From Pyrofollis japonicus (GTDB lineage Archaea > Thermoproteota > Thermoprotei_A > Sulfolobales > Pyrodictiaceae), in the NCBI RefSeq assembly GCF_033097485.1, contig NZ_AP028634.1, forward strand, positions 797,126 through 861,125: a DNA stretch of 64,000 bases. The letters run 5' to 3'. Positions 1-64,000 of the stretch are shown piece after piece. The notes below the pieces were generated by a model that had not been told where the DNA came from, searched no databases, and saw nothing but the letters and a program-made list of their open reading frames with translations. The position numbers and the translations under genes are program-made. The first letter of the stretch is position 1. Each line of letters starts with the position of its first letter.

Positions 1-2
1 GG

Positions 3-83
3 GTCGGGTTTGAAAGAGGTGTCGACGAATGCATGGTAGGGTTCGAATTCCGGCATGAGGAGTCAGCCTCTCAGAACGCATAG
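3..83 (+). CDS. possible 3' end of a truncated upstream gene
   Basis: Frame 3 is open from the left edge to a TAG at 81-83, giving about 26 residues with mixed charged composition (it contains GVDECMVGFEFRHEE). This could be the tail of a gene cut by the window edge. It is too short to assign and may be chance. Nothing else recognisable lies between it and the ppsA promoter, apart from a 34-codon ATG ORF near 135 that I do not trust. Confidence 0.2.
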   Translation, partial: VGFERGVDECMVGFEFRHEESASQNA

Positions 84-247
84 GATTAGGCTCTCTAGGG
101 CTTCAAATTAGTCTATGCCGTATCGGAGCATTATATGGGGTTCGCTGAGAAGTACTGCCTCTCAGCATTCGGATTCTCGTGGTATTGGAGACTAATATTG
201 CTGAGATTGCTAGTAATATCGCGAGGTTCTCGAATATAGAGGCAACA

Positions 248-259
248 AAACATTTAAAG
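248..259 (+). promoter_or_regulatory. TATA-like box upstream of ppsA
   Basis: The AT-rich motif AAACATTTAAAG is centred about 37 bases before the TTG start of PEP synthase. That would put transcription start near 280 and leave a short leader of about 10 bases. The ribosome site in the leader (GGGGTAGGG) is weak. Confidence 0.4.
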
Positions 260-290
260 AAATAGCAGAATAGTGGGGTAGGGTTACTGC

Positions 291-2687
291 TTGTCGGCTT
301 CCGAACCTATTATAATATGGATAGAAAATCTCAGAGCAACTGATACAGAGCTAGCTGGAGGCAAAGGAGCTAACCTAGGCGAGCTCGTTACTGCCGGTGT
401 TCCAGTTCCACCAGGCTTTGTGGTGACATCGAAAGCCTACAAACTCTTTCTGGAGAAAAGCGGGCTCCAGGAGAAGATCGCTAAGCTTCTCGAAGGCCTC
501 GACGTGAACAACACGGAGCAGCTCGAAAAGGTTAGCGAAGAGATCAGAAGACTCATCATGAAGGCTGAGATGCCCAAGGATGTCGAGGAAGCTATTAGGA
601 AAGCGTATAGAAAGCTCGGCGAAAAAATAGGGATCAAGGATCCCCTGGTCGCTGTGAGGAGCAGCGCGGTAGCCGAGGACCTGCCCGAGGCAAGCTTTGC
701 CGGACAGCAAGAGACTTACCTTAACGTGAAGGGGGAAGACAACGTAATTGACCGGGTTAAGGCTTGCTGGGCAAGCGTCTTTACAGCAAGAGCCATATTC
801 TACAGGGAGCAAATGGGCATAGATCATCTAAAAGCATACATGGCCGTAGTTGTCCAAAAAATGGTCAACGCGCGCTCAGCCGGAGTAATGTTCACCATCC
901 ACCCGGTTACTGGCAACCCAGATGTTGTCGTCATCGAGTCTTCGTGGGGACTTGGGGAGGCAGTAGTAGGCGGCAAGGTTACTCCGGATGAATTCGTTGT
1001 AGACAAGAAGACCCTGGAGATCAAGGAGAAGAGAATAAGCGAGAAGAAGATTATGATAACCTATGACCCTGAAACGGGTAAGAATGTTGAAATGGCGGTT
1101 CCCGAGGAGATGGCGAAGAAGCCGAGCCTAAGCGACGACGAGGTAAAGCAGTTGGCTAAGTACGGTATACAGATAGAGAACCACTACAAGCACCCCATGG
1201 ACATCGAGTGGGCTATTGACAAGGACATTGCACCGCCCAATAACATCTTCATTGTCCAGGCGAGATACGAGACGGTTTGGAGCCGCAAGAAGGAGAAGGC
1301 AGAAACAAGGAAAGAGGAGGCCAAGACAGCGGAACACAAGATCTTAGCCAAGGGTTTGCCCGCTAGTCCTGGCGTAGCTACCGGAGTCGCAAGAGTCATA
1401 CTTGACCCGCACAGCCCTGAAGCCCACGAGTTCCGCGAGGGCGATATCCTCGTAACCCGGATGACTGACCCAGACTGGGTACCATTGATGAAGAAGGCCG
1501 CTGCAATAGTGACGGATGAGGGAGGAATGACTAGCCACGCAGCAATAGTCTCCAGGGAGCTCGGCATACCAGCCGTCGTAGGAACCGGGAATGCCACCAA
1601 GGTGATAAAGACCGGCATGCTGGTCACGGTTGACGGTGGCCTCGGAGTAGTCTATGAGGGCAGAGTAGAGATCGGGAAGAAAAAGAAGGAGGTCAAGGCT
1701 GCGGCGGCGCTGAGCCCAGAAGTGCTCCACGACCTATACCCTGTCACGGCGACAAAGATATACATGAACCTTGGCCAGCCGGAAGCTATTGACAGGTACG
1801 TTGATTTACCATTCGACGGTATAGGGTTGATGAGGATAGAGTTCATTCTCTCTGACTGGATAGGCTATCACCCAGTCTACTTGATTGAGCAGGGTAAACC
1901 AGATTACTTCGTAAATAGGCTTGCCGAGGGCATAGCAAAGGTCGCTAGCGCCATTTATCCAAGACCAGTGGTTGTAAGGTTCAGCGACTTCAAGACCAAC
2001 GAGTACCGTGGCTTGAAGGGCGGTGAGAAATACGAGCCAGAGGAGCGCAACCCTATGCTTGGATGGAGAGGCGTATCACGTTACATTCACCCAGCCTACG
2101 AGAAGGCGTTCCGACTAGAGGTGCAAGCCGTCAGGAAGGTAAGGGAGGAGATGGGGCTCAAGAATGTATGGGTAATGCTGCCATTTGTCCGAACCACGTG
2201 GGAGGTAGAGAAAGTACTACACATAATGGCCGAGGAGGGCCTTGAGAGGAGCAAGGACTTCAAAGTATGGATCATGGCCGAGGTTCCGAGTGTCGTATTC
2301 CTCGTAGATGAATTTGCGAAACTAGTAGATGGGTTCAGCATAGGCAGCAACGACCTAACCCAGCTAGTACTAGGTGTAGACAGAGACTCACAGCTCCTAG
2401 CAGAAATGGGGTACTTTGATGAGAGAGACCCAGCGGTACTAAGAGCCATAAAGATGCTGATAGAGGGCGCTCACCGCCACGGTAGGACTGTGTCTATCTG
2501 CGGCCAGGCGCCAAGCGTGTACCCAGAGATAGTCGAGTTCCTAGTAGAGGCGGGAATCGATAGTATAAGCGTTAACCCCGACGCAGTGATAGCAACGAGG
2601 AGACTGGTGGCCTCAATAGAGCGCAAGGTTATGCTACGACGCCTAGAGAGAATCGAGGACGCGTTGAGAAAGCTGGGAAAGCTCTAG
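291..2687 (+). CDS. ppsA: phosphoenolpyruvate synthase (pyruvate, water dikinase)
   Basis: Makes phosphoenolpyruvate from pyruvate and ATP, with release of AMP and phosphate. This is the entry step of gluconeogenesis. At 798 residues it has the usual length. The N-terminal ATP-grasp half opens with [10 protein letters not shown]. The swivelling domain has [15 protein letters not shown], with the phospho-carrier histidine at about residue 416. The C-terminal PEP/pyruvate TIM barrel contains [15 protein letters not shown] and an ICGQAPS motif with the usual catalytic cysteine. The start is TTG at 291, just upstream of the conserved N-terminus. The gene is convergent with the next one, 5 bases apart. 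Its sugar-phosphate product could feed the glycogen genes at 4.9-9.4 kb. Confidence 0.97.
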
Positions 2688-2692
2688 AACCT

Positions 2693-3607
2693 TTATGAGG
2701 CAATATCCTTCCAGATCCCTTGTTTTTCGAGGCCGGCTGCTACGGCTTCTATTCTCTTAAATCCCCTAGCCTCGATGAATGGCACAATGTATTTCCTTAG
2801 CTTTATCTCGTCGAGGCTTTTCAGAGAGTTCTTATGCTCTTCTACAACTTCTTCTAAGAGGCTACAGTCCCTACAAGGGTTTTCCATGAGGACCTTGTTA
2901 ATTACCAGGCCTCTGGGAATCACGTTATGAGTACAGAGTTCTCGGTATATGCTCATAGTAACTGCCGCAGCCAGTTCTGTTGGCTCGGCTACCAATAAGG
3001 GACGGTGGATACTTGAGGCAAACATGTCAAGTATTCCTCTTGCAAGCCCGCGCCACTCGTCTATTAGCTCGAGAGGGTCTCTGTGCCCGCGGCGGATACG
3101 GTCCAATACGCCTTTAATTCTTAGATATAGCTTAGCAGCGTCGCCCATGTGTGTATAGAGTTCTTCTTCTATACGAAGCATCCTGATGCTGCCGCCTGCT
3201 GCTACCGTGTCCCAGACAATCACGTCATAGCGGCCGCTTCTAACAAGCTCATAGACGTAGTATAGTAGAAATTGATCAGCAATACCTGGTGCACCTGCGA
3301 CATAGTCAATGATCCACTTGTCTACTGGGAGAAACGATGAGACAACTTCATAGACTTCATCGCCGAATCTCTTAATCCAGAGCTTCTTAACATCCTCCTC
3401 GCTTAGCTCAATGACCTCTATGCCTCTGCAAAGAGCCTTACCAGTTTCTGCTTCTTTGTCTCCGCATAGGAGTCGCTTGGCAGCTGGCACGGGGTCAGTA
3501 GATAATAGTAGTATGTTCTTACCGCTGCTTGCAGCAATTGTGGAGAGAGCTGCCGCGATAGTTGATTTGCCGACACCCCCTTTGCCCCATAGGCTTATTA
3601 GGAGCAA
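2693..3607 (-). CDS. ArsA/Get3-like P-loop ATPase
   Basis: SIMIBI-class ATPase of the ArsA/Get3 family, 304 residues. It begins with the deviant Walker A WGKGGVGKST (residues 7-16), has a switch-like STDPVPAAKR segment and WDTVAAGG further on. A CRDCSLLEEV segment near residue 245 resembles the CxxC that binds zinc at the Get3 dimer interface. The family either delivers tail-anchored membrane proteins or drives anion efflux. No arsenite permease is nearby, so a Get3-like or other chaperone role is more likely. The start is TTG at 3607. Specific substrate is unknown. Confidence 0.8.
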   Translation of the reverse strand: MLLISLWGKGGVGKSTIAAALSTIAASSGKNILLLSTDPVPAAKRLLCGDKEAETGKALCRGIEVIELSEEDVKKLWIKRFGDEVYEVVSSFLPVDKWIIDYVAGAPGIADQFLLYYVYELVRSGRYDVIVWDTVAAGGSIRMLRIEEELYTHMGDAAKLYLRIKGVLDRIRRGHRDPLELIDEWRGLARGILDMFASSIHRPLLVAEPTELAAAVTMSIYRELCTHNVIPRGLVINKVLMENPCRDCSLLEEVVEEHKNSLKSLDEIKLRKYIVPFIEARGFKRIEAVAAGLEKQGIWKDIAS

Positions 3608-3828
3608 GACTACCGCCTAGCTGTCTTTCCCTCCATATGCTCCATTGACTACCCCAGTAATAATTAGTGTTTAATCGTACTTGTCCAGGCATATTTACAG
3701 ACATTATTAATCAGTGAGCCGGCAAGCGTTTGCTAATATTGATATATTGTTTTTGACTCACTATTTCTATTTTCGATTCCGCGTGTAATTCTTGAGGATA
3801 ATGCTTTTGTAGAAGCGGCTCCCTATTA

Positions 3829-3870
3829 CTTATATTTATACACGGGTAGAATCAGTTCTAAAGAGGTGAG
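3829..3870 (+). promoter_or_regulatory. TATA box and ribosome site of the CBS-RAM gene
   Basis: CTTATATTTATA (3829-3840) is a good archaeal TATA box, and GAGGTGAG (3863-3870) is a near-perfect ribosome site. The site lies 4 bases before the ATG at 3875. This argues against the GTG at 3866, which sits inside the ribosome site. The predicted transcript starts near 3861, so the leader is very short. Confidence 0.65.
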
Positions 3871-3874
3871 ACCT

Positions 3875-4906
3875 ATGATGCTACTGGTTAAGGATGTAAT
3901 GGAGTCGAAGCACTTGCCCCTAATGGCTGCTGACCAGACGCTCAAGAAGGCAGCTGAGGTAATGCTTGCCAACAAGCTACTAGGCGTCGTGACGACCGAT
4001 GTTGAGAGGAGACCCAGCCTAGTACTAACCTTCAGAAGGCTCGTAAAGGCCATCGCTGAGGGCGTCAACATTGCGAAGACTACGCTTGCACAGTACGCTG
4101 TAACGGACCCAGTGGTAATAAGGATTGACGACACCGTAGAGGAAGCGCTTAGAGCTATGAGGAAGGAGAGTGTAAGATTCCTACCCGTAGTAGACTATCG
4201 TAACAAGATCCAGGGCGTTGTAGAGCCGAGACACATTGCCTTCAAACTCTGGAAGGAGATACCCTTCGGCATGGCAACCATAGAGGCTAGAGCCAGGAAC
4301 CCAGTAGTACTGCCACCCGACGCCTCAATAGTGGCAGCCGCCAAGGCCATGGAGGCTAACGGCGTAACAGAGGTATTCATAAGGGAAGGCGAGGACCTAA
4401 AGGTTCTACGCGAATGGGACTTTCTTGAAGCAGTAGTCAAGGAGGAAGACCTAGAGGCCGCAAAGGTAGCCAACTACGCCAGAAAGGTGGCACTACGCGT
4501 ACCAATAACGTTCGACGCCAGGGCAGCAGTAGAACTCATGGAGGAGAACGGCGTCATGAGGCTAATAGCGATGGAGCCAGAGTCGAGATCCGTGAGAGTC
4601 GTAACAGTAACAGACCTAGCATTCACCGCGCTCGACGTATTAGAGAAGCTTGGGCCAAAGGCAGTAGCACTAGTGCTAATGAACGTTGAGCCTGGGCGCG
4701 AGAAGGAGATCGCAGAAAGGCTCATCAAGGTACCGAACGTCACAGAGGTTCTATCCGTCCCAGGCATCTACGACCTAGTAGTGAGAATAGAGGCCAAGAC
4801 TGTAGACGAGCTAGCAAAGACGATAACCGAGCACATAAGGACGATGAGAGAAGTACGCGACACGCTAACACTGGTAGCAGCACCCGAGATGATAAAGAGG
4901 CCCTAA
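3875..4906 (+). CDS. four-CBS protein with C-terminal RAM (Lrp-type) domain
   Basis: Two tandem pairs of CBS repeats fill residues of about 5-235. CBS repeats bind adenosine nucleotides or SAM and act as energy sensors. The last 80 residues (AVALVLMNVEPGREKEIAER onward) match the ligand-binding RAM/ACT-like half of Lrp/AsnC regulators. There is no DNA-binding helix-turn-helix, so the protein probably senses ligands and controls a partner rather than binding a promoter itself. The start is taken at ATG 3875, because the ribosome site overlaps the GTG at 3866. It stands alone, convergent with glycogen synthase 18 bases away. Partner unknown. Confidence 0.8.
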   Translation: MMLLVKDVMESKHLPLMAADQTLKKAAEVMLANKLLGVVTTDVERRPSLVLTFRRLVKAIAEGVNIAKTTLAQYAVTDPVVIRIDDTVEEALRAMRKESVRFLPVVDYRNKIQGVVEPRHIAFKLWKEIPFGMATIEARARNPVVLPPDASIVAAAKAMEANGVTEVFIREGEDLKVLREWDFLEAVVKEEDLEAAKVANYARKVALRVPITFDARAAVELMEENGVMRLIAMEPESRSVRVVTVTDLAFTALDVLEKLGPKAVALVLMNVEPGREKEIAERLIKVPNVTEVLSVPGIYDLVVRIEAKTVDELAKTITEHIRTMREVRDTLTLVAAPEMIKRP

Positions 4907-4924
4907 ACCCTATCCTCGTCTTTT

Positions 4925-6496
4925 TCATGCATGGGCTCTATAGTAGGCCATCTGGCGCGCCTTCTCATAGCATCTTAGCAGCATCGTGGTCGTTGCTCCT
5001 ATCCTAAACGTTGTATCCACTCTCCTAACGCAGTTTTCTCTCACTCTTTCACTGAGCTCGCTGTACTCAACAATGTTTGCCAAGGTTCTCATCGCGTCAC
5101 CGAGTGCCCAGGGATTCTCCGGCTCAACGAGCAAACCCGTACCATTCACTGGGTCACGCCGAAGATCAATAACGATTTCTTTTAGCCCGCCCACAGCAGA
5201 AGCTATGACCGGCGTACCCACTGCGAGGGACTCCACCGCCACTATACCGAATGGCTCCCACCGGGAAGCGGCGACAAACCCCGTGGCCACATAGAACAGC
5301 GCCTTGTACATCATTGGGTCTAGTCTACACTTGAGGACTGCTGCTCTCCCACTATACTTTGCCGCTAAGCCCCGAATCCACGCCTCATATCCGTGGTCAC
5401 CTACAGGGAGGCCGAGAACAAGGAGCTTCGCCCTAGGCTCGTACTCCAGGGCTTGTAAGGCTATATCGAACCCTTTCTGGCTCGTCATACGCCCAGACGT
5501 TATGTAGAGGGGGCCATCCCCGGGCTCTATCCATCCCCACTTATCACTGCACTGCTGCTGGGCCTCAACTACCAGTCTCCACCTTAGCGTCCTTCTATCG
5601 TCTGTTCCATAGCGGTTACGTAGCCATTCTCGCACCTCGTCTACGCGCCAATCTGTCGAGTTGTACACGACGCAGGTCTTTGGGCGAAGCCATTCACCAT
5701 ACTTTTTGAGAAGCTCGTCTAGGTACCCGTAGCTGACAGTGGTAAACAAGTCGCTCTCGTGTACGCCGAACGCTTCTAGGCATCCTCCGAGACTGTCCCA
5801 GAGTTGGCGGTAGCTGAGATACTCGTGGCGAACAACCCTCCATACCGGGTGCAGCCTATCCTGTAACCCGCTCCAAGCCTCTGATGCATAGTGCCAGGGA
5901 AAGCACTTGCCTCCGGAGAGATGAATAGTGTATACCAGCGGTATTGCGAGCCCCTTTCTCTCCCCGAGATCCTTTAGCGCTACGCCTGCAAGCACAGTTG
6001 GCCAGTCATGTACGTGAACGAGGTCAGGGAGCCCGTGTTGCTCGGCGAAAGCGGTGACTGCGCGTGTTAGGAGTGCAGCTTTCTCCTCGGCATTATCATA
6101 GGGATAAGGGGCATCAAACACTAGGCCCGTGGACGTATCAAGCCCTTTGAACAATATTATGCGGGCACCGTCAAGCCTGGCTTCCTCAGCCCCTATTCGG
6201 TAATGATAGTGCGATCCGTCTATTCCTATCCTTGTACCGCTTGCCTCAAAGTCTAGGGCTCTGAGCCAGAAACCTCGATTAGGATTGAGGTGGACTCCGT
6301 GGGAGGGCATGATGACCGTTACATCGTAGCCTCTGGATACTAGGCCACGGACCATTGATCGCACAGCTTCGGCGAGCCCACCTACCTTCGCGATACGTGG
6401 ATACTCGAAGGTAATGTGCCAGACCCTATGTATACTCGGGGGGGCGTAGAGCGGCAATTCTGCAGCTACACCTAAGGTATCGGGTGATTGCGGCAC
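4925..6496 (-). CDS. glgA: glycogen (starch) synthase, GT5 family
   Basis: Transfers glucose from ADP- or UDP-glucose onto a growing alpha-1,4-glucan. The 523-residue protein has the GT5 N-terminal signature KVGGLAEAV near residue 36, which binds the nucleotide sugar. A C-terminal GT-B domain carries SRWEPFGIVAVESLAVGTPV, the E-x7-E motif of retaining glucosyltransferases. It starts with GTG at 6496 and diverges from the nucleotidyltransferase at 6568, so the two probably share a 71-base promoter region. Together with the next two genes it forms a glycogen cluster. Whether it prefers ADP- or UDP-glucose cannot be read from the sequence. Confidence 0.93.
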   Translation of the reverse strand: MPQSPDTLGVAAELPLYAPPSIHRVWHITFEYPRIAKVGGLAEAVRSMVRGLVSRGYDVTVIMPSHGVHLNPNRGFWLRALDFEASGTRIGIDGSHYHYRIGAEEARLDGARIILFKGLDTSTGLVFDAPYPYDNAEEKAALLTRAVTAFAEQHGLPDLVHVHDWPTVLAGVALKDLGERKGLAIPLVYTIHLSGGKCFPWHYASEAWSGLQDRLHPVWRVVRHEYLSYRQLWDSLGGCLEAFGVHESDLFTTVSYGYLDELLKKYGEWLRPKTCVVYNSTDWRVDEVREWLRNRYGTDDRRTLRWRLVVEAQQQCSDKWGWIEPGDGPLYITSGRMTSQKGFDIALQALEYEPRAKLLVLGLPVGDHGYEAWIRGLAAKYSGRAAVLKCRLDPMMYKALFYVATGFVAASRWEPFGIVAVESLAVGTPVIASAVGGLKEIVIDLRRDPVNGTGLLVEPENPWALGDAMRTLANIVEYSELSERVRENCVRRVDTTFRIGATTTMLLRCYEKARQMAYYRAHA

Positions 6497-6567
6497 ACTT
6501 ATCTAGTATAGTTCCACCCTAAACATTTTCTCGGTGGCGCTGGAGTAGAATCCGAGGATTAAGACGG

Positions 6568-7827
6568 GTGCGCTTAATGACTAAGCTAAGGACATCGATC
6601 ATACCCATAGGTGGTGTCGGGTCAAGACTATATCCGTTAACTGTTGACACGTCTAAAGCCATGGTTAGGTTCTTGAATCGCCCATTACTGGAGCACATAG
6701 TCACAATGCTCGCGCTTCAAGGTATACGTGTGATATATATGGGTGTGAGCGGCTACCATAACTACGTCCAGGTATATGATTACTTTGGCTCGGGGCGGGC
6801 TATCGCTCATAGACTTGGCTATGGTAGGGACGAGTTCCGTATACGATATATGCCTAACATAATTTCGCGCGGCAACGCCGAGGCAGTATACTCTATAATC
6901 AAGTACTACAAGATCGACGAACCCGTCCTCATAACTCAGTGCGACAACATCTTTGACGGGCTCGACCTCGAAGACCTCGGTAAGAGCTTCGAGGAAAACA
7001 AGTGCGACATGACGATAGTTCTCTATGAGCTCGAGAACATCGAAGAGGTCAGAAGGTTCGGCGTGGCCGAGCTGCGCGATGATGGAACTATTGCACGGTT
7101 CGTTGAGAAGCCGAAGAGGGTTGAGGAGGCACCTTCAAGGCTAATCAATACCGGCATATATGTCATTGACTCGCGGATGCTCGTAGAGTTTCTCGAAGAG
7201 GGGCGCGGCCGGAGGCTATACGAGAACGGTTTGCTGGACTTCGGTCGCCACGTCATACCTGCGCTCATAGAGGATGGCTACCGTGTATGCGGCTATGTTA
7301 TGAAGGGGGCGTGGTTCGACATAGGGACTCATGAATCGTATATGCGTGCTATTAGGTACTTCCTTAGGCATGGCTCACCGGAGATTCTGGGCGTAGACTT
7401 CGTCTATGGCGATATACTGATGCTCGGGCGTAGCGAGCTATCGAGGGAGGCTCAGAAGAGATTCATTGATCAGGCAAAGAAGGGGAGAATCAGGGTAAAG
7501 GGCCCAATTCTCGTGGGGAGACATACGGCTATTGGGGAGAATGTGCTAATAGCTGAATCCGTGATTGATAACTATGTTGTAGTATCGGATGACGTTGTAA
7601 TAGAGAACTCCGTCATAATGGATAGAGGGTACATAGGCAAGGGAGTAAGGATAAGAAATAGCGTTATCGGGAGACATGTGCGCATAGACGACGGAGCCGT
7701 AATAGAAAATAGCGTTATCGGGAACAACGTGTTCGTCGGAAGGAATGCCCGCGTCATAGACTCTAAGATATGGCCCGGCAAGTACGTGCCCTCAAACGTC
7801 ACCTTTACGGGACTAACAATAGTCTAG
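6568..7827 (+). CDS. sugar-1-phosphate nucleotidyltransferase (GlgC-like)
   Basis: Forms a nucleotide sugar from a sugar-1-phosphate and an NTP, probably ADP- or UDP-glucose for the adjacent glycogen synthase. The N-terminal Rossmann-like catalytic domain has the GGVGSRLYPLT signature loop (near residue 16) and KAMVRFLNRPLLE. The last 100 residues contain hexapeptide repeats such as IENSVIMDRGYIGKGVRI, typical of a left-handed beta-helix. It starts at GTG 6568, preceded by a GAGG at 6554. Length, 419 residues, fits GlgC-type enzymes. Its position between GT5 and GH57 genes supports a storage-glucan role. Confidence 0.85.
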   Translation: MRLMTKLRTSIIPIGGVGSRLYPLTVDTSKAMVRFLNRPLLEHIVTMLALQGIRVIYMGVSGYHNYVQVYDYFGSGRAIAHRLGYGRDEFRIRYMPNIISRGNAEAVYSIIKYYKIDEPVLITQCDNIFDGLDLEDLGKSFEENKCDMTIVLYELENIEEVRRFGVAELRDDGTIARFVEKPKRVEEAPSRLINTGIYVIDSRMLVEFLEEGRGRRLYENGLLDFGRHVIPALIEDGYRVCGYVMKGAWFDIGTHESYMRAIRYFLRHGSPEILGVDFVYGDILMLGRSELSREAQKRFIDQAKKGRIRVKGPILVGRHTAIGENVLIAESVIDNYVVVSDDVVIENSVIMDRGYIGKGVRIRNSVIGRHVRIDDGAVIENSVIGNNVFVGRNARVIDSKIWPGKYVPSNVTFTGLTIV

Positions 7828-7851
7828 GAAAGGCGTGGAGAGCTGGCCTAT

Positions 7852-9402
7852 ATGGTTAGAGACGTTGTATTCATGTTTGAGGTTCATCAACCCTATCGCC
7901 TCGCGGCTGATAAGGCACGGAAACTGCTGCACGACGCATTCAGCGGCAGGTCCGTCAGCAAGCGGTTAGAAGAGCTTGTTTTCAACCATATGCTTGATCG
8001 AGAAGTGTTTGAGCGAGTAGCAAGGAGCTGCTATATACCGACAACAAGGATATTGCTAGAGGCTTCTGATAAACTAGCCGAAGAGGGACATAGTGTTCGC
8101 TTCAGCTTCAGCATTAGCGGCGTCTTCATCGAGCAAGCGAAGAGGTACAAGCCAGAAGTAATCGACTTGCTTAGCAAAGGTGTTGAAAAAGGCTTCTTCG
8201 AAATCATCGAGCAAACATACTACCATACTCTCGCATCCCTGCTCCCTGATCCCGACGAGTTCATAGACCAGCTAAGGCTTCATAGAGATACTATAAAAGA
8301 AGTGTTTGGAGTTGAACCAAGGGTTGCCGAGAACACAGAGATGATTTACAATAATGATATTGCGCGCATTTTTTACCAGCTTGGATACGAGGCTGCTATC
8401 ACAGAAGGCGTTGACTGGGTTCTTGGATGGCGGAGCCCAAACTATGTTTACCGTGCATGGGGCGTACCACTGCGCCTTCTTCTAAGAAACTATCGCCTCA
8501 GTGATGACATAGGGTTCCGATTCTCTATGACTAGCTGGGACCAGTACCCACTTACAGCAGACAAGTACGCGGAATGGCTTAGGGCTACGCCGGGCGACGT
8601 AGTCTTAATCGCTGTGGACTACGAGACGTTCGGAGAGCACCATAAACCAGAGACTGGCATCCATGGGTTTCTCCGACATCTGCCAAGAGAGATTACGAGA
8701 AGGGGATTGAGAATCATGAGCGCAGAAGAGGCTGCCAGAAGCCACCAGCCCGTTGACACATATGATGTGCCTGGATGGGCTACTATAAGCTGGGCCGATG
8801 AGCGGGACACGTCGGCGTGGCTTGGTAACGAGATGCAGCAGCGCGTCTTCCGCCTCTACGCGGAACTAGAGCCCTACGCTAAGGCTATCGGAGGCTGGGC
8901 TCTGCGTGCATGGAGGTTGCTAGGGATAAGCGACCACTACTACTACATGGCTACAAAGACAGGGCCTGCAGGAGAGGTTCATCACTACTTCTCTCCATAC
9001 AAGTCCCCTTACGCAGCTTACCAGTACTATGTTGAGGCGCTCACGCTGCTCCTAAGAGACATTGTTGACGAAATAGCAAAGAATCCGACAAAGTATGTTA
9101 CAAGGATAAGGCTTCCAAGGAGCCGAGCATTCTACTTCTACATGCCTAACGGGATTCCATTAGGCATTTCGGCTAGGAGTATAAAGGAACTTATAGAGGC
9201 TGTAGAAAAAGTACCTATAGAGTCATTGATTTACCATGTAAAAAGAGGTGACCTCCAACATTGGCTTAGGACACAGTTCTTTCTAGACAATGAGGTAGAA
9301 AAAATAGACAAAGCGCTACGACACATAGCGAATGCAAGACATCTAAGAAGAATAATTAGGAGAATATTACTAAAAATACTTGAACGGGGATCTTTTAGCT
9401 AA
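7852..9402 (+). CDS. glycoside hydrolase family 57 alpha-amylase-like protein
   Basis: GH57 enzymes hydrolyse or rearrange alpha-glucans in a (beta/alpha)7 barrel. This 516-residue protein has the family's first motif FEVHQPYR (residues 9-16), an ENTEMIYNND segment likely to hold the nucleophile glutamate, and VDYETFGEHH with the candidate acid aspartate. The arrangement resembles the archaeal GH57 alpha-amylase group rather than the branching enzymes. There is no signal peptide, so it should act in the cytoplasm on stored glycogen. It lies 24 bases after the nucleotidyltransferase in the same direction and is probably co-transcribed with it. Confidence 0.88.
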   Translation: MVRDVVFMFEVHQPYRLAADKARKLLHDAFSGRSVSKRLEELVFNHMLDREVFERVARSCYIPTTRILLEASDKLAEEGHSVRFSFSISGVFIEQAKRYKPEVIDLLSKGVEKGFFEIIEQTYYHTLASLLPDPDEFIDQLRLHRDTIKEVFGVEPRVAENTEMIYNNDIARIFYQLGYEAAITEGVDWVLGWRSPNYVYRAWGVPLRLLLRNYRLSDDIGFRFSMTSWDQYPLTADKYAEWLRATPGDVVLIAVDYETFGEHHKPETGIHGFLRHLPREITRRGLRIMSAEEAARSHQPVDTYDVPGWATISWADERDTSAWLGNEMQQRVFRLYAELEPYAKAIGGWALRAWRLLGISDHYYYMATKTGPAGEVHHYFSPYKSPYAAYQYYVEALTLLLRDIVDEIAKNPTKYVTRIRLPRSRAFYFYMPNGIPLGISARSIKELIEAVEKVPIESLIYHVKRGDLQHWLRTQFFLDNEVEKIDKALRHIANARHLRRIIRRILLKILERGSFS

Positions 9403-9780
9403 ACTGAAATGTAGAAGACGCCAATCCGCCGCCATTATACTATCACTTTTATTGTTATAATTTTTCAGAGGCATGTGCTTACAGCGATATTTACACACAA
9501 AATAACGAGCAATACGTGTACGAATGCTTTATGCACAAGACTGCCAATAAGTAGGTACTCGAATCTAACTCTCTTGTATGATAACTATTTCCGATTATCT
9601 TGAGTCTCTTCTCCTTAGATTGAAAGGACTTGGATTAAGCATAAACTTTACTTTTATTGTTGCGCTAAGCCTTCTCTTAGACAAGGATTAGAGAAAAATG
9701 GGGAGAAGTCTACGGGGGCTGAGCCTCGTGCTGTGATGGGGAGGCGGGGTTTACCGACACACGCGCAGTTATCGATTTGC
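9403..9780. other. intergenic region without a clear gene
   Basis: 378 bases between two convergent genes. The first 250 bases are AT-rich and empty of convincing ORFs. The last 90 bases are richer in G and contain CTGA (9719-9722) and GTGATGG (about 9732-9738). These faintly resemble the D' and C' boxes of a C/D guide RNA, but a good C box and D box are missing, so I make no RNA call. Confidence 0.4.
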
Positions 9781-10536
9781 TTAACACGTTAGCCTGCCGG
9801 CGTTGATTCCTAGTACTTGCCCAGTTATTGTCCTGGCTGCTGGCGATGCAAGGAAGTAGACTGCCTCAGCTACGTCCTCGGGCTGTATGATTGTTTTAAG
9901 TGGGTGTAGCTCTTCTATTCGTTTCCTCTTCTCCGGTGTATCTATGAAGTCGCGCACCATGTCTGTCTCGACAAAGCTGGGTGCTACCGCGTTTACGCGT
10001 ATCTTGTAAGGTGCTAGCTCCACAGCAAGCCGCCGCGTAAACCCGATTACACCTGCCTTTGAGGCGGCATACGCTGTTGATGCCACTATGTTGCCCGTCT
10101 GCCCGGCTATGCTGGCAATGTTTACGATGCTTGCCCAGGGTGCTTTGCGGAGCAGAGGCAGGAAGGTCTTAGTTACGAGGAAAACTCCGGTAAGGTTTAC
10201 CTTTATCACCTTCTCCCAGTCCTCTAGGCTCGTCTCCTCCGTTGAGCCCACGTGCAGTATGCCTGCATTGTTTACTAGGACGTTTAGGTACGGCCACTTC
10301 TCCTCAACCGCCCTACGAGCGTCCTCGACACTCTTGGGATCAGTCACGTCTAAGGGGATGACAAGTACGTCGGCTGCTCCTCGCTTACGGGCCTCTTCAG
10401 CGACTTTCTCAGCCTTATCACGACTACTTCTATAGGTCACCGCAACAGCATATCCCTCTGAGGCGAATCGGAGCACTATTGCGCGCCCAATACCGCGACT
10501 TGAACCAGTTACGAAAACGTATCCGGGTAGCGCCAT
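9781..10536 (-). CDS. short-chain dehydrogenase/reductase (FabG-like)
   Basis: NAD(P)-dependent oxidoreductase of the classical SDR family, 251 residues. It shows the cofactor loop TGSSRGIGRAI near the N-terminus, NNAG, and the catalytic YxxxK in AYAASKAG with the upstream serine in NIASIAG. The C-terminal PSFVETDM resembles the substrate loop of 3-oxoacyl reductases. An open frame extends 19 codons further upstream. I take ATG 10536 because GGTGA sits 5 bases before it. The substrate cannot be told from sequence. Archaea lack fatty acid synthase, so a role in sugar, polyol or ketone metabolism is as likely as any. Confidence 0.88.
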   Translation of the reverse strand: MALPGYVFVTGSSRGIGRAIVLRFASEGYAVAVTYRSSRDKAEKVAEEARKRGAADVLVIPLDVTDPKSVEDARRAVEEKWPYLNVLVNNAGILHVGSTEETSLEDWEKVIKVNLTGVFLVTKTFLPLLRKAPWASIVNIASIAGQTGNIVASTAYAASKAGVIGFTRRLAVELAPYKIRVNAVAPSFVETDMVRDFIDTPEKRKRIEELHPLKTIIQPEDVAEAVYFLASPAARTITGQVLGINAGRLTC

Positions 10537-10730
10537 ACCCGTCACCGCTCCTATACTATGTACGTGGCTCCCCCATAACCCTATGGCGGCCAAAACCCAT
10601 TAGCTATAATCATTCCTCGGGAAAGGAGTGTGTTAAAGCCTATATAGTAAGACTAGTTAAGGAAATTTAGGGAGTGATTCACCATAGTATTGTACCGAAG
10701 ATCTTTCCAATGCTTTGAGGGTATGCTGCC

Positions 10731-11171
10731 GTGAATCGTGGAGCACATGTTGCTTTCTCTGCACTACTAGGGCTAGTTGCCGCAAAACTCATAGCCCATG
10801 ACATTCTCTATTGGTATGTTGGCCTTCTAGCTGGTATATTGGCTGGGCTAGTGCCCGATACTGATCTGCGCTGGAAGCATAGGATGATTATGCACAACGT
10901 CTTCGTTGCTCTTGGTATCACTCTTGCTGTGTTTTTCGCAGGCCGCTTCGTATCAACTACATTGTCTGCTGTGCTGGGTGCTTCTTCTCTCCTAGGCTTT
11001 CTTGGACACGTATTTTTAGACTCTCTTACGGTTAGGGGGGTCGCGCTTCTCTATCCTATTAGGCATAGGAGGTATCGTTTGGCGAGACTGCGTTCCAGCA
11101 GCAGAGTCGCCAATGTGATTATTGAGGTGCTTTCGGTACTGCTTATCATTGTTGCCCTTTACGCGTATTAG
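10731..11171 (+). CDS. YdjM/DUF457-like membrane-bound predicted metal hydrolase
   Basis: 146-residue protein with about four hydrophobic helices. It carries the histidine/aspartate pattern of the YdjM (DUF457) family: GAHVAFS at the N-terminus, PDTDLRWKHR in the middle and GHVFLDSLT after the third helix. The family is assigned as membrane-embedded hydrolases on conserved metal-type residues, but no reaction is established. The start is GTG at 10731. It lies 15 bases upstream of the next gene and is probably co-transcribed with it. Confidence 0.7.
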   Translation: MNRGAHVAFSALLGLVAAKLIAHDILYWYVGLLAGILAGLVPDTDLRWKHRMIMHNVFVALGITLAVFFAGRFVSTTLSAVLGASSLLGFLGHVFLDSLTVRGVALLYPIRHRRYRLARLRSSSRVANVIIEVLSVLLIIVALYAY

Positions 11172-11185
11172 GAAGGGAGCACGCG

Positions 11186-11494
11186 ATGATTCGTTATTTA
11201 GATGAGCCTCCTTGGAGCCTTGGTGGACGCCGCTTAGTCTTCACAAATCATGCTAGAAAGAGAATGGTTGAGCGGGGCATAAGCGAGGAGGACGTGCGTC
11301 GTGCTCTTAGTGAGCCGGTACAGATTCTGTATGATCGTAGAAAGGATGTGTACCTCGTTCTTGGATCCAACAACGTAGCCGTTGTTGTGGCTGATCGTGT
11401 CACCTTTGTTGAGGTCGTAACTGTTCTTCGCAGAAAGGAATACGAGGCACTAACTGGGAGGCTCGGGAGAAAGCGGTACCGCTGGGTCATGTAG
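11186..11494 (+). CDS. DUF4258-like small protein (possible RelE/BECR-fold)
   Basis: 102 residues. The core reads FTNHARKRMVERGISEEDV, then a short beta-rich stretch with YLVLGSNNVAVVVA. That pattern is typical of DUF4258 proteins, thought to share the RelE/Barnase-like RNase fold. Such proteins may be toxins, but no antitoxin gene is adjacent, and the neighbour upstream is a membrane protein. Function unproven. The start is ATG 11186 after a GGAAGGGAG ribosome site. Confidence 0.6.
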   Translation: MIRYLDEPPWSLGGRRLVFTNHARKRMVERGISEEDVRRALSEPVQILYDRRKDVYLVLGSNNVAVVVADRVTFVEVVTVLRRKEYEALTGRLGRKRYRWVM

Positions 11495-11611
11495 CTGGGT
11501 AATACAGGCCTATTATATTCATTATTCCATATCTATATTGCTCTCTACGGGCCTTAGGATAACAAGCGGGGGTTAGAAACAACTTACGGAATACTGCAGG
11601 AGGTGGCTAAA

Positions 11612-12784
11612 ATGGCTGAGGAGTGGACGCCAGAGCCTTGGGTTTACGATACTATTGCAGACGCCCTAGGTATTGAGAGGGATCGAGTAGAGAACCTTGT
11701 ACGTAGTAGAGTTATACGGATACGCTCGTATCGAGGCATAATGTATGCATCGCTTCGACGTGAGCTAGCAGGTTATCCTGAGGGTACTGTAATCCTCTTT
11801 GGCCGGGGATGGAGTAGGGTCGTTCACGGCTATCCTCCTATCCAGAGAGCCGTGTTGCTGCGCGTTGCTGTCCCAAGGCACTTCATCGACAAGGTGGTTG
11901 TCGAGGAGAAGCTTAATGGCTATAACGTGAGAGTAGTGCTCATCGACGATAGGGTTCTGGCAATAACGCGGGGCGGGCTAGTATGCCCCTATACTACTGC
12001 TAGGCTTACGAGACTCCTAGGCGAAAAAATTAAGGAGGCGCTTAGAGAAATCGGCGCCGACGACCACTATTTGGCCGGCGAGGTAATAGGGTTAGAGAAT
12101 CCGTATACCCGGTACTTCTACCCAGAGGCACCAAAGTTCGGATACTTCGTCTTCGATATCTTTCGCGAAGGAAAACCATTGCCGCCACGGATAAGGGACG
12201 AGGTGACGGAGAAGCATGGTATACCGCACGTACCGGTACTAGGTATCGTTGACAAAGATGACGTTGACAGCATCAAGGCTATCCTTGAGAAGCTTAACAG
12301 GGAGGGGAGAGAAGGCATTGTTATGAAGGATCCGGAGTACCGAGTACCGCCGCTCAAGTATACGACTCCAGCGACGAATATCGGCGACCTACGCTACGGT
12401 ATGCGGTTCTTCATGGAGGAGGGTCGTAGCTTCTTGTTCTCAAGGATACTTAGAGAAATATTCCGGGCCTATGAGGAGGGGCTGCAAGGGCCAAAGCTTG
12501 ATAGTCTAGCATTGGAGCTCGGCACAGCCATATTGAAGCCCGCAATAGAGACTGTTACGCTCGTTGCGAAGGGAGAAATGGTTGCAGAGGAGTTCGAACT
12601 AGAATTCGCTAACGCTGATGAGCTTAACGAGTTCGTAGACTATATGTCGAGCCTTGGCATAGACCTAGTCATATTATCAACATGGGAAGAAAACGGGTTC
12701 TTAAAGGCAAGGATAAGGAAGCCCAAGGATACTTGGGTCGAGGTTAGAAAGATACTCGAAACCGGTCTAACGCCGATAGACTAG
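11612..12784 (+). CDS. ATP-dependent RNA ligase (Pab1020/Rnl3 family)
   Basis: 390-residue member of the archaeal RNA ligase family typified by Pyrococcus abyssi Pab1020. The enzyme adenylates itself on a lysine and seals or circularises RNA. The nucleotidyltransferase motif I is EEKLNGYNVR, with the lysine near residue 100. GLENPYTRYFYPEAP and EGIVMKDPEYR correspond to later motifs. The C-terminal 130 residues should hold the family's dimerisation domain. The start is ATG 11612, with AGGAGGTGG six bases upstream. A GTG at 11603 lies inside that site. The HARP-type 'RNA ligase partner' gene follows about 1 kb downstream. Confidence 0.88.
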   Translation: MAEEWTPEPWVYDTIADALGIERDRVENLVRSRVIRIRSYRGIMYASLRRELAGYPEGTVILFGRGWSRVVHGYPPIQRAVLLRVAVPRHFIDKVVVEEKLNGYNVRVVLIDDRVLAITRGGLVCPYTTARLTRLLGEKIKEALREIGADDHYLAGEVIGLENPYTRYFYPEAPKFGYFVFDIFREGKPLPPRIRDEVTEKHGIPHVPVLGIVDKDDVDSIKAILEKLNREGREGIVMKDPEYRVPPLKYTTPATNIGDLRYGMRFFMEEGRSFLFSRILREIFRAYEEGLQGPKLDSLALELGTAILKPAIETVTLVAKGEMVAEEFELEFANADELNEFVDYMSSLGIDLVILSTWEENGFLKARIRKPKDTWVEVRKILETGLTPID

Positions 12785-13002
12785 CCTATAGGTGTTTTAG
12801 CTAACTCATCCGCCTTCTCGTCTCGGCTTCTACGAGTACACCGAGCCATTAAGTACAGTATAGCCATATAGGCTAGCACGCCTACGATTACTGCAAGAGA
12901 AGCTCTGACAACATAATATGATAGCCTGGGCACAAATAGTGCCACAACGTAGAGTATGTAGCCCAGCAGGATTAGGCTAGCCAGCAATTTGCACCGAGGC
13001 AT
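12781..13002 (-). CDS. small two-helix membrane protein, unknown
   Basis: About 73 residues with two hydrophobic segments (LLASLILLGYILYVVALFV and a second around SLAVIVGVLAYMAILYLM) and a charged tail. It is convergent with the RNA ligase, sharing 4 bases, and its start overlaps the end of the larger membrane gene upstream, which suggests translational coupling. GTG at 13011 is an alternative start. Not recognised. Confidence 0.5.
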   Translation of the reverse strand: MPRCKLLASLILLGYILYVVALFVPRLSYYVVRASLAVIVGVLAYMAILYLMARCTRRSRDEKADELAKTPIG

Positions 13003-13588
13003 TTTCCTCACTCATATACATTGATGCAACGTTATAGCTATTGGTGAGCAACTTGTTAACAAAGTAGCCTGGAACAACAGATAGTAGGCCGAGCGAGGCT
13101 ACTAGCAGTGCGGAAACCAGTGCCACCCGTGGAGCCTTGTAGCCAATTCTTCTTCCTGTTATCTCTGCTAGGACTTTATTACCTAGCTTTACGAGAAAAT
13201 ACGTGTAAACAATACTATAGATGTTGAGTAGGCCTAGAGAAGCTGCTGAGAAAAGCCATAGTGAAGAGAGCTGCTCAAAACCTGCAACAACCTGCGCCAT
13301 CTTCGCGACAGAGTCGTAGACCTTAGGCTCCGGGCATCTTAGGAGAAGCCGCGGCTCATTATTCTCCAGCACACGGAGGACCATAGAGTAGTGCTCTGCT
13401 AGGAGGCGGCCAACAGCATAGGTGGAGGCTGCTGAAAGCCCAGCCGCTGCCAACCAGTATCTTGCAACAAAGGGGAGCCATGTATTGAGGTCGGAGAGGA
13501 GCAAGCCAATGCTGAATAGGCTCGCGAAGAATATCAAACCCCAAGCAGTAATGGCTACTGCGGTAAGACTCCGCGCTATGGTCTCCAA
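12977..13588 (-). CDS. multi-pass membrane protein, unknown
   Basis: 203 residues with about four predicted membrane helices: two near the N-terminus, one around residue 120 and one around residue 170. A hydrophilic stretch with RLLLRCPEPKVYDSV lies between helices two and three. I do not recognise the family. Its 3' end overlaps the next small membrane gene, so the two are probably one operon. The pair sits on the opposite strand between the RNA ligase and its putative partner. Confidence 0.6.
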   Translation of the reverse strand: METIARSLTAVAITAWGLIFFASLFSIGLLLSDLNTWLPFVARYWLAAAGLSAASTYAVGRLLAEHYSMVLRVLENNEPRLLLRCPEPKVYDSVAKMAQVVAGFEQLSSLWLFSAASLGLLNIYSIVYTYFLVKLGNKVLAEITGRRIGYKAPRVALVSALLVASLGLLSVVPGYFVNKLLTNSYNVASMYMSEENASVQIAG

Positions 13589-13770
13589 GACTTCTCAGCG
13601 CCTCATACACATGGTTGCCTCGTGTGCGGTAGGGATAGCCAAGCCGTTCTCTCTTCGTGCTCGTTGGGGGAAATATTATTTTCAGACAAGAAGCAACTAT
13701 ACAAAATACGTAGAATGGGGCGCTACCAATTCACACCAAGACAGCATTAGCCAGGCAAAGGTGATGCAGC

Positions 13771-14517
13771 ATGGCGGAAGAGAGGAGGCTTCAGAGGAGC
13801 CTACGAGTATACGTGCTCGATACTAGTGCTCTCACCGATCCAAGGATACGCGGCCTCCTCGGAGCAAAAGACGTTGACGAGGCCATACGATTGCTAGCAG
13901 AAATGCTGGCAGAGGCTCGCCTCGTCTACGGCCTAGAAATATATATGCCTCCAAGCGTCTATGAGGAGGCTAGGCGATTCCTCCTCTCTAATGGCGTCTC
14001 TCTCAAAGCCTTTGAGGAACTATCTACCTGGATAACCATAAAGCCGCCAGCCCGTCATGAGATACGGGTACCTGCGACTGTTTTCAGGGAGTACGTTGAA
14101 GAAGTTAGAAATAGAATGACTAGGGGGCTGCGAGTAGCGGAAGAACATGTTCGCAGAGCCTTTGAGGCTGGAGGAATGTATCCTCAAGAATCCACGCCGC
14201 GCGATACACGAAGCGAAAAACTAGGAGCACTGATAAGAGGGCTTCGCGAGCGCTACCGACAAGCAACTAGACACGGGGTACTAGACAGCGTTGAAGACCT
14301 TGACGCCATATTACTCGCACTAGAACTCCAAGCAATACTTGTCAGTAACGATGAGGGGGTAAGGCGATTCGCTGAAGCCCTAGGCGTTGTCTCAATAGAT
14401 CCCCTACGCTTCATAGGCATTGTGCGCCGGTTAACACAGAGAGCCAAAGAAAGTGAGAAGGGAAAAGAGGAGGCCAAGACACTCCAAGAAATAGAACTTG
14501 TTCGCCAAGAGAGTTGA
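13771..14517 (+). CDS. HARP-type PIN protein (RNA ligase partner / protein-only RNase P family)
   Basis: 248 residues matching the UPF0278/'RNA ligase partner' family. That family also contains the HARP proteins (homologues of Aquifex RNase P), which mature tRNA 5' ends without RNA. The PIN-fold acidic residues are visible: D17 in VLDTSALTDP, D176/D178 in VEDLDAILLALEL and D194 in VSNDEGV. A charged helical insert around residues 90-150 matches the long helices on which HARP oligomerises. The start is ATG 13771, with GGTGAT five bases upstream. Whether it acts in tRNA maturation or with the nearby RNA ligase is open. Confidence 0.82.
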   Translation: MAEERRLQRSLRVYVLDTSALTDPRIRGLLGAKDVDEAIRLLAEMLAEARLVYGLEIYMPPSVYEEARRFLLSNGVSLKAFEELSTWITIKPPARHEIRVPATVFREYVEEVRNRMTRGLRVAEEHVRRAFEAGGMYPQESTPRDTRSEKLGALIRGLRERYRQATRHGVLDSVEDLDAILLALELQAILVSNDEGVRRFAEALGVVSIDPLRFIGIVRRLTQRAKESEKGKEEAKTLQEIELVRQES

Positions 14518-14752
14518 AGCATCTCGGTCTTTGTCTCGGAAGAATGCAAGAACCCCTATTTTCCTCTAGACTCTGTTCAGCGACTTTGTAGAAGATACTG
14601 GTAATGCAAAATAGATGAGATGGGGCTCTGAAAGCCCCTCCCAGCTAGCTCGCCATTATAGAGAGGTTACCCGGGTAGTACTCTGGTATTGATATGGGTG
14701 TGAGGGTGAAGTCCGGAGTAAGAATAAGAGTATATCTTGTGGGGTATCGATA

Positions 14753-15982
14753 TTGGTTCGGTTTGAGCTTCCACCGCCACCTCCAGGAACCCTTGAAAGG
14801 AGTAATGAGGAGGTTCTTGAGGCGTTCTTGGCGGCTCTTGCTGCGGGGGGCGCAAGTCCTAAGACCGTTAAAGCATATAGATCGGCTATAGCCGATTTCC
14901 TCGCCTTCATAGGTGACAAGCCTCTCAAGAGTGTAAGTGATGCTGACGTCGCGGCATGGATTTATCGCAGGCTATCAGAAGGTGTGAGGAGGCCTCGTAG
15001 CCCTAACGATGAGTTCTTTAAAGAACAGCGCGAGCGACAAGTAACTATGCACTACTATACGTTATTCTTGCGTGGCTTCTTCGAGTGGCTGGGCCTCCCT
15101 GTCCATGTACCGGTGGTTAAGAAGCCGAGAGGCCGCAGTGTTGAAGCACTATCTCCCGCCGAGATTGAGCGACTACTCAATGCGGTTAACGATGCTCTTG
15201 ACTTGCTGATCGTGGCGCTTCTCTTCGAGACTGGGCTACGAGCACAGGAGGCTGTATCGCTCAAGCTACGTGACATAGATTTTGCTAGGCGCGAGATACG
15301 CGTAAGGAATGCAAAGTACGGCGAGGAGAGAATAGTGTTCTACGGTGCATTAACGGAGCAAGCGCTACGGATATGGCTCCAGCTGAACCCTGGGCTCAAG
15401 CCGGACGACAAGCTGCTCGGAATAAGCTATAGCGGTCTCTACAAGAGGCTCAAAGCCCTCGCGAAGAGGGCTGGAATAGACCCTAGAAAAGTTAGGCCGC
15501 ACGTGCTGCGTCACACCTTTGCTACTGAGGCTCTTCGTAGAGGAGTACCGCTGCCCGTAGTCCAGAGGCTACTAGGGCACCGCGACATAAAGGTCACACA
15601 GATATATCTCCACTTAGTCACCGATGACGTGAGAGAAGCTTACCAGCGTGCCTTCGGGGCAACATCCCCCATGTACCAACCATATCCGCCGCCACCCAAC
15701 TATTACCCAGCCTATTATGCGCCACCTACGCCCCCAACCTACCATCAGTACCCACAGCCACCAAGCCAGCCATACCAGGCTAGCAGCGAGCAAGTACAAA
15801 CAGCGCCACTGCCAAACTATATGGTTCCGCAACAAACTGGGCAACAAGCAGCCCAGCCAGAGCCCCCACCACAGCAAGCTCCACCAAACACGTTCAGCAT
15901 GGCCCCGCTAGCAGCTCTGCCTCAGCATCCACCTCTCCACGCGCCCATGCCTAGAAAGAAGGCTGAGAGCGAAACAAGTTAG
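14753..15982 (+). CDS. xerA: XerA-like tyrosine recombinase with Pro/Tyr/Gln-rich tail
   Basis: Resolves chromosome dimers at a dif site. The N-terminal SAM-like core-binding domain (about residues 18-105) is followed by the catalytic domain. All active residues are present: R163, K188, H250-x-x-R253, H276 and nucleophile Y285. Normal archaeal XerA ends about 15-20 residues after the tyrosine. Here a tail of about 110 residues follows, full of P, Y and Q (for example PPPPNYYPAYYAPPTPP). The start is TTG 14753. A GAGTATATCT box near 14726 would give a leaderless or nearly leaderless transcript. The protein appears to be a host gene rather than a prophage integrase. Confidence 0.88.
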   Translation: MVRFELPPPPPGTLERSNEEVLEAFLAALAAGGASPKTVKAYRSAIADFLAFIGDKPLKSVSDADVAAWIYRRLSEGVRRPRSPNDEFFKEQRERQVTMHYYTLFLRGFFEWLGLPVHVPVVKKPRGRSVEALSPAEIERLLNAVNDALDLLIVALLFETGLRAQEAVSLKLRDIDFARREIRVRNAKYGEERIVFYGALTEQALRIWLQLNPGLKPDDKLLGISYSGLYKRLKALAKRAGIDPRKVRPHVLRHTFATEALRRGVPLPVVQRLLGHRDIKVTQIYLHLVTDDVREAYQRAFGATSPMYQPYPPPPNYYPAYYAPPTPPTYHQYPQPPSQPYQASSEQVQTAPLPNYMVPQQTGQQAAQPEPPPQQAPPNTFSMAPLAALPQHPPLHAPMPRKKAESETS

Positions 15983-16017
15983 CAAGAAACAGCACTAAAG
16001 GAGCGAATGATGCTTAA

Positions 16018-17256
16018 CTATTTGCCCTTAGTACACTTCAACAAGTTTAATAGCTCTTCGGTACTATAGAGTGGGTATTCGAACCGGAACAGTCGATAAG
16101 CTATGTTTCTCTCATCTGGAGGCATGACGCTGTAAACGGGCTTACCCATCGCTATTGCTGTCTTTATTTCTGTTTCTACGCCCATGTGTGTAGCCAGGTA
16201 CATTGTAGGCCGGTAGGCGATTATGAGGTCTGCCTGAGACACATAGCCCAAGTCTCGTCTCTCTATACTGGCCTCTATGCTCGCTTTTAGCTGCGTCAAG
16301 TATCCCGGATTCATCGTTGTCCGTTGCACCGGGTAGAGGTACTTGTCGAAGAACTCGTCGCGGAGATCAACCGGGTACGGATACTCGTGGAGACCGTTCT
16401 CGGTGTGAGGCCACCTGTTTGACCGCTCTATTCTGGTCTCGAGTTCATCGCTATTGGGCTTCGTTATCAGCTCATCTATGGTTGTTGGGGAGAAGATGAC
16501 GAGGTGTTCGCAACTCTCTTCAAGCTTTTCCTTAAACTCCTCAATCTCGAGGGCATCCCTGAAGCGATCCAGGGACTCCCCTTGTTCCAGAGCTTTTTTG
16601 CGCACAATCGTTATTGGGTGCGAGATGTATGCTGAGATGTACTTGCCTCCGCTGGGAGGCTCAAGCCCCAACAGCATTGAGAGGAGGCGCTCATGGCTCG
16701 TACGACTATGCTTAGATGCGTAAAGGTACAAGCTAGCGCCGAACAAGACCAGTGTCTGTACAATGCTGTGGTGAGTGCTTCTCCAGTTTAGGACACCTAG
16801 GGGATCCAGTACCTGGAACCCAGCAACGCCGGGCGTCTCGCCGCTTGCTACTCGCTTAGCAACTCTGTACAAAATGTGGTAATAATCATCTACATAGTCT
16901 ATTATGGATACCTCTACTCCCTTGGATGCTAGCTGCGCAAGGTGGGCAACAATAGGGCTGGCAACTACGTTGTTTCTCCTATAGTAAGCCATGTGGGCCG
17001 CAATAACAGCTGCGTCTGACCCCGAGGCTTCAAGATCTTTCATCATTTTCTCGAATGCCTTATTGAACTTCTCTACGACAGTACTATACCTAACTAGGAG
17101 TAGTTCTGACACATGGTATATTGGCGCCTTAAACTCGTCCTCGACATAATCCTCGTACTTTGCTGTAGCAGCGCCAAGGCTCTGTGCAAGCTCAAGGACC
17201 TTGCTGAGATCGAGCCCCGATACACCGCTTATGATCACGAGCCTCTTTAGAGCCAT
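16018..17256 (-). CDS. unknown protein: degenerate P-loop N-terminus plus deoxyribosyltransferase-like C-terminus
   Basis: 412 residues. The first strand and loop, LVIISGVSGLDLSKVLELA, look like a kinase P-loop that has lost its GK(S/T). The C-terminal half starts with SAYISHPIT and ends with ADLIIAYRPTMYLATHMG followed by KTAIAMGKPVYSVMP. That is the pattern of the nucleoside 2-deoxyribosyltransferase fold (substrate loop, then 'possession' helix). No function is proven. An open frame extends 14 codons upstream, but AGGAGGGAT eight bases before ATG 17256 fixes the start. It begins 4 bases after the ABC-GNAT gene ends, so the two are an operon. Confidence 0.55.
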   Translation of the reverse strand: MALKRLVIISGVSGLDLSKVLELAQSLGAATAKYEDYVEDEFKAPIYHVSELLLVRYSTVVEKFNKAFEKMMKDLEASGSDAAVIAAHMAYYRRNNVVASPIVAHLAQLASKGVEVSIIDYVDDYYHILYRVAKRVASGETPGVAGFQVLDPLGVLNWRSTHHSIVQTLVLFGASLYLYASKHSRTSHERLLSMLLGLEPPSGGKYISAYISHPITIVRKKALEQGESLDRFRDALEIEEFKEKLEESCEHLVIFSPTTIDELITKPNSDELETRIERSNRWPHTENGLHEYPYPVDLRDEFFDKYLYPVQRTTMNPGYLTQLKASIEASIERRDLGYVSQADLIIAYRPTMYLATHMGVETEIKTAIAMGKPVYSVMPPDERNIAYRLFRFEYPLYSTEELLNLLKCTKGK

Positions 17257-17260
17257 GGTG

Positions 17261-19237
17261 CTATCCCTCCTGGGATGAAATGACCGTAGCAGTACCATAG
17301 CCTACCAACACTATCTTGTCAGGAGATAGGACTCGGAGAATCTCCGGCCTATTAGTCGAGACTATCAAGGTTATGCCTGTCTTCTTTGCAAGAGAGCCTA
17401 TCTTGCGCGCAACTCTCTGAGCCGTAAGCCTGTCAAGATGGGCCGTGAACTCGTCTATTATGAGGAGGTTGGGTTTCTCCGCTAAGAGGCTTGCCAGTCT
17501 TGCCCTCTCTTTTTGCCCAGTTGATAACTCGTCGAAACGCGCTCTGTAGAATATAGCGTCGCTAAGGCCTACGGCTGAGAGAACTTCCACCGCCGCGGCT
17601 GGGTCACCAAGCTTAGCGGTAATGTGCTCGAGCAGCGTCTCTGAGCCGAAACGTGGCTCGAGTTCTCCGGGCAATAGTGCTGCTAGACGAACATTACCCG
17701 GTACCCTTACTTCTCCGCTGCTTGGCCAGTACTTCTCGTCTTCGAGCCGAAGGGCAGCCCCTATTATCATTCTGAGGAACGTTGTCTTTCCTGCACCGCT
17801 CGCACCCACAACTGCTACTATTTCCCCAGGCTCTATCCTAATATTCACGTCCTTCAGCACATAGCGCTCTACTATGCGGCGCTCGGCCCCAAATGCTCTT
17901 AGTACCTCTTGTAGCTCTGGAGGCATCCGGGAGACGTCAAGCTCGCTTCTATAGATCTTAGTGACCTTGACAAGTTCTATGGCTCCGCCGAGCTTCTCGT
18001 CAATACGGTACCTCGGCCTAAAGAGCCTGCCTCCATGTTGCCGCGCGTAGGGATCCTCGCGCAAGAAGCGCTCAATTATCTTCTTGGCCTCCTCCGTCAA
18101 GGGATACATTAGGACTGGTCTCCCGCTGGCAGTGTCCCACATATAGTAGAACCCGGCTTTCTCGAAGAACGGGTTGTACCGAGCCATTTGAGCTATGGTC
18201 TCTACAACGTGTTTCCTGCGCTTCATTTCGGGTATCCTGCGCTCAGCAATCCATTCGACGGCCATCTTTACGGCCAACACGCCTAGGCCGTCGCCGCGGT
18301 AGTCCGGATGAACAACCACCCTAGCTATCCTAGCCGCTGCCGTATTTGCTCTTCGAAGAGCCTCCTCGGCTATCTCCTCACCAACCACGGCCCTTGCTAT
18401 CCTCTTGGAGCCGTAGAGGTCTGCTAGCTCCTTGAACCTCTTCCTTATCTCGGCTCTCCTCGATATTGCTAAGGGCCAGAAAGTGGGGTGAAACCAGTCC
18501 TTGGGGAACACTTTCTCCCTTATCATCCTCTCTACGCGTATCTCGCCGTCAACGACTATTCTGCGATGCATCAGCGGTATGGGTGTATCGACTCTCACAT
18601 AGGCGACTATCCTCGGCTCATATGGCTCTCGCGTAGCCAGCTCTAGGACCAGGAAGCGGCTGGAGGGCAAGCTTCCACGAATCTCCTGGAGCTTCATGGG
18701 AACGCCATCTTTTGGACAAATGGGCTGAACATTCGACTCCATGTATTGGCCGCAGATAGGGCATCTCCAGATTGCAACAATCTCTTCCTTGCTAGCATAG
18801 TGGTACTGCTCTAGACCAACAATCTCCTTATAGTCCTCCTCCGTGACCGCCTCTCTCGCCACAATATGGTACTCATAGACCTTCTCGCCGACAACGCTTT
18901 CTCTTGAGAGCCTCGCCTCCTTTCTCCAAGGAGGCCATACTTTTACCTCATCGATGCGGCCCTCCTCGCTCCAAAGCCGCCACAGCTCATAGGTATCCCT
19001 TGGAGCAACGTAGACCCCGTCAACCCTCTCAGGCTCTTCATGAAAGACTATCTTAAGAGTCTCTCCAGGCCGTATCCAGCGCGCAATAGCTCCAGGCATG
19101 AGGAGAAGGACACGGCGCCCCTCAACCTCTACCAGGAGGCCTCCTTGCCACCTGGCACCCGTTTTAGGGATTTTAGCAGCTACAAGCTTAGCATATATGA
19201 ATTTAAAAAGAGGTATAGGTCTAGCAAACCCGTCCAA
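17261..19237 (-). CDS. zinc-ribbon, GNAT acetyltransferase and ABC ATPase fusion (COG2401-like)
   Basis: 658 residues with three modules. A rubredoxin-like knuckle CPICGQYMESNVQPICPKDG lies at residues 159-178. A GNAT domain has VVVHPDYRGDGLG around residue 310. A complete soluble ABC ATPase follows, with Walker A GASGAGKTT at 478-486, signature LSTGQKERARLASL, and Walker B LLIIDEFTAHLD. There are no membrane segments, so it is not a transporter. It matches the family described only as 'ABC ATPase fused to acetyltransferase'. The start is TTG 19237 after AGGGGATC. It heads an operon with the deoxyribosyltransferase-like gene. The substrate may be RNA, protein or nucleotide, which is unknown. 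Confidence 0.78.
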   Translation of the reverse strand: MDGFARPIPLFKFIYAKLVAAKIPKTGARWQGGLLVEVEGRRVLLLMPGAIARWIRPGETLKIVFHEEPERVDGVYVAPRDTYELWRLWSEEGRIDEVKVWPPWRKEARLSRESVVGEKVYEYHIVAREAVTEEDYKEIVGLEQYHYASKEEIVAIWRCPICGQYMESNVQPICPKDGVPMKLQEIRGSLPSSRFLVLELATREPYEPRIVAYVRVDTPIPLMHRRIVVDGEIRVERMIREKVFPKDWFHPTFWPLAISRRAEIRKRFKELADLYGSKRIARAVVGEEIAEEALRRANTAAARIARVVVHPDYRGDGLGVLAVKMAVEWIAERRIPEMKRRKHVVETIAQMARYNPFFEKAGFYYMWDTASGRPVLMYPLTEEAKKIIERFLREDPYARQHGGRLFRPRYRIDEKLGGAIELVKVTKIYRSELDVSRMPPELQEVLRAFGAERRIVERYVLKDVNIRIEPGEIVAVVGASGAGKTTFLRMIIGAALRLEDEKYWPSSGEVRVPGNVRLAALLPGELEPRFGSETLLEHITAKLGDPAAAVEVLSAVGLSDAIFYRARFDELSTGQKERARLASLLAEKPNLLIIDEFTAHLDRLTAQRVARKIGSLAKKTGITLIVSTNRPEILRVLSPDKIVLVGYGTATVISSQEG

Positions 19238-19384
19238 GTCTGTGATCCCCTAAAGACTGCTCCTAGGAAGGGGGTCTAAGTATAGAGCGTACTTCTCTAT
19301 CGATCAACATAATACTAAAAATTAGTATACTTTTATTTTTAATTTTATTTTTTATAAATAAATTCTAACACAATAGGCTGCAGA

Positions 19385-19395
19385 CATATTTATAC
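19385..19395 (+). promoter_or_regulatory. TATA box of the ATPase/TOPRIM-like cassette
   Basis: The motif ATATTTATACT is a strong archaeal TATA box inside an AT-rich leader. Its centre, near 19390, predicts transcription from about 19416. That is 5 bases before the TTG at 19421 and 20 before the ATG at 19436. Confidence 0.55.
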
Positions 19396-19420
19396 TCTTT
19401 CCGCCCAGTAGGATAATCTC

Positions 19421-21061
19421 TTGGGTAAGGACTACATGTCAAGCAAAGGGTTTCAATGCTGCAAGCTTCTAGAACTAGAAGTATCGGGATTCAAGTCCTT
19501 ACAACATATGAAACTTAAAACGCCTAGCAAGCTCACAATACTCGTAGGACCTAATGGTTCAGGCAAAACAGCCATTATAGAATCGCTCTTACTCTTGCGA
19601 GACATTGTTGACTATATACGAGGACGAATTATTAACCCTTTTTTGAGGTGGTGGGGCTATTATCATATAGTATGGAAACACGACGAAACAAAACCTATAA
19701 GATTGTCAATTACGCTTGACTGTAATGCATGCAACAAGGAGGTTTTAAAATCATACAAAGATAGTCTAAAACAAATAAGAGTAAGACATATTAATATCAT
19801 ACGTAACTATAGAATTAAATATGACGTTCATGTAACTGGGACGGGAGGTAACTTTCAAGTATTAATGGATGAAATCTGTATCGAAAACATTGCTTGCCTA
19901 ACGGCAAAACAAGGGAAACTAATACTTAACATAGCTAAACCAATTAAAACATTCGATGAGATTATTGAGCCTATTCTATCCTCGATGCCTATAGTTATTT
20001 CGATATCTATAAAAAAGGATATCCCAACATCGATCAAAGGCATTGTATGGAATTGTTATATGAAAATATTTGATGAGTTGATAAGAAGAAAAGATACATT
20101 AAAAAGAATAATAAATGAATTATTAAAAGACTACATGGAATCTAAGTTTAAAGCGAAGAGTAACATAGAAAGTATTTTGTCAATCTATACACGAAATGAA
20201 ACTGTTGCAAGATTTAATAAATTCTTTTATGATATAAAGACTGAAGCCGAGAAAACAACGAGGGAAAAAATCAGAAAAATTGTACACGATTTACTTCCTT
20301 ACTGCCATAAGGAGACTTTATTTAAAGATAAGACGTACTACGATATAATCGAAGAAATTATAACTGATTTAACTATACATAGTATCGTTTTCAGTATAAC
20401 TAACTATATGCTAGAGCTACTAGATTTAGCCATTTATATGGTTGGTTTATTTATTGATAATATCGTTATCCTCCGTCTACTTGATTATAGCTCGCTCCGT
20501 TCGCCTCAAATACTAGAGCCTCCAAGCAGACTTCGAGAAGATGGTACTAATCTTCTTTCTATTTTATTTAACCTTGGTAAAGGTAGATTACCGGAGGATA
20601 TAGCAGTTGTCTTAGCAGATGTTCTACACGGAACTGCCGTGTCTGGGTTCTTTGAACCCACTTCCGACGGACGGATAACTTTTCGCCTAATAGTAGATAA
20701 TATCGATATTTCTCAACCTGCAATACCAGAAGGTGCTTGGAAAACAATGGCTATAATGGCTGCTATATTAAGCGGGGCAAGTGTTATAGCTATAGATGAG
20801 TTTGAGAACAGCTTACATGCATCTGCACAAGAACTTCTACTTGAAGAACTCCGAAATAACGTACCCAATACAATTATAGCTACTCATTCACCGATAGTAG
20901 TTGACGCCGCAAAGAGCCTTGACGAAATAGTTATTGTTGAACTGCAAGGCAATGCTACAATTGCTAAAAGAATTGAAAAATCAGATAAACTTATTGAAAA
21001 ACTGAAAAAACTAGGCATCACACCAAGCGAGGCACTTCTTTATAGTCTACTAGAAACATAA
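19421..21061 (+). CDS. AAA/ABC-like ATPase of the OLD/AAA_15-AAA_21 type (candidate defence ATPase)
   Basis: 546-residue SMC/Rad50-like ATPase. The Walker A GPNGSGKT is at residues 43-50, following the LEVSGFKSL opening typical of overcoming-lysogeny-defect ATPases. Walker B IAIDEFENSLH is near D459/E460, and the H-loop ATHSPIVVDAA follows. The 300-residue insert between the motifs is rich in Lys/Ile and probably helical. It lacks the C-terminal TOPRIM that OLD nucleases have. A separate TOPRIM-like gene follows 28 bases downstream. Codon use is strikingly AT-rich against both flanks, which suggests recent transfer. The start could be TTG 19421 or ATG 19436. Confidence 0.8.
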   Translation: MGKDYMSSKGFQCCKLLELEVSGFKSLQHMKLKTPSKLTILVGPNGSGKTAIIESLLLLRDIVDYIRGRIINPFLRWWGYYHIVWKHDETKPIRLSITLDCNACNKEVLKSYKDSLKQIRVRHINIIRNYRIKYDVHVTGTGGNFQVLMDEICIENIACLTAKQGKLILNIAKPIKTFDEIIEPILSSMPIVISISIKKDIPTSIKGIVWNCYMKIFDELIRRKDTLKRIINELLKDYMESKFKAKSNIESILSIYTRNETVARFNKFFYDIKTEAEKTTREKIRKIVHDLLPYCHKETLFKDKTYYDIIEEIITDLTIHSIVFSITNYMLELLDLAIYMVGLFIDNIVILRLLDYSSLRSPQILEPPSRLREDGTNLLSILFNLGKGRLPEDIAVVLADVLHGTAVSGFFEPTSDGRITFRLIVDNIDISQPAIPEGAWKTMAIMAAILSGASVIAIDEFENSLHASAQELLLEELRNNVPNTIIATHSPIVVDAAKSLDEIVIVELQGNATIAKRIEKSDKLIEKLKKLGITPSEALLYSLLET

Positions 21062-21089
21062 GGTCACATAGACTTATGGCGATCCTACA

Positions 21090-21602
21090 TTGAACTGCCC
21101 AAAGGTAATTATAGTAGTTGAAGATAGGTATGCAAAAGAAGCTATACGAAAATTGCTAATAAAAAGGCAAATAAGTTGCTTTGATGTACAATACTTACCT
21201 ATCTGTAGCACAAAGTTCAGCAGAATAATTTCAGCACATCAAGACTATGGAAGACACATAATTATCGTCGCAGATGCCGAGCTCGAAAACCCAACGGAGA
21301 AAGAGACGCAAATTCGTGATAAACATGGACTTCATTCAAACAACGTTGATATAATAATTGTTGATCCTTGCATGGAGGCTTTAGCATGCATTGCCTTAGG
21401 CCTAAATGGGTGCAGAAATAAGCCTTGCGATGCTGGCCCCCTATTTTCAGTAAAGGAATATTACAAAAACATTCATAGAAAAGATTATAAGAAACGTTTT
21501 CTCGAGAAATTATTACTTGAAGCCGACGATAAAAATAACCTCGAAAAAGTATATGAATTTAAAAAATTAATTAATAAAATTAACAAAAATTATGAAAATT
21601 GA
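21090..21602 (+). CDS. TOPRIM-like/RloB-like small protein (candidate effector nuclease)
   Basis: 170 residues. The pattern is IIVVED (E11), then IIIVADAELE (D62, E64), then IIVDPCMEALACIALGL (D92, E96). It recalls TOPRIM domains (Glu, then DxD/E). The DPC-x-E segment is like the NPCFE-WLL signature of RloB/AbiL-type proteins. No N-terminal or C-terminal extra domain is visible, and the tail is basic and lysine-rich. It starts with TTG 21090, has no strong ribosome site, and shares the AT-rich composition of the ATPase gene before it. I infer an ATPase-plus-nuclease pair, but the fold is not confirmed. Confidence 0.55.
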   Translation: MNCPKVIIVVEDRYAKEAIRKLLIKRQISCFDVQYLPICSTKFSRIISAHQDYGRHIIIVADAELENPTEKETQIRDKHGLHSNNVDIIIVDPCMEALACIALGLNGCRNKPCDAGPLFSVKEYYKNIHRKDYKKRFLEKLLLEADDKNNLEKVYEFKKLINKINKNYEN

Positions 21603-21611
21603 GGGTAATGG

Positions 21612-22955
21612 CTACTTGACTTTATGTCTCCCTCTACTTAATATACCCCAAACAGCTCTACGTCTAGCAAATCGGATTGACACACCACGTGCATTGGCTA
21701 ATTGCTCAAGCAACGCCATGTACTGGTCTAGCTGCGACCCTGTGAAAGTAGCGTTTATGTGTGCAGCTATGAGTGGGATATTGTAGTAGCTTGGGCCTGC
21801 GTACTGGCTCTTTAACAACGCCACCACGTGCTCAGCATCGTTGCCAGGCTCCTCTAGGAGGCGCCCGGGAGAATAGTAGTCGCCGGGACTACCCGGCACC
21901 TCTACCAGCAACGGGTAGTCCTCGGGGCTCAGCTTCACATAGAGCATCTTTATGCGTGGAAGCCGGTCCAGCTCGCTCATGAGCCGGTAGCCTATTGAGC
22001 GCAGCTCTTCAACCTCAGGCTCGTCGCCTAGCAGCGTCTCTGCCTTAGCAATGGCGCGCTCAACAAGTGTCCTTATTCCCCCCTTTTGCAGTATCTTTGC
22101 AACCCTACGGCTGGGAGGCATGTTGAGTATCCACGTATAGCCTACCGCGTTGCCCCCGACAACGTCGGCGAGAAAGAGCGCGTCTCTATAGCTAGGGTCG
22201 AGTGCTGCATCAAATACTGGGCGATACTCGGCTGGCACTAGCCGACGCGCTGCTATGAGCTGGTCTCTCAGCGCTAAGGGGTACCATTCAAGGGCGCGAT
22301 TGACAAGGTCGCCGAGAACCGGGGTCTTCTCAGCGACAAAGTCGAGGAGTACTTTCTCCTTGTAGGCTCGAAACCCGTGATCCTTGGACACGTATGCGAC
22401 AACTATTCTACGCGATTGAGCTGTCTCGACGAACTTGACTATTTCTGCTAAGAGGTAGGCGCTAAAGAGGGCAGTATATACGCCAGCAATGCTCTCAACG
22501 TTTCCGGAGGCGAGCCTGGCCAGGGATGCAAATGCCGCACTCACTGTAACCCATAGGCTGCCGTCCATCAGGATCGTGTCCGAAGCACCGAGTCTAGCGG
22601 CAAGGGTTGTCGCTACGCGATGCTCGAGCCAAGAGCGTAGAGCGTCTAGTACGCGGGTATCCCTTACTGGGAAGATGCGTAGTTCAAGACCCCTTTCGGG
22701 CTCGCCGCCTTCAACGTAACCATATGCGCGTGCAATGTAGACGCTCCAGCCAAAGGCTAGGGGCTGTATGCCTCCACCGCCATCTACTGCCGCCGTTACG
22801 GTACTGGGGCTGCGGGCTGGTAGACCATGTAGCCACCAGTAGTTGGGGGCGCGTATTAGTATCCTGGACTCTCGCCTCTCCTTTAGTATGTCAATTAGCT
22901 TCTCTGCCTCGCTTGTAAATATATCAATGAACCAATCGCCGACATGTTTCAGCAC
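21612..22955 (-). CDS. NurA-domain nuclease paralogue (not next to HerA)
   Basis: About 447 residues. It carries the NurA opening AAVDGGGGIQPLAFG with the metal-binding aspartate, a second acidic site in ILMDGSLWV, and the C-terminal PLIAAHINATF region. NurA proteins are manganese-dependent 5'-3' nucleases that normally work with HerA in DNA end resection. This copy lies 6 kb from the true nurA-herA pair and is only distantly like it. The frame is open to ATG 23063, but the first 36 codons give an unlikely Cys/Phe/Trp-rich peptide and overlap TATA-like sequence. I therefore prefer GTG 22955 (or TTG 22970). It converges on the ATPase/TOPRIM cassette, 9 bases apart. Confidence 0.7.
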   Translation of the reverse strand: MLKHVGDWFIDIFTSEAEKLIDILKERRESRILIRAPNYWWLHGLPARSPSTVTAAVDGGGGIQPLAFGWSVYIARAYGYVEGGEPERGLELRIFPVRDTRVLDALRSWLEHRVATTLAARLGASDTILMDGSLWVTVSAAFASLARLASGNVESIAGVYTALFSAYLLAEIVKFVETAQSRRIVVAYVSKDHGFRAYKEKVLLDFVAEKTPVLGDLVNRALEWYPLALRDQLIAARRLVPAEYRPVFDAALDPSYRDALFLADVVGGNAVGYTWILNMPPSRRVAKILQKGGIRTLVERAIAKAETLLGDEPEVEELRSIGYRLMSELDRLPRIKMLYVKLSPEDYPLLVEVPGSPGDYYSPGRLLEEPGNDAEHVVALLKSQYAGPSYYNIPLIAAHINATFTGSQLDQYMALLEQLANARGVSIRFARRRAVWGILSRGRHKVK

Positions 22956-23083
22956 AGCCCCTGCACCCAAAAAGAATCTTCCAAGGTAATACCTTATGGT
23001 AGAGACTCCTCTATAGAATATCCAGAATATGCAAAAGGGAGGTCGTGTCCGATAAAAACACATATCTTAGCTCCAACAAGCTA

Positions 23084-24304
23084 TTAACTTCTATGCAAAG
23101 TCTCAGGCACTGTTAATAAAAGCAATACACCCAAGATCTGCGTAGCTATTATGAATGTGAATACATGAACAGGCCCCAAAGCATCCCAGATAATACCTGC
23201 TATAATAGGCACTATAAGAGAATTCAGTCCCCTAAAAAAGCCTAAAACTCCATGTGTACTTCCAAGTAAGTAGGGTGGAACAAGTTCTGCTGTCATAGCT
23301 CCTCGAACTACTGCAAGAACCTCGGAAAATCCTTGCAAAATAGCTGATATTATAAGAAATTGTGCATTAGGTGCATAGACTAGCATGATAAGTGAGGCAC
23401 AATAGACTGCTACAAGGAAATAGATGACCCTTTTTCTGCCAATTCTATCAGCCCACCTTCCTATTGGTATGGAGAGCAGAAGTGGGGCTACTACTAAGCT
23501 AGTACCCATAATACCTAAAACATACTGATCCGCGCCTTTGACCTTGGCCGCAAATAATGGTACATAAATGCTTGATGCAACATAGTGAGGTATCTTTGAG
23601 AGAGAATCGAATATAATCCATCTCTTCATTGCTACTCCTTTTTCAAACACCATCTTGATAGACCTAACGAGGCCCATCCTTATCCGAAGAACTTTTCTTA
23701 TTCTAGGCTCATCAAACGTTTTTAACACCAGTATAAGATTTACTAAGAGAATGAGCGCTTGAAGATAATAAAGTGGACGAATTCCTCTTACATTCATTCC
23801 TCCAAGCAATGAGATGAGGTATGCAGCAACCAAAGGACCCACTAAGCGAGGCGTAGCAGTAAGTGTGTCACATATACCACGCCCTGTAGCCCTCTCCTCA
23901 TCTCTTAATGTGCTTCCACAGACAACTGGACAAGCTATTATTGCCATATTTAAGCCTAGATAAAACAAAAAGAAAGCCGGAATAATCATTTCCCAGCTAC
24001 TAGCCAAGGCGAAGAATAACGAGCCCCAGATCATTATAAAAGTAGCAATGCTAAATGTTGTCCTTAGACCATGCTTATCTACTAGCCAGCCAACTAAAGG
24101 TGCTATAAGAGTAGTTGTAAGACCTCTTAAACTGCCTATAAGCCCTATTTCCGAAGCCGTTGCACCTAGGAGAGAAATATAGACGGATTGGTACTGGGAC
24201 AACAGGGACTCTGCAAAATTCTGTAAAGCAGCCCTAATCATATTGACTTTAAAAACATGCTCCTGTCTCTTAATGAATCTCCATATATTTCTAGGACTCA
24301 GCAA
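23084..24304 (-). CDS. major facilitator superfamily transporter
   Basis: 406 residues with about twelve hydrophobic helices and the MFS loop motifs GWLVDKHGLR (after helix 2) and GRWADRIGRKR (after helix 8). Secondary carriers of this type move sugars, drugs or amino acids. The substrate is not readable from sequence. The start is TTG 24304, with ATG 24241 an alternative. Base use is moderately AT-rich. It lies in an accessory stretch between a NurA paralogue and an adenosylhomocysteinase-like gene, so it may be part of acquired DNA. Confidence 0.88.
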   Translation of the reverse strand: MLSPRNIWRFIKRQEHVFKVNMIRAALQNFAESLLSQYQSVYISLLGATASEIGLIGSLRGLTTTLIAPLVGWLVDKHGLRTTFSIATFIMIWGSLFFALASSWEMIIPAFFLFYLGLNMAIIACPVVCGSTLRDEERATGRGICDTLTATPRLVGPLVAAYLISLLGGMNVRGIRPLYYLQALILLVNLILVLKTFDEPRIRKVLRIRMGLVRSIKMVFEKGVAMKRWIIFDSLSKIPHYVASSIYVPLFAAKVKGADQYVLGIMGTSLVVAPLLLSIPIGRWADRIGRKRVIYFLVAVYCASLIMLVYAPNAQFLIISAILQGFSEVLAVVRGAMTAELVPPYLLGSTHGVLGFFRGLNSLIVPIIAGIIWDALGPVHVFTFIIATQILGVLLLLTVPETLHRS

Positions 24305-24446
24305 GATATATCCCCATTACTTATCGTTCCGAATCCTCGTTTAGCAATGCCAAACATAATAACAATTCTTAAGTTCACAAAAAAGTAAGGAGGTAGGTGT
24401 CACAAATTATAACAACGAAAACTATAGTGGTGCATAATTTATTTTC

Positions 24447-25532
24447 TTATTTATTTTTCTCTACATAGTAGCGCAACCATGTCTTAGCTATATTATTCAT
24501 ACTATCATATGGAAGCTCGTGAAGGCCAGGAGACCAGTCATTCTCGAGCAGTATTCTGACGGCCTCATAATGCATTGTAAAGAGCAGGTCTTCTAATGCA
24601 CCTAGATACATGTGCTTGAAGTTAATCGGGTATCCATCATTTAGCAGATATATCTTTTTATTATTATTTAAGCGATATAGTGTAACTAAAGAATTGATAT
24701 TTGTTTTCTCTTTGGTGATACTATTTAGAGAATCTATATCAAACTCAACCTGTCGAGATGTCGCACTTGCAAGGATAACTCCGTCCTTTAATTTTAGAAA
24801 TTCGGTACCCCTTATACTGTAGTTTCCAGTGGCGCCAATAATTATATCAGCGTTTTTAAGTAGCTCCTCTTTATCTACATAGTATCCGTCAAGAAACGCT
24901 TCAATTCTTCGTATAGGCTCAATGTCATAAGTTAGAACTTTACAAGGGTAGCCTTGAAGAACTCGCACACAGGCTTTACCTAGGTTACCATACCCAAGAA
25001 TGCCAACGATTTTCCCGGCCAATGTATCATAGAAGACCTCGCCAAGGACTTGGTTCAACACTTGTAAAACATCAAGTGCTATTGCAGGATAATGAGCTAA
25101 ATTTAGCATTGCTTTCGCAGTAGAAATTACAGGCAACATTAGCTGTTCTCGACCGTAACGCCAATGACCTTGAGCCGTACATTCAACAACACCTTTAAGG
25201 TTAGAGGAGGCAAACTTATTAATGCATTCTGCACAGTATCCTCCTATTTCAAGGAGTACGACCTTATCGTATCTTTTAACTGCGTCCTCTAAAGCTTTAA
25301 GAGCTACTCTAGGAATGTCATCAAGGGAACTAACCAAGGTGACATTATATTCATTACTAAGCTCATCAATAACACTTTTTTGAGCCGAATAAGGTATTGG
25401 AATAATACGCTCAATTACTAAGTTATTTTCAGATAATACTTTTAGAAAATATTTAGAGCGTTTTGAAAAATGATATATAAGTATGATTGCACTTTTCTCT
25501 TTAATTGGATTTCTTTTTGCATAATTTATCAA
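24447..25532 (-). CDS. S-adenosylhomocysteinase-like NAD-binding protein, divergent
   Basis: 361 residues. The centre has the Rossmann loop ILGYGNLGKACVRVL (residues 178-192), which is the adenosylhomocysteinase NAD site (GYGDVGKGCA in true enzymes). It is followed by ADIIIGATGNYSI, where true enzymes have an A-T-G-N loop, and NDGYPINF, like the family's NDGxPVN. The catalytic block that normally precedes the NAD domain (with its Lys/Asp pair) is not visible. The N-terminal third is unlike the true enzyme. It is probably a family member with another substrate or none. Strongly AT-rich, TTG start, no operon partner. Confidence 0.65.
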   Translation of the reverse strand: MINYAKRNPIKEKSAIILIYHFSKRSKYFLKVLSENNLVIERIIPIPYSAQKSVIDELSNEYNVTLVSSLDDIPRVALKALEDAVKRYDKVVLLEIGGYCAECINKFASSNLKGVVECTAQGHWRYGREQLMLPVISTAKAMLNLAHYPAIALDVLQVLNQVLGEVFYDTLAGKIVGILGYGNLGKACVRVLQGYPCKVLTYDIEPIRRIEAFLDGYYVDKEELLKNADIIIGATGNYSIRGTEFLKLKDGVILASATSRQVEFDIDSLNSITKEKTNINSLVTLYRLNNNKKIYLLNDGYPINFKHMYLGALEDLLFTMHYEAVRILLENDWSPGLHELPYDSMNNIAKTWLRYYVEKNK

Positions 25533-25675
25533 GCAAGGAAATCGGTATGCAAAAACTGTGCAAGTTTAACCAAGATATCACACCACAGACAAGATAGGTT
25601 ATAGTAGCTGTATATATACATTATGTCAAGAATACTAATCATTATCTGAGAAAGACTTAAAAAGGGGGTACAGTA

Positions 25676-26722
25676 TTAAATAACTATCATCCTGCCAATT
25701 TTTATTGCGAGAAGACTATAGATGATTATAGATGCTGCTGTCGCCGCTCCATAAGATAGTCCGAAGACTCCGTAACCAGTAGCACCGCCCTTGACCATTG
25801 CTCTTGCGACTGTCTCGTAGCCGGCGATCGCTACGCCGCTAAGAAGCGACGCTAGCACTATGCCTACAACACTGTGCCCCATAGCTAGTGCTGCGAGGCC
25901 TGCTAGTATTCCAAAGAGGGGCGGTAATAGCGCCGCAGCCCGGGGTGCACGATCATACAGTGCACCAAGCGGTATTGCTGCGGCTGCGTCGCTGAGCATT
26001 GCTGCTGCGTAAAGCATTGCGAGGACTGCCTTGCTTGGCGATAGTATTATCTTAGCCACTTCTTGGATCGCTATAGGGTTCGCGGTCATGGTTCCCGCCA
26101 AAAATACGTAAAGGGCTGGCCACAATCCACCCTTAAATGACTCGTAGATGCTATGGCGCTTGGGAGTCATAGCTGTTTTAGGATAGAGATCCATAGCATA
26201 GAGGAGCGCGACTACGCTAAAGGCACCGGGGACTGAGAGAACCCATAGCCCATAGTAGCCCATAAAAGCAAGCGCCGCCATCATGGGGCCGAGTACAGCA
26301 CCCACCTGGTCTAGGAGCTCATGTATGCCAAAGACGAGGCCACGTCGCTTACCAGCTATGCTTGAAAGTAGGTAGTCTCGTGCAGGAGATCTCAGCGCTT
26401 TGCCGAACCTCTCAATACTGTAGCCTATGGCTAGCCAGGGCCACCCCTGCACAGCGATAAGTATGCCTACAGGTACTAGCGCGTACCCTGTAATTGTTAG
26501 TAGCCAATATCTTGCAGTAATGTCGGCTATGACTCCTGTAAGCGGGCGCAGACCCCAGGCTATGACCTCTCCTATCCCGACCACTGCTCCAAGCTCGTAG
26601 CTCCTCTCGATAAGAGGTGCTAGGATGCTGCGAAACCCCTCATAGCTCATATCGGCGAGAAGGCTCACAACGCCGAAGATCACAACTATTCTGAGAACCC
26701 TCTTATCGAGAGCCAAGCCCAT
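25676..26722 (-). CDS. MFS-type transporter, short
   Basis: 348 residues with about ten to eleven hydrophobic helices. The loop RFGKALRSPARDYLLSS resembles the conserved R-x-x-GKA-x-R-x-PARD motif of a group of prokaryotic MFS carriers, and GALYDRAPRAAALLP is the helix 8-9 loop. The protein is shorter than most MFS members, and the last helices are compact. The start is ATG 26722. It diverges from the oligopeptide ATPase gene with 116 bases between them. The substrate is unknown. Confidence 0.82.
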   Translation of the reverse strand: MGLALDKRVLRIVVIFGVVSLLADMSYEGFRSILAPLIERSYELGAVVGIGEVIAWGLRPLTGVIADITARYWLLTITGYALVPVGILIAVQGWPWLAIGYSIERFGKALRSPARDYLLSSIAGKRRGLVFGIHELLDQVGAVLGPMMAALAFMGYYGLWVLSVPGAFSVVALLYAMDLYPKTAMTPKRHSIYESFKGGLWPALYVFLAGTMTANPIAIQEVAKIILSPSKAVLAMLYAAAMLSDAAAAIPLGALYDRAPRAAALLPPLFGILAGLAALAMGHSVVGIVLASLLSGVAIAGYETVARAMVKGGATGYGVFGLSYGAATAASIIIYSLLAIKIGRMIVI

Positions 26723-26838
26723 CCGGAAGACCCATGGAGACTGAACCGCATAGCTACGGGAACCTTAAAGATTCCTCCCACGCATACTCTAACCGTGGCA
26801 AGCCGTCCTTGGGCCTGCAAAAGGGTGGTGCCTAGACT

Positions 26839-27828
26839 TTGCCAGCCATACTTGAGGTTCACGGACTACACGTTTACTACTATACACTTCGAGGAATTGT
26901 ACGAGCCGTAGAAGATGTCAGCTTTAAGCTCGAACGCGGAGAGGTCCTCGGCATAGCTGGCGAGAGCGGCTGCGGAAAATCAACGCTTGCATGGGCCCTC
27001 ATGAGGCTCGTTCCGCCCCCTGGCCGCATCGTGAAGGGGCGCATACTGATAGACGGGGAAGACATAACCACTATGAGCGAACTAGAAGTCAGGAAGAAGA
27101 TACGATGGCAGAAAATAAGCATGATATTCCAAGGAGCGATGAACGCCCTCAACCCGGTATACAAGGTATGGGAACAGATAGCTGAGCCACTGATAATACA
27201 TAGAGGGTACAGCAAGGAGGAAGCATACAAGAGAGCAGTAGAAGCCCTCAACATGGTCGGTCTAAGCGAGGACATAGCAAACAGGTATCCACACGAGCTA
27301 AGCGGCGGCCAGAAGCAACGCGTAGTCATAGCAATGGCGTTGATACTGGAGCCGCCAATAGTTATAGCAGACGAGCCCACCACCGCCCTAGACACGATAA
27401 TCCAGGCACAGATACTGAACCTGCTAAAAGAGCTCAAGAACAAGCTCAACATGAGCATAATACTGATAAGCCACGATCTAAGCGTTATAGCCGAACTAGC
27501 CGACAAAGTAGCAATAATGTATGCAGGAAAGATAGTAGAGTATGGACCGAGCGAAGAGGTATACAATCATCCGCAGCACCCATACACACAAGAACTCCTT
27601 AAGGCGATACCAAGGCTAAGGGCCCCACGGATGAAGCTCAACTACATACCTGGCCAGCCACCGGATCTACGAGCACCGCCACCAGGATGCAGATTCCACC
27701 CAAGATGCCCACACGCAATGGACAAGTGCAGGAAAGAACAACCACCGTACTTTGAGGTAGGGCCAGGCCACTACGCAGCATGCTGGCTACATGAAGGAAA
27801 GCCTGCAAAAGAGAAACCATTTGAGTAA
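26839..27828 (+). CDS. oligopeptide/dipeptide ABC transporter ATPase (OppD/DppD type), orphan
   Basis: 329 residues. It has Walker A GESGCGKST, Q-loop FQGAMNALNP, signature LSGGQKQR, Walker B PIVIADEPTTALD, and the C-terminal oligopeptide extension. Four cysteines in that extension (in CRFHPRCPHAMDKC and AACWL) match the [4Fe-4S] cluster site found in some Dpp/Opp ATPases. OppD proteins pair with an OppF ATPase, two permeases and a binding protein. None is in this window, so the rest of the importer must be elsewhere. It starts with TTG 26839 after GGTGGTG. Confidence 0.9.
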   Translation: MPAILEVHGLHVYYYTLRGIVRAVEDVSFKLERGEVLGIAGESGCGKSTLAWALMRLVPPPGRIVKGRILIDGEDITTMSELEVRKKIRWQKISMIFQGAMNALNPVYKVWEQIAEPLIIHRGYSKEEAYKRAVEALNMVGLSEDIANRYPHELSGGQKQRVVIAMALILEPPIVIADEPTTALDTIIQAQILNLLKELKNKLNMSIILISHDLSVIAELADKVAIMYAGKIVEYGPSEEVYNHPQHPYTQELLKAIPRLRAPRMKLNYIPGQPPDLRAPPPGCRFHPRCPHAMDKCRKEQPPYFEVGPGHYAACWLHEGKPAKEKPFE

Positions 27829-28064
27829 GCTAACGTAGAAATCATAGTATGATTATTAAAGAAGCACTAGGCCTACACATCTATAGCGATGCAAGACTTC
27901 GCATTCCGGTCTCCTCTCTAGACGTGCACTTTTTTAGTACAAAAGATACGCAAAACACGCTACGCTTATGTCACAGTACGAGATGTAACCACGCTAAGAT
28001 CTATTACAATCCTAGACTATGTGGCAAAATGCGTTAGACGACAAAGAGGACTAACAACACGGCA

Positions 28065-28074
28065 ACTATATAAG
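28065..28074 (+). promoter_or_regulatory. TATA box before the GC-rich ncRNA candidate
   Basis: ACTATATAAG is a near-ideal archaeal TATA box and has no protein gene within reach downstream. It predicts transcription from about 28095, just before the GC-rich structured stretch. Confidence 0.55.
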
Positions 28075-28094
28075 TTCATTTATTTAGCAAACAA

Positions 28095-28195
28095 ATCGAA
28101 AAGTGTGAAGGGCTGGCGGCCTCCAGCCGGTCCCGGGGTCACAGCGCCGCCCGGGATTCTTCGGCGGTCTCGCCCCGGGTGTCGGCCACTCTTTA
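28095..28195 (+). ncRNA. putative structured non-coding RNA, GC-rich
   Basis: A 90-base GC-rich island stands out in an AT-rich intergenic stretch, which in hyperthermophiles usually marks stable RNA. It can form a 6-bp hairpin (GGCTGG 28111-28116 with CCAGCC 28123-28128). It can also form a 7-bp stem (CCCGGGG 28132-28138 with CCCCGGG 28173-28179) enclosing an inner hairpin (CGCCG 28145 with CGGCG 28162), and a short closing pair AGTG/CACT (28102, 28187). A TATA box lies 26 bases before the predicted 5' end, and CTTTATATTT follows as a T-rich terminator. It does not match tRNA, SRP, RNase P or an obvious H/ACA layout. Confidence 0.55.
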
Positions 28196-28215
28196 TATTT
28201 AGGGGCTAGCTTAAG

Positions 28216-28803
28216 TTAAGTGTCTCGCTTCCTGCGCGGAAGAGCCTTGTAGCCAACAGCTAGTCGTTGTGCAACAGTTATCCATGCTAGTACTACAAGG
28301 AGCCAGTAAAGGATAGCTGCAACATGTCCGCCTATGGCTGCTTGTACGAGTAGCACTATTATTTGTGCGACCAGCCGGTCTGCTCGCTCTAGGAGCCCTA
28401 CTCCTTCCATGCTCTGGCCTACGAGGGCCTCGTATCTAGCTCTTGCATAGCTGGTTATGAGGGCTGCAGAGAGGAATAGGATTACTGCTTCAGCGGGATA
28501 TCCTAGCATGTAGAAGCCTAGAGCGTAAAAGGTATCCGCTATGCGGTCAAGCATGCTATCTAGGAAGGCGCCCTTGGGGCCTGCTTCTCCTCGGAGACGG
28601 GCCACTGCACCGTCAAGTGCGTCTAGTATTCCGCTTAGCGCGAGGAACACCGCAGCAACAAGGGGGCCTAGGCTGACAGACAAGAGGAATAAAATGGCAC
28701 CGATTAGCCCTATTACAGTGTAGAAGTCTGCCGGAAGCACTGCTAGCTTGCCTGCTAATACTGTTAGGATTCCAGATACTTTGCTCCTCAGCCTTGTAAG
28801 CAT
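28216..28803 (-). CDS. CDP-alcohol phosphatidyltransferase (archaetidylinositol-phosphate synthase type)
   Basis: Integral membrane enzyme that swaps CMP from CDP-archaeol for a polar alcohol, building archaeal phospholipid headgroups. The motif is complete: D-x2-DG-x2-AR-x8-G-x3-D-x3-D, seen as LDALDGAVARLRGE and GAFLDSMLDRIAD. About five to six hydrophobic helices fill its 195 residues, the usual size. The acceptor, probably inositol-1-phosphate, is inferred from archaeal relatives. It starts at ATG 28803, 12 bases after the NurA gene, and may be in its operon. Confidence 0.85.
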   Translation of the reverse strand: MLTRLRSKVSGILTVLAGKLAVLPADFYTVIGLIGAILFLLSVSLGPLVAAVFLALSGILDALDGAVARLRGEAGPKGAFLDSMLDRIADTFYALGFYMLGYPAEAVILFLSAALITSYARARYEALVGQSMEGVGLLERADRLVAQIIVLLVQAAIGGHVAAILYWLLVVLAWITVAQRLAVGYKALPRRKRDT

Positions 28804-28815
28804 TCATTTCACCCA

Positions 28816-29913
28816 CTATGGGGCCTCATCGGAGAAGAATGCTACGAGGCTTGCGAGTTCAGGCTCTGCTGCGAGCCGTGTAAGCGCCTCACGATAGATA
28901 AGAGTGGCGACACTTCGCGGTATATGCGACTTCTCATGGGCTAATTGCACGGCTAAGGGTACATGGTGCCCAGGCATTATTAAGCCTTGAACTATTTGAG
29001 CAGTGTCTTCAAGTGCTTCAAACTGGTCCTCGCCGTCACTAATGGCTACCTCGACTCTGAGAGGCCTCCCGCTGCCACGCGAGAAAGTGTAGTACGTGAT
29101 TATTCGGAGACCGCGCGCCTCGTACCTATTGATGATTTCCTTAGTGAGGACTGGTGTAAAGGGCCCTATACAGACATGTGTTCCACTAATGATGTTGGAG
29201 AGCATTACAAGTATTTCGTCATCGCTTAGATCCCTCAATACCTCGTACTCCTTAGGAATTACCGAGCTGAGCAAATGTTCTCCACTAATCCGCTTAACTA
29301 TGCCTATTACGGCTGCCCCGTTGTAGACAAGCTCGCTTATCAACTTTGACCGCAGTTCGTGAAAATCCTGGTTACTTGTTATGCCTATTCTCTTTGCTTC
29401 TTCGCCAAGCCTAGTCCAAGCCTCCTCTGGGAGCAGTGTTGGCGGGTCAATTATTGGGCCATCAAGCATTAGCACTGGAATGCGCCTAGATAGTGCCTCG
29501 CGCAGAGAAAGCGTCTCCAGCAAGAGCATTCCCGCCTCTGCAACACTATCGACGAGGAACCCGGAGGGATCATGCACCTCATAGGCGTCCGCGCCTGGAT
29601 ACGATATGTTTACTTTCTCGGAGCGCATACCGCTTGGTAGTTCAACTAGAGCCGTGGCAGCGAGTACGAGGTAGCGCCCGAGCCCGCTGCGAATAACTTG
29701 TCTCGAGCCGTCAAGTCCTGCGACGTGTAGGTCATCGCGGTATTTGCGCACCGCGATGAACAGCCCCTTTTCCCTCAATGATCTAATCAGCGACTCTGCG
29801 TCACGTATGGCGTTTCTAAATCCTTGTATTCTTTGGCGAAGCCTGCTAACAGCTTTTTCTACTAGCTTCTGGTATAACTCGTCCTCGCTGCCAGCTACGT
29901 GTTGCTCACTCAT
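28816..29913 (-). CDS. nurA: NurA 5'-3' nuclease
   Basis: 365-residue nuclease of the archaeal double-strand-break resection machinery, working with HerA and Mre11-Rad50. The N-terminus reads VAGLDGSRQV with the metal aspartate at D68, and VLMLDGPIIDPP supplies a further acidic residue. The C-terminal VPLAVQLAHEKSHIP region is as in family members. It lies 16 bases downstream of herA in the same direction, the classic archaeal herA-nurA arrangement, although the mre11-rad50 genes are not in this window. Confidence 0.93.
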   Translation of the reverse strand: MSEQHVAGSEDELYQKLVEKAVSRLRQRIQGFRNAIRDAESLIRSLREKGLFIAVRKYRDDLHVAGLDGSRQVIRSGLGRYLVLAATALVELPSGMRSEKVNISYPGADAYEVHDPSGFLVDSVAEAGMLLLETLSLREALSRRIPVLMLDGPIIDPPTLLPEEAWTRLGEEAKRIGITSNQDFHELRSKLISELVYNGAAVIGIVKRISGEHLLSSVIPKEYEVLRDLSDDEILVMLSNIISGTHVCIGPFTPVLTKEIINRYEARGLRIITYYTFSRGSGRPLRVEVAISDGEDQFEALEDTAQIVQGLIMPGHHVPLAVQLAHEKSHIPRSVATLIYREALTRLAAEPELASLVAFFSDEAP

Positions 29914-29929
29914 ACTCGGTCACCCCTCA

Positions 29930-31585
29930 CTAGCTCCTTTTCTTCGAGTAAAGGTTTCTCAGCGTCTCGACGACCCTCGTCCTCCCCATAACGTGACCTA
30001 CTTTCCTCTTACCCGTCCTCACAAGGACAGGAAATCCCAACACATTCATCTGTCCATGAACGAGCGCAACACCGCGTGGAAGCTTGGGAAGGCGCTTCTC
30101 TAAGGGCTTGGGGAGGCCCCCAGCAGCTCTTGAAACGAAGGACACATCGTCCACTGGAAGCCTATACACTATCCAAGTGTTAATCATAGAGGCTACAACG
30201 GGGTCAACGAACACCGGGCGCTGACTTACTAGTAGCAAGCTTATTCCAAACTTCCTTCCCTGTGTCGCTATAAGTGCTAGATAGTCTCTCGCAAGGCTCC
30301 ACGATACTGGGTACGTCTTCGGGTTTGGAGCATAGTTCTGTGCCTCCTCTATTACCAAGAGGAGGTAGCGCTCACGCCCCGAGACCTTGTAGTCTGTGAA
30401 CGCCTTGTAGAGCAACCTAAGGAGGTATGCTACAACGAGCTGTCTGACCGGGAGAGGAACACCTGGGGCACCTTCTGCGGAGAAATCGAGTATGGCCATA
30501 CCCGGACCGCTTACTAGTTCATCGACAAAGCCTGGGCCGAGGCTAGGCTTCGTTGATACTATTCCATAGTTTTCTACTAGGTCTCTGTGGAACTTCTCGA
30601 TAGCCGCATGTATAGCCCTAGCAGTCTGAGCATGTATGACCGCATCGCGGCCCCGGCTGAGAGCCGCTAGCTCCTCATATACCTCGTTGACCCGGTTAAC
30701 GAGGAGCTCGGTAAAGCCATAAACGCCTTCGAATTCACGTAATACTCTTTCGAGCCCAGCTACTTGGAGTTCGTTTAGCTCTACTCCGCCGGATTTGTAG
30801 GCAACTATGAACTCGGCTATCTCTCTCGCCGTGAAGACGTCGAGTGTTATAGTGATTGGTACTGTGTAGGGCTTGTAGCGGGCAGGGCTAAGAGGATATA
30901 CTAGTCTCTTCACGAACTTGTATTCGCCGACGCTGCCCCCTCTTACGAATACTTGGTGGTAGTCCAGGTAGTCACCGTTGGCATCAATGATGAGGGCTGG
31001 CAGAGCGGCTCTTTCTCCCTCGCCGACACTTATAGATGATAAGAGTTCGAGCAAGTAGCCTACTCCGTAGCTCTTACCACTCCCGGTTTCACCAAAAACA
31101 CCGATATGCATAGTTATGTTTTCCACATCAAGCGGTGCTCCAACATTGCTGTAGCCCAGTAGTTCTCCGAAGATAATTATGCCCGGCTCGCCAGGCTGTA
31201 GCCCAAGCATATTCATAATTTCTTTTCCTTCAAGAAGTCTCACGTAGTCTCCTGGTAGAGGTGGGCGTGAAGGCTCCTCAAGGCCTCTCGGCCCCTTCTT
31301 CCCGAGGATCGTGAGCGAGGCAAGCATGTATCTTCGGGCAATGTTATCAAGTAGCTCTGGCCTTACGCCTCTACGCCGCGCCTCAGACCATATGTCGCCC
31401 TCCGAGTAGAACTCGTGAACAGGTCGTAGCTCGTCAACCCTAGCAAGCAACTGTTCTCTGCCGCGTTCAGCATCTATTACGACCAACATACCTTCTCGGA
31501 GTATCTGCTCGCCCTTCTCCGTCAGCTGTACGCGGGCCTCGCTACTCGTTGAGCCGCTAAGCACTACGCCTACAATTATCGCCAT
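29930..31585 (-). CDS. herA: HerA hexameric DNA translocase
   Basis: 551-residue FtsK/HerA-class bipolar helicase that drives DNA into NurA during end resection. An N-terminal HAS-barrel domain covers the first 140 residues. Walker A is GETGSGKS at residues 165-172, and Walker B is LLLVIEEAQNYAP near residue 390, with the downstream RKFGISLLLVSQRP arginine-bearing segment. The start is ATG 31585, preceded by GAGG. A frame open for 27 more codons upstream has no ribosome site and would run into the flavodiiron promoter region. It diverges from the flavodiiron gene. Confidence 0.93.
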   Translation of the reverse strand: MAIIVGVVLSGSTSSEARVQLTEKGEQILREGMLVVIDAERGREQLLARVDELRPVHEFYSEGDIWSEARRRGVRPELLDNIARRYMLASLTILGKKGPRGLEEPSRPPLPGDYVRLLEGKEIMNMLGLQPGEPGIIIFGELLGYSNVGAPLDVENITMHIGVFGETGSGKSYGVGYLLELLSSISVGEGERAALPALIIDANGDYLDYHQVFVRGGSVGEYKFVKRLVYPLSPARYKPYTVPITITLDVFTAREIAEFIVAYKSGGVELNELQVAGLERVLREFEGVYGFTELLVNRVNEVYEELAALSRGRDAVIHAQTARAIHAAIEKFHRDLVENYGIVSTKPSLGPGFVDELVSGPGMAILDFSAEGAPGVPLPVRQLVVAYLLRLLYKAFTDYKVSGRERYLLLVIEEAQNYAPNPKTYPVSWSLARDYLALIATQGRKFGISLLLVSQRPVFVDPVVASMINTWIVYRLPVDDVSFVSRAAGGLPKPLEKRLPKLPRGVALVHGQMNVLGFPVLVRTGKRKVGHVMGRTRVVETLRNLYSKKRS

Positions 31586-31683
31586 GGCTTGGTCCTCGAG
31601 GGGTGGAGTCCAATCAGACTCGTCTCTACAGCCAGGAATTAAGAGCACTGGGTTATGAAAGCTCAATAGAGGCGAGGCAGGGG

Positions 31684-31723
31684 TTTATAGACTGTCATCG
31701 TTCTCACAGTATTCCTCGGAGGA
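31684..31723 (+). promoter_or_regulatory. TATA box and ribosome site of the flavodiiron gene
   Basis: TTTATAG (31684-31690) followed 28 bases later by GGAGGA (31718-31723), then ATG at 31729. This places the start at 31729. The 42 upstream in-frame codons are not part of the protein. Confidence 0.6.
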
Positions 31724-31728
31724 GTGTT

Positions 31729-32946
31729 ATGCAAAAAACTTATCCATGTAATGGCGGAGAAATTGTCGTCTCAAAGCTCCATGATAATGTTTACATGCTT
31801 CGCGTCAACGATCGTAGGATAAGGTTCTTTGAAGCCCTCTGGGAGATTCCGGAAGGAATAACATACAACACATACCTTGTTATCGGAGAAGAAAAGACCG
31901 TTCTTCTTGATACAGTTAAGGCCGAGTTCAGTGACTGCTTCATGGAGGCGCTTAGCTCGCTTACATCGATAAATGATATTGATGGCATAGTTGTTCATCA
32001 CAGCGAGCCGGATCACAGTGGGGCCTTACCAGCCCTGCTAAGCAAGAGGGGCGATGTCGTAGTCTATTCGCATCCTATAGCTAGGCGCATTATAGAAAAC
32101 ACGTTCAATATTAGGCTCTCAAAGCACGTTTCGCTGAAGGATGGTCTACGCATAGACCTCGGCGGAGACAACACGCTAGAATTCATATCCACGCCGTGGC
32201 TTCACTGGCCAGATACATATATGAGCATCCTATCACCAAGCAGGATCTTGTTCAGCGGCGACGCTTTCGGTGCCTACTCTATACCAGAGGAACTAGTTGA
32301 CGACAATGTTGATTTCAAGAAATATGAGTGGTTCATGCGAAAATACTTCGCCACAGTAATAGGTGCTTATCGTGGATGGGTCGCTAAAGGCGTATCAAAG
32401 CTTATGCCTCGGCGAAAAGACTTCAACACAATTGCACCCCTCCACGGCCTCGTGCTGAGGAAACACGTTGACGACGCACTAAGCCTCTACGAGGCATGGG
32501 GACTACAGAGGCATGCTGAGAAGAAGGCACTCGTAGTCTACGCAAGCATGTACGGCACTGTCGAGAAAGCCGCAAAAAGAGTTGCTGAAATGCTGAGAGA
32601 GAAAGGCTTCACAGTAAAGATCTATGGGTTCAACGATAAGGATAGAGCACCCATCTCTGACGTCATAGGCGATGCTATTGATTCCGGGATATGGGTTATC
32701 GGAGCAGCAACATACGAGGCCTCTGTAATGCCCCTCATGGAGTACGTCACGATGCTGCTCTGCGAGAAAGCTGCAGGAGGCCAACGAGTACTAATAATAA
32801 GCAGCTATGGCTGGGGAGGAGCTGCTGCAAAGAAGCTCACAGAGAAGCTCAACGCATTCAAAGTCGATGTGAGAGGGATTATCGAGAACCCTGGGACTAT
32901 AAAAGATGAGGAAATAGAAGATGCTGTGACGAAGCTCATCAGCTAG
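31729..32946 (+). CDS. flavodiiron protein (oxygen/NO reductase, F420H2-oxidase type)
   Basis: Reduces O2 to water (or NO to N2O) in strict anaerobes. The metallo-beta-lactamase-like diiron domain has HxExDH at H91, E93, D95, H96 (HHSEPDHSG), then LHWPDT, SGDAFG and the last ligand in PLHGL. A C-terminal flavodoxin domain starts at about residue 265 with VYASMYGTVEKAA, the FMN loop. Its 405 residues match the common A-class layout. The electron donor (rubredoxin, F420H2 or another) is not encoded beside it. It converges on the primase-like gene with a 4-base overlap. Confidence 0.92.
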   Translation: MQKTYPCNGGEIVVSKLHDNVYMLRVNDRRIRFFEALWEIPEGITYNTYLVIGEEKTVLLDTVKAEFSDCFMEALSSLTSINDIDGIVVHHSEPDHSGALPALLSKRGDVVVYSHPIARRIIENTFNIRLSKHVSLKDGLRIDLGGDNTLEFISTPWLHWPDTYMSILSPSRILFSGDAFGAYSIPEELVDDNVDFKKYEWFMRKYFATVIGAYRGWVAKGVSKLMPRRKDFNTIAPLHGLVLRKHVDDALSLYEAWGLQRHAEKKALVVYASMYGTVEKAAKRVAEMLREKGFTVKIYGFNDKDRAPISDVIGDAIDSGIWVIGAATYEASVMPLMEYVTMLLCEKAAGGQRVLIISSYGWGGAAAKKLTEKLNAFKVDVRGIIENPGTIKDEEIEDAVTKLIS

Positions 32947-34379
32947 GCTCTTTCAGAGCCTTCTCTGTTATCGTTTTCGCTCTTCTTTCGACCTCCTATA
33001 AAGTCGAGTATCGATTTTCTTTTCTCCTCTTTACCTAGAAGTATCTTCTCGACAAATGTGTCGCGCACTGGGAGGTAGACTTCCTGGTAGAATTTCTGTG
33101 GATCACGGAGAACGCTTCGCGGAAACTTGGAAACATATTCCAGTGCCTTTCTCCATACCTGTGCCCAGGGCATTAGGGCTTCAAACTTGGCTTTAATCTG
33201 GCGATCAAAGTCCTCGGGGCGCTGCTCTTTCCCACCCATCTCGAAGTATCCGTTAGGCCCAACGGGTACCTCCTCGCCAAGCGCCTTTACGAACTTCTTC
33301 TCCTGCAGAGACTTGGCCTGTCTCGAAGCTGCTACTCTTCCATAGCGCCCACTAGGCCCATAGTACTTTGCCCATGCATAGAATATTGCACGGTTAAGCC
33401 CAAAGCTCTTAGCCTTGTCAAGGTCGCCGGTTAAGAGGTAGTAACGGGCGGCCTGCAGTAGGGCCATGACCTCGAAGCGCCCGATCCTCGGCTTCTCTCC
33501 CGCCTCTGTGACGCCTTGTTCCCGGGTGCTTTGGATAGATACTACTTGGCGCCTTGTCTTCAGCCCCTTCCAGAGCTTGTAGCGCAGCCCTAGCTTCTTC
33601 ACGGCCTCCTCTGCGAGGGCATCAGCCTCGCCTTCCTTGTATTGTTTCCACGCGTATGCCTGGTGCTTGAAGTTGCTTGGCCTAGCCCATTCTATGTCAA
33701 ATTCGTCAAGCTTGTCTGGAGTAAACACAACCGCGACCAGATCGTGCTCACGGTGCAGCGAGAGTGGTGCTGTGAAGACTCTCTTAACATCCATTATGTT
33801 CTCTACCTTTAGGATGCCGCCGCTCCTCTTAGCCAGCTCTATTAGCCTGTGCCTCGTCTCCAAGAGAATGTACTCGACGACGGCGTAGGCTGCGTTAAAG
33901 GGGTGTATGTTTTCCCGCAGGCTCTGAGAGAAAGCGTTCTCATTTATATGGACGTGTATGCCCTCGCCGCTCCAAACAAGGTATACTGAGTGCTTTACGC
34001 CGTGCTCCTCAAGGGCCGATACTATTATCTTCGCTGCCTCTACGGCGAAACGCCACTTATCAATACTCGCGTCAATGTCCCACGAGGGCGTCGTTGCAAC
34101 AATGTTGCCGGGGTTTTCTAGGTCATTATCGCTCTCCAGCCTTGAGTATATATTTACGGAGCCATAGATGGTCCGTATCACGCTCTTATACCTAATGACT
34201 AGTCTACGCAAGTCCTCTGGGCCACGAACCCTTAAAGGGCGACCGGGCCCCATGTGCCGGATAAAGATGTTCTCTTCTCCCTTTTTGCCGGCAACAGCAA
34301 CCCATCTTCCCTGGAGCCATTCAGCCATCTCTGCTAACACTCCTCCGCGCAAATAGTGTTCCACTGGGTTTACTCCCAC
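32943..34379 (-). CDS. archaeo-eukaryotic primase-like (PriS-related) protein, unknown role
   Basis: 478 residues with the three signatures of the AEP fold. Metal pair D101/D103 is in SWDIDAS, H142/H144 is in SGEGIHVHI, and a PriS-like third motif with RVFTAPLSLHREHDLVA follows, near D197 and H209. True crenarchaeal PriS is about 330 residues, so this is a distinct, longer relative. Its basic C-terminal 200 residues have no domain I recognise. GTG 34379 is chosen because GGAGGTG lies nine bases upstream. The frame stays open to TTG 34412. It has no replication neighbour and could be a PrimPol or repair polymerase. Confidence 0.7.
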   Translation of the reverse strand: MGVNPVEHYLRGGVLAEMAEWLQGRWVAVAGKKGEENIFIRHMGPGRPLRVRGPEDLRRLVIRYKSVIRTIYGSVNIYSRLESDNDLENPGNIVATTPSWDIDASIDKWRFAVEAAKIIVSALEEHGVKHSVYLVWSGEGIHVHINENAFSQSLRENIHPFNAAYAVVEYILLETRHRLIELAKRSGGILKVENIMDVKRVFTAPLSLHREHDLVAVVFTPDKLDEFDIEWARPSNFKHQAYAWKQYKEGEADALAEEAVKKLGLRYKLWKGLKTRRQVVSIQSTREQGVTEAGEKPRIGRFEVMALLQAARYYLLTGDLDKAKSFGLNRAIFYAWAKYYGPSGRYGRVAASRQAKSLQEKKFVKALGEEVPVGPNGYFEMGGKEQRPEDFDRQIKAKFEALMPWAQVWRKALEYVSKFPRSVLRDPQKFYQEVYLPVRDTFVEKILLGKEEKRKSILDFIGGRKKSENDNREGSERA

Positions 34380-34519
34380 CGGGTCAGCCACCTCCTTCCC
34401 AGATCGAATCAATATTAGCTGACGCTCCGTGTAAGTGTGGTAGGGGTCTTGCCTCTAGGATTTGGCGGAGGACACCGCCGCTGCCCCTTAGGACAGCAAT
34501 TATTTGAAGGGGCTCAGCA

Positions 34520-35875
34520 ATGAGTTCAAGAAACGGCTTTGACGGCATTATAAAGGCACTTGAGCAGTTGGGATACCGTCGTCACCCTGCAGTACCGGTA
34601 ATAGGTTGTCGAGGCTCTAAGGCTTGCTGGCGTGTTCGGGGAGATTACTGGCTTGCTGGCCGCTTTGAGAAGAACACGTTAAGCCGCCTTATTCGCCGCC
34701 ACTTTGACGTATTTCTTGATCTTGATAACCACCATGTCGTGTTTCACCGCATACCTGCTCCTACAGGAGAGTATGCCGTCGAGGTATTTGCTCACGCTGT
34801 TCGCATAGGCGTGCTAGAATATGGGTCAAAGGGATGGATTCTGCACCCAAGCGGTGCCTTAGCAAGTGTACTTGCATCAATCGGCGCCAACTATCTTCAA
34901 GCCAGTAGCGATAAGGGGAGAAGGCTAAAGGGTAAGAAGCTACGGCTCGGCGGAGAAGCATGCAACAGAAAGGACTGGGTATTAGTTGGAACGGATAAGT
35001 GGATCGGCCCAGCCAAGGTCATCGACAAGGAAAACTGTATTGTGAAGATAAAGGATCTGGCACCACTCGGATTCAAGCCCCTGAGCCCCAGCGAGATAGA
35101 TGAAGCAGTAGAGGCAAACACGGAAATAATTGGTGCCCTTGCCTCAGAGGCAAGAGAGTTCATTAGGCGTGTTTATGCACGATTTCAGGCAAGCCGAGGC
35201 AAACTCTACGTCGCTTTCAGCGGAGGAGCTGACTCAACAGCTCTCCTAGAACTTGCTAGAGAGGCCGTAGGGGGCGGGAACGTAGTTGCTGTTTACGTTG
35301 ACACGGGCATGGAGCACCCTGAGACCAAGGCATACGTCGAGAAAATAGTATCAATAATTGGCGTAGACCTAGAGGTTGTCAGCGCGAAACTGGACCCGGT
35401 TGAGCTAATAGCCAGGCAAGGGTTCATGACACGTGACAATCGCTGGTGTACCAGGCTACTGAAGCTAGAGCCTCTGAAAGAGTTCTACGAGAAGCATGGA
35501 GTTAGGCTGGTTCTCGACGGTGCACGTAAATGGGAGAGCACCACGCGAGCCAAGACGCCAAGGCTTGGCGAGAACCCGCTGATACCGGGAGTTGTGCGGG
35601 CCCTGCCGATATATCACTGGCCCCGGCTCGCCGTGCAGCTCTTCCTGGCAGAAAGAAATCTCCCAGTTAACCAGCTGTACAACGAGGGCCTCGTACGCAT
35701 AGGATGCATGGCATGCCCCGCGATGCACCTCTACGAGCTCCACATATCGTATAGAAATCATAAAGACTGGTTCTATAGGCTTGCAGAGAAAATTGCAGGA
35801 AGCACTAAAGACGATGTAATAAATACACTGGCAACCATACTGAGAGGTAGGTGGAGATACGGTGTTTCTGGATAA
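34520..35875 (+). CDS. PUA domain plus PAPS-reductase-like PP-loop protein
   Basis: 451 residues. An N-terminal region of about 190 residues includes a PUA-like RNA-binding stretch (WVLVGTDKWIGPAKVID). It is followed by an adenine-nucleotide alpha-hydrolase domain with PP-loop SGGADS at residues 234-239. Later elements are CTRLLKLEPLKEF and C396-x-x-C399 in GCMACPAM. The layout resembles archaeal PAPS-reductase-family proteins that are thought to modify RNA or handle sulfur rather than reduce PAPS. An RNA-thiolation role is my inference. Transcribed alone, diverging from the primase-like gene. Confidence 0.7.
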   Translation: MSSRNGFDGIIKALEQLGYRRHPAVPVIGCRGSKACWRVRGDYWLAGRFEKNTLSRLIRRHFDVFLDLDNHHVVFHRIPAPTGEYAVEVFAHAVRIGVLEYGSKGWILHPSGALASVLASIGANYLQASSDKGRRLKGKKLRLGGEACNRKDWVLVGTDKWIGPAKVIDKENCIVKIKDLAPLGFKPLSPSEIDEAVEANTEIIGALASEAREFIRRVYARFQASRGKLYVAFSGGADSTALLELAREAVGGGNVVAVYVDTGMEHPETKAYVEKIVSIIGVDLEVVSAKLDPVELIARQGFMTRDNRWCTRLLKLEPLKEFYEKHGVRLVLDGARKWESTTRAKTPRLGENPLIPGVVRALPIYHWPRLAVQLFLAERNLPVNQLYNEGLVRIGCMACPAMHLYELHISYRNHKDWFYRLAEKIAGSTKDDVINTLATILRGRWRYGVSG

Positions 35876-35932
35876 TATTATTCACGGCATAGTGATCAAT
35901 TAAGGGTAAAGGAGTGGTAGTGTTGTGATAAG

Positions 35933-37657
35933 CTAGACGGGCTTCTCGGCCTCAGTTTGCTCGCTAAGCAATCTAATAGCTTCAAGAAGTGCTTCGCCTT
36001 CACCAGTGAGGCTGTTCCTCCCGATATACTTACAACTCCTGGCAATTACTAAGGCGTCTTTCAGCTCATCTAGGCCGAGCTTTGTCTCCTTGACCAGCTT
36101 TGCGACATCTTCTGTTGTGCGTAGCTTTCTAACCGCCTCTAAGAGCTTGATTATGCGAGGATTAACCGGTGTAGCGACTCCACTAGGCGCTGCAACTATC
36201 GCTGACTTTACTAAGAGGCCTATATTGGTTATAACAACTCTCCCATCGGGCAATGTCTCCACTAGACCGCGGGACTCTAGCTTGCCGAGAGCATAGCCTA
36301 TGGCCTCCTCCTCGCCGGGGAAACTCTTCTTCAGAGCCTCTACACTCATACTACGCTTTTCGGGAAGGCGCTTAAGCAGCATCGCCTCTAGCCTGGTTAC
36401 CAATATACTTCTCTTTGCCTCACGGCTCGCCTTCTGCAACGCAAGCCCATACTTAGTCGGACCACCGGTGCCAAGCAGGCCTTCGTCTTTTGCACGCCGA
36501 GCCCACTCCTCGCTGAAGCCAAGGCCTTGGTCAGCCTCTACTAGAACACGGCTTCCTAGCGCTGTAGACGGCTTTCCAGCACTACGACGATAGACTTCTT
36601 CACCAAGCCTCGTGAGCCTAAGCACAGTTCTTTTGAGCTTGCTGTCATACTCCTCTGCTATCATGCCCATGGCTTCTAAGTGGTATATGGCTAATCCTGG
36701 TGTGTAGTAACGGTATTTCTTGCCAAGTTTCTCTGACCATTCCTTGACGAGTTTATGATCTGGTGCAAGCTCCGGATTGCTCTTAGCCTTTTCCCAAAGC
36801 TCCACAATCACATCCATAACGTTTAATTCGTCCTCACTAAGAGCAGAGGGCGCCGTAGACAAGGGTTTTTGAATAAGGCGCCAAGCCTTGATTACAAGCC
36901 GCCCAGCAAGCGTCAAAGACCCGGCCGCAGTAATGTAGCCTATTTCGCCAAGCATTTCCCGCAGCTCTCTATCCAATTCTTCTCCGCGCAATAAGGCCTC
37001 GAGGCCACCATATATTATGGGATTGAGAAGCGCCGGCACATTGGCGTTTAAATTAAGCATTCTAAAAGCTCGCTTAAGCAGCCTTCCCGGCCTCGTTAAG
37101 GCAGCGTAGAGGCCGTTCGGCACACTCTTAGTATATAGCTCTGATGCTTCAAGCGTATCGATAAACCGGCTCGAGTAAAACTTCTTCTCTGCCGGTCCTT
37201 CCGGCAACGATACTAACGCAGCCGCGATAGCCTTTGTAATTACGGGCCTCCTGCTGGCTCCGGCCAATGTCTCATAAACGGAGTAGCCTTCCGGGGATAG
37301 AGATCCTTCTTCGTCAACAAAACCTCTTTCTTCAAGGAAATTTCTCCAGGCGTCTGGTATTCTGCCACCAGCTATTACCGAAGAATGGAGCATGGTATAA
37401 ACACGGCTATCCAGCCATGGCTCGGCTTCAGGCTTACCACTTGTTCTCCAAGCCTCAACAAGCCTACGCCCAGCATCAGTTACTTCAAACACACCTTCTC
37501 CGCGATGATCTAGTAGGCCTTGACTATAGAGATCCATAAGGGCTTGAAGAGCTGGTTCTTCGCCGCCAAATCTCTCTACGAATTCTTGAAAGCTAAACTC
37601 TCCTCGGTCCAGTTTCTCGTCAAGTACGCGAATCATAGCAATGCTTACGTATACCAT
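35933..37657 (-). CDS. DUF505-type crenarchaeal protein with repeated winged-helix-like segments
   Basis: About 574 residues, mostly helical. Segments recur with the pattern 'leucine-rich helix, short GY/GL turn, V-x-I-T-x-x-G' (for example YSQGLLDHRGEGVFEVTDAG and SRGLVETLPDGRVVITNIG). These look like successive winged-helix units and place the protein with the crenarchaea-restricted DUF505 family. No enzyme motif or membrane span is visible. ATG 37657 follows GGTGAGG six bases upstream, so the TTG at 37678 is not needed. No experimental function is known to me. A scaffold or nucleic-acid-binding role is a guess. Confidence 0.6.
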   Translation of the reverse strand: MVYVSIAMIRVLDEKLDRGEFSFQEFVERFGGEEPALQALMDLYSQGLLDHRGEGVFEVTDAGRRLVEAWRTSGKPEAEPWLDSRVYTMLHSSVIAGGRIPDAWRNFLEERGFVDEEGSLSPEGYSVYETLAGASRRPVITKAIAAALVSLPEGPAEKKFYSSRFIDTLEASELYTKSVPNGLYAALTRPGRLLKRAFRMLNLNANVPALLNPIIYGGLEALLRGEELDRELREMLGEIGYITAAGSLTLAGRLVIKAWRLIQKPLSTAPSALSEDELNVMDVIVELWEKAKSNPELAPDHKLVKEWSEKLGKKYRYYTPGLAIYHLEAMGMIAEEYDSKLKRTVLRLTRLGEEVYRRSAGKPSTALGSRVLVEADQGLGFSEEWARRAKDEGLLGTGGPTKYGLALQKASREAKRSILVTRLEAMLLKRLPEKRSMSVEALKKSFPGEEEAIGYALGKLESRGLVETLPDGRVVITNIGLLVKSAIVAAPSGVATPVNPRIIKLLEAVRKLRTTEDVAKLVKETKLGLDELKDALVIARSCKYIGRNSLTGEGEALLEAIRLLSEQTEAEKPV

Positions 37658-37794
37658 GCTCAGCCTCACCGCTATCAAAAATAGCCACGCAGAAATATAA
37701 GACTTTGGAAAACGAGGTAGGAAAAGTATTAACTATAATTATATAATCAAACTAAAATACTACCATACCAATTTTCAAATTCTTATACTTCTTC

Positions 37795-38127
37795 CTACTC
37801 TCCTCTACGGCTCTGAAGAAGCATTATCCATAGTCTTGAGACGAGTGCAAAGGCGTGCTCGAGATGCCTACGAGCCTCCGCGAACAAGGCAATAGCGCGG
37901 TCGCACTTCTTCTCAGAGGCTTTTTGCTCGGCTCTCCTAAGCTCATCTATGGCGTACTCTATTGCCCGTGCAGAATAGAGGGTTATGTTATCCGGGTCTC
38001 CTGCCTCATCGAGCAAGACTAGAAGAGCGTCTTCAAGTTCTTCGCAGACGTTGTAGGCGCACGGGTCTTGACATGCTTTACGTATTAGGTCCAGCGCTAG
38101 GTAAACATAGTCAACTATTTCACTCAT
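37795..38127 (-). CDS. small helical protein, unknown
   Basis: About 110 residues predicted almost entirely helical, with a run of Cys (CQDPCAYNVCEEL) near the N-terminus and alternating Glu/Arg later. It resembles small four-helix HEPN/TPR-like bundles in composition, but no catalytic motif is clear. GTG 38148 is an alternative start. Divergent from nadA. Not recognised. Confidence 0.5.
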   Translation of the reverse strand: MSEIVDYVYLALDLIRKACQDPCAYNVCEELEDALLVLLDEAGDPDNITLYSARAIEYAIDELRRAEQKASEKKCDRAIALFAEARRHLEHAFALVSRLWIMLLQSRRGE

Positions 38128-38251
38128 TTGTAGCCCTTGTCCGTTCACGCCTTGGCGCGGTAAAATAACTGTGTAGTTCTCGGCGCGAACTTGTCCGTCA
38201 TCTCATCTTTTTACCGGCATAGGTTAGTGATTATTAACCCGGGTGTAAGTA

Positions 38252-39196
38252 GTGAATGAGTACCTAAGGCGTCTCGTCGATAAACTAAACGAGCTAAGGG
38301 AGAGGCGAAGAGCAGTCATTCTTGCACATAACTATACACTTCCCGAGATACAGGATGCTGCCGACTTCGTTGGCGATAGTCTCGAGCTCGCAATCAAGGC
38401 TGCCGAAACCAGTGCAGACGTAATTGTTCTCGCAGGCGTCCGCTTCATGGCGGAGGTCGCTAAGCTTCTGAACCCTGATAGAATAGTTCTTCACCCAGAC
38501 CTGGCCGCTGGCTGCCCATTAGCCGATTTTGCCTCACCTCAGCTGATTCGCAATGCAAAGAAGGAGCACCCAGGAGCACCTGTTGTTATCTATGTAAATT
38601 CCTATGCTGCCGCTAAGGCTGAATCCGATTACGTTGTAACAAGTGCTTCTGCCGTCGAGGCTGTCAAGAGATTAGAGACAGAGACCGTGCTCTTTGCCCC
38701 GGATAAGAATCTCGCAGACTGGGTACAGGAAAACAACCCCGACAAGAAGGTGATCCCAGTACCGCGGAACGGGCATTGCCCTGTCCACGAGCACCTTGTC
38801 AGCGAATACTATGTGCGCAAGGCCAAGGAAGAACATCCTACAGCGAGAGTGCTTATACATCCCGAGGCGCCTAGGCCTGCGAGAAAGCTTGCAGACTACG
38901 TAGGTAGCACGAGCCAGATGCTACGCTACATAGGTAAGACGGATCCCCGAGGCGAATACATCCTTGGCACCGAGGAAGGCCTAGCTTATCGCGCTAAGCG
39001 ACTCTATCCAGAAGCACGTGTATACCCTGTATCGCCTAGGACTATTTGTATAGACATGAAGAAGGTGACGCTAGACAAGGTTGTGGCCAGCCTAGAGAGC
39101 CTCAAGCCGCGTATTGAAATAGATCCAGTAATTGCAAGAAGGGCTCGGGAAGCAGTAGAGAGAGGGCTCGAGCTCATAGGTAAGAAGCCTAAATAA
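38252..39196 (+). CDS. nadA: quinolinate synthase
   Basis: Condenses iminoaspartate with dihydroxyacetone phosphate to quinolinate, the second step of de novo NAD synthesis. The 314-residue protein has three pseudo-repeated domains and the three conserved cysteines that hold the [4Fe-4S] cluster: C88 (AAGCPLADF), C176 (NGHCPVHEH) and C266 (RTICIDMKK). The HNY motif is near residue 26. The start is GTG 38252. Upstream of nadC by 150 bases in the same direction. Iminoaspartate should come from the aspartate dehydrogenase below. Confidence 0.96.
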   Translation: MNEYLRRLVDKLNELRERRRAVILAHNYTLPEIQDAADFVGDSLELAIKAAETSADVIVLAGVRFMAEVAKLLNPDRIVLHPDLAAGCPLADFASPQLIRNAKKEHPGAPVVIYVNSYAAAKAESDYVVTSASAVEAVKRLETETVLFAPDKNLADWVQENNPDKKVIPVPRNGHCPVHEHLVSEYYVRKAKEEHPTARVLIHPEAPRPARKLADYVGSTSQMLRYIGKTDPRGEYILGTEEGLAYRAKRLYPEARVYPVSPRTICIDMKKVTLDKVVASLESLKPRIEIDPVIARRAREAVERGLELIGKKPK

Positions 39197-39346
39197 TTCA
39201 ACATTGTATTTTGTTTTTATTGCTATTAATATTCGCACAATTCATCCAATGAATGCGATCCAGTGTTTTGGAATTATTCTTCTCTTGACCAGTAACAGTA
39301 AACACGTTTTAGCAGCTGTATCGCCAAGTACCTCCTGGGGGCTCAT

Positions 39347-40222
39347 ATGCCGAAAGTAAGACTCCTATCTGGGAGAATCCTTGCGGAAAAAATCCTTGAA
39401 TGGCTAAGAGAAGATGCACCATACGGTGATGCTACGACAAGGACGCTCAGACTGCAAGGTGTATGCGCTCAGCTCATTATCCGGGCCAAGACGGGTGGTG
39501 TGGCCGCGTGTAGCTCCGAGTTAGCTGAGGCATTGCAGACGCTAGGGCTTAGGGTTGAACAAGTTATAGAGAGCGGTAAGGAGTTCTCCGAAGGCGATAT
39601 AGTAATGGCTTTACGTGGACCCGCAGAGGATCTCCTACTGCTTGAGAGGACTCTCTTGAACGCTCTTGCATACTTTTCCGGTATTGCCTCGGCTACTCGT
39701 AGACTAGTTAACCAGGCTCGCCAAGTAAATCCGAGGATAAGGGTGGCTGCGACACGAAAAACTCCTCCTGGCCTTAGATTTTGTGCCAAAGTAGCATTTG
39801 AGCAAGGCGGTGGAGACACCCACAGATGGGGGCTTAGCGATACGATAATAGTGAAGGATAGCCATGTAGAGGTTGTCGGAGACCTAGAGGAGGCTATTAG
39901 AAGAGTTCTGGAAAGGAAGAGCTTTGTTCAGCGCATAGAGGTAGAGGTTTCTAAGCCCGAGGACGCTGTGCTTGCCGCAAGGCTTGGCGTAGACATAGTG
40001 ATGCTTGACAACATGTCGCCGGAGGAGGTAAGGAAAACACTCCGCCTCCTAGAAGAGGCTGGTCTTCGGAGCCGTGTAGTTGTTGAGGCAAGCGGCGGCA
40101 TAGGGCCCTGGAACATAGCGACATATGCGGCGACGGGAGTGGACGTCATCAGTACTAGTTACCCGTTTTACCATCCCGACCGCGTAGATCTCTCAGCGGA
40201 GATGAGAAGAGTTGAGTGCTAA
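39347..40222 (+). CDS. nadC: nicotinate-nucleotide diphosphorylase (carboxylating)
   Basis: Converts quinolinate and PRPP to nicotinate mononucleotide, third step of de novo NAD synthesis. 291 residues. Conserved pieces are DAPYGDATTR at the N-terminus, ATRKTPPGLR for quinolinate binding, KDSHVEVVG, and VMLDNMSPEEV with EASGGI near the PRPP site. The start is ATG 39347, with a G-rich ribosome site (CCTGGGGG) before it. Its end overlaps nadX by 11 bases, a clear translational coupling. Confidence 0.96.
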   Translation: MPKVRLLSGRILAEKILEWLREDAPYGDATTRTLRLQGVCAQLIIRAKTGGVAACSSELAEALQTLGLRVEQVIESGKEFSEGDIVMALRGPAEDLLLLERTLLNALAYFSGIASATRRLVNQARQVNPRIRVAATRKTPPGLRFCAKVAFEQGGGDTHRWGLSDTIIVKDSHVEVVGDLEEAIRRVLERKSFVQRIEVEVSKPEDAVLAARLGVDIVMLDNMSPEEVRKTLRLLEEAGLRSRVVVEASGGIGPWNIATYAATGVDVISTSYPFYHPDRVDLSAEMRRVEC

Positions 40223-41006
40223 GGCACGCATAGGTATTATTGGATGCGGGGCCATAGCCTCAGAGATAGTGAAGGCTGCTGTAGTTGGAATGATTAATGC
40301 CGACATAGTTGCGCTTATGGATATTTATCCGGAGAAGTGCGAGCGACTGGCAAAGATGCTGGAGAAAAAGCCGGAAATATATCAAACCGACATCGACGAG
40401 TTCCTTAAGCACGACATGGACTACGTGGTCGAAGCTGCAAGCCAAGAAGCTGTGCGAGAATATGGGGAGAAAGTACTGCGTCGTGGAATAAACCTCGTAG
40501 TGCTGAGCGTCGGCGCACTACTCGACGCCGAGTTGCTGGAAAGACTTAGAGCCATTGCGAGAGACACAGGGGCCCACATATATGCTCCTACAGGAGCGAT
40601 TGCCGGGCTCGACGCGATTAGGGCACTACGCCTTGTAGGGATTAACCGAGTAGCGCTGCGCACAATCAAGCCCCCTAAGAGCCTCGGGGCAAAGGTCTCT
40701 GAGCCAACGGTGCTTTACCGCGGCCCAGCGCGCGAGGCAGTAAAGAGGTTTCCCTTCAACGTTAATGTCGCTGCTGCACTCAGCCTCGCAGCGGGTAAGG
40801 AGGCCGAGGTAGAGGTAATAGCTGATCCAAATACTACAAAGAATACACATGTAATTATCGTTGAGTCAGTTGCCTCGAAGCTCGAAATAAAAATAGAAAA
40901 CACGCCTAGCCCCGAAAACCCGCGCACCAGCTGGCTGGCAGCCCTCTCGGTGATAGAACTGCTTCGAAGACTCACGGGCAGGGAGGAAGTCGTTATTGGG
41001 AGCTAG
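40212..41006 (+). CDS. nadX: L-aspartate dehydrogenase
   Basis: Oxidises aspartate to iminoaspartate with NAD(P), feeding NadA, in place of the oxygen-dependent aspartate oxidase. This suits an anaerobe. 264 residues. It has the Rossmann motif GIIGCGAIASEI (residues 7-18) and the family's YAPTGAIAGLDAI substrate loop, then TKNTHVIIVES. The start is TTG 40212, inside the end of nadC, giving an 11-base overlap. The three NAD genes form one metabolic unit, although nadA has its own promoter region. Confidence 0.93.
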   Translation: MSAKARIGIIGCGAIASEIVKAAVVGMINADIVALMDIYPEKCERLAKMLEKKPEIYQTDIDEFLKHDMDYVVEAASQEAVREYGEKVLRRGINLVVLSVGALLDAELLERLRAIARDTGAHIYAPTGAIAGLDAIRALRLVGINRVALRTIKPPKSLGAKVSEPTVLYRGPAREAVKRFPFNVNVAAALSLAAGKEAEVEVIADPNTTKNTHVIIVESVASKLEIKIENTPSPENPRTSWLAALSVIELLRRLTGREEVVIGS

Positions 41007-41031
41007 CCACGCCATTATTTCCTAACTTCTT

Positions 41032-41415
41032 TTACCAAGGACGCCTTTGAGTAGTGAATACTCTTCGTGACAATATTATCTCTAAGAGTCTCTCGGCGTC
41101 AGCTGGCAGCCCTCGCTCCTTGAGAAAACCAAGTATTCTTGGAACGACCTTGTCCCCGCACTCCGGATCATCAAAAGCATCCATATCGCCCTCTATGTAG
41201 AAGCCGCCGACACCTGGATAATAGTAGACATAGTAGGCTCGGCTCCAATCATCCTCGTAGGCCATGGAGAGGCTGCCGGGAGCTAACCCGCGAAACTTCT
41301 CTTTACCATTAGCGCTTCTAGGGTCATCTAGGGGGTTGTTTCTACAAAGCAGTAGCAAGACTTGGCCGCTTCCGCACTCATGCTTTTCTACATAACAGTT
41401 CCCATTGCTTTGCAA
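41032..41415 (-). CDS. small unknown protein
   Basis: 127 residues beginning with TTG 41415 (GGTGA six bases before it). It is acidic and aromatic in the middle (RAYYVYYYPGVGGFYIEGD) with a helical end (GLPADAERLLEIIL). Cysteines occur at four places, mostly N-terminal. It lies next to a degraded TnpB-like end, so its first codons may have been altered. Not recognised. Confidence 0.45.
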   Translation of the reverse strand: MQSNGNCYVEKHECGSGQVLLLLCRNNPLDDPRSANGKEKFRGLAPGSLSMAYEDDWSRAYYVYYYPGVGGFYIEGDMDAFDDPECGDKVVPRILGFLKERGLPADAERLLEIILSRRVFTTQRRPW

Positions 41416-41423
41416 GCTCCTTC

Positions 41424-41611
41424 ACCATTCACGTCCCAATTGTGGGTCAGGGGGAGGAAAACTCCCCATCGGGTCGCCCACGCGTCGGGGCGACCGAAAG
41501 GTCTTCATCCCCTCTCTGACAAGTCTCCCCTGTCAAAGAAATAAGCCTTCTACGCAACTGCGGCTCGGCATAAGACTTCACAATCTTCGCCACATTCCGA
41601 TTTCTTGTCAC
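41424..41611 (-). mobile_element. probable TnpB (IS200/IS605 family) 3' remnant with structured end
   Basis: An open frame from 41611 to the TGA at 41447 ends with GETCQRGDEDLSVAPTRGR. This strongly recalls the Gly/Asp/Pro-rich tails of archaeal TnpB proteins, whose coding ends double as the guide-RNA scaffold. The DNA folds as an RNA would: GGTCGCCC/GGGCGACC with an 8-base loop, GGGGAG/CTCCCC, and GTCAG/CTGAC closing. The upstream part of the frame does not give a zinc ribbon, so the rest of the gene is lost or scrambled. The 3' boundary near 41424 is approximate. Confidence 0.45.
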
Positions 41612-41666
41612 TGTCTAAACGGAGTCCGCACAGCTTAATGAAGCTATCCATGGCAGTGTTTTCCAT
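41550..41666 (-). CDS. possible 38-residue cysteine-containing micro-ORF
   Basis: ATG 41666 opens 38 codons with five cysteines (LCGLRLDSDK, SECGEDCEVLC). A TTATATAG sequence lies about 18 bases upstream, but no ribosome site is seen. It overlaps the TnpB-like remnant in another frame. It may be a tiny zinc protein or a chance frame in transposon debris. Confidence 0.2.
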   Translation of the reverse strand: MENTAMDSFIKLCGLRLDSDKKSECGEDCEVLCRAAVA

Positions 41667-41770
41667 GATAGTTTCTGAATCTATATAACAGGTGAACGTA
41701 ATCCGTACCAGCCATTATGTTGATTATTCTTTTACCCCGGCACAGAGCGCCTCATCGTCCCAGGACCCAA

Positions 41771-41779
41771 AGTATATAG
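41771..41779 (+). promoter_or_regulatory. TATA box of the 2-oxoacid elongation operon
   Basis: AGTATATAG is a good TATA box. It puts the transcript start near 41800, just at the beginning of the conserved N-terminal region of the synthase. A GAGGTG at 41785-41790 would then lie upstream of the transcript. Confidence 0.5.
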
Positions 41780-41798
41780 ATGGCGAGGTGGTGCTGAA

Positions 41799-43112
41799 TT
41801 AAGTCCCGCAACTAGGAGCGAAGAACTACCTATACTTTACCGAGACGTTTTTCCATACACTAGCTTTCCCCGAATAATCCTAAACAATATTGAGGATTTC
41901 AGGTCTCGTCGAATACGCGTAACAGATACGACGCTGCGGGATGGCCAACAGGGTTGGAGGCCTTTCAGTGTAGAGGAGGGGCTCAAGATATATGAATTCC
42001 TCCTAGAGCTTGGCGGCGGAGGGGCTATTGAGTCTACTGAACTGTTCCTCTACACTAGTAGAGACCGCGAGCTAGCTAGGAAGATTCGCGAATACGGGGC
42101 GGAAAATCCGAGGCCAGTAGCATGGATAAGAGCGTCTATGAACGATCTCAGACTTGTCCTCGAAGCAAGCTTCGATGAAACAATCATACTTGCAAGCATA
42201 AGTGATTACCATATCTATTACAAGCTTGGAACTGATCGTAGGAGGGCCTTTGAGAAATACCTCAGCGTCTTAGAGGAGGCTTTCCGCAGAGGCATAGCTG
42301 TTAGGTGTGCCCTTGAAGATGTCACTAGAGCGGACTTTGACAACAATATAGGACCATTTGTTGAGCAAGTGATAAGGCTTAGCGAGAAATATGGAGTACC
42401 GCTTCGTTTCAAGCTCTCAGATACCCTTGGACTAGGGGTGCCTTTCCCGGAGGTTCCACCTCCGCGCGGCATACCTGCACTTATACGGAGGCTTCTAGAC
42501 CTCGGTCTTTCAACAAACCAGCTCGAGTTTCACGGGCATAACGACTTTGGACTAGTTGTTGCTAACCATCTTGCTGCGTGGATTTATGGAGCCGATTATA
42601 GTAATTGTACGCTCTTCGGTATAGGTGAGCGCGCTGGTAACTGTCCCCTAGAGGTAATGCTAGTCCACTATGTCGGTCTAACGGGGAGAGCAAATGATGT
42701 GAACCTCTCCATACTTCCCGAGGTGGCTACCTTCTTTGAGAAAATGGGGTATCGTGTTCCAGAATTTTTGCCGCTTGTTGGGAGAAACGCTTTCAACACA
42801 AAGGCCGGTATACACATTGACGGGCTCCTCAAGAACCCAGAGATTTATCTTCCCTTCGATCCTCTTCTTGTGGGGCGTCGCCCACGCATAGAGGTTAACG
42901 CGTATGGTGGAAGAGCGGCCATCGTTGCATGGATTCGCCTCAACATGCCCGAGCTAGGCAAGGGTATCAGTAAGGACGACCCCCGCGTTGAGGAGATGTA
43001 TAGAGAGATAGTGAGGATGTACGAGGAAGGCGGGCGGAAGGAACCACTAAGCGACGAAGAGCTCTATGAGCTTGCCCTACGATACTTCCTCGATGAAAAC
43101 CATTATAGCTAA
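41799..43112 (+). CDS. 2-isopropylmalate/homocitrate/Re-citrate synthase family enzyme (start codon unclear)
   Basis: DRE-TIM enzyme that condenses acetyl-CoA with a 2-oxoacid. RVTDTTLRDGQQGWRPFS is the N-terminal metal and substrate motif, and QLEFHGHNDFGLVVAN holds the HxH metal ligands. The DTTLRDGQQ wording and the ELPILYRDVFPY leader resemble the Re-citrate/homocitrate synthase branch more than classic LeuA. No ATG/GTG/TTG exists in this frame between the stop at 41721 and ATG 42138, yet the conserved sequence begins well before 42138. The start used here (41799) is therefore only a position consistent with the TATA box. It heads a four-gene operon. Confidence 0.75.
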   Translation, partial: LSPATRSEELPILYRDVFPYTSFPRIILNNIEDFRSRRIRVTDTTLRDGQQGWRPFSVEEGLKIYEFLLELGGGGAIESTELFLYTSRDRELARKIREYGAENPRPVAWIRASMNDLRLVLEASFDETIILASISDYHIYYKLGTDRRRAFEKYLSVLEEAFRRGIAVRCALEDVTRADFDNNIGPFVEQVIRLSEKYGVPLRFKLSDTLGLGVPFPEVPPPRGIPALIRRLLDLGLSTNQLEFHGHNDFGLVVANHLAAWIYGADYSNCTLFGIGERAGNCPLEVMLVHYVGLTGRANDVNLSILPEVATFFEKMGYRVPEFLPLVGRNAFNTKAGIHIDGLLKNPEIYLPFDPLLVGRRPRIEVNAYGGRAAIVAWIRLNMPELGKGISKDDPRVEEMYREIVRMYEEGGRKEPLSDEELYELALRYFLDENHYS

Positions 43113-43127
43113 TTCGGGGCGCCGTTT

Positions 43128-44378
43128 ATGGGGCTCACGCTTACCGAGAAGATACTGAATAGTAAACTTGGCCGTGTACCGGCGCCTGGCGAGCACGTAG
43201 TTGTACGTGTTGACTACGTCTACATGCATGATGGTACTTTTCCGCTCGCATTAAGGGTGCTTCGTGAAGCAGGAATGGAGAGCAGGGTTGATGCCTCTAG
43301 GCTAGTGCTCTTCATAGACCATGCTGCTCCTGCTCCTAGTGTCGCTGCGGCCCTCGTGCATCAAGAGATGCGAAAATTTGCGCGCACGCATGGAGTACGC
43401 TTATTCGACGTAGGTACGGGTATAAGCCACCAAGTCATGGTTGAAGAGGGGTATGCGAAACCGGGTAGACTGATCATTGGTGCCGATAGTCATACCGTGA
43501 CTCTCGGCGCGATGGCGGTCTTCGCTACCGGTGTTGGGAGCACTGATGCAGCTATAGCCGCTGCTACCGGAAAGATGTGGCTCCGCGTCCCAGAGCAGGT
43601 ACGTGTAAGGCTTCATGGAGGGTTGCCGCAGGGTATCATGGGCAAGGATGTGGCACTAGCCCTTATAGGCGATATAGGTTCGGATGGTGCTATCTATAAG
43701 GCCCTGGAGTTTCAAGGCGATATAAATGCATTAAGTATCGATGCGAGACTAACTATCAGCAATATGAGCGTGGAGGCCGGGGCGAAGGCTGGTCTCTTTC
43801 CTGTTGACGAGGCCACTGCTATCAAGGCATCAAAGCTCTTCGGCCGTAGCTATGCTGTGCTAGAGCCTGACCGTGACGCCGAGTATAGTGACGAGATTGA
43901 GCTTGAAATGAATCGTCTTGAGCCTATGGTTGCTGCTCCGCCAAGCGTTGACAACACGAAAGCCGTGACAGAGGTTGAGGGGGTAGAGGTTGACCAGATC
44001 TTCATTGGGAGCTGTACTAATGGTCGCTTTGAGGACTTTGCTGAAGCAGCGAAGATATTGAAGGGTAGGAGGGTCCGTGAAGGCGTTAGGTGCATAGCTA
44101 TCCCGGCGTCGCGGAGAGTGTTTAGAGCACTCATGGAGACCGGTATTCTTGACGTATTTGTTTCAGCTGGCTGCAGCGTAACTTACGGTACGTGCGGCCC
44201 ATGTCTGGGTGCTCATTTTGGCCTCTTAGGCGAAGGCGAAGTAGCCGTTAGCACGACTAATAGGAACTTTGTTGGCAGAATGGGGCATGCGTCTTCCAAG
44301 GTATACTTGGCTAGCCCCTTAACGGCAGCTGCTTCAGCCGTAGAGGGGCGCATAACGGATCCAAGGAAATACATGTAG
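43128..44378 (+). CDS. aconitase-superfamily dehydratase, large subunit (LeuC/LysT/HacA type)
   Basis: Isomerises the hydroxy-tricarboxylic product of the synthase via a [4Fe-4S] cluster. 416 residues, the archaeal short type. Cluster cysteines are in IGSCTNGR and in YGTCGPCLGAH, and GADSHTVTLGAMAVFATGVGS and NRNFVGRMGH are the active-site loops. It begins 15 bases after the synthase gene and precedes its small subunit, with the order synthase, large, small, dehydrogenase. Substrate could be isopropylmalate, homocitrate or citrate. Confidence 0.92.
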   Translation: MGLTLTEKILNSKLGRVPAPGEHVVVRVDYVYMHDGTFPLALRVLREAGMESRVDASRLVLFIDHAAPAPSVAAALVHQEMRKFARTHGVRLFDVGTGISHQVMVEEGYAKPGRLIIGADSHTVTLGAMAVFATGVGSTDAAIAAATGKMWLRVPEQVRVRLHGGLPQGIMGKDVALALIGDIGSDGAIYKALEFQGDINALSIDARLTISNMSVEAGAKAGLFPVDEATAIKASKLFGRSYAVLEPDRDAEYSDEIELEMNRLEPMVAAPPSVDNTKAVTEVEGVEVDQIFIGSCTNGRFEDFAEAAKILKGRRVREGVRCIAIPASRRVFRALMETGILDVFVSAGCSVTYGTCGPCLGAHFGLLGEGEVAVSTTNRNFVGRMGHASSKVYLASPLTAAASAVEGRITDPRKYM

Positions 44379-44405
44379 CAATTACTGTGTGCAAGGTGAC
44401 GACCT

Positions 44406-44921
44406 ATGTCTACATGGATTATTAGAGGGAGGGCTTGGGTGCTCGGAGACAATATTTCAACGGATCACATCATCAGCGGTAAGTACAAGTATAGTAAGAT
44501 GGGGCGCCTCGAGGACATGGTACAATACGTGTTTGCTGACGTGATACCAGGATTCTATGAGAAGGTTAGGCCGGGTGACGTAATAGTTGCTGGAAGGGGT
44601 TTTGGCTATGGAAGTAGCCGAGAGCACGCTGCACGATTATTAAAGCTTGTAGGTATTGGCGCAGTTATTGCGAAGAGTTTCCATAGGATCTTTTACAGGA
44701 ATGCAATAAACTCAGGCCTCCCCGTGATAATTGCGAACGAGATACCTAGGGTTACGGAGGAGGGCGATATAATAGAGGTATATCTGGAGGAGGGCCTGGT
44801 TATAAACAAGACGAAGAACGTTGCAGAGCACGTATCTCCTATACCGGAGCCTCTGCTCAGCATATTGAAGTCGGGAGGCCTCATTGAGTATATTAAGAAG
44901 TTTGGAAGGCTTCCGTGGTGA
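44406..44921 (+). CDS. aconitase-superfamily dehydratase, small subunit (LeuD/LysU/HacB type)
   Basis: Swivelling domain subunit, 171 residues. The signature GYGSSREHAARLLKLVGIGA is complete, and KSFHRIFYRNAINSGLPV follows. The substrate-selecting loop after DHIISG reads KYKYSKMG. The YLR/YLV forms described for known isopropylmalate and homoaconitate enzymes are absent, so specificity is not settled. It is separated from the large subunit by 27 bases and from the dehydrogenase by 7. Confidence 0.92.
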   Translation: MSTWIIRGRAWVLGDNISTDHIISGKYKYSKMGRLEDMVQYVFADVIPGFYEKVRPGDVIVAGRGFGYGSSREHAARLLKLVGIGAVIAKSFHRIFYRNAINSGLPVIIANEIPRVTEEGDIIEVYLEEGLVINKTKNVAEHVSPIPEPLLSILKSGGLIEYIKKFGRLPW

Positions 44922-44928
44922 CACTTTG

Positions 44929-45963
44929 ATGGCGCGCTACAAGGTACTACTTGTACCTGGTGATGGAGTTGGCCCAGAGATCATGAGGTATCCCGTGGAG
45001 GTACTAGAGGGACTTGGTGTTTTCGAAATAGTGGTTAGACGGGCAGGGCTTAGCTATTATAGAGAGGCGGGTAAGCCCTACGAGGATGACTTGTTCGATA
45101 TTGCTCTTGAAGCTGACGGTGTACTCAAGGGGCCGTTGGCAACTCCTTCGGTAAGAGGCTATGAGAGTATAACTCTGAGGCTCCGCAGGATCCTCGGAAT
45201 CTATGCTGATATTAGGCCTTTTCACTCGTTGCCCGGCATATCGCTTAACAAAATCAACGTTGTCATTGTGAGAGAGGCCTCGGAGGGAATATACTCTGGT
45301 ATTGAGGGACGTATCCGAGAACAAGGTATTAGTCTAAAACTAGTCAGTAAGCAAGCATCAAGGAGGATAAGCGAAGAGGGCTTTAAAATCGCCGTTCAAA
45401 GAGGGTACCGGAGCGTCTATGCCGTACATAAGGCCACTGTTCTTCGTGCAACAGATGGATTATTTCTAGAGACGTTCTACGAGGTCGCAGAGAAATACAG
45501 AGAAGTCGCTACTGGGGATATGCTTGTTGACAGTGCCGCTTACAGGCTGGTGAAGGATCCTCCTGAATCAGCTGTTCTAGTTACACTCAACCAGTATGGT
45601 GACATACTGAGTGATGTCGCTGCTGCTGTCGCTGGGAGTATTGGTCTCTGTGCATCAGCCCAGCTAGGAGAGAATGGCATGTTGTTTGAACCGATTCATG
45701 GAACAGGATTCGATATAGCGGGCAAGGGTTTAGCCAACCCTGTCTCGGCGCTTAGGGCTACACAATACCTCCTATATCACATAGGATATGCTAGAGGGGA
45801 CGAGGCGTTGAGGAGAGCCGCCGAGGCGCTCGACACAGCAATAAATAATATAGTTGTAGTAAAGGGTATCAGGACGCCAGACATAGGTGGTGACTCAAGT
45901 ACGCATCAAGTAGCAACAGAGATTGTCAAGGAGTGGGCTCGCTTGCTAGGGCAAGATGCCTAG
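44929..45963 (+). CDS. beta-decarboxylating dehydrogenase (isopropylmalate/homoisocitrate/isocitrate type)
   Basis: Oxidatively decarboxylates the product of the dehydratase to a 2-oxoacid. 344 residues. The N-terminus is VLLVPGDGVGPEIMR. The substrate-binding segment is ESITLRLRRILGIYADIRP, with a serine in the place isocitrate dehydrogenases use, not the leucine-rich form of isopropylmalate enzymes. GDILSDVAAAVAGSIGL and EPIHGTGFDIAGKG complete the active site and cofactor pocket. The start is ATG 44929, with GGTGA seven bases upstream. The frame open to 44884 overlaps leuD-like coding and is rejected. It converges on nep1 with an 18-base overlap. Confidence 0.9.
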   Translation: MARYKVLLVPGDGVGPEIMRYPVEVLEGLGVFEIVVRRAGLSYYREAGKPYEDDLFDIALEADGVLKGPLATPSVRGYESITLRLRRILGIYADIRPFHSLPGISLNKINVVIVREASEGIYSGIEGRIREQGISLKLVSKQASRRISEEGFKIAVQRGYRSVYAVHKATVLRATDGLFLETFYEVAEKYREVATGDMLVDSAAYRLVKDPPESAVLVTLNQYGDILSDVAAAVAGSIGLCASAQLGENGMLFEPIHGTGFDIAGKGLANPVSALRATQYLLYHIGYARGDEALRRAAEALDTAINNIVVVKGIRTPDIGGDSSTHQVATEIVKEWARLLGQDA

Positions 45964-46653
45964 CAGCTGCTCGGCGCTGCAAAGTAAATAGTGTAGCACG
46001 CTCCAAGCCTTAAGAGACCCGCTTACGCCTCGCAAGCTATATCGCTTCCTTGCTAGCCTAATTGTTTCTGCTCGAAAATCCCCTCGTGGAAACATGCCTA
46101 CACCGATAGGCCACTTAAGCTCCATAGCTTCCCTAACTATAGTCTTGGCTGTACGAGGCTTGCCCTTCTCCCATAGCAGTATAAGTCCGCCCATCTGTTC
46201 GACGAACTCTTCAAGAGAATCAGCCACTTTTTCCACGAGCACCGTGTCTCCGCTTGGCGGCAATCTCTCATAGATTAGGAGTTGCGCCATCAAGCCCTTG
46301 AAGCGGTCATAGTGCTTGGGTAGCCTCGTCTCCGGCTTAATGTAGAAAACACGGCCGTCGTATACGTGTATATAGGTTTCGAGAAATCCCTTCTGGTTTA
46401 GCAAGCTGTCCTGGAGAAGCAGTATCGAGAAGTGGACTATATCGGGGCGGCCGCGCTTCCACTTCTCGGGGAGAGGCTCCATTGCATAATAGTGATAGGT
46501 TTTGTCGAGAAGAGTCTCGCCTGGCTCTATTCCGAAGCGCTCCGTGTATCGCTTCACCTGGGGATGACGCCGTATTTCTGGCGGCACAAGTTCTAGCGGT
46601 GATTCTAAAAGTACTATCCTAAGCTTCTTAGATCTCTCAGCTCCCTGCGACAT
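45946..46653 (-). CDS. nep1: ribosomal RNA small subunit methyltransferase Nep1
   Basis: SPOUT-class enzyme that N1-methylates a pseudouridine of 16S rRNA and helps small-subunit assembly (Emg1 in eukaryotes). 235 residues. Recognisable parts are LRIVLLESPLELVPPEIR at the N-terminus, DIVHFSILLLQDSLLNQKG, and the C-terminal SAM knot region GVGMFPRGDFRAE with SLKAWSVLHYLLCS. It lies 8 bases after the HD gene in the same direction, likely one transcript. Confidence 0.92.
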   Translation of the reverse strand: MSQGAERSKKLRIVLLESPLELVPPEIRRHPQVKRYTERFGIEPGETLLDKTYHYYAMEPLPEKWKRGRPDIVHFSILLLQDSLLNQKGFLETYIHVYDGRVFYIKPETRLPKHYDRFKGLMAQLLIYERLPPSGDTVLVEKVADSLEEFVEQMGGLILLWEKGKPRTAKTIVREAMELKWPIGVGMFPRGDFRAETIRLARKRYSLRGVSGSLKAWSVLHYLLCSAEQLLGILP

Positions 46654-46661
46654 TACCGTGG

Positions 46662-47462
46662 CTACTCCTTGGGGTAGTACTTCCTAAGTCTCCCATCTAT
46701 CCTTATGTATATTTCAACATCGTCTTCGATGGTGCTCGTTAAGACTTTTGGCATGAGTACTTGCTCTACTTGGAAGAGGCCTGCCATGTCGTTCATGTTG
46801 ACAATTATCTTTATTGGGCGTTCTCCTTGCTCTATTTCAACTCTCTTTATACTTATAGCTGATACCGCGTGCATGTCGAGCTTGCCCATCTTGTATGGTA
46901 CTCTTGCTCGTCCCTCCGCCATATCGAGGCCATCGCTTATCTTGACTATGCCGCACTCCATTGTAAGGCAGCGAGTATTGTACTCTGTCGCGAATATCGA
47001 GTGCATTACTTCCTGCCTTATATCGATGAGGCGGCGCCCTGTTATACCGAGCTCGGGTAGCAGTCTATTCAGTATGTCCTTTGCCAGAAGTGCGCCCACG
47101 TATTCGTGGAACGTCCTATGCACGGCATTACCGATATCGTGCAAATAGGCAGAGAACAATACTATGAGCCTTACATCGTCGAGGCTCTTGGCAGTGCCGT
47201 CTCGGAGAGTTGTTGGTTCTCTACCAGCCTTCACTAGCAGGTCAAGCAAGTGTAGCGCTACTCCCGATACTATTCGTGCATGTACTATGCCGTGGTCGTT
47301 GTACTTTAGCCTGCCAACAGCCATTATATTGGCGACGCGGAGCAGCTCGTTAACCTCCTCATCCTCCTCGAGCAATCTATACGCCTTAGCTATCAACGGG
47401 TTTGCTGCTGCATATTTTTCTATTAGGCTAGGAGAAACAACGACGGCCGTTTCAAGGCTCAT
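46662..47462 (-). CDS. HD-domain phosphohydrolase
   Basis: 266 residues. The HD motif is spread as GIVHARIV (first His), then FSAYLHDIGNAVHRTFHEY, giving the H...HD...D metal set. Family members hydrolyse nucleotides or phosphodiesters. Small archaeal versions of this length have no fixed substrate. The start is ATG 47462, with GGGAGGTGAT eight bases upstream, one of the best ribosome sites in the window, and TTTATAAG farther upstream. It probably heads an operon with nep1. Confidence 0.85.
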   Translation of the reverse strand: MSLETAVVVSPSLIEKYAAANPLIAKAYRLLEEDEEVNELLRVANIMAVGRLKYNDHGIVHARIVSGVALHLLDLLVKAGREPTTLRDGTAKSLDDVRLIVLFSAYLHDIGNAVHRTFHEYVGALLAKDILNRLLPELGITGRRLIDIRQEVMHSIFATEYNTRCLTMECGIVKISDGLDMAEGRARVPYKMGKLDMHAVSAISIKRVEIEQGERPIKIIVNMNDMAGLFQVEQVLMPKVLTSTIEDDVEIYIRIDGRLRKYYPKE

Positions 47463-47749
47463 TGCTTTTTATCACCTCCCTTATATTGTTTTTATAAGAG
47501 CAGTAAGTGTTTGCAGAAGTCTTGCTTAGGTACACTGGATAATGTAACGAGTAGGAGCCAGAACTCTTTACTAACACTGGTCCCCTATGTATGTTTCCGT
47601 TTCCTAAACACATGGTTGCTGCTCCAAGCACTTGGTACAGCTTATAAGCTTGACTAGCGATGCTTCCTCTAAGCCATGCTCGTTGAGCAAACCTAGTGTC
47701 TTGTTGTTTAAGAAAACTCATTAGGGATATGTTTTTGTTTAGGGTTTAC

Positions 47750-48859
47750 TTAGAGTACTTCCTCGATAAATTTGCCATTCTCGTATATAAGGTCGCCGTC
47801 GGCATATACTTTGTGGTTCTTTAAGCTCTTTATCATGTCCCAGTGTATGCTTGACTGGTTCTTCCCACCGGTCTCGGGGTACGAAGCTCCTAACGCGATA
47901 TGCATTGTGCCTCCTATTTTCTCGTCAAAGAGTATTTCTTTCGTAAACCTGGTTATATTGTAGTTGAGCCCAAATGCTAGTTCTCCGAGACGCTTTGCAC
48001 CTTCATCAGTTTCAAGCATCTTCTTTAAGAATTCTTCGCCTCTATGCGCCTTTGCTTCAACGACTTGTCCCTTTCTAAACACAAGTCTTACTCCTTCAAC
48101 CTCGTGGCCACGCCATATAGCGGGATAGTCGAACTCTATGTATCCTTCAGCGCTATCTTCTATTGGCCCGGTGAATACTTCCCCACCAGGCATATTGTAT
48201 TTGCCGTCATCGTTTATCCACTTTCGGCCATCTACACGTATATAGAAATCGATCCCTGGGCCAACATACTTGAGCTCCGATACCTTGTTCAGAAAATCAG
48301 CTATCTTTTGCTGCCAGCGAGCTTGTTCTTGCCAAGCCTTGACAGGGTCATCACGGTCAACCATGGTTGCATGGTAAACGAACTCCTCGTATTCAAGTAT
48401 ACCCATGCCTGCCTCTTGTGCAAGAGCCCTCGTAGGATACGGAGCTATTGTCCACCTGAGTTCGTTCCTTGCGCTCCTCTCCATGAATATCTTCATTAGC
48501 TCAAACCGTGCCCTACTTCTCTTAACCATTCGTTCAGCCGGGATTCCCATTAAGTGCTTAGTGTGGCTAGGAGCAAGTATTCTTATTGCTACAGTTATTG
48601 TCTCTGATAATAGTTTCTCCACCGGGCTTACATGCTCTAGTACCTCGTCTGTTGCATAGCGATAGAGTATTTCGTCAAGAGCTTCGTCTTCTAGTGAAAC
48701 TAGTAGTGGATAGGCTCCCCGCTTCACAACTTCTTTGAAAATCTCCCTAACCAGGGGAAGCGCTTCGAGACCTGCCCCTATGGTTACCTCGTCACCTTTC
48801 TTGACCGATACACAATAGTCAACTATTAGCTGGGCTAGTTTTTCGATTGGCGACTTCAA
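47750..48859 (-). CDS. M29-family aminopeptidase
   Basis: Metallo-aminopeptidase of the thermophilic AP-T group, about 369 residues. It removes N-terminal residues and is usually dimeric and cytoplasmic. Metal ligands fit GGEVFTGP, EGYIEFDYP, GTMHIALG and SSIHWDMI, plus the C-terminal DGDLIYENG. TTG 48859 gives the usual family length and lies just after a predicted transcript start (AAATATTTGG near 48895). TTG 48919 would add 20 residues of unlikely sequence. Confidence 0.85.
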   Translation of the reverse strand: MKSPIEKLAQLIVDYCVSVKKGDEVTIGAGLEALPLVREIFKEVVKRGAYPLLVSLEDEALDEILYRYATDEVLEHVSPVEKLLSETITVAIRILAPSHTKHLMGIPAERMVKRSRARFELMKIFMERSARNELRWTIAPYPTRALAQEAGMGILEYEEFVYHATMVDRDDPVKAWQEQARWQQKIADFLNKVSELKYVGPGIDFYIRVDGRKWINDDGKYNMPGGEVFTGPIEDSAEGYIEFDYPAIWRGHEVEGVRLVFRKGQVVEAKAHRGEEFLKKMLETDEGAKRLGELAFGLNYNITRFTKEILFDEKIGGTMHIALGASYPETGGKNQSSIHWDMIKSLKNHKVYADGDLIYENGKFIEEVL

Positions 48860-48982
48860 GGCCTGGAACCGCGTGCTAGGGTATGCTGCTAGCCAAATAT
48901 TTTGGTAGCGAGACTGCAACGGTTCAGCGATGCAAGCTATTCCATCTATGTCCTCTTGTTAGCAGTCCTAGCTGGTTGACAG

Positions 48983-49909
48983 TTAATGAGCATACAAGTA
49001 GATTAGTTTGTCTAAAAACACGCCTAGCCCGATAACTATTCCGAGCAAGAGGTTAGTGTTAAAAGCCCTAGGTATTGCTTGAAGCCCATCCCTGTACAAT
49101 ATATAGTGCTGGTACAATAGGAGGGCTATACCCATTATTACGCCTAAGGCGCCTATAGGGCCTAGGCCGTAGACGGGAATACTGATTAGTAGAAGTAGGG
49201 CCGTGATACCGTGTATTATCCTGCTTGCGAGTAGCGCTCCTCCTGCACCGAAGCGGGCTGCGAGACTTCCAAGGCCCATTTTTCTGTCAAAATCCTCGTC
49301 CATTATTGCATAGTACGCGTCGAAGCCCGCTACCCATAGCGTGACTGCTACAACATAGATCCACGGAATGTGTGTCAGAACGTCCATTAAGCTCTTAGCA
49401 TGAGAACCATATACCGCTACTGCTCCACCGAAAACAACAAATCCTAGAACAAGGCCTAGGTGCAGGTGCGGCAGCCAGTGAACCCTTTTAGCATAAGGAT
49501 AGGTCATTGCAAGTATCCAGAGCAGAGGGCTAAGTATTAGCGCGTAAATGTTCAACATCGCAGCTGACAGGTAATAGAGAAGGCTACCCACCACCACTAC
49601 AAGCCATGCATCTCTTAGCCGAACAGCTTCTGTCACTAGTGGCCTCTTAGCTGTGCGCGGATTAAGCCGGTCAATATCAAGATCAGCAATATTGTTAAAG
49701 CTCATTGCGGCTGAGCGAAGCCCAAGAACAGCTAGGCCTATCCAAATAGCCTCCCATAGGCCTAAGCCCCGGGGATAAGCAAGCACGGCGCCAGCGTAGG
49801 CGAAGGGGAGACTAAACAGGGTATGTTCTATACGTATGAGCTTCATTATTGCTTCAAGGCGGTTACGCTTTGAGACCCTTCCCGGATCCCACACCACAGC
49901 CTTACTCAT
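48983..49909 (-). CDS. UbiA-family prenyltransferase
   Basis: Membrane enzyme that attaches a prenyl chain to an aromatic or other acceptor. 308 residues with about eight to nine helices. The two aspartate-rich motifs are present: NNIADLDIDRLNPRTAKRP (about 72-90) and YAIMDEDFDRKMG. Acceptor choices in archaea include quinone precursors and DGGGP lipid synthesis. The sequence follows UbiA/4-hydroxybenzoate style. It overlaps the UbiD gene by 4 bases (ATGA-type), so they are translated together. Confidence 0.88.
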   Translation of the reverse strand: MSKAVVWDPGRVSKRNRLEAIMKLIRIEHTLFSLPFAYAGAVLAYPRGLGLWEAIWIGLAVLGLRSAAMSFNNIADLDIDRLNPRTAKRPLVTEAVRLRDAWLVVVVGSLLYYLSAAMLNIYALILSPLLWILAMTYPYAKRVHWLPHLHLGLVLGFVVFGGAVAVYGSHAKSLMDVLTHIPWIYVVAVTLWVAGFDAYYAIMDEDFDRKMGLGSLAARFGAGGALLASRIIHGITALLLLISIPVYGLGPIGALGVIMGIALLLYQHYILYRDGLQAIPRAFNTNLLLGIVIGLGVFLDKLIYLYAH

Positions 49910-51366
49910 CTCAGTACACCCTCGCGGCTAAGAACCTCAACAACCTTCTTTTCTATATCAGGGTCCTCCTTTACTTCCTCAGGCCATTCTTTCCAATTAT
50001 TTTCCTCAGGCAATTTACGAGTAGCGTCAATGCCCAGCTTGCTACCATAGCCTGGAACAGGCACTGCAGGGTCCAGATGATCTGTGTGCGTATTCGGAAC
50101 AACCACGACATCTCTTTGAGGGTCAACATTAGCCGATACTGCCCAGACGACTTGGTTCAAGTCGTGAACATCTATGTCGCGGTCAACAACTATTATTATT
50201 TTTGTGAGTGCAGTCTGCCCAAGACCCCATAGAGCCATCATAACTTTCTTAGCCTGGCCTGGATAAGTCTTCCTTATCGACACAATCATCATGCCCTGGA
50301 ACACACCGTGCTCGGGAAAGTTTACGTCAACTATCTCTGGGAGAAGGGTTCGGAGCATCGGGAGGAATATCCTCTCAACTGCCTTACCGATGGCTGCGTC
50401 CTCTAGCACTGGCTTCCCAACAACCGTTCCGACATAGATAGGGTCCTTCCTCATCCATATACGCTCAACACGCATGACCGGGAACTGGTGTACTGGTTTG
50501 TCATAGTAACCCCAATGGTCTCCAAATGGGCCCTCCTCAGACTCCCTGCCCGGCTCAATCACTCCTTCAATTACTACCTCGGATGATGCTGGGACCATTA
50601 TCCCGCTAGGCAGCTTGTACACGTTGATTCCTTTACCCGCCATTACTCCGGCGAAGAGAAGCTTGTCAAGCGGATAGGGGACAGGCATAACGCCAACCAG
50701 CATTGCTGCCGGCTCTGCGCCAATGACTATTGCAACCGGTATTTCGCTTCCTCTCTCGATAGCGCTTAGGTATGCATGTCGGCCACGCTTGTGGAGCTGC
50801 CAATGTATAACTGCTTCCCTACCTGATTTCTCCATTACACGGTAAACGCCTATATTGGTCACACCCGTAGCTGGGTCACGTATGTAGACCTGGCCGAATG
50901 TTATGTAGCGGCCACCGTCCTTTGGCCAGGTCTTGAAAAGCGGAAGCTTAGAGAGGCTGGCCTCTTCGCCCTCGAGCACAGTCTCCTCAAAGGCTGCTCT
51001 TCGGACACGACGTGGAGCATACCTGCCTAGATCAAGCGCTTCTCGTAGGCTCTTCAACTTTTCTCCGATACCAGTAGGCGGGGGACGCCACGCGAAAGAA
51101 ACTAGGCGTTCACCGATCTCTTCAAGCCTGCCTACGCCGAGACCTAGCTTGATGCGATCAATTGTGCCGAAAAGGTTGCCTACAACCCTCCAGCCTGGAA
51201 ATCCTTTCACATTCTCGAAGAGAAGAGCCGGGCCTCGCCTCTGCATGACTATGCGGAGAGCCGCAGGAATTTCCAAGATAGGGCTCAAGGGCTCGCGAAT
51301 TACTCGTAGCTCACCCCGCTCTGCTAAGGTGTCAATAAATCCACGAAGGTCTGTGAATGCGGCCAC
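49906..51366 (-). CDS. UbiD-family prenyl-FMN decarboxylase
   Basis: Non-oxidative decarboxylase using prenylated FMN, 486 residues. The family regions LLFENVKGFPGWRVVGNLFG, NIGVYRVMEKS and EGPFGDHWGYY (with the catalytic Glu of the E-R-E triad) are clear. In archaea some UbiD homologues decarboxylate anhydromevalonate 5-phosphate in the modified mevalonate pathway; others act on aromatic acids with UbiA. The coupling to a UbiA gene here fits the second, but does not exclude the first. No UbiX-type FMN prenyltransferase is in the window. Confidence 0.9.
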   Translation of the reverse strand: MAAFTDLRGFIDTLAERGELRVIREPLSPILEIPAALRIVMQRRGPALLFENVKGFPGWRVVGNLFGTIDRIKLGLGVGRLEEIGERLVSFAWRPPPTGIGEKLKSLREALDLGRYAPRRVRRAAFEETVLEGEEASLSKLPLFKTWPKDGGRYITFGQVYIRDPATGVTNIGVYRVMEKSGREAVIHWQLHKRGRHAYLSAIERGSEIPVAIVIGAEPAAMLVGVMPVPYPLDKLLFAGVMAGKGINVYKLPSGIMVPASSEVVIEGVIEPGRESEEGPFGDHWGYYDKPVHQFPVMRVERIWMRKDPIYVGTVVGKPVLEDAAIGKAVERIFLPMLRTLLPEIVDVNFPEHGVFQGMMIVSIRKTYPGQAKKVMMALWGLGQTALTKIIIVVDRDIDVHDLNQVVWAVSANVDPQRDVVVVPNTHTDHLDPAVPVPGYGSKLGIDATRKLPEENNWKEWPEEVKEDPDIEKKVVEVLSREGVLR

Positions 51367-51515
51367 GCCTTATTCTCCCAAAACCACTATTATATTTCGA
51401 GTATGGTTAAAGAGCTAGTCTATCCGAGTTATAGAACTATAACATATGCTAAAAAGCCGCACCCCCCTATGGGTGCTGAAAATATTTATTCTACTATGGG
51501 GTAATACCACAATAT

Positions 51516-51824
51516 ATGGGTGGTAATTTTCACCTAGTATTGGGCCCCGAACCCGAAAGCATAGATACACTTCTACGCCGGAAAACGGGCATCGGTGCAT
51601 ATGCGGTTCTAAATACTGCAGCAAAATGAGTTGAAGGAAAAACGTTTGCACAGCTCCTTGTCGAGGACTCCTTCAAAGCAGTAGAATTAGCGACTAGGGC
51701 TCTGGGGCCACAGATGGCAAAATACCTAGAGAAACAGATTATTCCTGTTATTCAAGAAGAATTTGCAAACTACTCCCCGATAAGAACTAGCCTGAGTGCA
51801 GGAGCTGGCTCAAAACAAGGATGA
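51516..51824 (+). pseudogene. 102-codon gene-like frame with an in-frame TGA
   Basis: From ATG 51516, 102 codons run to TGA 51822-51824, interrupted once by TGA at 51627-51629 (codon 38). Sequence on both sides looks coding: LLRRKTGIGAYAVLN before, and FAQLLVEDSFKAVELATRAL after. A TATA box AAATATTTATT (51479-51490) predicts transcription a few bases before the ATG. One CGA-to-TGA change would explain the stop. No relative known to me; helical, soluble. It sits between the ubiD gene and an ABC operon, on the opposite strand to both. Confidence 0.5.
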
Positions 51825-51846
51825 GTATGTTATCTTTATTCTAGCT

Positions 51847-52554
51847 CTATTCTTGCATAGTTTTCGCTAAGGCCTCATAGACCTTTGTTAGTCTTTTGCG
51901 GGGCTCTATTCCTCTGAGATCTATCTCTGCTTCTACTTTGCTTGGAGGATATCCTATCACGTAAAGGCGGTCAACATAGGCTGCCACAGTTTCTATGCTA
52001 TGATCTACTAAGATTACTGTCTTATCCATTGTATGGGCTATCCAGACTATCCTATCCAGTAATGCCTGACGCGTCTTTACGTCAAGCCCTGCTAGCGGCT
52101 CGTCTAGTAATAGTATGTCGGGATCAAGTACTAGTATTCGGGCGATTGCTGCCTTCCTCGCAGTCCCCCCGCTTACTTGCCATGGGTATTTCTCTAAGTG
52201 GTCTTCAAGGTCTAGAAGCCGTGCGACTTCCTGTACTCTTTTCTCGATAACCATGCTGGGAAGCTTTCTATAATAGAGCCCTAGAGCGATATTATCGCGT
52301 ATCTTTTTCCACGGCAGAAGGAGGTTTTCCTGGAAGACCAGTAGAGCGCGGCCGTTTACCTCTACTCTACCTTTATCGGGCTCTTCGAGGCCCGCTATGA
52401 TTCGTAGTAAGGTTGTTTTGCCACTGCCATTGGGCCCCACTATTGCTACTACTTCTCCAGTGTATGCTTCTATAGATATCCCTGCGAGCACGATTTGGGC
52501 TCCAAAGCTCTTGTAAAGATTGTTTACCCTTACTGCTAGCTTGCTATGCTCCAT
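51847..52554 (-). CDS. ABC transporter ATPase (nitrate/sulfonate/thiamine-precursor type)
   Basis: 235-residue ATPase of an SsuB/TauB/ThiZ-like importer. It has Walker A GPNGSGKTT, signature VSGGTARKAAI (a deviant LSGGQ with T and A in place of Q and R), and Walker B ILLLDEPLAGLD. The frame opens 26 codons earlier in a charged Arg/Gly-rich stretch overlapping the permease. ATG 52554 with GAGGG upstream is preferred, giving a 19-base overlap with the permease. Works with the next two genes. Confidence 0.85.
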   Translation of the reverse strand: MEHSKLAVRVNNLYKSFGAQIVLAGISIEAYTGEVVAIVGPNGSGKTTLLRIIAGLEEPDKGRVEVNGRALLVFQENLLLPWKKIRDNIALGLYYRKLPSMVIEKRVQEVARLLDLEDHLEKYPWQVSGGTARKAAIARILVLDPDILLLDEPLAGLDVKTRQALLDRIVWIAHTMDKTVILVDHSIETVAAYVDRLYVIGYPPSKVEAEIDLRGIEPRKRLTKVYEALAKTMQE

Positions 52555-53270
52555 CGTGCAGCCCTCTTCTCTATGGGCTCTAGCACGGCCTTGTCTAGGA
52601 GGATCATTAGTACGACGAGTATTAGTCCCCAAGCGAATACTCCTTCCGGCTCCGCGAGGTTATAGTAGTTGGTTATCATATAACCTATGCCGCCGCTGCT
52701 CCCGAAGGCTTCAGCAACTACACTGATTCTCAGCGCTGCTCCTAGGGCCGAGCGCGCCGCGCCCGCCAGCGTAGGCGCAAGGCTTGGGAGAAGGAAGTCC
52801 TTGTAATAACTAAGCCTATTTGCTCCAATCATTGCCGCTAGCTCTGCGAGTTTCTTGCTACTCGCATCAAGGCCTGACACCGTTGCTGCTAGGACTATGG
52901 GGAGGGAGACCAAGGCTGCAACAAGTATCGGTGGTAGGGGGCTAAGCACCCCGAATATCATGACGAGGACTACTACCCAGATGAGTACGGATATGCTTTG
53001 CAGTATCGTGTTTAACGCTCTTACGGTCTCTCTCAGTAGAGGATGCAGCGTATATAGCAGCCCTAGGAGCAGGGCGGTGGCGAAGCCCAGGGAGAAGCCT
53101 ATGGTGCTTCGCAGCAATGTTAGCCCCGTATTATAGGATATTTTTGAGAACCCCTCTGACGCAATGAACAACAGCGTGGAGGCGACGCCGGGTACTTGTC
53201 CGGGGAAAAACACGTGGATAATCTCCCATGTGGAGAGGAGGGCTGCAAGTGCTACTGCCCAGCCTCCCAG
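52536..53270 (-). CDS. ABC transporter permease (SsuC/TauC-like), start codon possibly CTG
   Basis: About 244 residues, six hydrophobic helices, with the EAA loop ELAAMIGANRLSYYKDFLLP (the permease-ATPase coupling site). The first canonical start upstream is TTG 53408, which would overlap the binding-protein gene by 157 bases and add a hydrophilic peptide unlike family members. The first membrane helix begins at WAVALAALL. The nearest plausible start is CTG 53270 with GGGAG four bases upstream. That would give a 19-base overlap equal to the one at its other end. The CTG start is an inference. Confidence 0.7.
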   Translation of the reverse strand: MGGWAVALAALLSTWEIIHVFFPGQVPGVASTLLFIASEGFSKISYNTGLTLLRSTIGFSLGFATALLLGLLYTLHPLLRETVRALNTILQSISVLIWVVVLVMIFGVLSPLPPILVAALVSLPIVLAATVSGLDASSKKLAELAAMIGANRLSYYKDFLLPSLAPTLAGAARSALGAALRISVVAEAFGSSGGIGYMITNYYNLAEPEGVFAWGLILVVLMILLDKAVLEPIEKRAARWSIAS

Positions 53271-54358
53271 AACGCTCCCTTTGCTAGACTTTCCGGCTGT
53301 GAAGAGATGTAGCCTCCTTCCCTTGCTAACTCCCAGACCGCCAATATGTTCTTCACTAGGCCTTTGGTGAGTTCCTTCGCTGTCTCCATTTTTAGTCTGC
53401 TCCAGCAAAGCTTTGCTGCCTCCTTGCTTACCCCGTAGTTATCTACGAGTATTTTTTCGGCGAGCTCCTCGTCACTGTTCCATATGCTTGCTGCTTTGCT
53501 CCTAGCAGCTAATAGCTTCTCCACCAGCCCTGGATGCTCTGCTGCCCAGTCTCCGCGGGCAGCATAGACAATCATCACGCCGTTGTCTCCTATGTGCTTA
53601 CCCCACTTTTGCCAAAGCTCTTGATACGATACGAGTATTTCGCCCCCGTAATCTGCTATGAGCCTTGATACGAAGGGCTCCCATATTACTGCTGCATCTA
53701 CTTCCTTCTTTGCAAACGCTTGCACTATTTGCGGAGGAGGCAGGTTAACTATATTAAAGCTAGTCTCGGCGTTAAGCCCATAGATGGCCTTCATATACGC
53801 CTTGAACATCGCATAGGTCCCAGTGGGCTTAAACGCTGCTATTTTTTTACCCTTCAAGTCCTCTATGCTGGTTATGTTCTCATCTCCCTGCACAACTATG
53901 GCCTGGTTCTGATAGAAGTCAACAGCAAGTATCGTTACATTGGTGCCTTTTTCGCGCAGCTTTGCCACGAACTCAGCAGGTATTATAGCTACATCGACAT
54001 CTCCATGAGCTATCGCATTTGCTAGGTCAAGAGTGGCTGTGAAAAGTACAAGTTTAACCCTAAACCCGTTTTCCTCGTCCAGCTTCTTCGCAAGTATTAC
54101 GTCGAGACTCGAGATACCGCCACGTATTGTACCAATTCTTATTTCGGGCAACTTGTTCATGGCATGGGTTTCTTTGCTGGTCGTTGATGTTTTTTGCCGT
54201 TCTATGCCCGTTGCCTCAACATGGCTCGTGGATGGCGACGTAGTAAATTGCGCTGAATGCTCACGACCACCCGTGTGCTCATAGGCATAGTAGATTATCA
54301 CACCTATTATCGCGAGAATAATTACTGCTGTTACCGCAAAGAGCGCTCCACGCCCCAT
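53252..54358 (-). CDS. membrane-anchored substrate-binding protein (NMT1/THI5/SsuA-like)
   Basis: 368 residues. An N-terminal hydrophobic anchor (about residues 6-25) and a Thr/Ser-rich linker put the binding domain outside the cell. The domain starts with IRIGTIRGGISSLDVILAKK, then GDVDVAIIPAEFV and ISIEDLKGKKIAAF-type segments (here ITSIEDLKGKKIAAF), and EVDAAVIWEP, all usual in NMT1/SsuA proteins that bind sulfonates, taurine or thiamine precursors. Ligand not determinable. First gene of the importer operon, with a likely TATA around 54395-54405. Confidence 0.85.
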   Translation of the reverse strand: MGRGALFAVTAVIILAIIGVIIYYAYEHTGGREHSAQFTTSPSTSHVEATGIERQKTSTTSKETHAMNKLPEIRIGTIRGGISSLDVILAKKLDEENGFRVKLVLFTATLDLANAIAHGDVDVAIIPAEFVAKLREKGTNVTILAVDFYQNQAIVVQGDENITSIEDLKGKKIAAFKPTGTYAMFKAYMKAIYGLNAETSFNIVNLPPPQIVQAFAKKEVDAAVIWEPFVSRLIADYGGEILVSYQELWQKWGKHIGDNGVMIVYAARGDWAAEHPGLVEKLLAARSKAASIWNSDEELAEKILVDNYGVSKEAAKLCWSRLKMETAKELTKGLVKNILAVWELAREGGYISSQPESLAKGAFWEAGQ

Positions 54359-54979
54359 ACCAATGCACCACAGCCCAGTGGTAAGAATAACCAGTTACTT
54401 AAACGTTTACCAAAAGAGACGGGCATGTTGTAATAAAAGCACTAGCATATAGTTCAACCACGCTGTCACCTCTTCTAAAAAAGCTTAGAAAAAGAGACAC
54501 TCTTCTTAACAACAGTGTTCTTAAAGAATACAGCAGCCGTTACTGTAAACATGTAGGCTTTAGTCCTTAGAGGAGAAGACTTGAAAGAAAAGCCGGACAC
54601 CCCTAAGGGAGCTCAAGACGTCCATACGTCCATCATAGTGGTCAACCCCGCGCCTTAAGATGCGGAAAGAGCTGCACATGAAAAATAAGGTACAAACAAT
54701 AGTAGTCTAGACGCGTTAAAAGAGCTTGGCTTGTATCGGGCACTCTTTGCACCAATAAGGACGATCAACAAATACCAAGATATAGCAGTAGGGTTCTTCC
54801 CACCACAAAGACCGCCCTAGCTCTCCTCGCAATAACCACAATAGCACTATTAATGAATTAATGACGATATACTTTTGAAAAAGAGTGAATATGATCTTGC
54901 AGAGCTGCCTAACATCTTAAACTAATATCTCAAAATTTAGAGAGAAAAATAATAAAAATGCTAAAATACTTACGTAGCA
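54359..54979. other. intergenic region with decayed coding fragments
   Basis: 621 bases. A forward frame around 54690-54819 reads LDALKELGLYRALFAPIRTI and continues to FFPPQRPP before a stop. A second frame just after reads KTALALLAITTIALLMN, membrane-like. Neither has a start or ribosome site, and stops separate them from each other. They may be relics of one old gene. Nothing else is clear. Confidence 0.3.
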
Positions 54980-55504
54980 TTAGCCTCGGCTATATCGCCC
55001 CATAAGTACAGCATATCCTATAACGTGATCCTTTATTCTATCTATTACTTGTGATGCCTTGGCTCCAGGACCAAGACCTATATCGCTTATATCGAGAGCA
55101 TGCAACGCAAAGAAGTAGCGATGCTCACCATGCCCTCGTGGCGGGCAAGGACCACCGTATCCATAGAAGCCGAAATCGTTGACTCCATGGACTCCGAGAC
55201 CTGGGACTTCTGGTGCACGCGGCACATTTTCTTCAACGTAGTTTCTCGTACCAGGTATATTGTACAAGACCCAATGAATAAAAGTGCCTACAGGCGCATC
55301 AGGGTCATACATTATGAGGACATAAGACTTAGTATTCTCTGGTGCACCACTCCACTCAAGCCTAGGCGACACATCCTCCCCATCACACGTATGCCTTACT
55401 GGAATGCGGCCACTATTCTCGAAGCTCGGCGAACGAACAACAAACTCCTTGCCACGCTTAACAAGGTATTCACGACGCCTACCAAACAACAAGGCGGAGA
55501 ACAC
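54980..55504 (-). CDS. PEBP/YbhB-family protein
   Basis: 174 residues of the phosphatidylethanolamine-binding/RKIP-like fold. The ligand-pocket motifs are present: HTCDGEDVSPRLEWSG, DPDAPVGTFIHWVLYNIPG, and GPCPPRGHGEHRYFFALHAL. Family members bind anionic ligands and sometimes inhibit proteases or kinases. The archaeal role is unknown. The start is GTG 55504. Isolated gene near tRNA-Ser. Confidence 0.87.
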   Translation of the reverse strand: MFSALLFGRRREYLVKRGKEFVVRSPSFENSGRIPVRHTCDGEDVSPRLEWSGAPENTKSYVLIMYDPDAPVGTFIHWVLYNIPGTRNYVEENVPRAPEVPGLGVHGVNDFGFYGYGGPCPPRGHGEHRYFFALHALDISDIGLGPGAKASQVIDRIKDHVIGYAVLMGRYSRG

Positions 55505-55641
55505 CCTCCACTAGTAGAAAATATATGGTCGAGGACATACATATACTCAGCCATAATCAAAGAGTCCGGAAGTGAAAGAGGGAATAAACGAGAAAACCCG
55601 GAACAGTGGTAACTAGCACGGAAGGAGAACCCCTTCTGGGC

Positions 55642-55728
55642 GCCGGGGTGCCCGAGCGGTCTAAGGGGCCGGCCTTGAGAGCCGGTGGCCGCACGGCCGC
55701 GCGGGTTCAAATCCCGCCCCCGGCGCCA
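55642..55728 (+). tRNA. tRNA-Ser(UGA), CCA encoded
   Basis: Folds cleanly. The acceptor stem is GCCGGGG (55642-55648) with CCCCGGC (55718-55724), followed by discriminator G and genomic CCA (55726-55728). The anticodon stem is CCGGC/GCCGG with loop CTTGAGA and anticodon TGA at 55676-55678. A long, paired variable arm (GGCCGCACGGCC region) identifies a class II tRNA, and the discriminator G plus TGA anticodon point to serine. The T-arm is GCGGG TTCAAAT CCCGC. It reads UCA and, by wobble, other UCN codons. Confidence 0.95.
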
Positions 55729-55747
55729 CAACCATATATCTTCTTAT

Positions 55748-55918
55748 GTGGATCTGATTGCTGACGGTTATGGTTTCCGGGTCTTCAGGCGACGGAAACT
55801 TGGTCTGGAATTCAAGCCTGAAGATAACTGGCATGATAAGGTTGACGTGAGAGGTTTAAGCGGCGATGCTAGGCGTAGGGTTCTCGCTAGGGTTAAGGAG
55901 AAGCTTGGCTTCTCCTAG
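55748..55918 (+). CDS. short unknown ORF directly behind tRNA-Ser
   Basis: 56 codons from GTG 55748. Sequence is charged and well formed: DGYGFRVFRRRKLGLEFKP, then DVRGLSGDARRRVLARVKEK. No domain recognised. It begins 20 bases after the tRNA and could be a small gene or the left-over end of a gene cut off when an element inserted at the tRNA. No ribosome site visible. Confidence 0.4.
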   Translation: MDLIADGYGFRVFRRRKLGLEFKPEDNWHDKVDVRGLSGDARRRVLARVKEKLGFS

Positions 55919-56064
55919 GCCTGTGGGATTTTGGGCATGGTGTTTCAGGCTTAGTTGTACCCTTCTACGATGTTTAGTACTTATTTGAAATAAACTTATA
56001 GCGTAATTATACTATACATAACACGGCTAATATTAAATATCTAGAAAATTCCTTGGAGGTTTTG

Positions 56065-56943
56065 GTGGCTGTTTTGGCTGGTGCGGGTGGTAATCGGTAT
56101 GCAGTAATTAGCTTTTTGAAAAGCTGTGTAAAGAGTAAGAAGGTTAAAGTGCCCAGCAGCGTATGTAGTGAAGTCGAAAAGATTCATAACACGGTATACA
56201 GCTCCAAGGCATGCGTTGCGCTAGAGATTCAAGCTATCTATACTGTGAACCTGCTTGCTAACGAGCTGATAGTGCAAGGCAAGCCTCCAACGCCAGCTCA
56301 TTTAGAAGCACTTATAGGCACGATAATGGGTTGGGGGAGAATACAGCGTTTTAAAGGTGTCGAGCTGAAGGCTGTGTCTAAACTGCTTACTATGAATGTA
56401 AACGTTAAGGATTACAAGACACTTAGAGACCTTGCACTTGACAGTACAATAGTTGACATCGCTGCCACGTTGAGCCATAGTGAGCTTGAAGAAATTGTAA
56501 GCCGTGCACTAAACACCATTGGCGCTAATGGCGGGACAACATGGGGTTATAAGGCTTTACACCTTCTTATGCCGTCAATCTTCCCAGCATTGGACAATAA
56601 TATTGCGATGCAAGTCTTTGACAAAGAGCAAAAAACGGCTACGAACTTTGCAAAATACACCATATGCCTAGGCATACTTGCAAAGCACCTTATAGCAGAG
56701 TGCAGCATGCCTTTCAGCCGTGTGCCAGGCCTCGGCTACGCCTACACGCTCTCCAAAGACATGCCATTCCCGCAAACTTCTAGGACCGATGATAAACCTG
56801 CTAGCTGTTGTAGCTTCGCACTATACCTACCGATAACTAGGTGCCTCGACTTTACTGTATGGAGCATGTCATCATACACTAGGAAAGATGGAGCACAAAC
56901 AATATACGATCACGTTACCGCCAGCTGTATAGCTAAAACATAG
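56065..56943 (+). CDS. unknown protein, moderately AT-rich
   Basis: 292 residues from GTG 56065, with GGAGG five bases upstream. The frame also opens at TTG 56053, but that is part of the ribosome site. One segment, TTWGYKALHLLMPSIFPALD, resembles the 'K-x-LH-x-x-x-P-x-x-F-P-x-x-D' signature seen in scattered accessory proteins. Late residues contain an unusual Cys/Ser cluster (PASCCSFALYLP). No confident function. Lies in the decaying zone behind tRNA-Ser. Confidence 0.5.
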   Translation: MAVLAGAGGNRYAVISFLKSCVKSKKVKVPSSVCSEVEKIHNTVYSSKACVALEIQAIYTVNLLANELIVQGKPPTPAHLEALIGTIMGWGRIQRFKGVELKAVSKLLTMNVNVKDYKTLRDLALDSTIVDIAATLSHSELEEIVSRALNTIGANGGTTWGYKALHLLMPSIFPALDNNIAMQVFDKEQKTATNFAKYTICLGILAKHLIAECSMPFSRVPGLGYAYTLSKDMPFPQTSRTDDKPASCCSFALYLPITRCLDFTVWSMSSYTRKDGAQTIYDHVTASCIAKT

Positions 56944-57225
56944 TTAGATGCACTCTGTATAGTATATGTAATTCTCTTAAACTTAATATTAAAAATAGAG
57001 AAGTTTACTAAAAATTTAGCTTGATATTTCATAATTTATTATACCAGGTTTACGCCGATTCCATATCTAGAGACTTCTAGGATTTCTTAGAAAATCTTAT
57101 CTAGTTTTGAGGTTAGATGTTTCTATATATTCGGAATTTGATATATTAGTACTTAGAGAAGTAATAACAGGATTGAAAATACAAGCAGAATAACTGTAGG
57201 GTAATATCTCTTGCTAAAATCATAT

Positions 57226-58462
57226 TTAGCTATCATTTCCTAAGGGCTCTTCAATCTTAACTTCTTGCTTTATTATCGATTCCATCCTTGATCTCCATAG
57301 ATCTTGCCCAAGCCAAGCTTTAACATTAACGTTCACAGTTACGCTTAGCCCTCGTATACCGTGCAGGCTAATCCACTGTCCATATTCTGATATGATATTC
57401 TCAATAACATTCCTAGTGCTGGTAAGCCAGCTTCCTGACTCTATAGCACTCTTGACAGCTTCCTGTTATCAAATCTAGTTATGTCAACGTAAAGATCTGC
57501 TTCAACGCGTATTAGCCTTCTACATATAGATAGCGATGATATGCCCCCAGACAAATGAACGCTCTTTACATCAGTGTCGGGTATTATTTCTGCTAGTTTG
57601 CTAGCATCTGCTTCTAAAGCCTTTCTAAGTTTTCTGAATCGAGCCCATTAAGGAAAGCTGCTGTAATATCCCATACAAGGTATAATCTTCTCGCTACTTC
57701 AACAGCTTCCTCATCTTTTAGGAGGCGTGTCGGCCTAAGCTGGGAGAGTACATCGCTACATTTTGGATGTTCGCTAAGCCCGCACCTTGATAGATCCTGT
57801 GCCTCAATTACACCGATTTTGTTATGGAAGCTATACGACTTGCTTAGATCTCTCATTGTGTCACAGATTGGCTCAAGAGCGCGGAAGTGTATGTCACCTA
57901 TCTCGGCTATCATGTAACCGCCGGGTGCTTCAGGATTTACTAGTGTTAGTTTAACCTCGGGGTCAGGTACTGTGAACTCGATTATTCTTGTGTATTCCTC
58001 TCGTCTCTCTGTGATGATAAAGACTAGTTGAAGCGAGGTGCTGGTTCGAGGGGGCGTTTTTATTAAGGGTTTTGCGATGTCCCATAGTTTGTTAAACTGA
58101 TTCACAGCCTCCCTCAGGTCTACCTCACAGAGTACCTCTATGTTAGAGGCCTCAAGCGCTGGCCGGGTTAGGTTTGCGGAGCCTACTAGGGCTCTTCCGT
58201 CAGCAATGTATATCTTTGTGTGGAGGAACTGCTCTTCATAAACCCTAACCTCGACGCCGCTTTTCGAGAGGTTTTCAAGGAGTACTTCATCAACACGATC
58301 CGAAGCGAGAAGTCTAACTTGCACGCCTCTTTTAGCCGCTTCACTTAAGAGGCTAGCACCAGTATTATCGAGGAATGCTGTTGCAACCCATAGTGCTTGG
58401 ATAGCGTTTGCTATTAACGATTTTAGCTTTTTAGAGGCCTCTAAGCCACTATAGCATTTCAC
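57226..58462 (-). pseudogene. PLD-family nuclease gene broken by two frameshifts
   Basis: The 5' part (57614-58462) is 282 codons with a single HKD motif: H81, K83, D88 in LHTKIYIADGRALVGSAN. Coding then continues in a second frame from about 57645 (RFRKLRKALEADASKLAEII) to about 57470. It continues in a third from about 57465 (EAVKSAIESGSWLTSTRNVI) to TAA 57226-57228. Each shift needs one base inserted to restore a frame of about 412 codons. One-HKD proteins act as dimeric nucleases. The whole gene looks accessory, perhaps defence-related. Either decayed or affected by errors. Confidence 0.7.
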
Positions 58463-59184
58463 TTGGGATTCACACCTCTTTTGAGAGACCGGGATACCAT
58501 TATGTATAATCCTTGAAGCGGCTTAACAATCATTATTGTTAGATGATTAAAATATTACATACTTTTGGAGACAAAAACTGCTAGCTGCTATGAAGTCCTT
58601 TATGCTTTCTTAAATTAAAGGCTCTTAACTTTAAGTACGGAAACCGTCATAAAATGTGAAGAATTGCGCTGCTTCACCGTAAGCGCAGATTACATAGATT
58701 ATCTCTCCTCTTCTGGCCCTCTGCATAGCCTATGGGCTGATTATCTCCATAGAGAATAATGCATATGAGTTCTTTTTCATATCTAATATCTATTATTGCA
58801 CTACTAGTCCTTGCTCTTAGGTTTAAGGTGTCAAAAAGAATATCTTGACGGTTACATTAAATAAAGCCTTCTATTACTGTTATTATTATCATCTAGGCTT
58901 TCGCCAGCACCAAGTATTGATGCTGTAGTGGAACTAATTATAGGTCTATGAGGACTATGATTTTTCTTAGTACAAGAGAAGAAACCTCGGTCTAGGTTCA
59001 ATTACCTGCACTATTTGTAGACTTAATTTTATAATCTTCTAAACATAAATACAATATAAATATTATTTCTCTAATTATTTAACTTGCGTTCACTAGGATC
59101 TTCTTATAATTTATGGCTTTGCTACCTTGTTGTCTTTGTTCAGCGTTTACAACACTTGTTTACATTAACTGGCGTTAAACTTAA
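58463..59184. other. AT-rich gap with one short coding-like fragment
   Basis: 722 bases. A frame ending at TAA 58757-58759 reads ELRCFTVSADYIDYLSSSGP and then LHSLWADYLHRE, without a start codon. It is possibly debris of a lost gene. The remainder is AT-rich with scattered stops on both strands. No RNA gene, repeat or array seen. It fits a zone where insertions have decayed. Confidence 0.4.
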
Positions 59185-59223
59185 GTGCTGTTTCGAAACC
59201 AGTATCGGTTTCGGTGTAAAAAT

Positions 59224-59838
59224 ATGGCCTTAACTACATTCGAAGAAGAGATCTATCTTCGAGCACTGACGGGTCGACTAGTGGGCAAGGCTCTCGCAGA
59301 CCTAGGTGTAAACAAGCTAGCAGTAGTAGCGCCAAAGAATATCATATGTAGTAGCATAGCAACGGCGACAGAGGCCTCATTCCTAGATCATAGTGGCGGA
59401 GTTACATATCACTTCATGGTTGAGCTTGGGGCTAATGAAGAGGAAGTAGCCAAGAGGGTTAAAGAGTTTGGAGCACAAGTAGTACTGTTACAGTTTGGCG
59501 GCGAAGACCCAATAGAGAAGGTCAAAGAGAGCTTTGTCAAGTTCCTAAAGGCTGCTGCGAAAGAGAACATACCAGGCGCAATAGTGTTCCATGTAAGGAT
59601 ATTCGCCGCCGGTGGCGTAGCTGAAGCCCTCAAGGACGAAGAGATAAAGAAGTTCCTCGAAACCAAGGACCTATACGTCTACACTGTCGGCTTCGACGAG
59701 GGCAAAGTATACGTCAACAGGGTAAAGATAGAAGGCGGCGAGATAAAGCTAGAGAAATTGACAGAGTACCAAGTGACACTAGAGCACGCAGACCTCTTAA
59801 ATCGCAGCCTAAAGAACAGAAAAGTAACATTCCAGTAA
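59224..59838 (+). CDS. conserved-looking unknown protein
   Basis: 204 residues from ATG 59224. The upstream 13 in-frame codons from TTG 59185 are not needed. It appears soluble and alpha/beta, with a hydrophobic core strand pattern (QVVLLQFGGEDPIEKVKES, and IVFHVRIFAAGGVAEAL). Codon use is typical of the genome's highly expressed genes, unlike the flank before it. I do not recognise the fold or family. Confidence 0.6.
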   Translation: MALTTFEEEIYLRALTGRLVGKALADLGVNKLAVVAPKNIICSSIATATEASFLDHSGGVTYHFMVELGANEEEVAKRVKEFGAQVVLLQFGGEDPIEKVKESFVKFLKAAAKENIPGAIVFHVRIFAAGGVAEALKDEEIKKFLETKDLYVYTVGFDEGKVYVNRVKIEGGEIKLEKLTEYQVTLEHADLLNRSLKNRKVTFQ

Positions 59839-59964
59839 CCTTTTAGCAACACCCATAACTCAAACACAGCTCATCAACATGGGTTTTTAGGCCTGTACCC
59901 TTGCCTATTCTCTTCAGTTCCTCGCCTCCTGCTTGCAGCTAAGTCTGTCCCTAGAGGGAGGAAG

Positions 59965-60993
59965 ATGGACTATCGTTTTCTCGGTAGAACCGGGTTACGC
60001 GTCTCCCGCATAGGCTTTGGCGTCTACAGCTTAACCGGGCTATATGGCAGCGTCCCGGAGGAGGATGCCATCGAGCTTCTTCGTTACGCTGAGCGACTTG
60101 GCATAAACTTCTTCGATACAGCAGATGTCTATGCTAACGGATATGGAGAAGAGCTACTGTGCAGAGCTTTCGGAGAACGGGGCATGGCGAGAATAGTGGT
60201 TGCTACTAAGATCGGGTATGACTTCTATAGCAGGAGAACCCCGCCTCCCAGGAGGTACGATGAAACCTACTTATTATGGGCCTCGGAGAAGAGTAGCGAG
60301 AGACTGTGCAAAAAACCTATAGATCTCATACAGATCCACAATCCGTCACTCCACGTTCTCCGCGACATGTCTTTCTGGAAAACAGTTGAGCGCCTAACCG
60401 AAGAAGGATTTGCAAAACATGTTGGAGTGGCGCTTGGCCCTGAAACCGATGTGCTCGAGCACGCTATTATCTTGCTGCAACATGGGCGTGTAGAGTCAAT
60501 TCAGTTCGTATATAATATTCTTGAGCAGGAGCCAGGAGCCACGATAGCGAGAATGGCTGCATCAAGAGGTGTTGGAACCATAGCAAGAGTGCCCCATGGG
60601 GGCGGTGTCCTAGACGAGTCTATCACGCTTGCCGAGGCGAGGAATCTTAGCGATCACCGCAGCCTGAGGAGAAACGGGTGGTACGAATGGGCCTTCAAAG
60701 TATACTCGGAAGTTAAAAATGTACTTGAGAACGCGCCCGGAACACCGGGACAAAAGGCCCTAAGGTTCGTGATCGATAGTGCTCCTATAGATGCTGTAAT
60801 AGTTGTTGCGAAGAATAAGGATAGATTGAAAGAATATATTGAGGCGTTGGAGCTGCCTCCCCTAGTCAATGACATAATACGCACCCTTAGGGAAATTTAC
60901 ACAAAGTATGTCGAGGAAAGCCCGGAAAAACCGGCAAAGAGCCTAAGCATTATGAGGACATGGGCTTCCGTTTTTGAACAAATTGGTTATTAG
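59965..60993 (+). CDS. aldo/keto reductase
   Basis: NADPH-dependent (beta/alpha)8 oxidoreductase, 342 residues. It begins with YRFLGRTGLRVSRIGFG. The active site has D and Y in FFDTADVYANGYGEE, K in VATKIGYD, and H in IQIHNPSL. This subgroup (AKR class with LGRTGL start) reduces aldehydes and ketones or acts on sugars. Substrate unknown. ATG 59965, with GGGAGGAAG just before it. Confidence 0.92.
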   Translation: MDYRFLGRTGLRVSRIGFGVYSLTGLYGSVPEEDAIELLRYAERLGINFFDTADVYANGYGEELLCRAFGERGMARIVVATKIGYDFYSRRTPPPRRYDETYLLWASEKSSERLCKKPIDLIQIHNPSLHVLRDMSFWKTVERLTEEGFAKHVGVALGPETDVLEHAIILLQHGRVESIQFVYNILEQEPGATIARMAASRGVGTIARVPHGGGVLDESITLAEARNLSDHRSLRRNGWYEWAFKVYSEVKNVLENAPGTPGQKALRFVIDSAPIDAVIVVAKNKDRLKEYIEALELPPLVNDIIRTLREIYTKYVEESPEKPAKSLSIMRTWASVFEQIGY

Positions 60994-61055
60994 TTAGCTC
61001 ATTATTACATCCTTTAAGTATGGTATAAGCAAAGTAGTGGTGAAGTACTGGTCTA

Positions 61056-63134
61056 TTACTCTTTGCCTAGTAGTGTAGAGTATACTATTCTGTCTTTGAC
61101 CCATACATTGAGTACCGCGTTATTTTCGCAAACTGTTCTTATAAGGTTTTGCAGCCTCTTAGCACCTATAGATATTATTATCATCTTTCCTGTCTTTGTC
61201 CAAGCATCTGCCTCGATATATGGGAGATTCGAATACTTATAGCCTTTAGGAACTATTCCGGCGCATGGCGTCTTCTCTCCGGGCCGATAGAGGAGTATTT
61301 GAATATTCTCGTAAGGATCTAAACCAATGTCCTCAACAACTAGGCTAAGAATATCGTTTGTTATGACTTGAACTACTGGAGTCTTGAACGGCACTGCATA
61401 GACTTTGATCACCGTAGCGCCTTGCTCGTCTCGTATTACTGCCCAGAATGAGCCTCCATCAACGCTTTCGCTATAATAGTGCTCTACAAGGCTCACTATG
61501 TAGCTGCTTATCCATGAGGCCCATTGTTCTCGAAATGTTGGCGAGTAAAGCCTAGCAATAGCTACTGGTTTATTAGCTAGCCCACCTATGCTATGGAGGC
61601 TTAACCTTAAGTACACATAGGCATCCCCTATCTGTATCACTGTTGAAAGCTGCGGAGAAGGTGTCTCTTTTAGAACAATAGCAGCCCTGTCTATGGCCTC
61701 TTTGACCACAGCTTCCTCGATTACGTCCTCGGGGTACGTGTCGGTGATTCCGAGGAGGCTAAGCCTATACCCCACAACCACTAAACCGTCGTCCTTTAGC
61801 TCGATGTGGAGAACATATGTAGGAAAACTCCTCGAGCCCAGGACGTGGTCAGCATAGTCTGCGAGCTCTATAGGTGGTAGGTGCTGGTCCATGACGTAGA
61901 GTGTGTTATTGATGTTTACTGCGGCAACCGCATGCGGTACCGGACTAGTCCCTATTTCTAAAATATAGGCGTCCTTTAGTCCGGCACCAAGTACCGCAGC
62001 TGCTGTGAAGACAGCATAGTCTGCGCATACGCCTTTACCTCTCCTTAGCAAGTCTAGGGGAGAGAGCACCGTTATGTCACGTCTACTTTCCTTTACATAA
62101 TCATATGCTATGTGGTCTGAGACCCATTCTAGTATATGCCATACCTTTTCTGCTGAGTTCGTACCGTTAGCTGCACAGCCTATTATACCACATAGCTTTA
62201 CGAGGGTTGTTTCATTAAACGATTCGAGCACAGCATCCAATATTGAGGAATATCCGGCAGCTGCTACGCTCGGCCTAGATAGCTTCACAGACTCCTTTTT
62301 ACAATCGGCAAGCCTGGTTTGGCTTGATGTTATGCTAAATTTACACACAATTGCACTATCTTCACTAAGCGGGATTATGGCGTCGTAGGTTCCCGGCCCT
62401 ATGGTGAAGGCAAGCATTCCAGAGTTATAAGCTAAAAGGATTTGGCCATTTTCTATCCGGAGGTAGCTTGGAGGAATTATGTTCTCCACGGGTGCACCAT
62501 CCGGTACGAGGAAGTAATAGGTGCCGTTTCGCTTAAGCACTGTTTCTAGCCCGAAGAAGCCGGGATAAGAGCCGCTTATCTGAATAGCAAAGTATTTTCC
62601 ATCATAAAGAGCTACATTGTCGATTGTATACGTAGGTGCTAAGAGTCTGGGAGGGCTTGGATCAGAGTAATAGCTGTTACTATTTTGTGCAACAGTATGC
62701 GAGGGAACAGAGCTTCTATCTCGTTCCCGGCTTTCTTGTGAAAAGCTGTTTGAAGATATTATAGTGTTGTTTTCACTAATAATTATACTCGTTGATTTTA
62801 GTTCAGTCGTACTGATTGTTCTTGTGATCGTTGTTGTTTTCTCAATTACTATCTTTGATAGCGTGGTAAGAGTCACTGTATGGGTGAGAGTTGAGGTGAC
62901 TATACTGGTCTTGTAAAGCGTTGACGTAACTGTTACGGTTGATGGCGCGGTTGAGAGTGTAGACCGTATGGAGGTGCTTGAAGTGCTAATACCGAGTACG
63001 TTACTGAGGTCTTGCCAGGGGCCTGGAAGCCCACCAATAATTAGGCCTGTGATAAATGCCGCGAGAGTGGCTACAAGTACAGCGCTTTTAGCGTGTTTAT
63101 GTCCCCTAGGGTCGGTGGAATGTTGAGGAGTCAG
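61056..63134 (-). CDS. membrane-anchored transglutaminase-like protein with apparent CTG start
   Basis: About 692 residues. After a cytosolic stub, a hydrophobic anchor (SAVLVATLAAFITGLIIGG) is followed by a Ser/Thr-rich linker (about residues 45-135) and a folded outer part. It contains a transglutaminase-like core: Cys in RRGKGVCADYAVFTAA, His in PVPHAVAAVN, Asp in YVMDQHLPP. The frame is open back to TAA 63135-63137, and no ATG/GTG/TTG precedes the anchor. CTG 63134 follows GGTGAG by four bases, with TATATA 25 bases upstream. The first canonical start (GTG 62876) would remove the anchor. Confidence 0.72.
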   Translation of the reverse strand: MTPQHSTDPRGHKHAKSAVLVATLAAFITGLIIGGLPGPWQDLSNVLGISTSSTSIRSTLSTAPSTVTVTSTLYKTSIVTSTLTHTVTLTTLSKIVIEKTTTITRTISTTELKSTSIIISENNTIISSNSFSQESRERDRSSVPSHTVAQNSNSYYSDPSPPRLLAPTYTIDNVALYDGKYFAIQISGSYPGFFGLETVLKRNGTYYFLVPDGAPVENIIPPSYLRIENGQILLAYNSGMLAFTIGPGTYDAIIPLSEDSAIVCKFSITSSQTRLADCKKESVKLSRPSVAAAGYSSILDAVLESFNETTLVKLCGIIGCAANGTNSAEKVWHILEWVSDHIAYDYVKESRRDITVLSPLDLLRRGKGVCADYAVFTAAAVLGAGLKDAYILEIGTSPVPHAVAAVNINNTLYVMDQHLPPIELADYADHVLGSRSFPTYVLHIELKDDGLVVVGYRLSLLGITDTYPEDVIEEAVVKEAIDRAAIVLKETPSPQLSTVIQIGDAYVYLRLSLHSIGGLANKPVAIARLYSPTFREQWASWISSYIVSLVEHYYSESVDGGSFWAVIRDEQGATVIKVYAVPFKTPVVQVITNDILSLVVEDIGLDPYENIQILLYRPGEKTPCAGIVPKGYKYSNLPYIEADAWTKTGKMIIISIGAKRLQNLIRTVCENNAVLNVWVKDRIVYSTLLGKE

Positions 63135-63154
63135 TTATCTCACCGTAGTCTAAA

Positions 63155-63163
63155 GGTATATAG
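63155..63163 (-). promoter_or_regulatory. TATA box before the transglutaminase-like gene
   Basis: On the minus strand CTATATACC lies about 25 bases before CTG 63134. The predicted transcript start is very close to the CTG itself. That would make the message leaderless, even though GGTGAG is also placed correctly. Confidence 0.5.
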
Positions 63164-63230
63164 AAGGAGAAGGCTCTTCTTAGTTTTTCGCCCGATAGGT
63201 CCTAATCCTTCGTATCTGGTTTCTCTTGTT

Positions 63231-63653
63231 CTAAGTTTTTGACAGTAGATATATTGCTATAAGCGCAAGCGTTACTCCTATAGCTTTTTCTAGGGACATT
63301 TCTTCTCGGAGAACTAGTGTAGACAGTATAACAGTTATTGCGGGATAAAGAGATGTCAAGGGAACAACTATTGATGCATCTCCGCCAGCTTCCAGGGAAC
63401 CTATCATTGCCAGGTATCCTGTAGTCCCCAGCAATCCTGCTACAATGCCTAGAACTATGTAGCGGGGTTCGGCGCTTAGTATGCTGCCTTTATATATCGC
63501 CGTAATTGCTGTGATTCCTATTACTGTTCCTAGGCCGCTGAACACGTAAAGCTGCCACCATTTTAATCCGCGAGATGCGAAGCCAAGCACGAAGCCCCAG
63601 AGACCCCAGAGGAGTAGTGAAGCTACCGCGTATACCAGCCACCGTGGCAGCAC
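63231..63653 (-). CDS. EamA-domain half-size transporter (DMT superfamily)
   Basis: 140 residues with five hydrophobic helices, ending with LTSLYPAITVILSTLVLREE and a last helix. This matches one EamA unit. Full carriers have two, so this probably dimerises. Substrate unknown. GTG 63653 start after a GGGGGAC site. Confidence 0.82.
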   Translation of the reverse strand: MLPRWLVYAVASLLLWGLWGFVLGFASRGLKWWQLYVFSGLGTVIGITAITAIYKGSILSAEPRYIVLGIVAGLLGTTGYLAMIGSLEAGGDASIVVPLTSLYPAITVILSTLVLREEMSLEKAIGVTLALIAIYLLSKT

Positions 63654-63758
63654 CGGTTAGTCCCCCTTTTCCCGTGTATCTGTTTCCCTAGTCGGCGAGA
63701 TGCGTTCAAGGGGCTTTATTTTGGTCTCGTAGAATGATCATGCTTGGTGGGGGCTCGT

Positions 63759-64000
63759 TTGACGTTTTCCATAGTAGCTGTTGATAGAGAGAAGGGAGAT
63801 TTGGGGGTAGCTGTTGCCTCAAAGTTTATCGCTGTAGGTGCTCTAGTTCCATGGGTTAAGGTAGGCGTGGGAGCTGTTGCGACACAAGCTTGGGCTAATG
63901 TTAAGCTTGGCCCAATGACCCTCTACATGCTGGAGAAGGGTTTCTCGCCGAGAAGGGCTGTTGAGACTCTTCTGAGTACTGATCCGCGCCGAGAGCATAG
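63759..64000 (+). CDS. DUF1028 protein, 5' part (runs off the window)
   Basis: Begins at TTG 63759 after GGTGG. The first 80 residues read TFSIVAVDREKGDLGVAVAS, then VGVGAVATQAWANVKLGP and GFSPRRAVETLLSTDP. These are the hallmarks of the DUF1028 (Ntn-hydrolase-like) family. Its function is not established. The C-terminal part lies beyond 64000. Confidence 0.85.
   Translation, partial: MTFSIVAVDREKGDLGVAVASKFIAVGALVPWVKVGVGAVATQAWANVKLGPMTLYMLEKGFSPRRAVETLLSTDPRREH

Follow-up and report, generated by a model that had tools for sequence, protein, structure and literature searches.

The GC-rich island with nested stems at ~28110–28190 of the window (the whole 64,000-nucleotide stretch of DNA analysed, positions 797126–861125 of the 2.0-Mb chromosome of Pyrofollis japonicus, G000) is, by comparative sequence analysis, a conserved structured-RNA gene of hot-vent archaea, encoded on the minus strand. 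The best explanation of this gene, to which we give a probability of about 0.82, is an H/ACA-like pseudouridine guide running from ~28195 to ~28105 on the minus strand. In particular, a minus-strand transcript of ~85–90 nt would fold into a single hairpin with an L7Ae-type kink-turn and would serve the Cbf5-Nop10-Gar1-L7Ae enzyme as its H/ACA-like guide, while two single-stranded arms flanking the upper stem would base-pair with 23S rRNA, placing one uridine in position to be converted to pseudouridine. Cbf5 is encoded in the genome (PF08068 match in a 377-aa open frame, G000:C1:866038-866172).

A structured RNA family in hot-vent archaea

The island lies in an intergenic gap, as an earlier note on this DNA had described. 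That note proposed an unannotated small RNA of this lineage matching no recognisable RNA family, and suggested as checks an Rfam scan, a search for homologues in close relatives, and an inspection of whether the CCCGGGG/CCCCGGG stem keeps pairing in them. A scan of the window and 20 homologous loci, on both strands, against Rfam 15 revealed nothing above the gathering score for this RNA; the sole Rfam match in the window is a tRNA-Ser (anticodon TGA) at 55642–55728. RNase P RNA and SRP RNA were considered as identities and rejected, both being found elsewhere in the genome, and a resemblance to the peptidyl-transferase segment of 23S rRNA was dropped, the local alignment not being significant. 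The RNA is structured, unannotated, and outside Rfam, as the note had it, but it also occurs beyond the lineage, and its minus strand shows features typical of H/ACA-like pseudouridine guides; it is absent from Rfam but most likely of a known kind.

DNA search identified homologues with 80–85% identity in four genomes, a weaker homologue in a fifth, and a paralogue of the window copy in the same genome. We refer to the window copy as T1 and to the paralogue, at G000:C1:422503-422581, as T2. A covariance model matched 18 of the 20 Pyrodictiaceae genomes, with two clear copies in most of the well-assembled ones, and wider covariance models revealed members in families f2, f3, f4, f6, and f9 of the order; weak matches (for example L041, L051, L053, and L054) were left out. 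Among named genomes, a permissive pattern search gave mainly bacterial noise and three true archaeal matches.

Covariation in an alignment of 17 sequences, for which apical loops were cut to four bases so that the stems line up and the stems were left unaltered, confirms that the pairing is kept in relatives. Specifically, double compensatory changes are seen in 9 of the 12 pairs of the stems, a count equalled in 0 of 500 shuffles; 93% of cells pair; the covariation score is 0.404, versus 0.096 in shuffles; and no structure slid along the same alignment approaches the true pairing. The upper stem P2, formed by CCCGGGG (28173–28179, minus strand) and CCCCGGG (28132–28138, minus strand), is genuine, and so is the inner, apical stem P3, formed by CCGCC (28163–28167, minus strand) and GGCGG (28147–28151, minus strand). 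The fold energy is unremarkable alone (z-scores of −0.98 for the plus strand and −1.76 for the minus strand), and the reality of the structured RNA is established by its family of homologues and by covariation, not by energy.

Neighbouring genes, named from their translations, vary by lineage: T1 adjoins a CDP-alcohol phosphatidyltransferase-like gene (G000, G004), a PRPP synthetase gene (G005, G011, G014), or a glutamine synthetase gene (G017); the neighbours of T2 are valS and an HD-domain gene; and f9 members have still other neighbours. Since neighbours differ between lineages, the RNA is a separate gene. In most Pyrodictiaceae, T2 is flanked by a valS-like gene and an HD-domain hydrolase gene that run in the same direction, and a motif like GTCAGCCGAAATCCGATACAT recurs ~60 bp upstream of T2 loci (L044 and others).

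Strand, kink-turn, and H/ACA-like architecture

The T1 gene (28105–28195, minus strand, ends approximate by inference) is conserved in relatives in its core and arms. Its assignment to the minus strand is well supported because of a TATA cluster, a kink-turn, and an NCA box, and the plus-strand orientation of the earlier note is wrong. In 21 of 35 loci, a TATA-like octamer is found within a cluster at −25 to −34, upstream of the minus-strand start, whereas upstream of the plus-strand start such octamers cluster at no distance. The candidate TATA box of the window copy, TTAACTTAAG (28210–28219, minus strand), is located ~24 nt upstream of the gene, is weak, and lies partly within the end of the CDP-alcohol phosphatidyltransferase-like gene upstream. 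The TATA box that the note had assigned to the RNA, CTATATAAG (28066–28074, plus strand), is present yet is not conserved upstream of plus-strand homologues and is probably not the promoter of T1, and the note's plus-strand "T-rich end" is the A/T-rich region directly upstream of the minus-strand gene. The stems themselves barely discriminate the strands, with 3 A-C versus 1 G-U wobbles.

The complement of the invariant plus-strand TCAY is RUGA, and that of YTC is GAR; together they make up both strands of a kink-turn, which is the site of L7Ae. In the window copy, the bulged strand is UGUGA (plus-strand TCACA; 28139–28143, minus strand) and the non-bulged strand is GA (28170–28171, minus strand), preceded by one extra nucleotide, 28172. 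RUGA is found in nearly all members, and the TCA on the plus strand, representing the bulged side, is unchanged in all 17 alignment rows. In a table of 56 members, the elements follow the order 5′ arm, P2, GA, P3 hairpin, NRUGA, P2′, 3′ arm; in 43 of them GA is no more than 3 nt from P2, the kink-turn being judged at the sequence level, and the other 13 have no clean GA beside P2 in this automatic table. A C/D box sRNA was considered and rejected: the kink-turn is inside the hairpin, and terminal C (RUGAUGA) and D (CUGA) boxes were not seen.

The GA stem comprises ~10 layers in T1 and T2 (7 pairs, 1 mismatch layer, and 2 G-A) and in G175 (6 pairs, a U-U, 1 further layer, and 2 G-A), a count that presumes one bulged nucleotide in most copies. 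Among 27 T2 members, C and A are each present in 24 at positions 17 and 18 after the stem, with variable neighbours, defining an NCA box separated from the upper stem by 15 nt. At the matching place T1 has a possible degenerate H/ACA box, which is CCA in the window copy (28114–28116, minus strand; 14 nt after 28131) and is indistinct in most T1 copies of other genera. A lower stem of 7–9 bp is absent: T2 forms no more than 4 pairs, including a bulge, and T1 has 3 + 4 interrupted pairs. The published model of archaeal H/ACA and H/ACA-like RNAs comprises a GA stem of 10 layers, a major determinant, and an ANA box 14–15 nt away, with NCA accepted, and H/ACA-like RNAs of Pyrobaculum have truncated lower stems (PMC4652768). 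T1 and T2 appear to have these published H/ACA-like features, with the lower stem truncated, and the assignment of the RNA to this kind is well supported.

Guide arms and predicted 23S rRNA targets

The arms of the minus strand, which flank P2, are antisense to 23S rRNA. The top-scoring pocket-type sites are LSU U1514 for T1 (CGG-UC-GTCGGCCGAGG, 3 + 8 to 11 pairs) and LSU U2647 for T2 (GAG-UC-GTCGCGGG, 3 + 8 pairs), with identical offsets. The 5′ arm of the window copy, GAGTGGCCGAC (28181–28191, minus strand), makes 8 pairs, one of them G-U, with LSU 1516–1523, beside U1514-C, and in Pyrodictium-like and other genera the corresponding arm is CCTCGGCCGAC and makes 11 Watson-Crick pairs. The 3′ arm, CCGGCTGGAGGCCGCCAG (28113–28130, minus strand), pairs through CCG with the CGG preceding U1514, and the rest is antisense, with G-U pairs, to LSU 2867–2877; for T1 the match spans LSU 2865–2877, and because it begins at a distance of 4 nt from the stem it is not in register with the pocket, a spacing that varies. 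The T2 3′ arm, CTCCCGGCCTTCA, is antisense to LSU 2088–2100, up to U2101. U1514 is the predicted modification site of T1, while the 5′ arm of T2 would frame U2647 and its 3′ arm would reach U2101, in helix 69.

By sequence alignment, U2647 corresponds to E. coli 2457 (AACAGGC-U) and U2101 to E. coli 1911, which is the U that directly follows the 5′ strand of helix 69; both E. coli positions are pseudouridines. At both U1514 and U2647 the 3′ arm contributes just 3 pairs, and at U2101 the T2 5′ arm contributes none. A strong duplex is reported to be required 5′ of the target, with a single pair sufficing for the other duplex (PMC4652768), a rule that U2101 suits better than U2647 as the site of T2. 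With LSU sequences of relatives taken from the DNA search, G021 has GGG-U matched by guide CCC, versus GAG-U matched by guide CTC in Pyrodictiaceae, and G022 (f4) breaks this GAG-U/GGG-U rule, having GCG-U mismatched by guide CTC.

Chance sets bounds on these assignments. A U accompanied by three in-register pairs with the other arm is expected at 1–3% of rRNA sites, and single antisense matches in relatives are moderately improbable (P of 0.003–0.05). The arm-to-rRNA z-score is ~2–4 for the clearest arms and <1 for each of the two arms in the window copy, which pair less well than the arms of relatives. The exact targets predicted for T1 and T2 are moderately supported, and that of the T1 window copy is the least certain, weakest-supported element. 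A pocket scan of the plus strand against rRNA was not significant, and rRNA mimicry, suggested by plus-strand sense matches to LSU, was dropped once the complement was read.

The two arms are inherited independently. The T2 3′ arm is joined to quite different 5′ arms in f9 (G145, G169, G119) and f6 (G193), and the 5′ arm is joined to different 3′ arms as CCGCGAC in f2, f4, and f6 and, shortened to GCGAC, in f3; the genomes with such combinations are G021 (with GCGAC), G022, G032, G049, G066, G118, and G168. Since the arms are separately inherited, each one appears to be conserved in its own right. T1 and T2 may be double-specificity guides, a reading we hold tentatively and at somewhat less than even odds, in which each Pyrodictiaceae hairpin would serve two distant 23S sites and the same arms would be carried on separate RNAs elsewhere in the order. 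The sites, no less tentatively, would be the equivalents of E. coli 1911 and 2457 for T2 and LSU 1514 and ~2878 for T1. An apparent second split, of T1 in the Pyrolobus clade (L040 with only the 3′ arm, L218 with only the 5′ arm), was given no weight, since the UGA of the kink-turn is missing from L040. On contig 9 of G118 (f6), the 23S gene matches in at least four pieces (L232, L238, L241, L242) with several hundred additional bases between them, which are probably archaeal rRNA introns.

Alternative readings and known guide systems

The same arms could belong to an L7Ae-bound chaperone of rRNA folding, transcribed from the minus strand, that bridges two distant 23S segments and guides no pseudouridylation. 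The arms are antisense to separate sites (LSU 1516–1526 and 2865–2877 for T1; LSU 2649–2656 and 2088–2100 for T2), and the displaced, variably spaced match of the T1 3′ arm suits such a role; but a chaperone gives no reason for a conserved NCA box, a GA stem of 10 layers, or the U-N pocket geometry, and we consider it unlikely. Still less probable is a plus-strand structured sRNA of undefined function driven by the TATA box at 28066–28074, as the note proposed. The plus strand folds about as well as the minus strand and that TATA box is a good match, but it is not conserved, whereas minus-strand boxes cluster at the right distance; moreover, the plus-strand internal loop fits no recognised motif while its complement reads as a kink-turn plus an NCA box at the H/ACA distance, and it is on the minus strand that the arms are antisense to rRNA. 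That the near-palindromic core, CCCGGGG...CCCCGGG, is a DNA-level inverted repeat or protein-binding site giving rise to no RNA is very improbable, given compensatory changes in two nested stems, asymmetric conserved loop letters, and a promoter at a fixed distance.

As H/ACA-like guides, T1 and T2 resemble the H/ACA-like sRNAs of Pyrobaculum (Pae sR203–sR210; Bernick 2012, in PMC4652768) in build: both have a single hairpin, a kink-turn, a ~10-layer GA stem, a truncated lower stem, a degenerate box (ANA/NCA), and free arms that pair, or in T1 and T2 are predicted to pair, with rRNA. They differ in order, guides, and targets, and in that both arms of T1 and T2 carry independently conserved antisense elements. 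With canonical archaeal H/ACA sRNAs (the Pyrococcus Pa/Pf series) they share the kink-turn, the GA stem length, a box 14–15 nt from the upper stem, and, as predicted, the U-N pocket, but they have no 7–9 bp lower stem and their box is mostly NCA, not ACA. Two H/ACA box sRNAs have been reported in Sulfolobus acidocaldarius (PMC5539422), a pair that is similar, by description, in coming from related archaea and in its low copy number of two. H/ACA-like guides without a lower stem were detected specifically in the genus Pyrobaculum (PMC4652768); if our reading is true, the type extends across another archaeal order. It would also assign RNA guides to helix 69 and the segment adjoining the peptidyl transferase centre, where bacteria use stand-alone modifying enzymes. 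The RNA family is new, and a covariance model and predicted targets are now available for it.

Five further loci (L050, L216, L217, L219, and L222) encode hairpins of like build with unrelated arms, possibly more H/ACA-like guides with other targets. Within the window, positions 19001–26000 contain two AT-richer stretches (34–42% GC versus ~50%), possibly acquired, one of which spans transporter-like and dehydrogenase-like genes.
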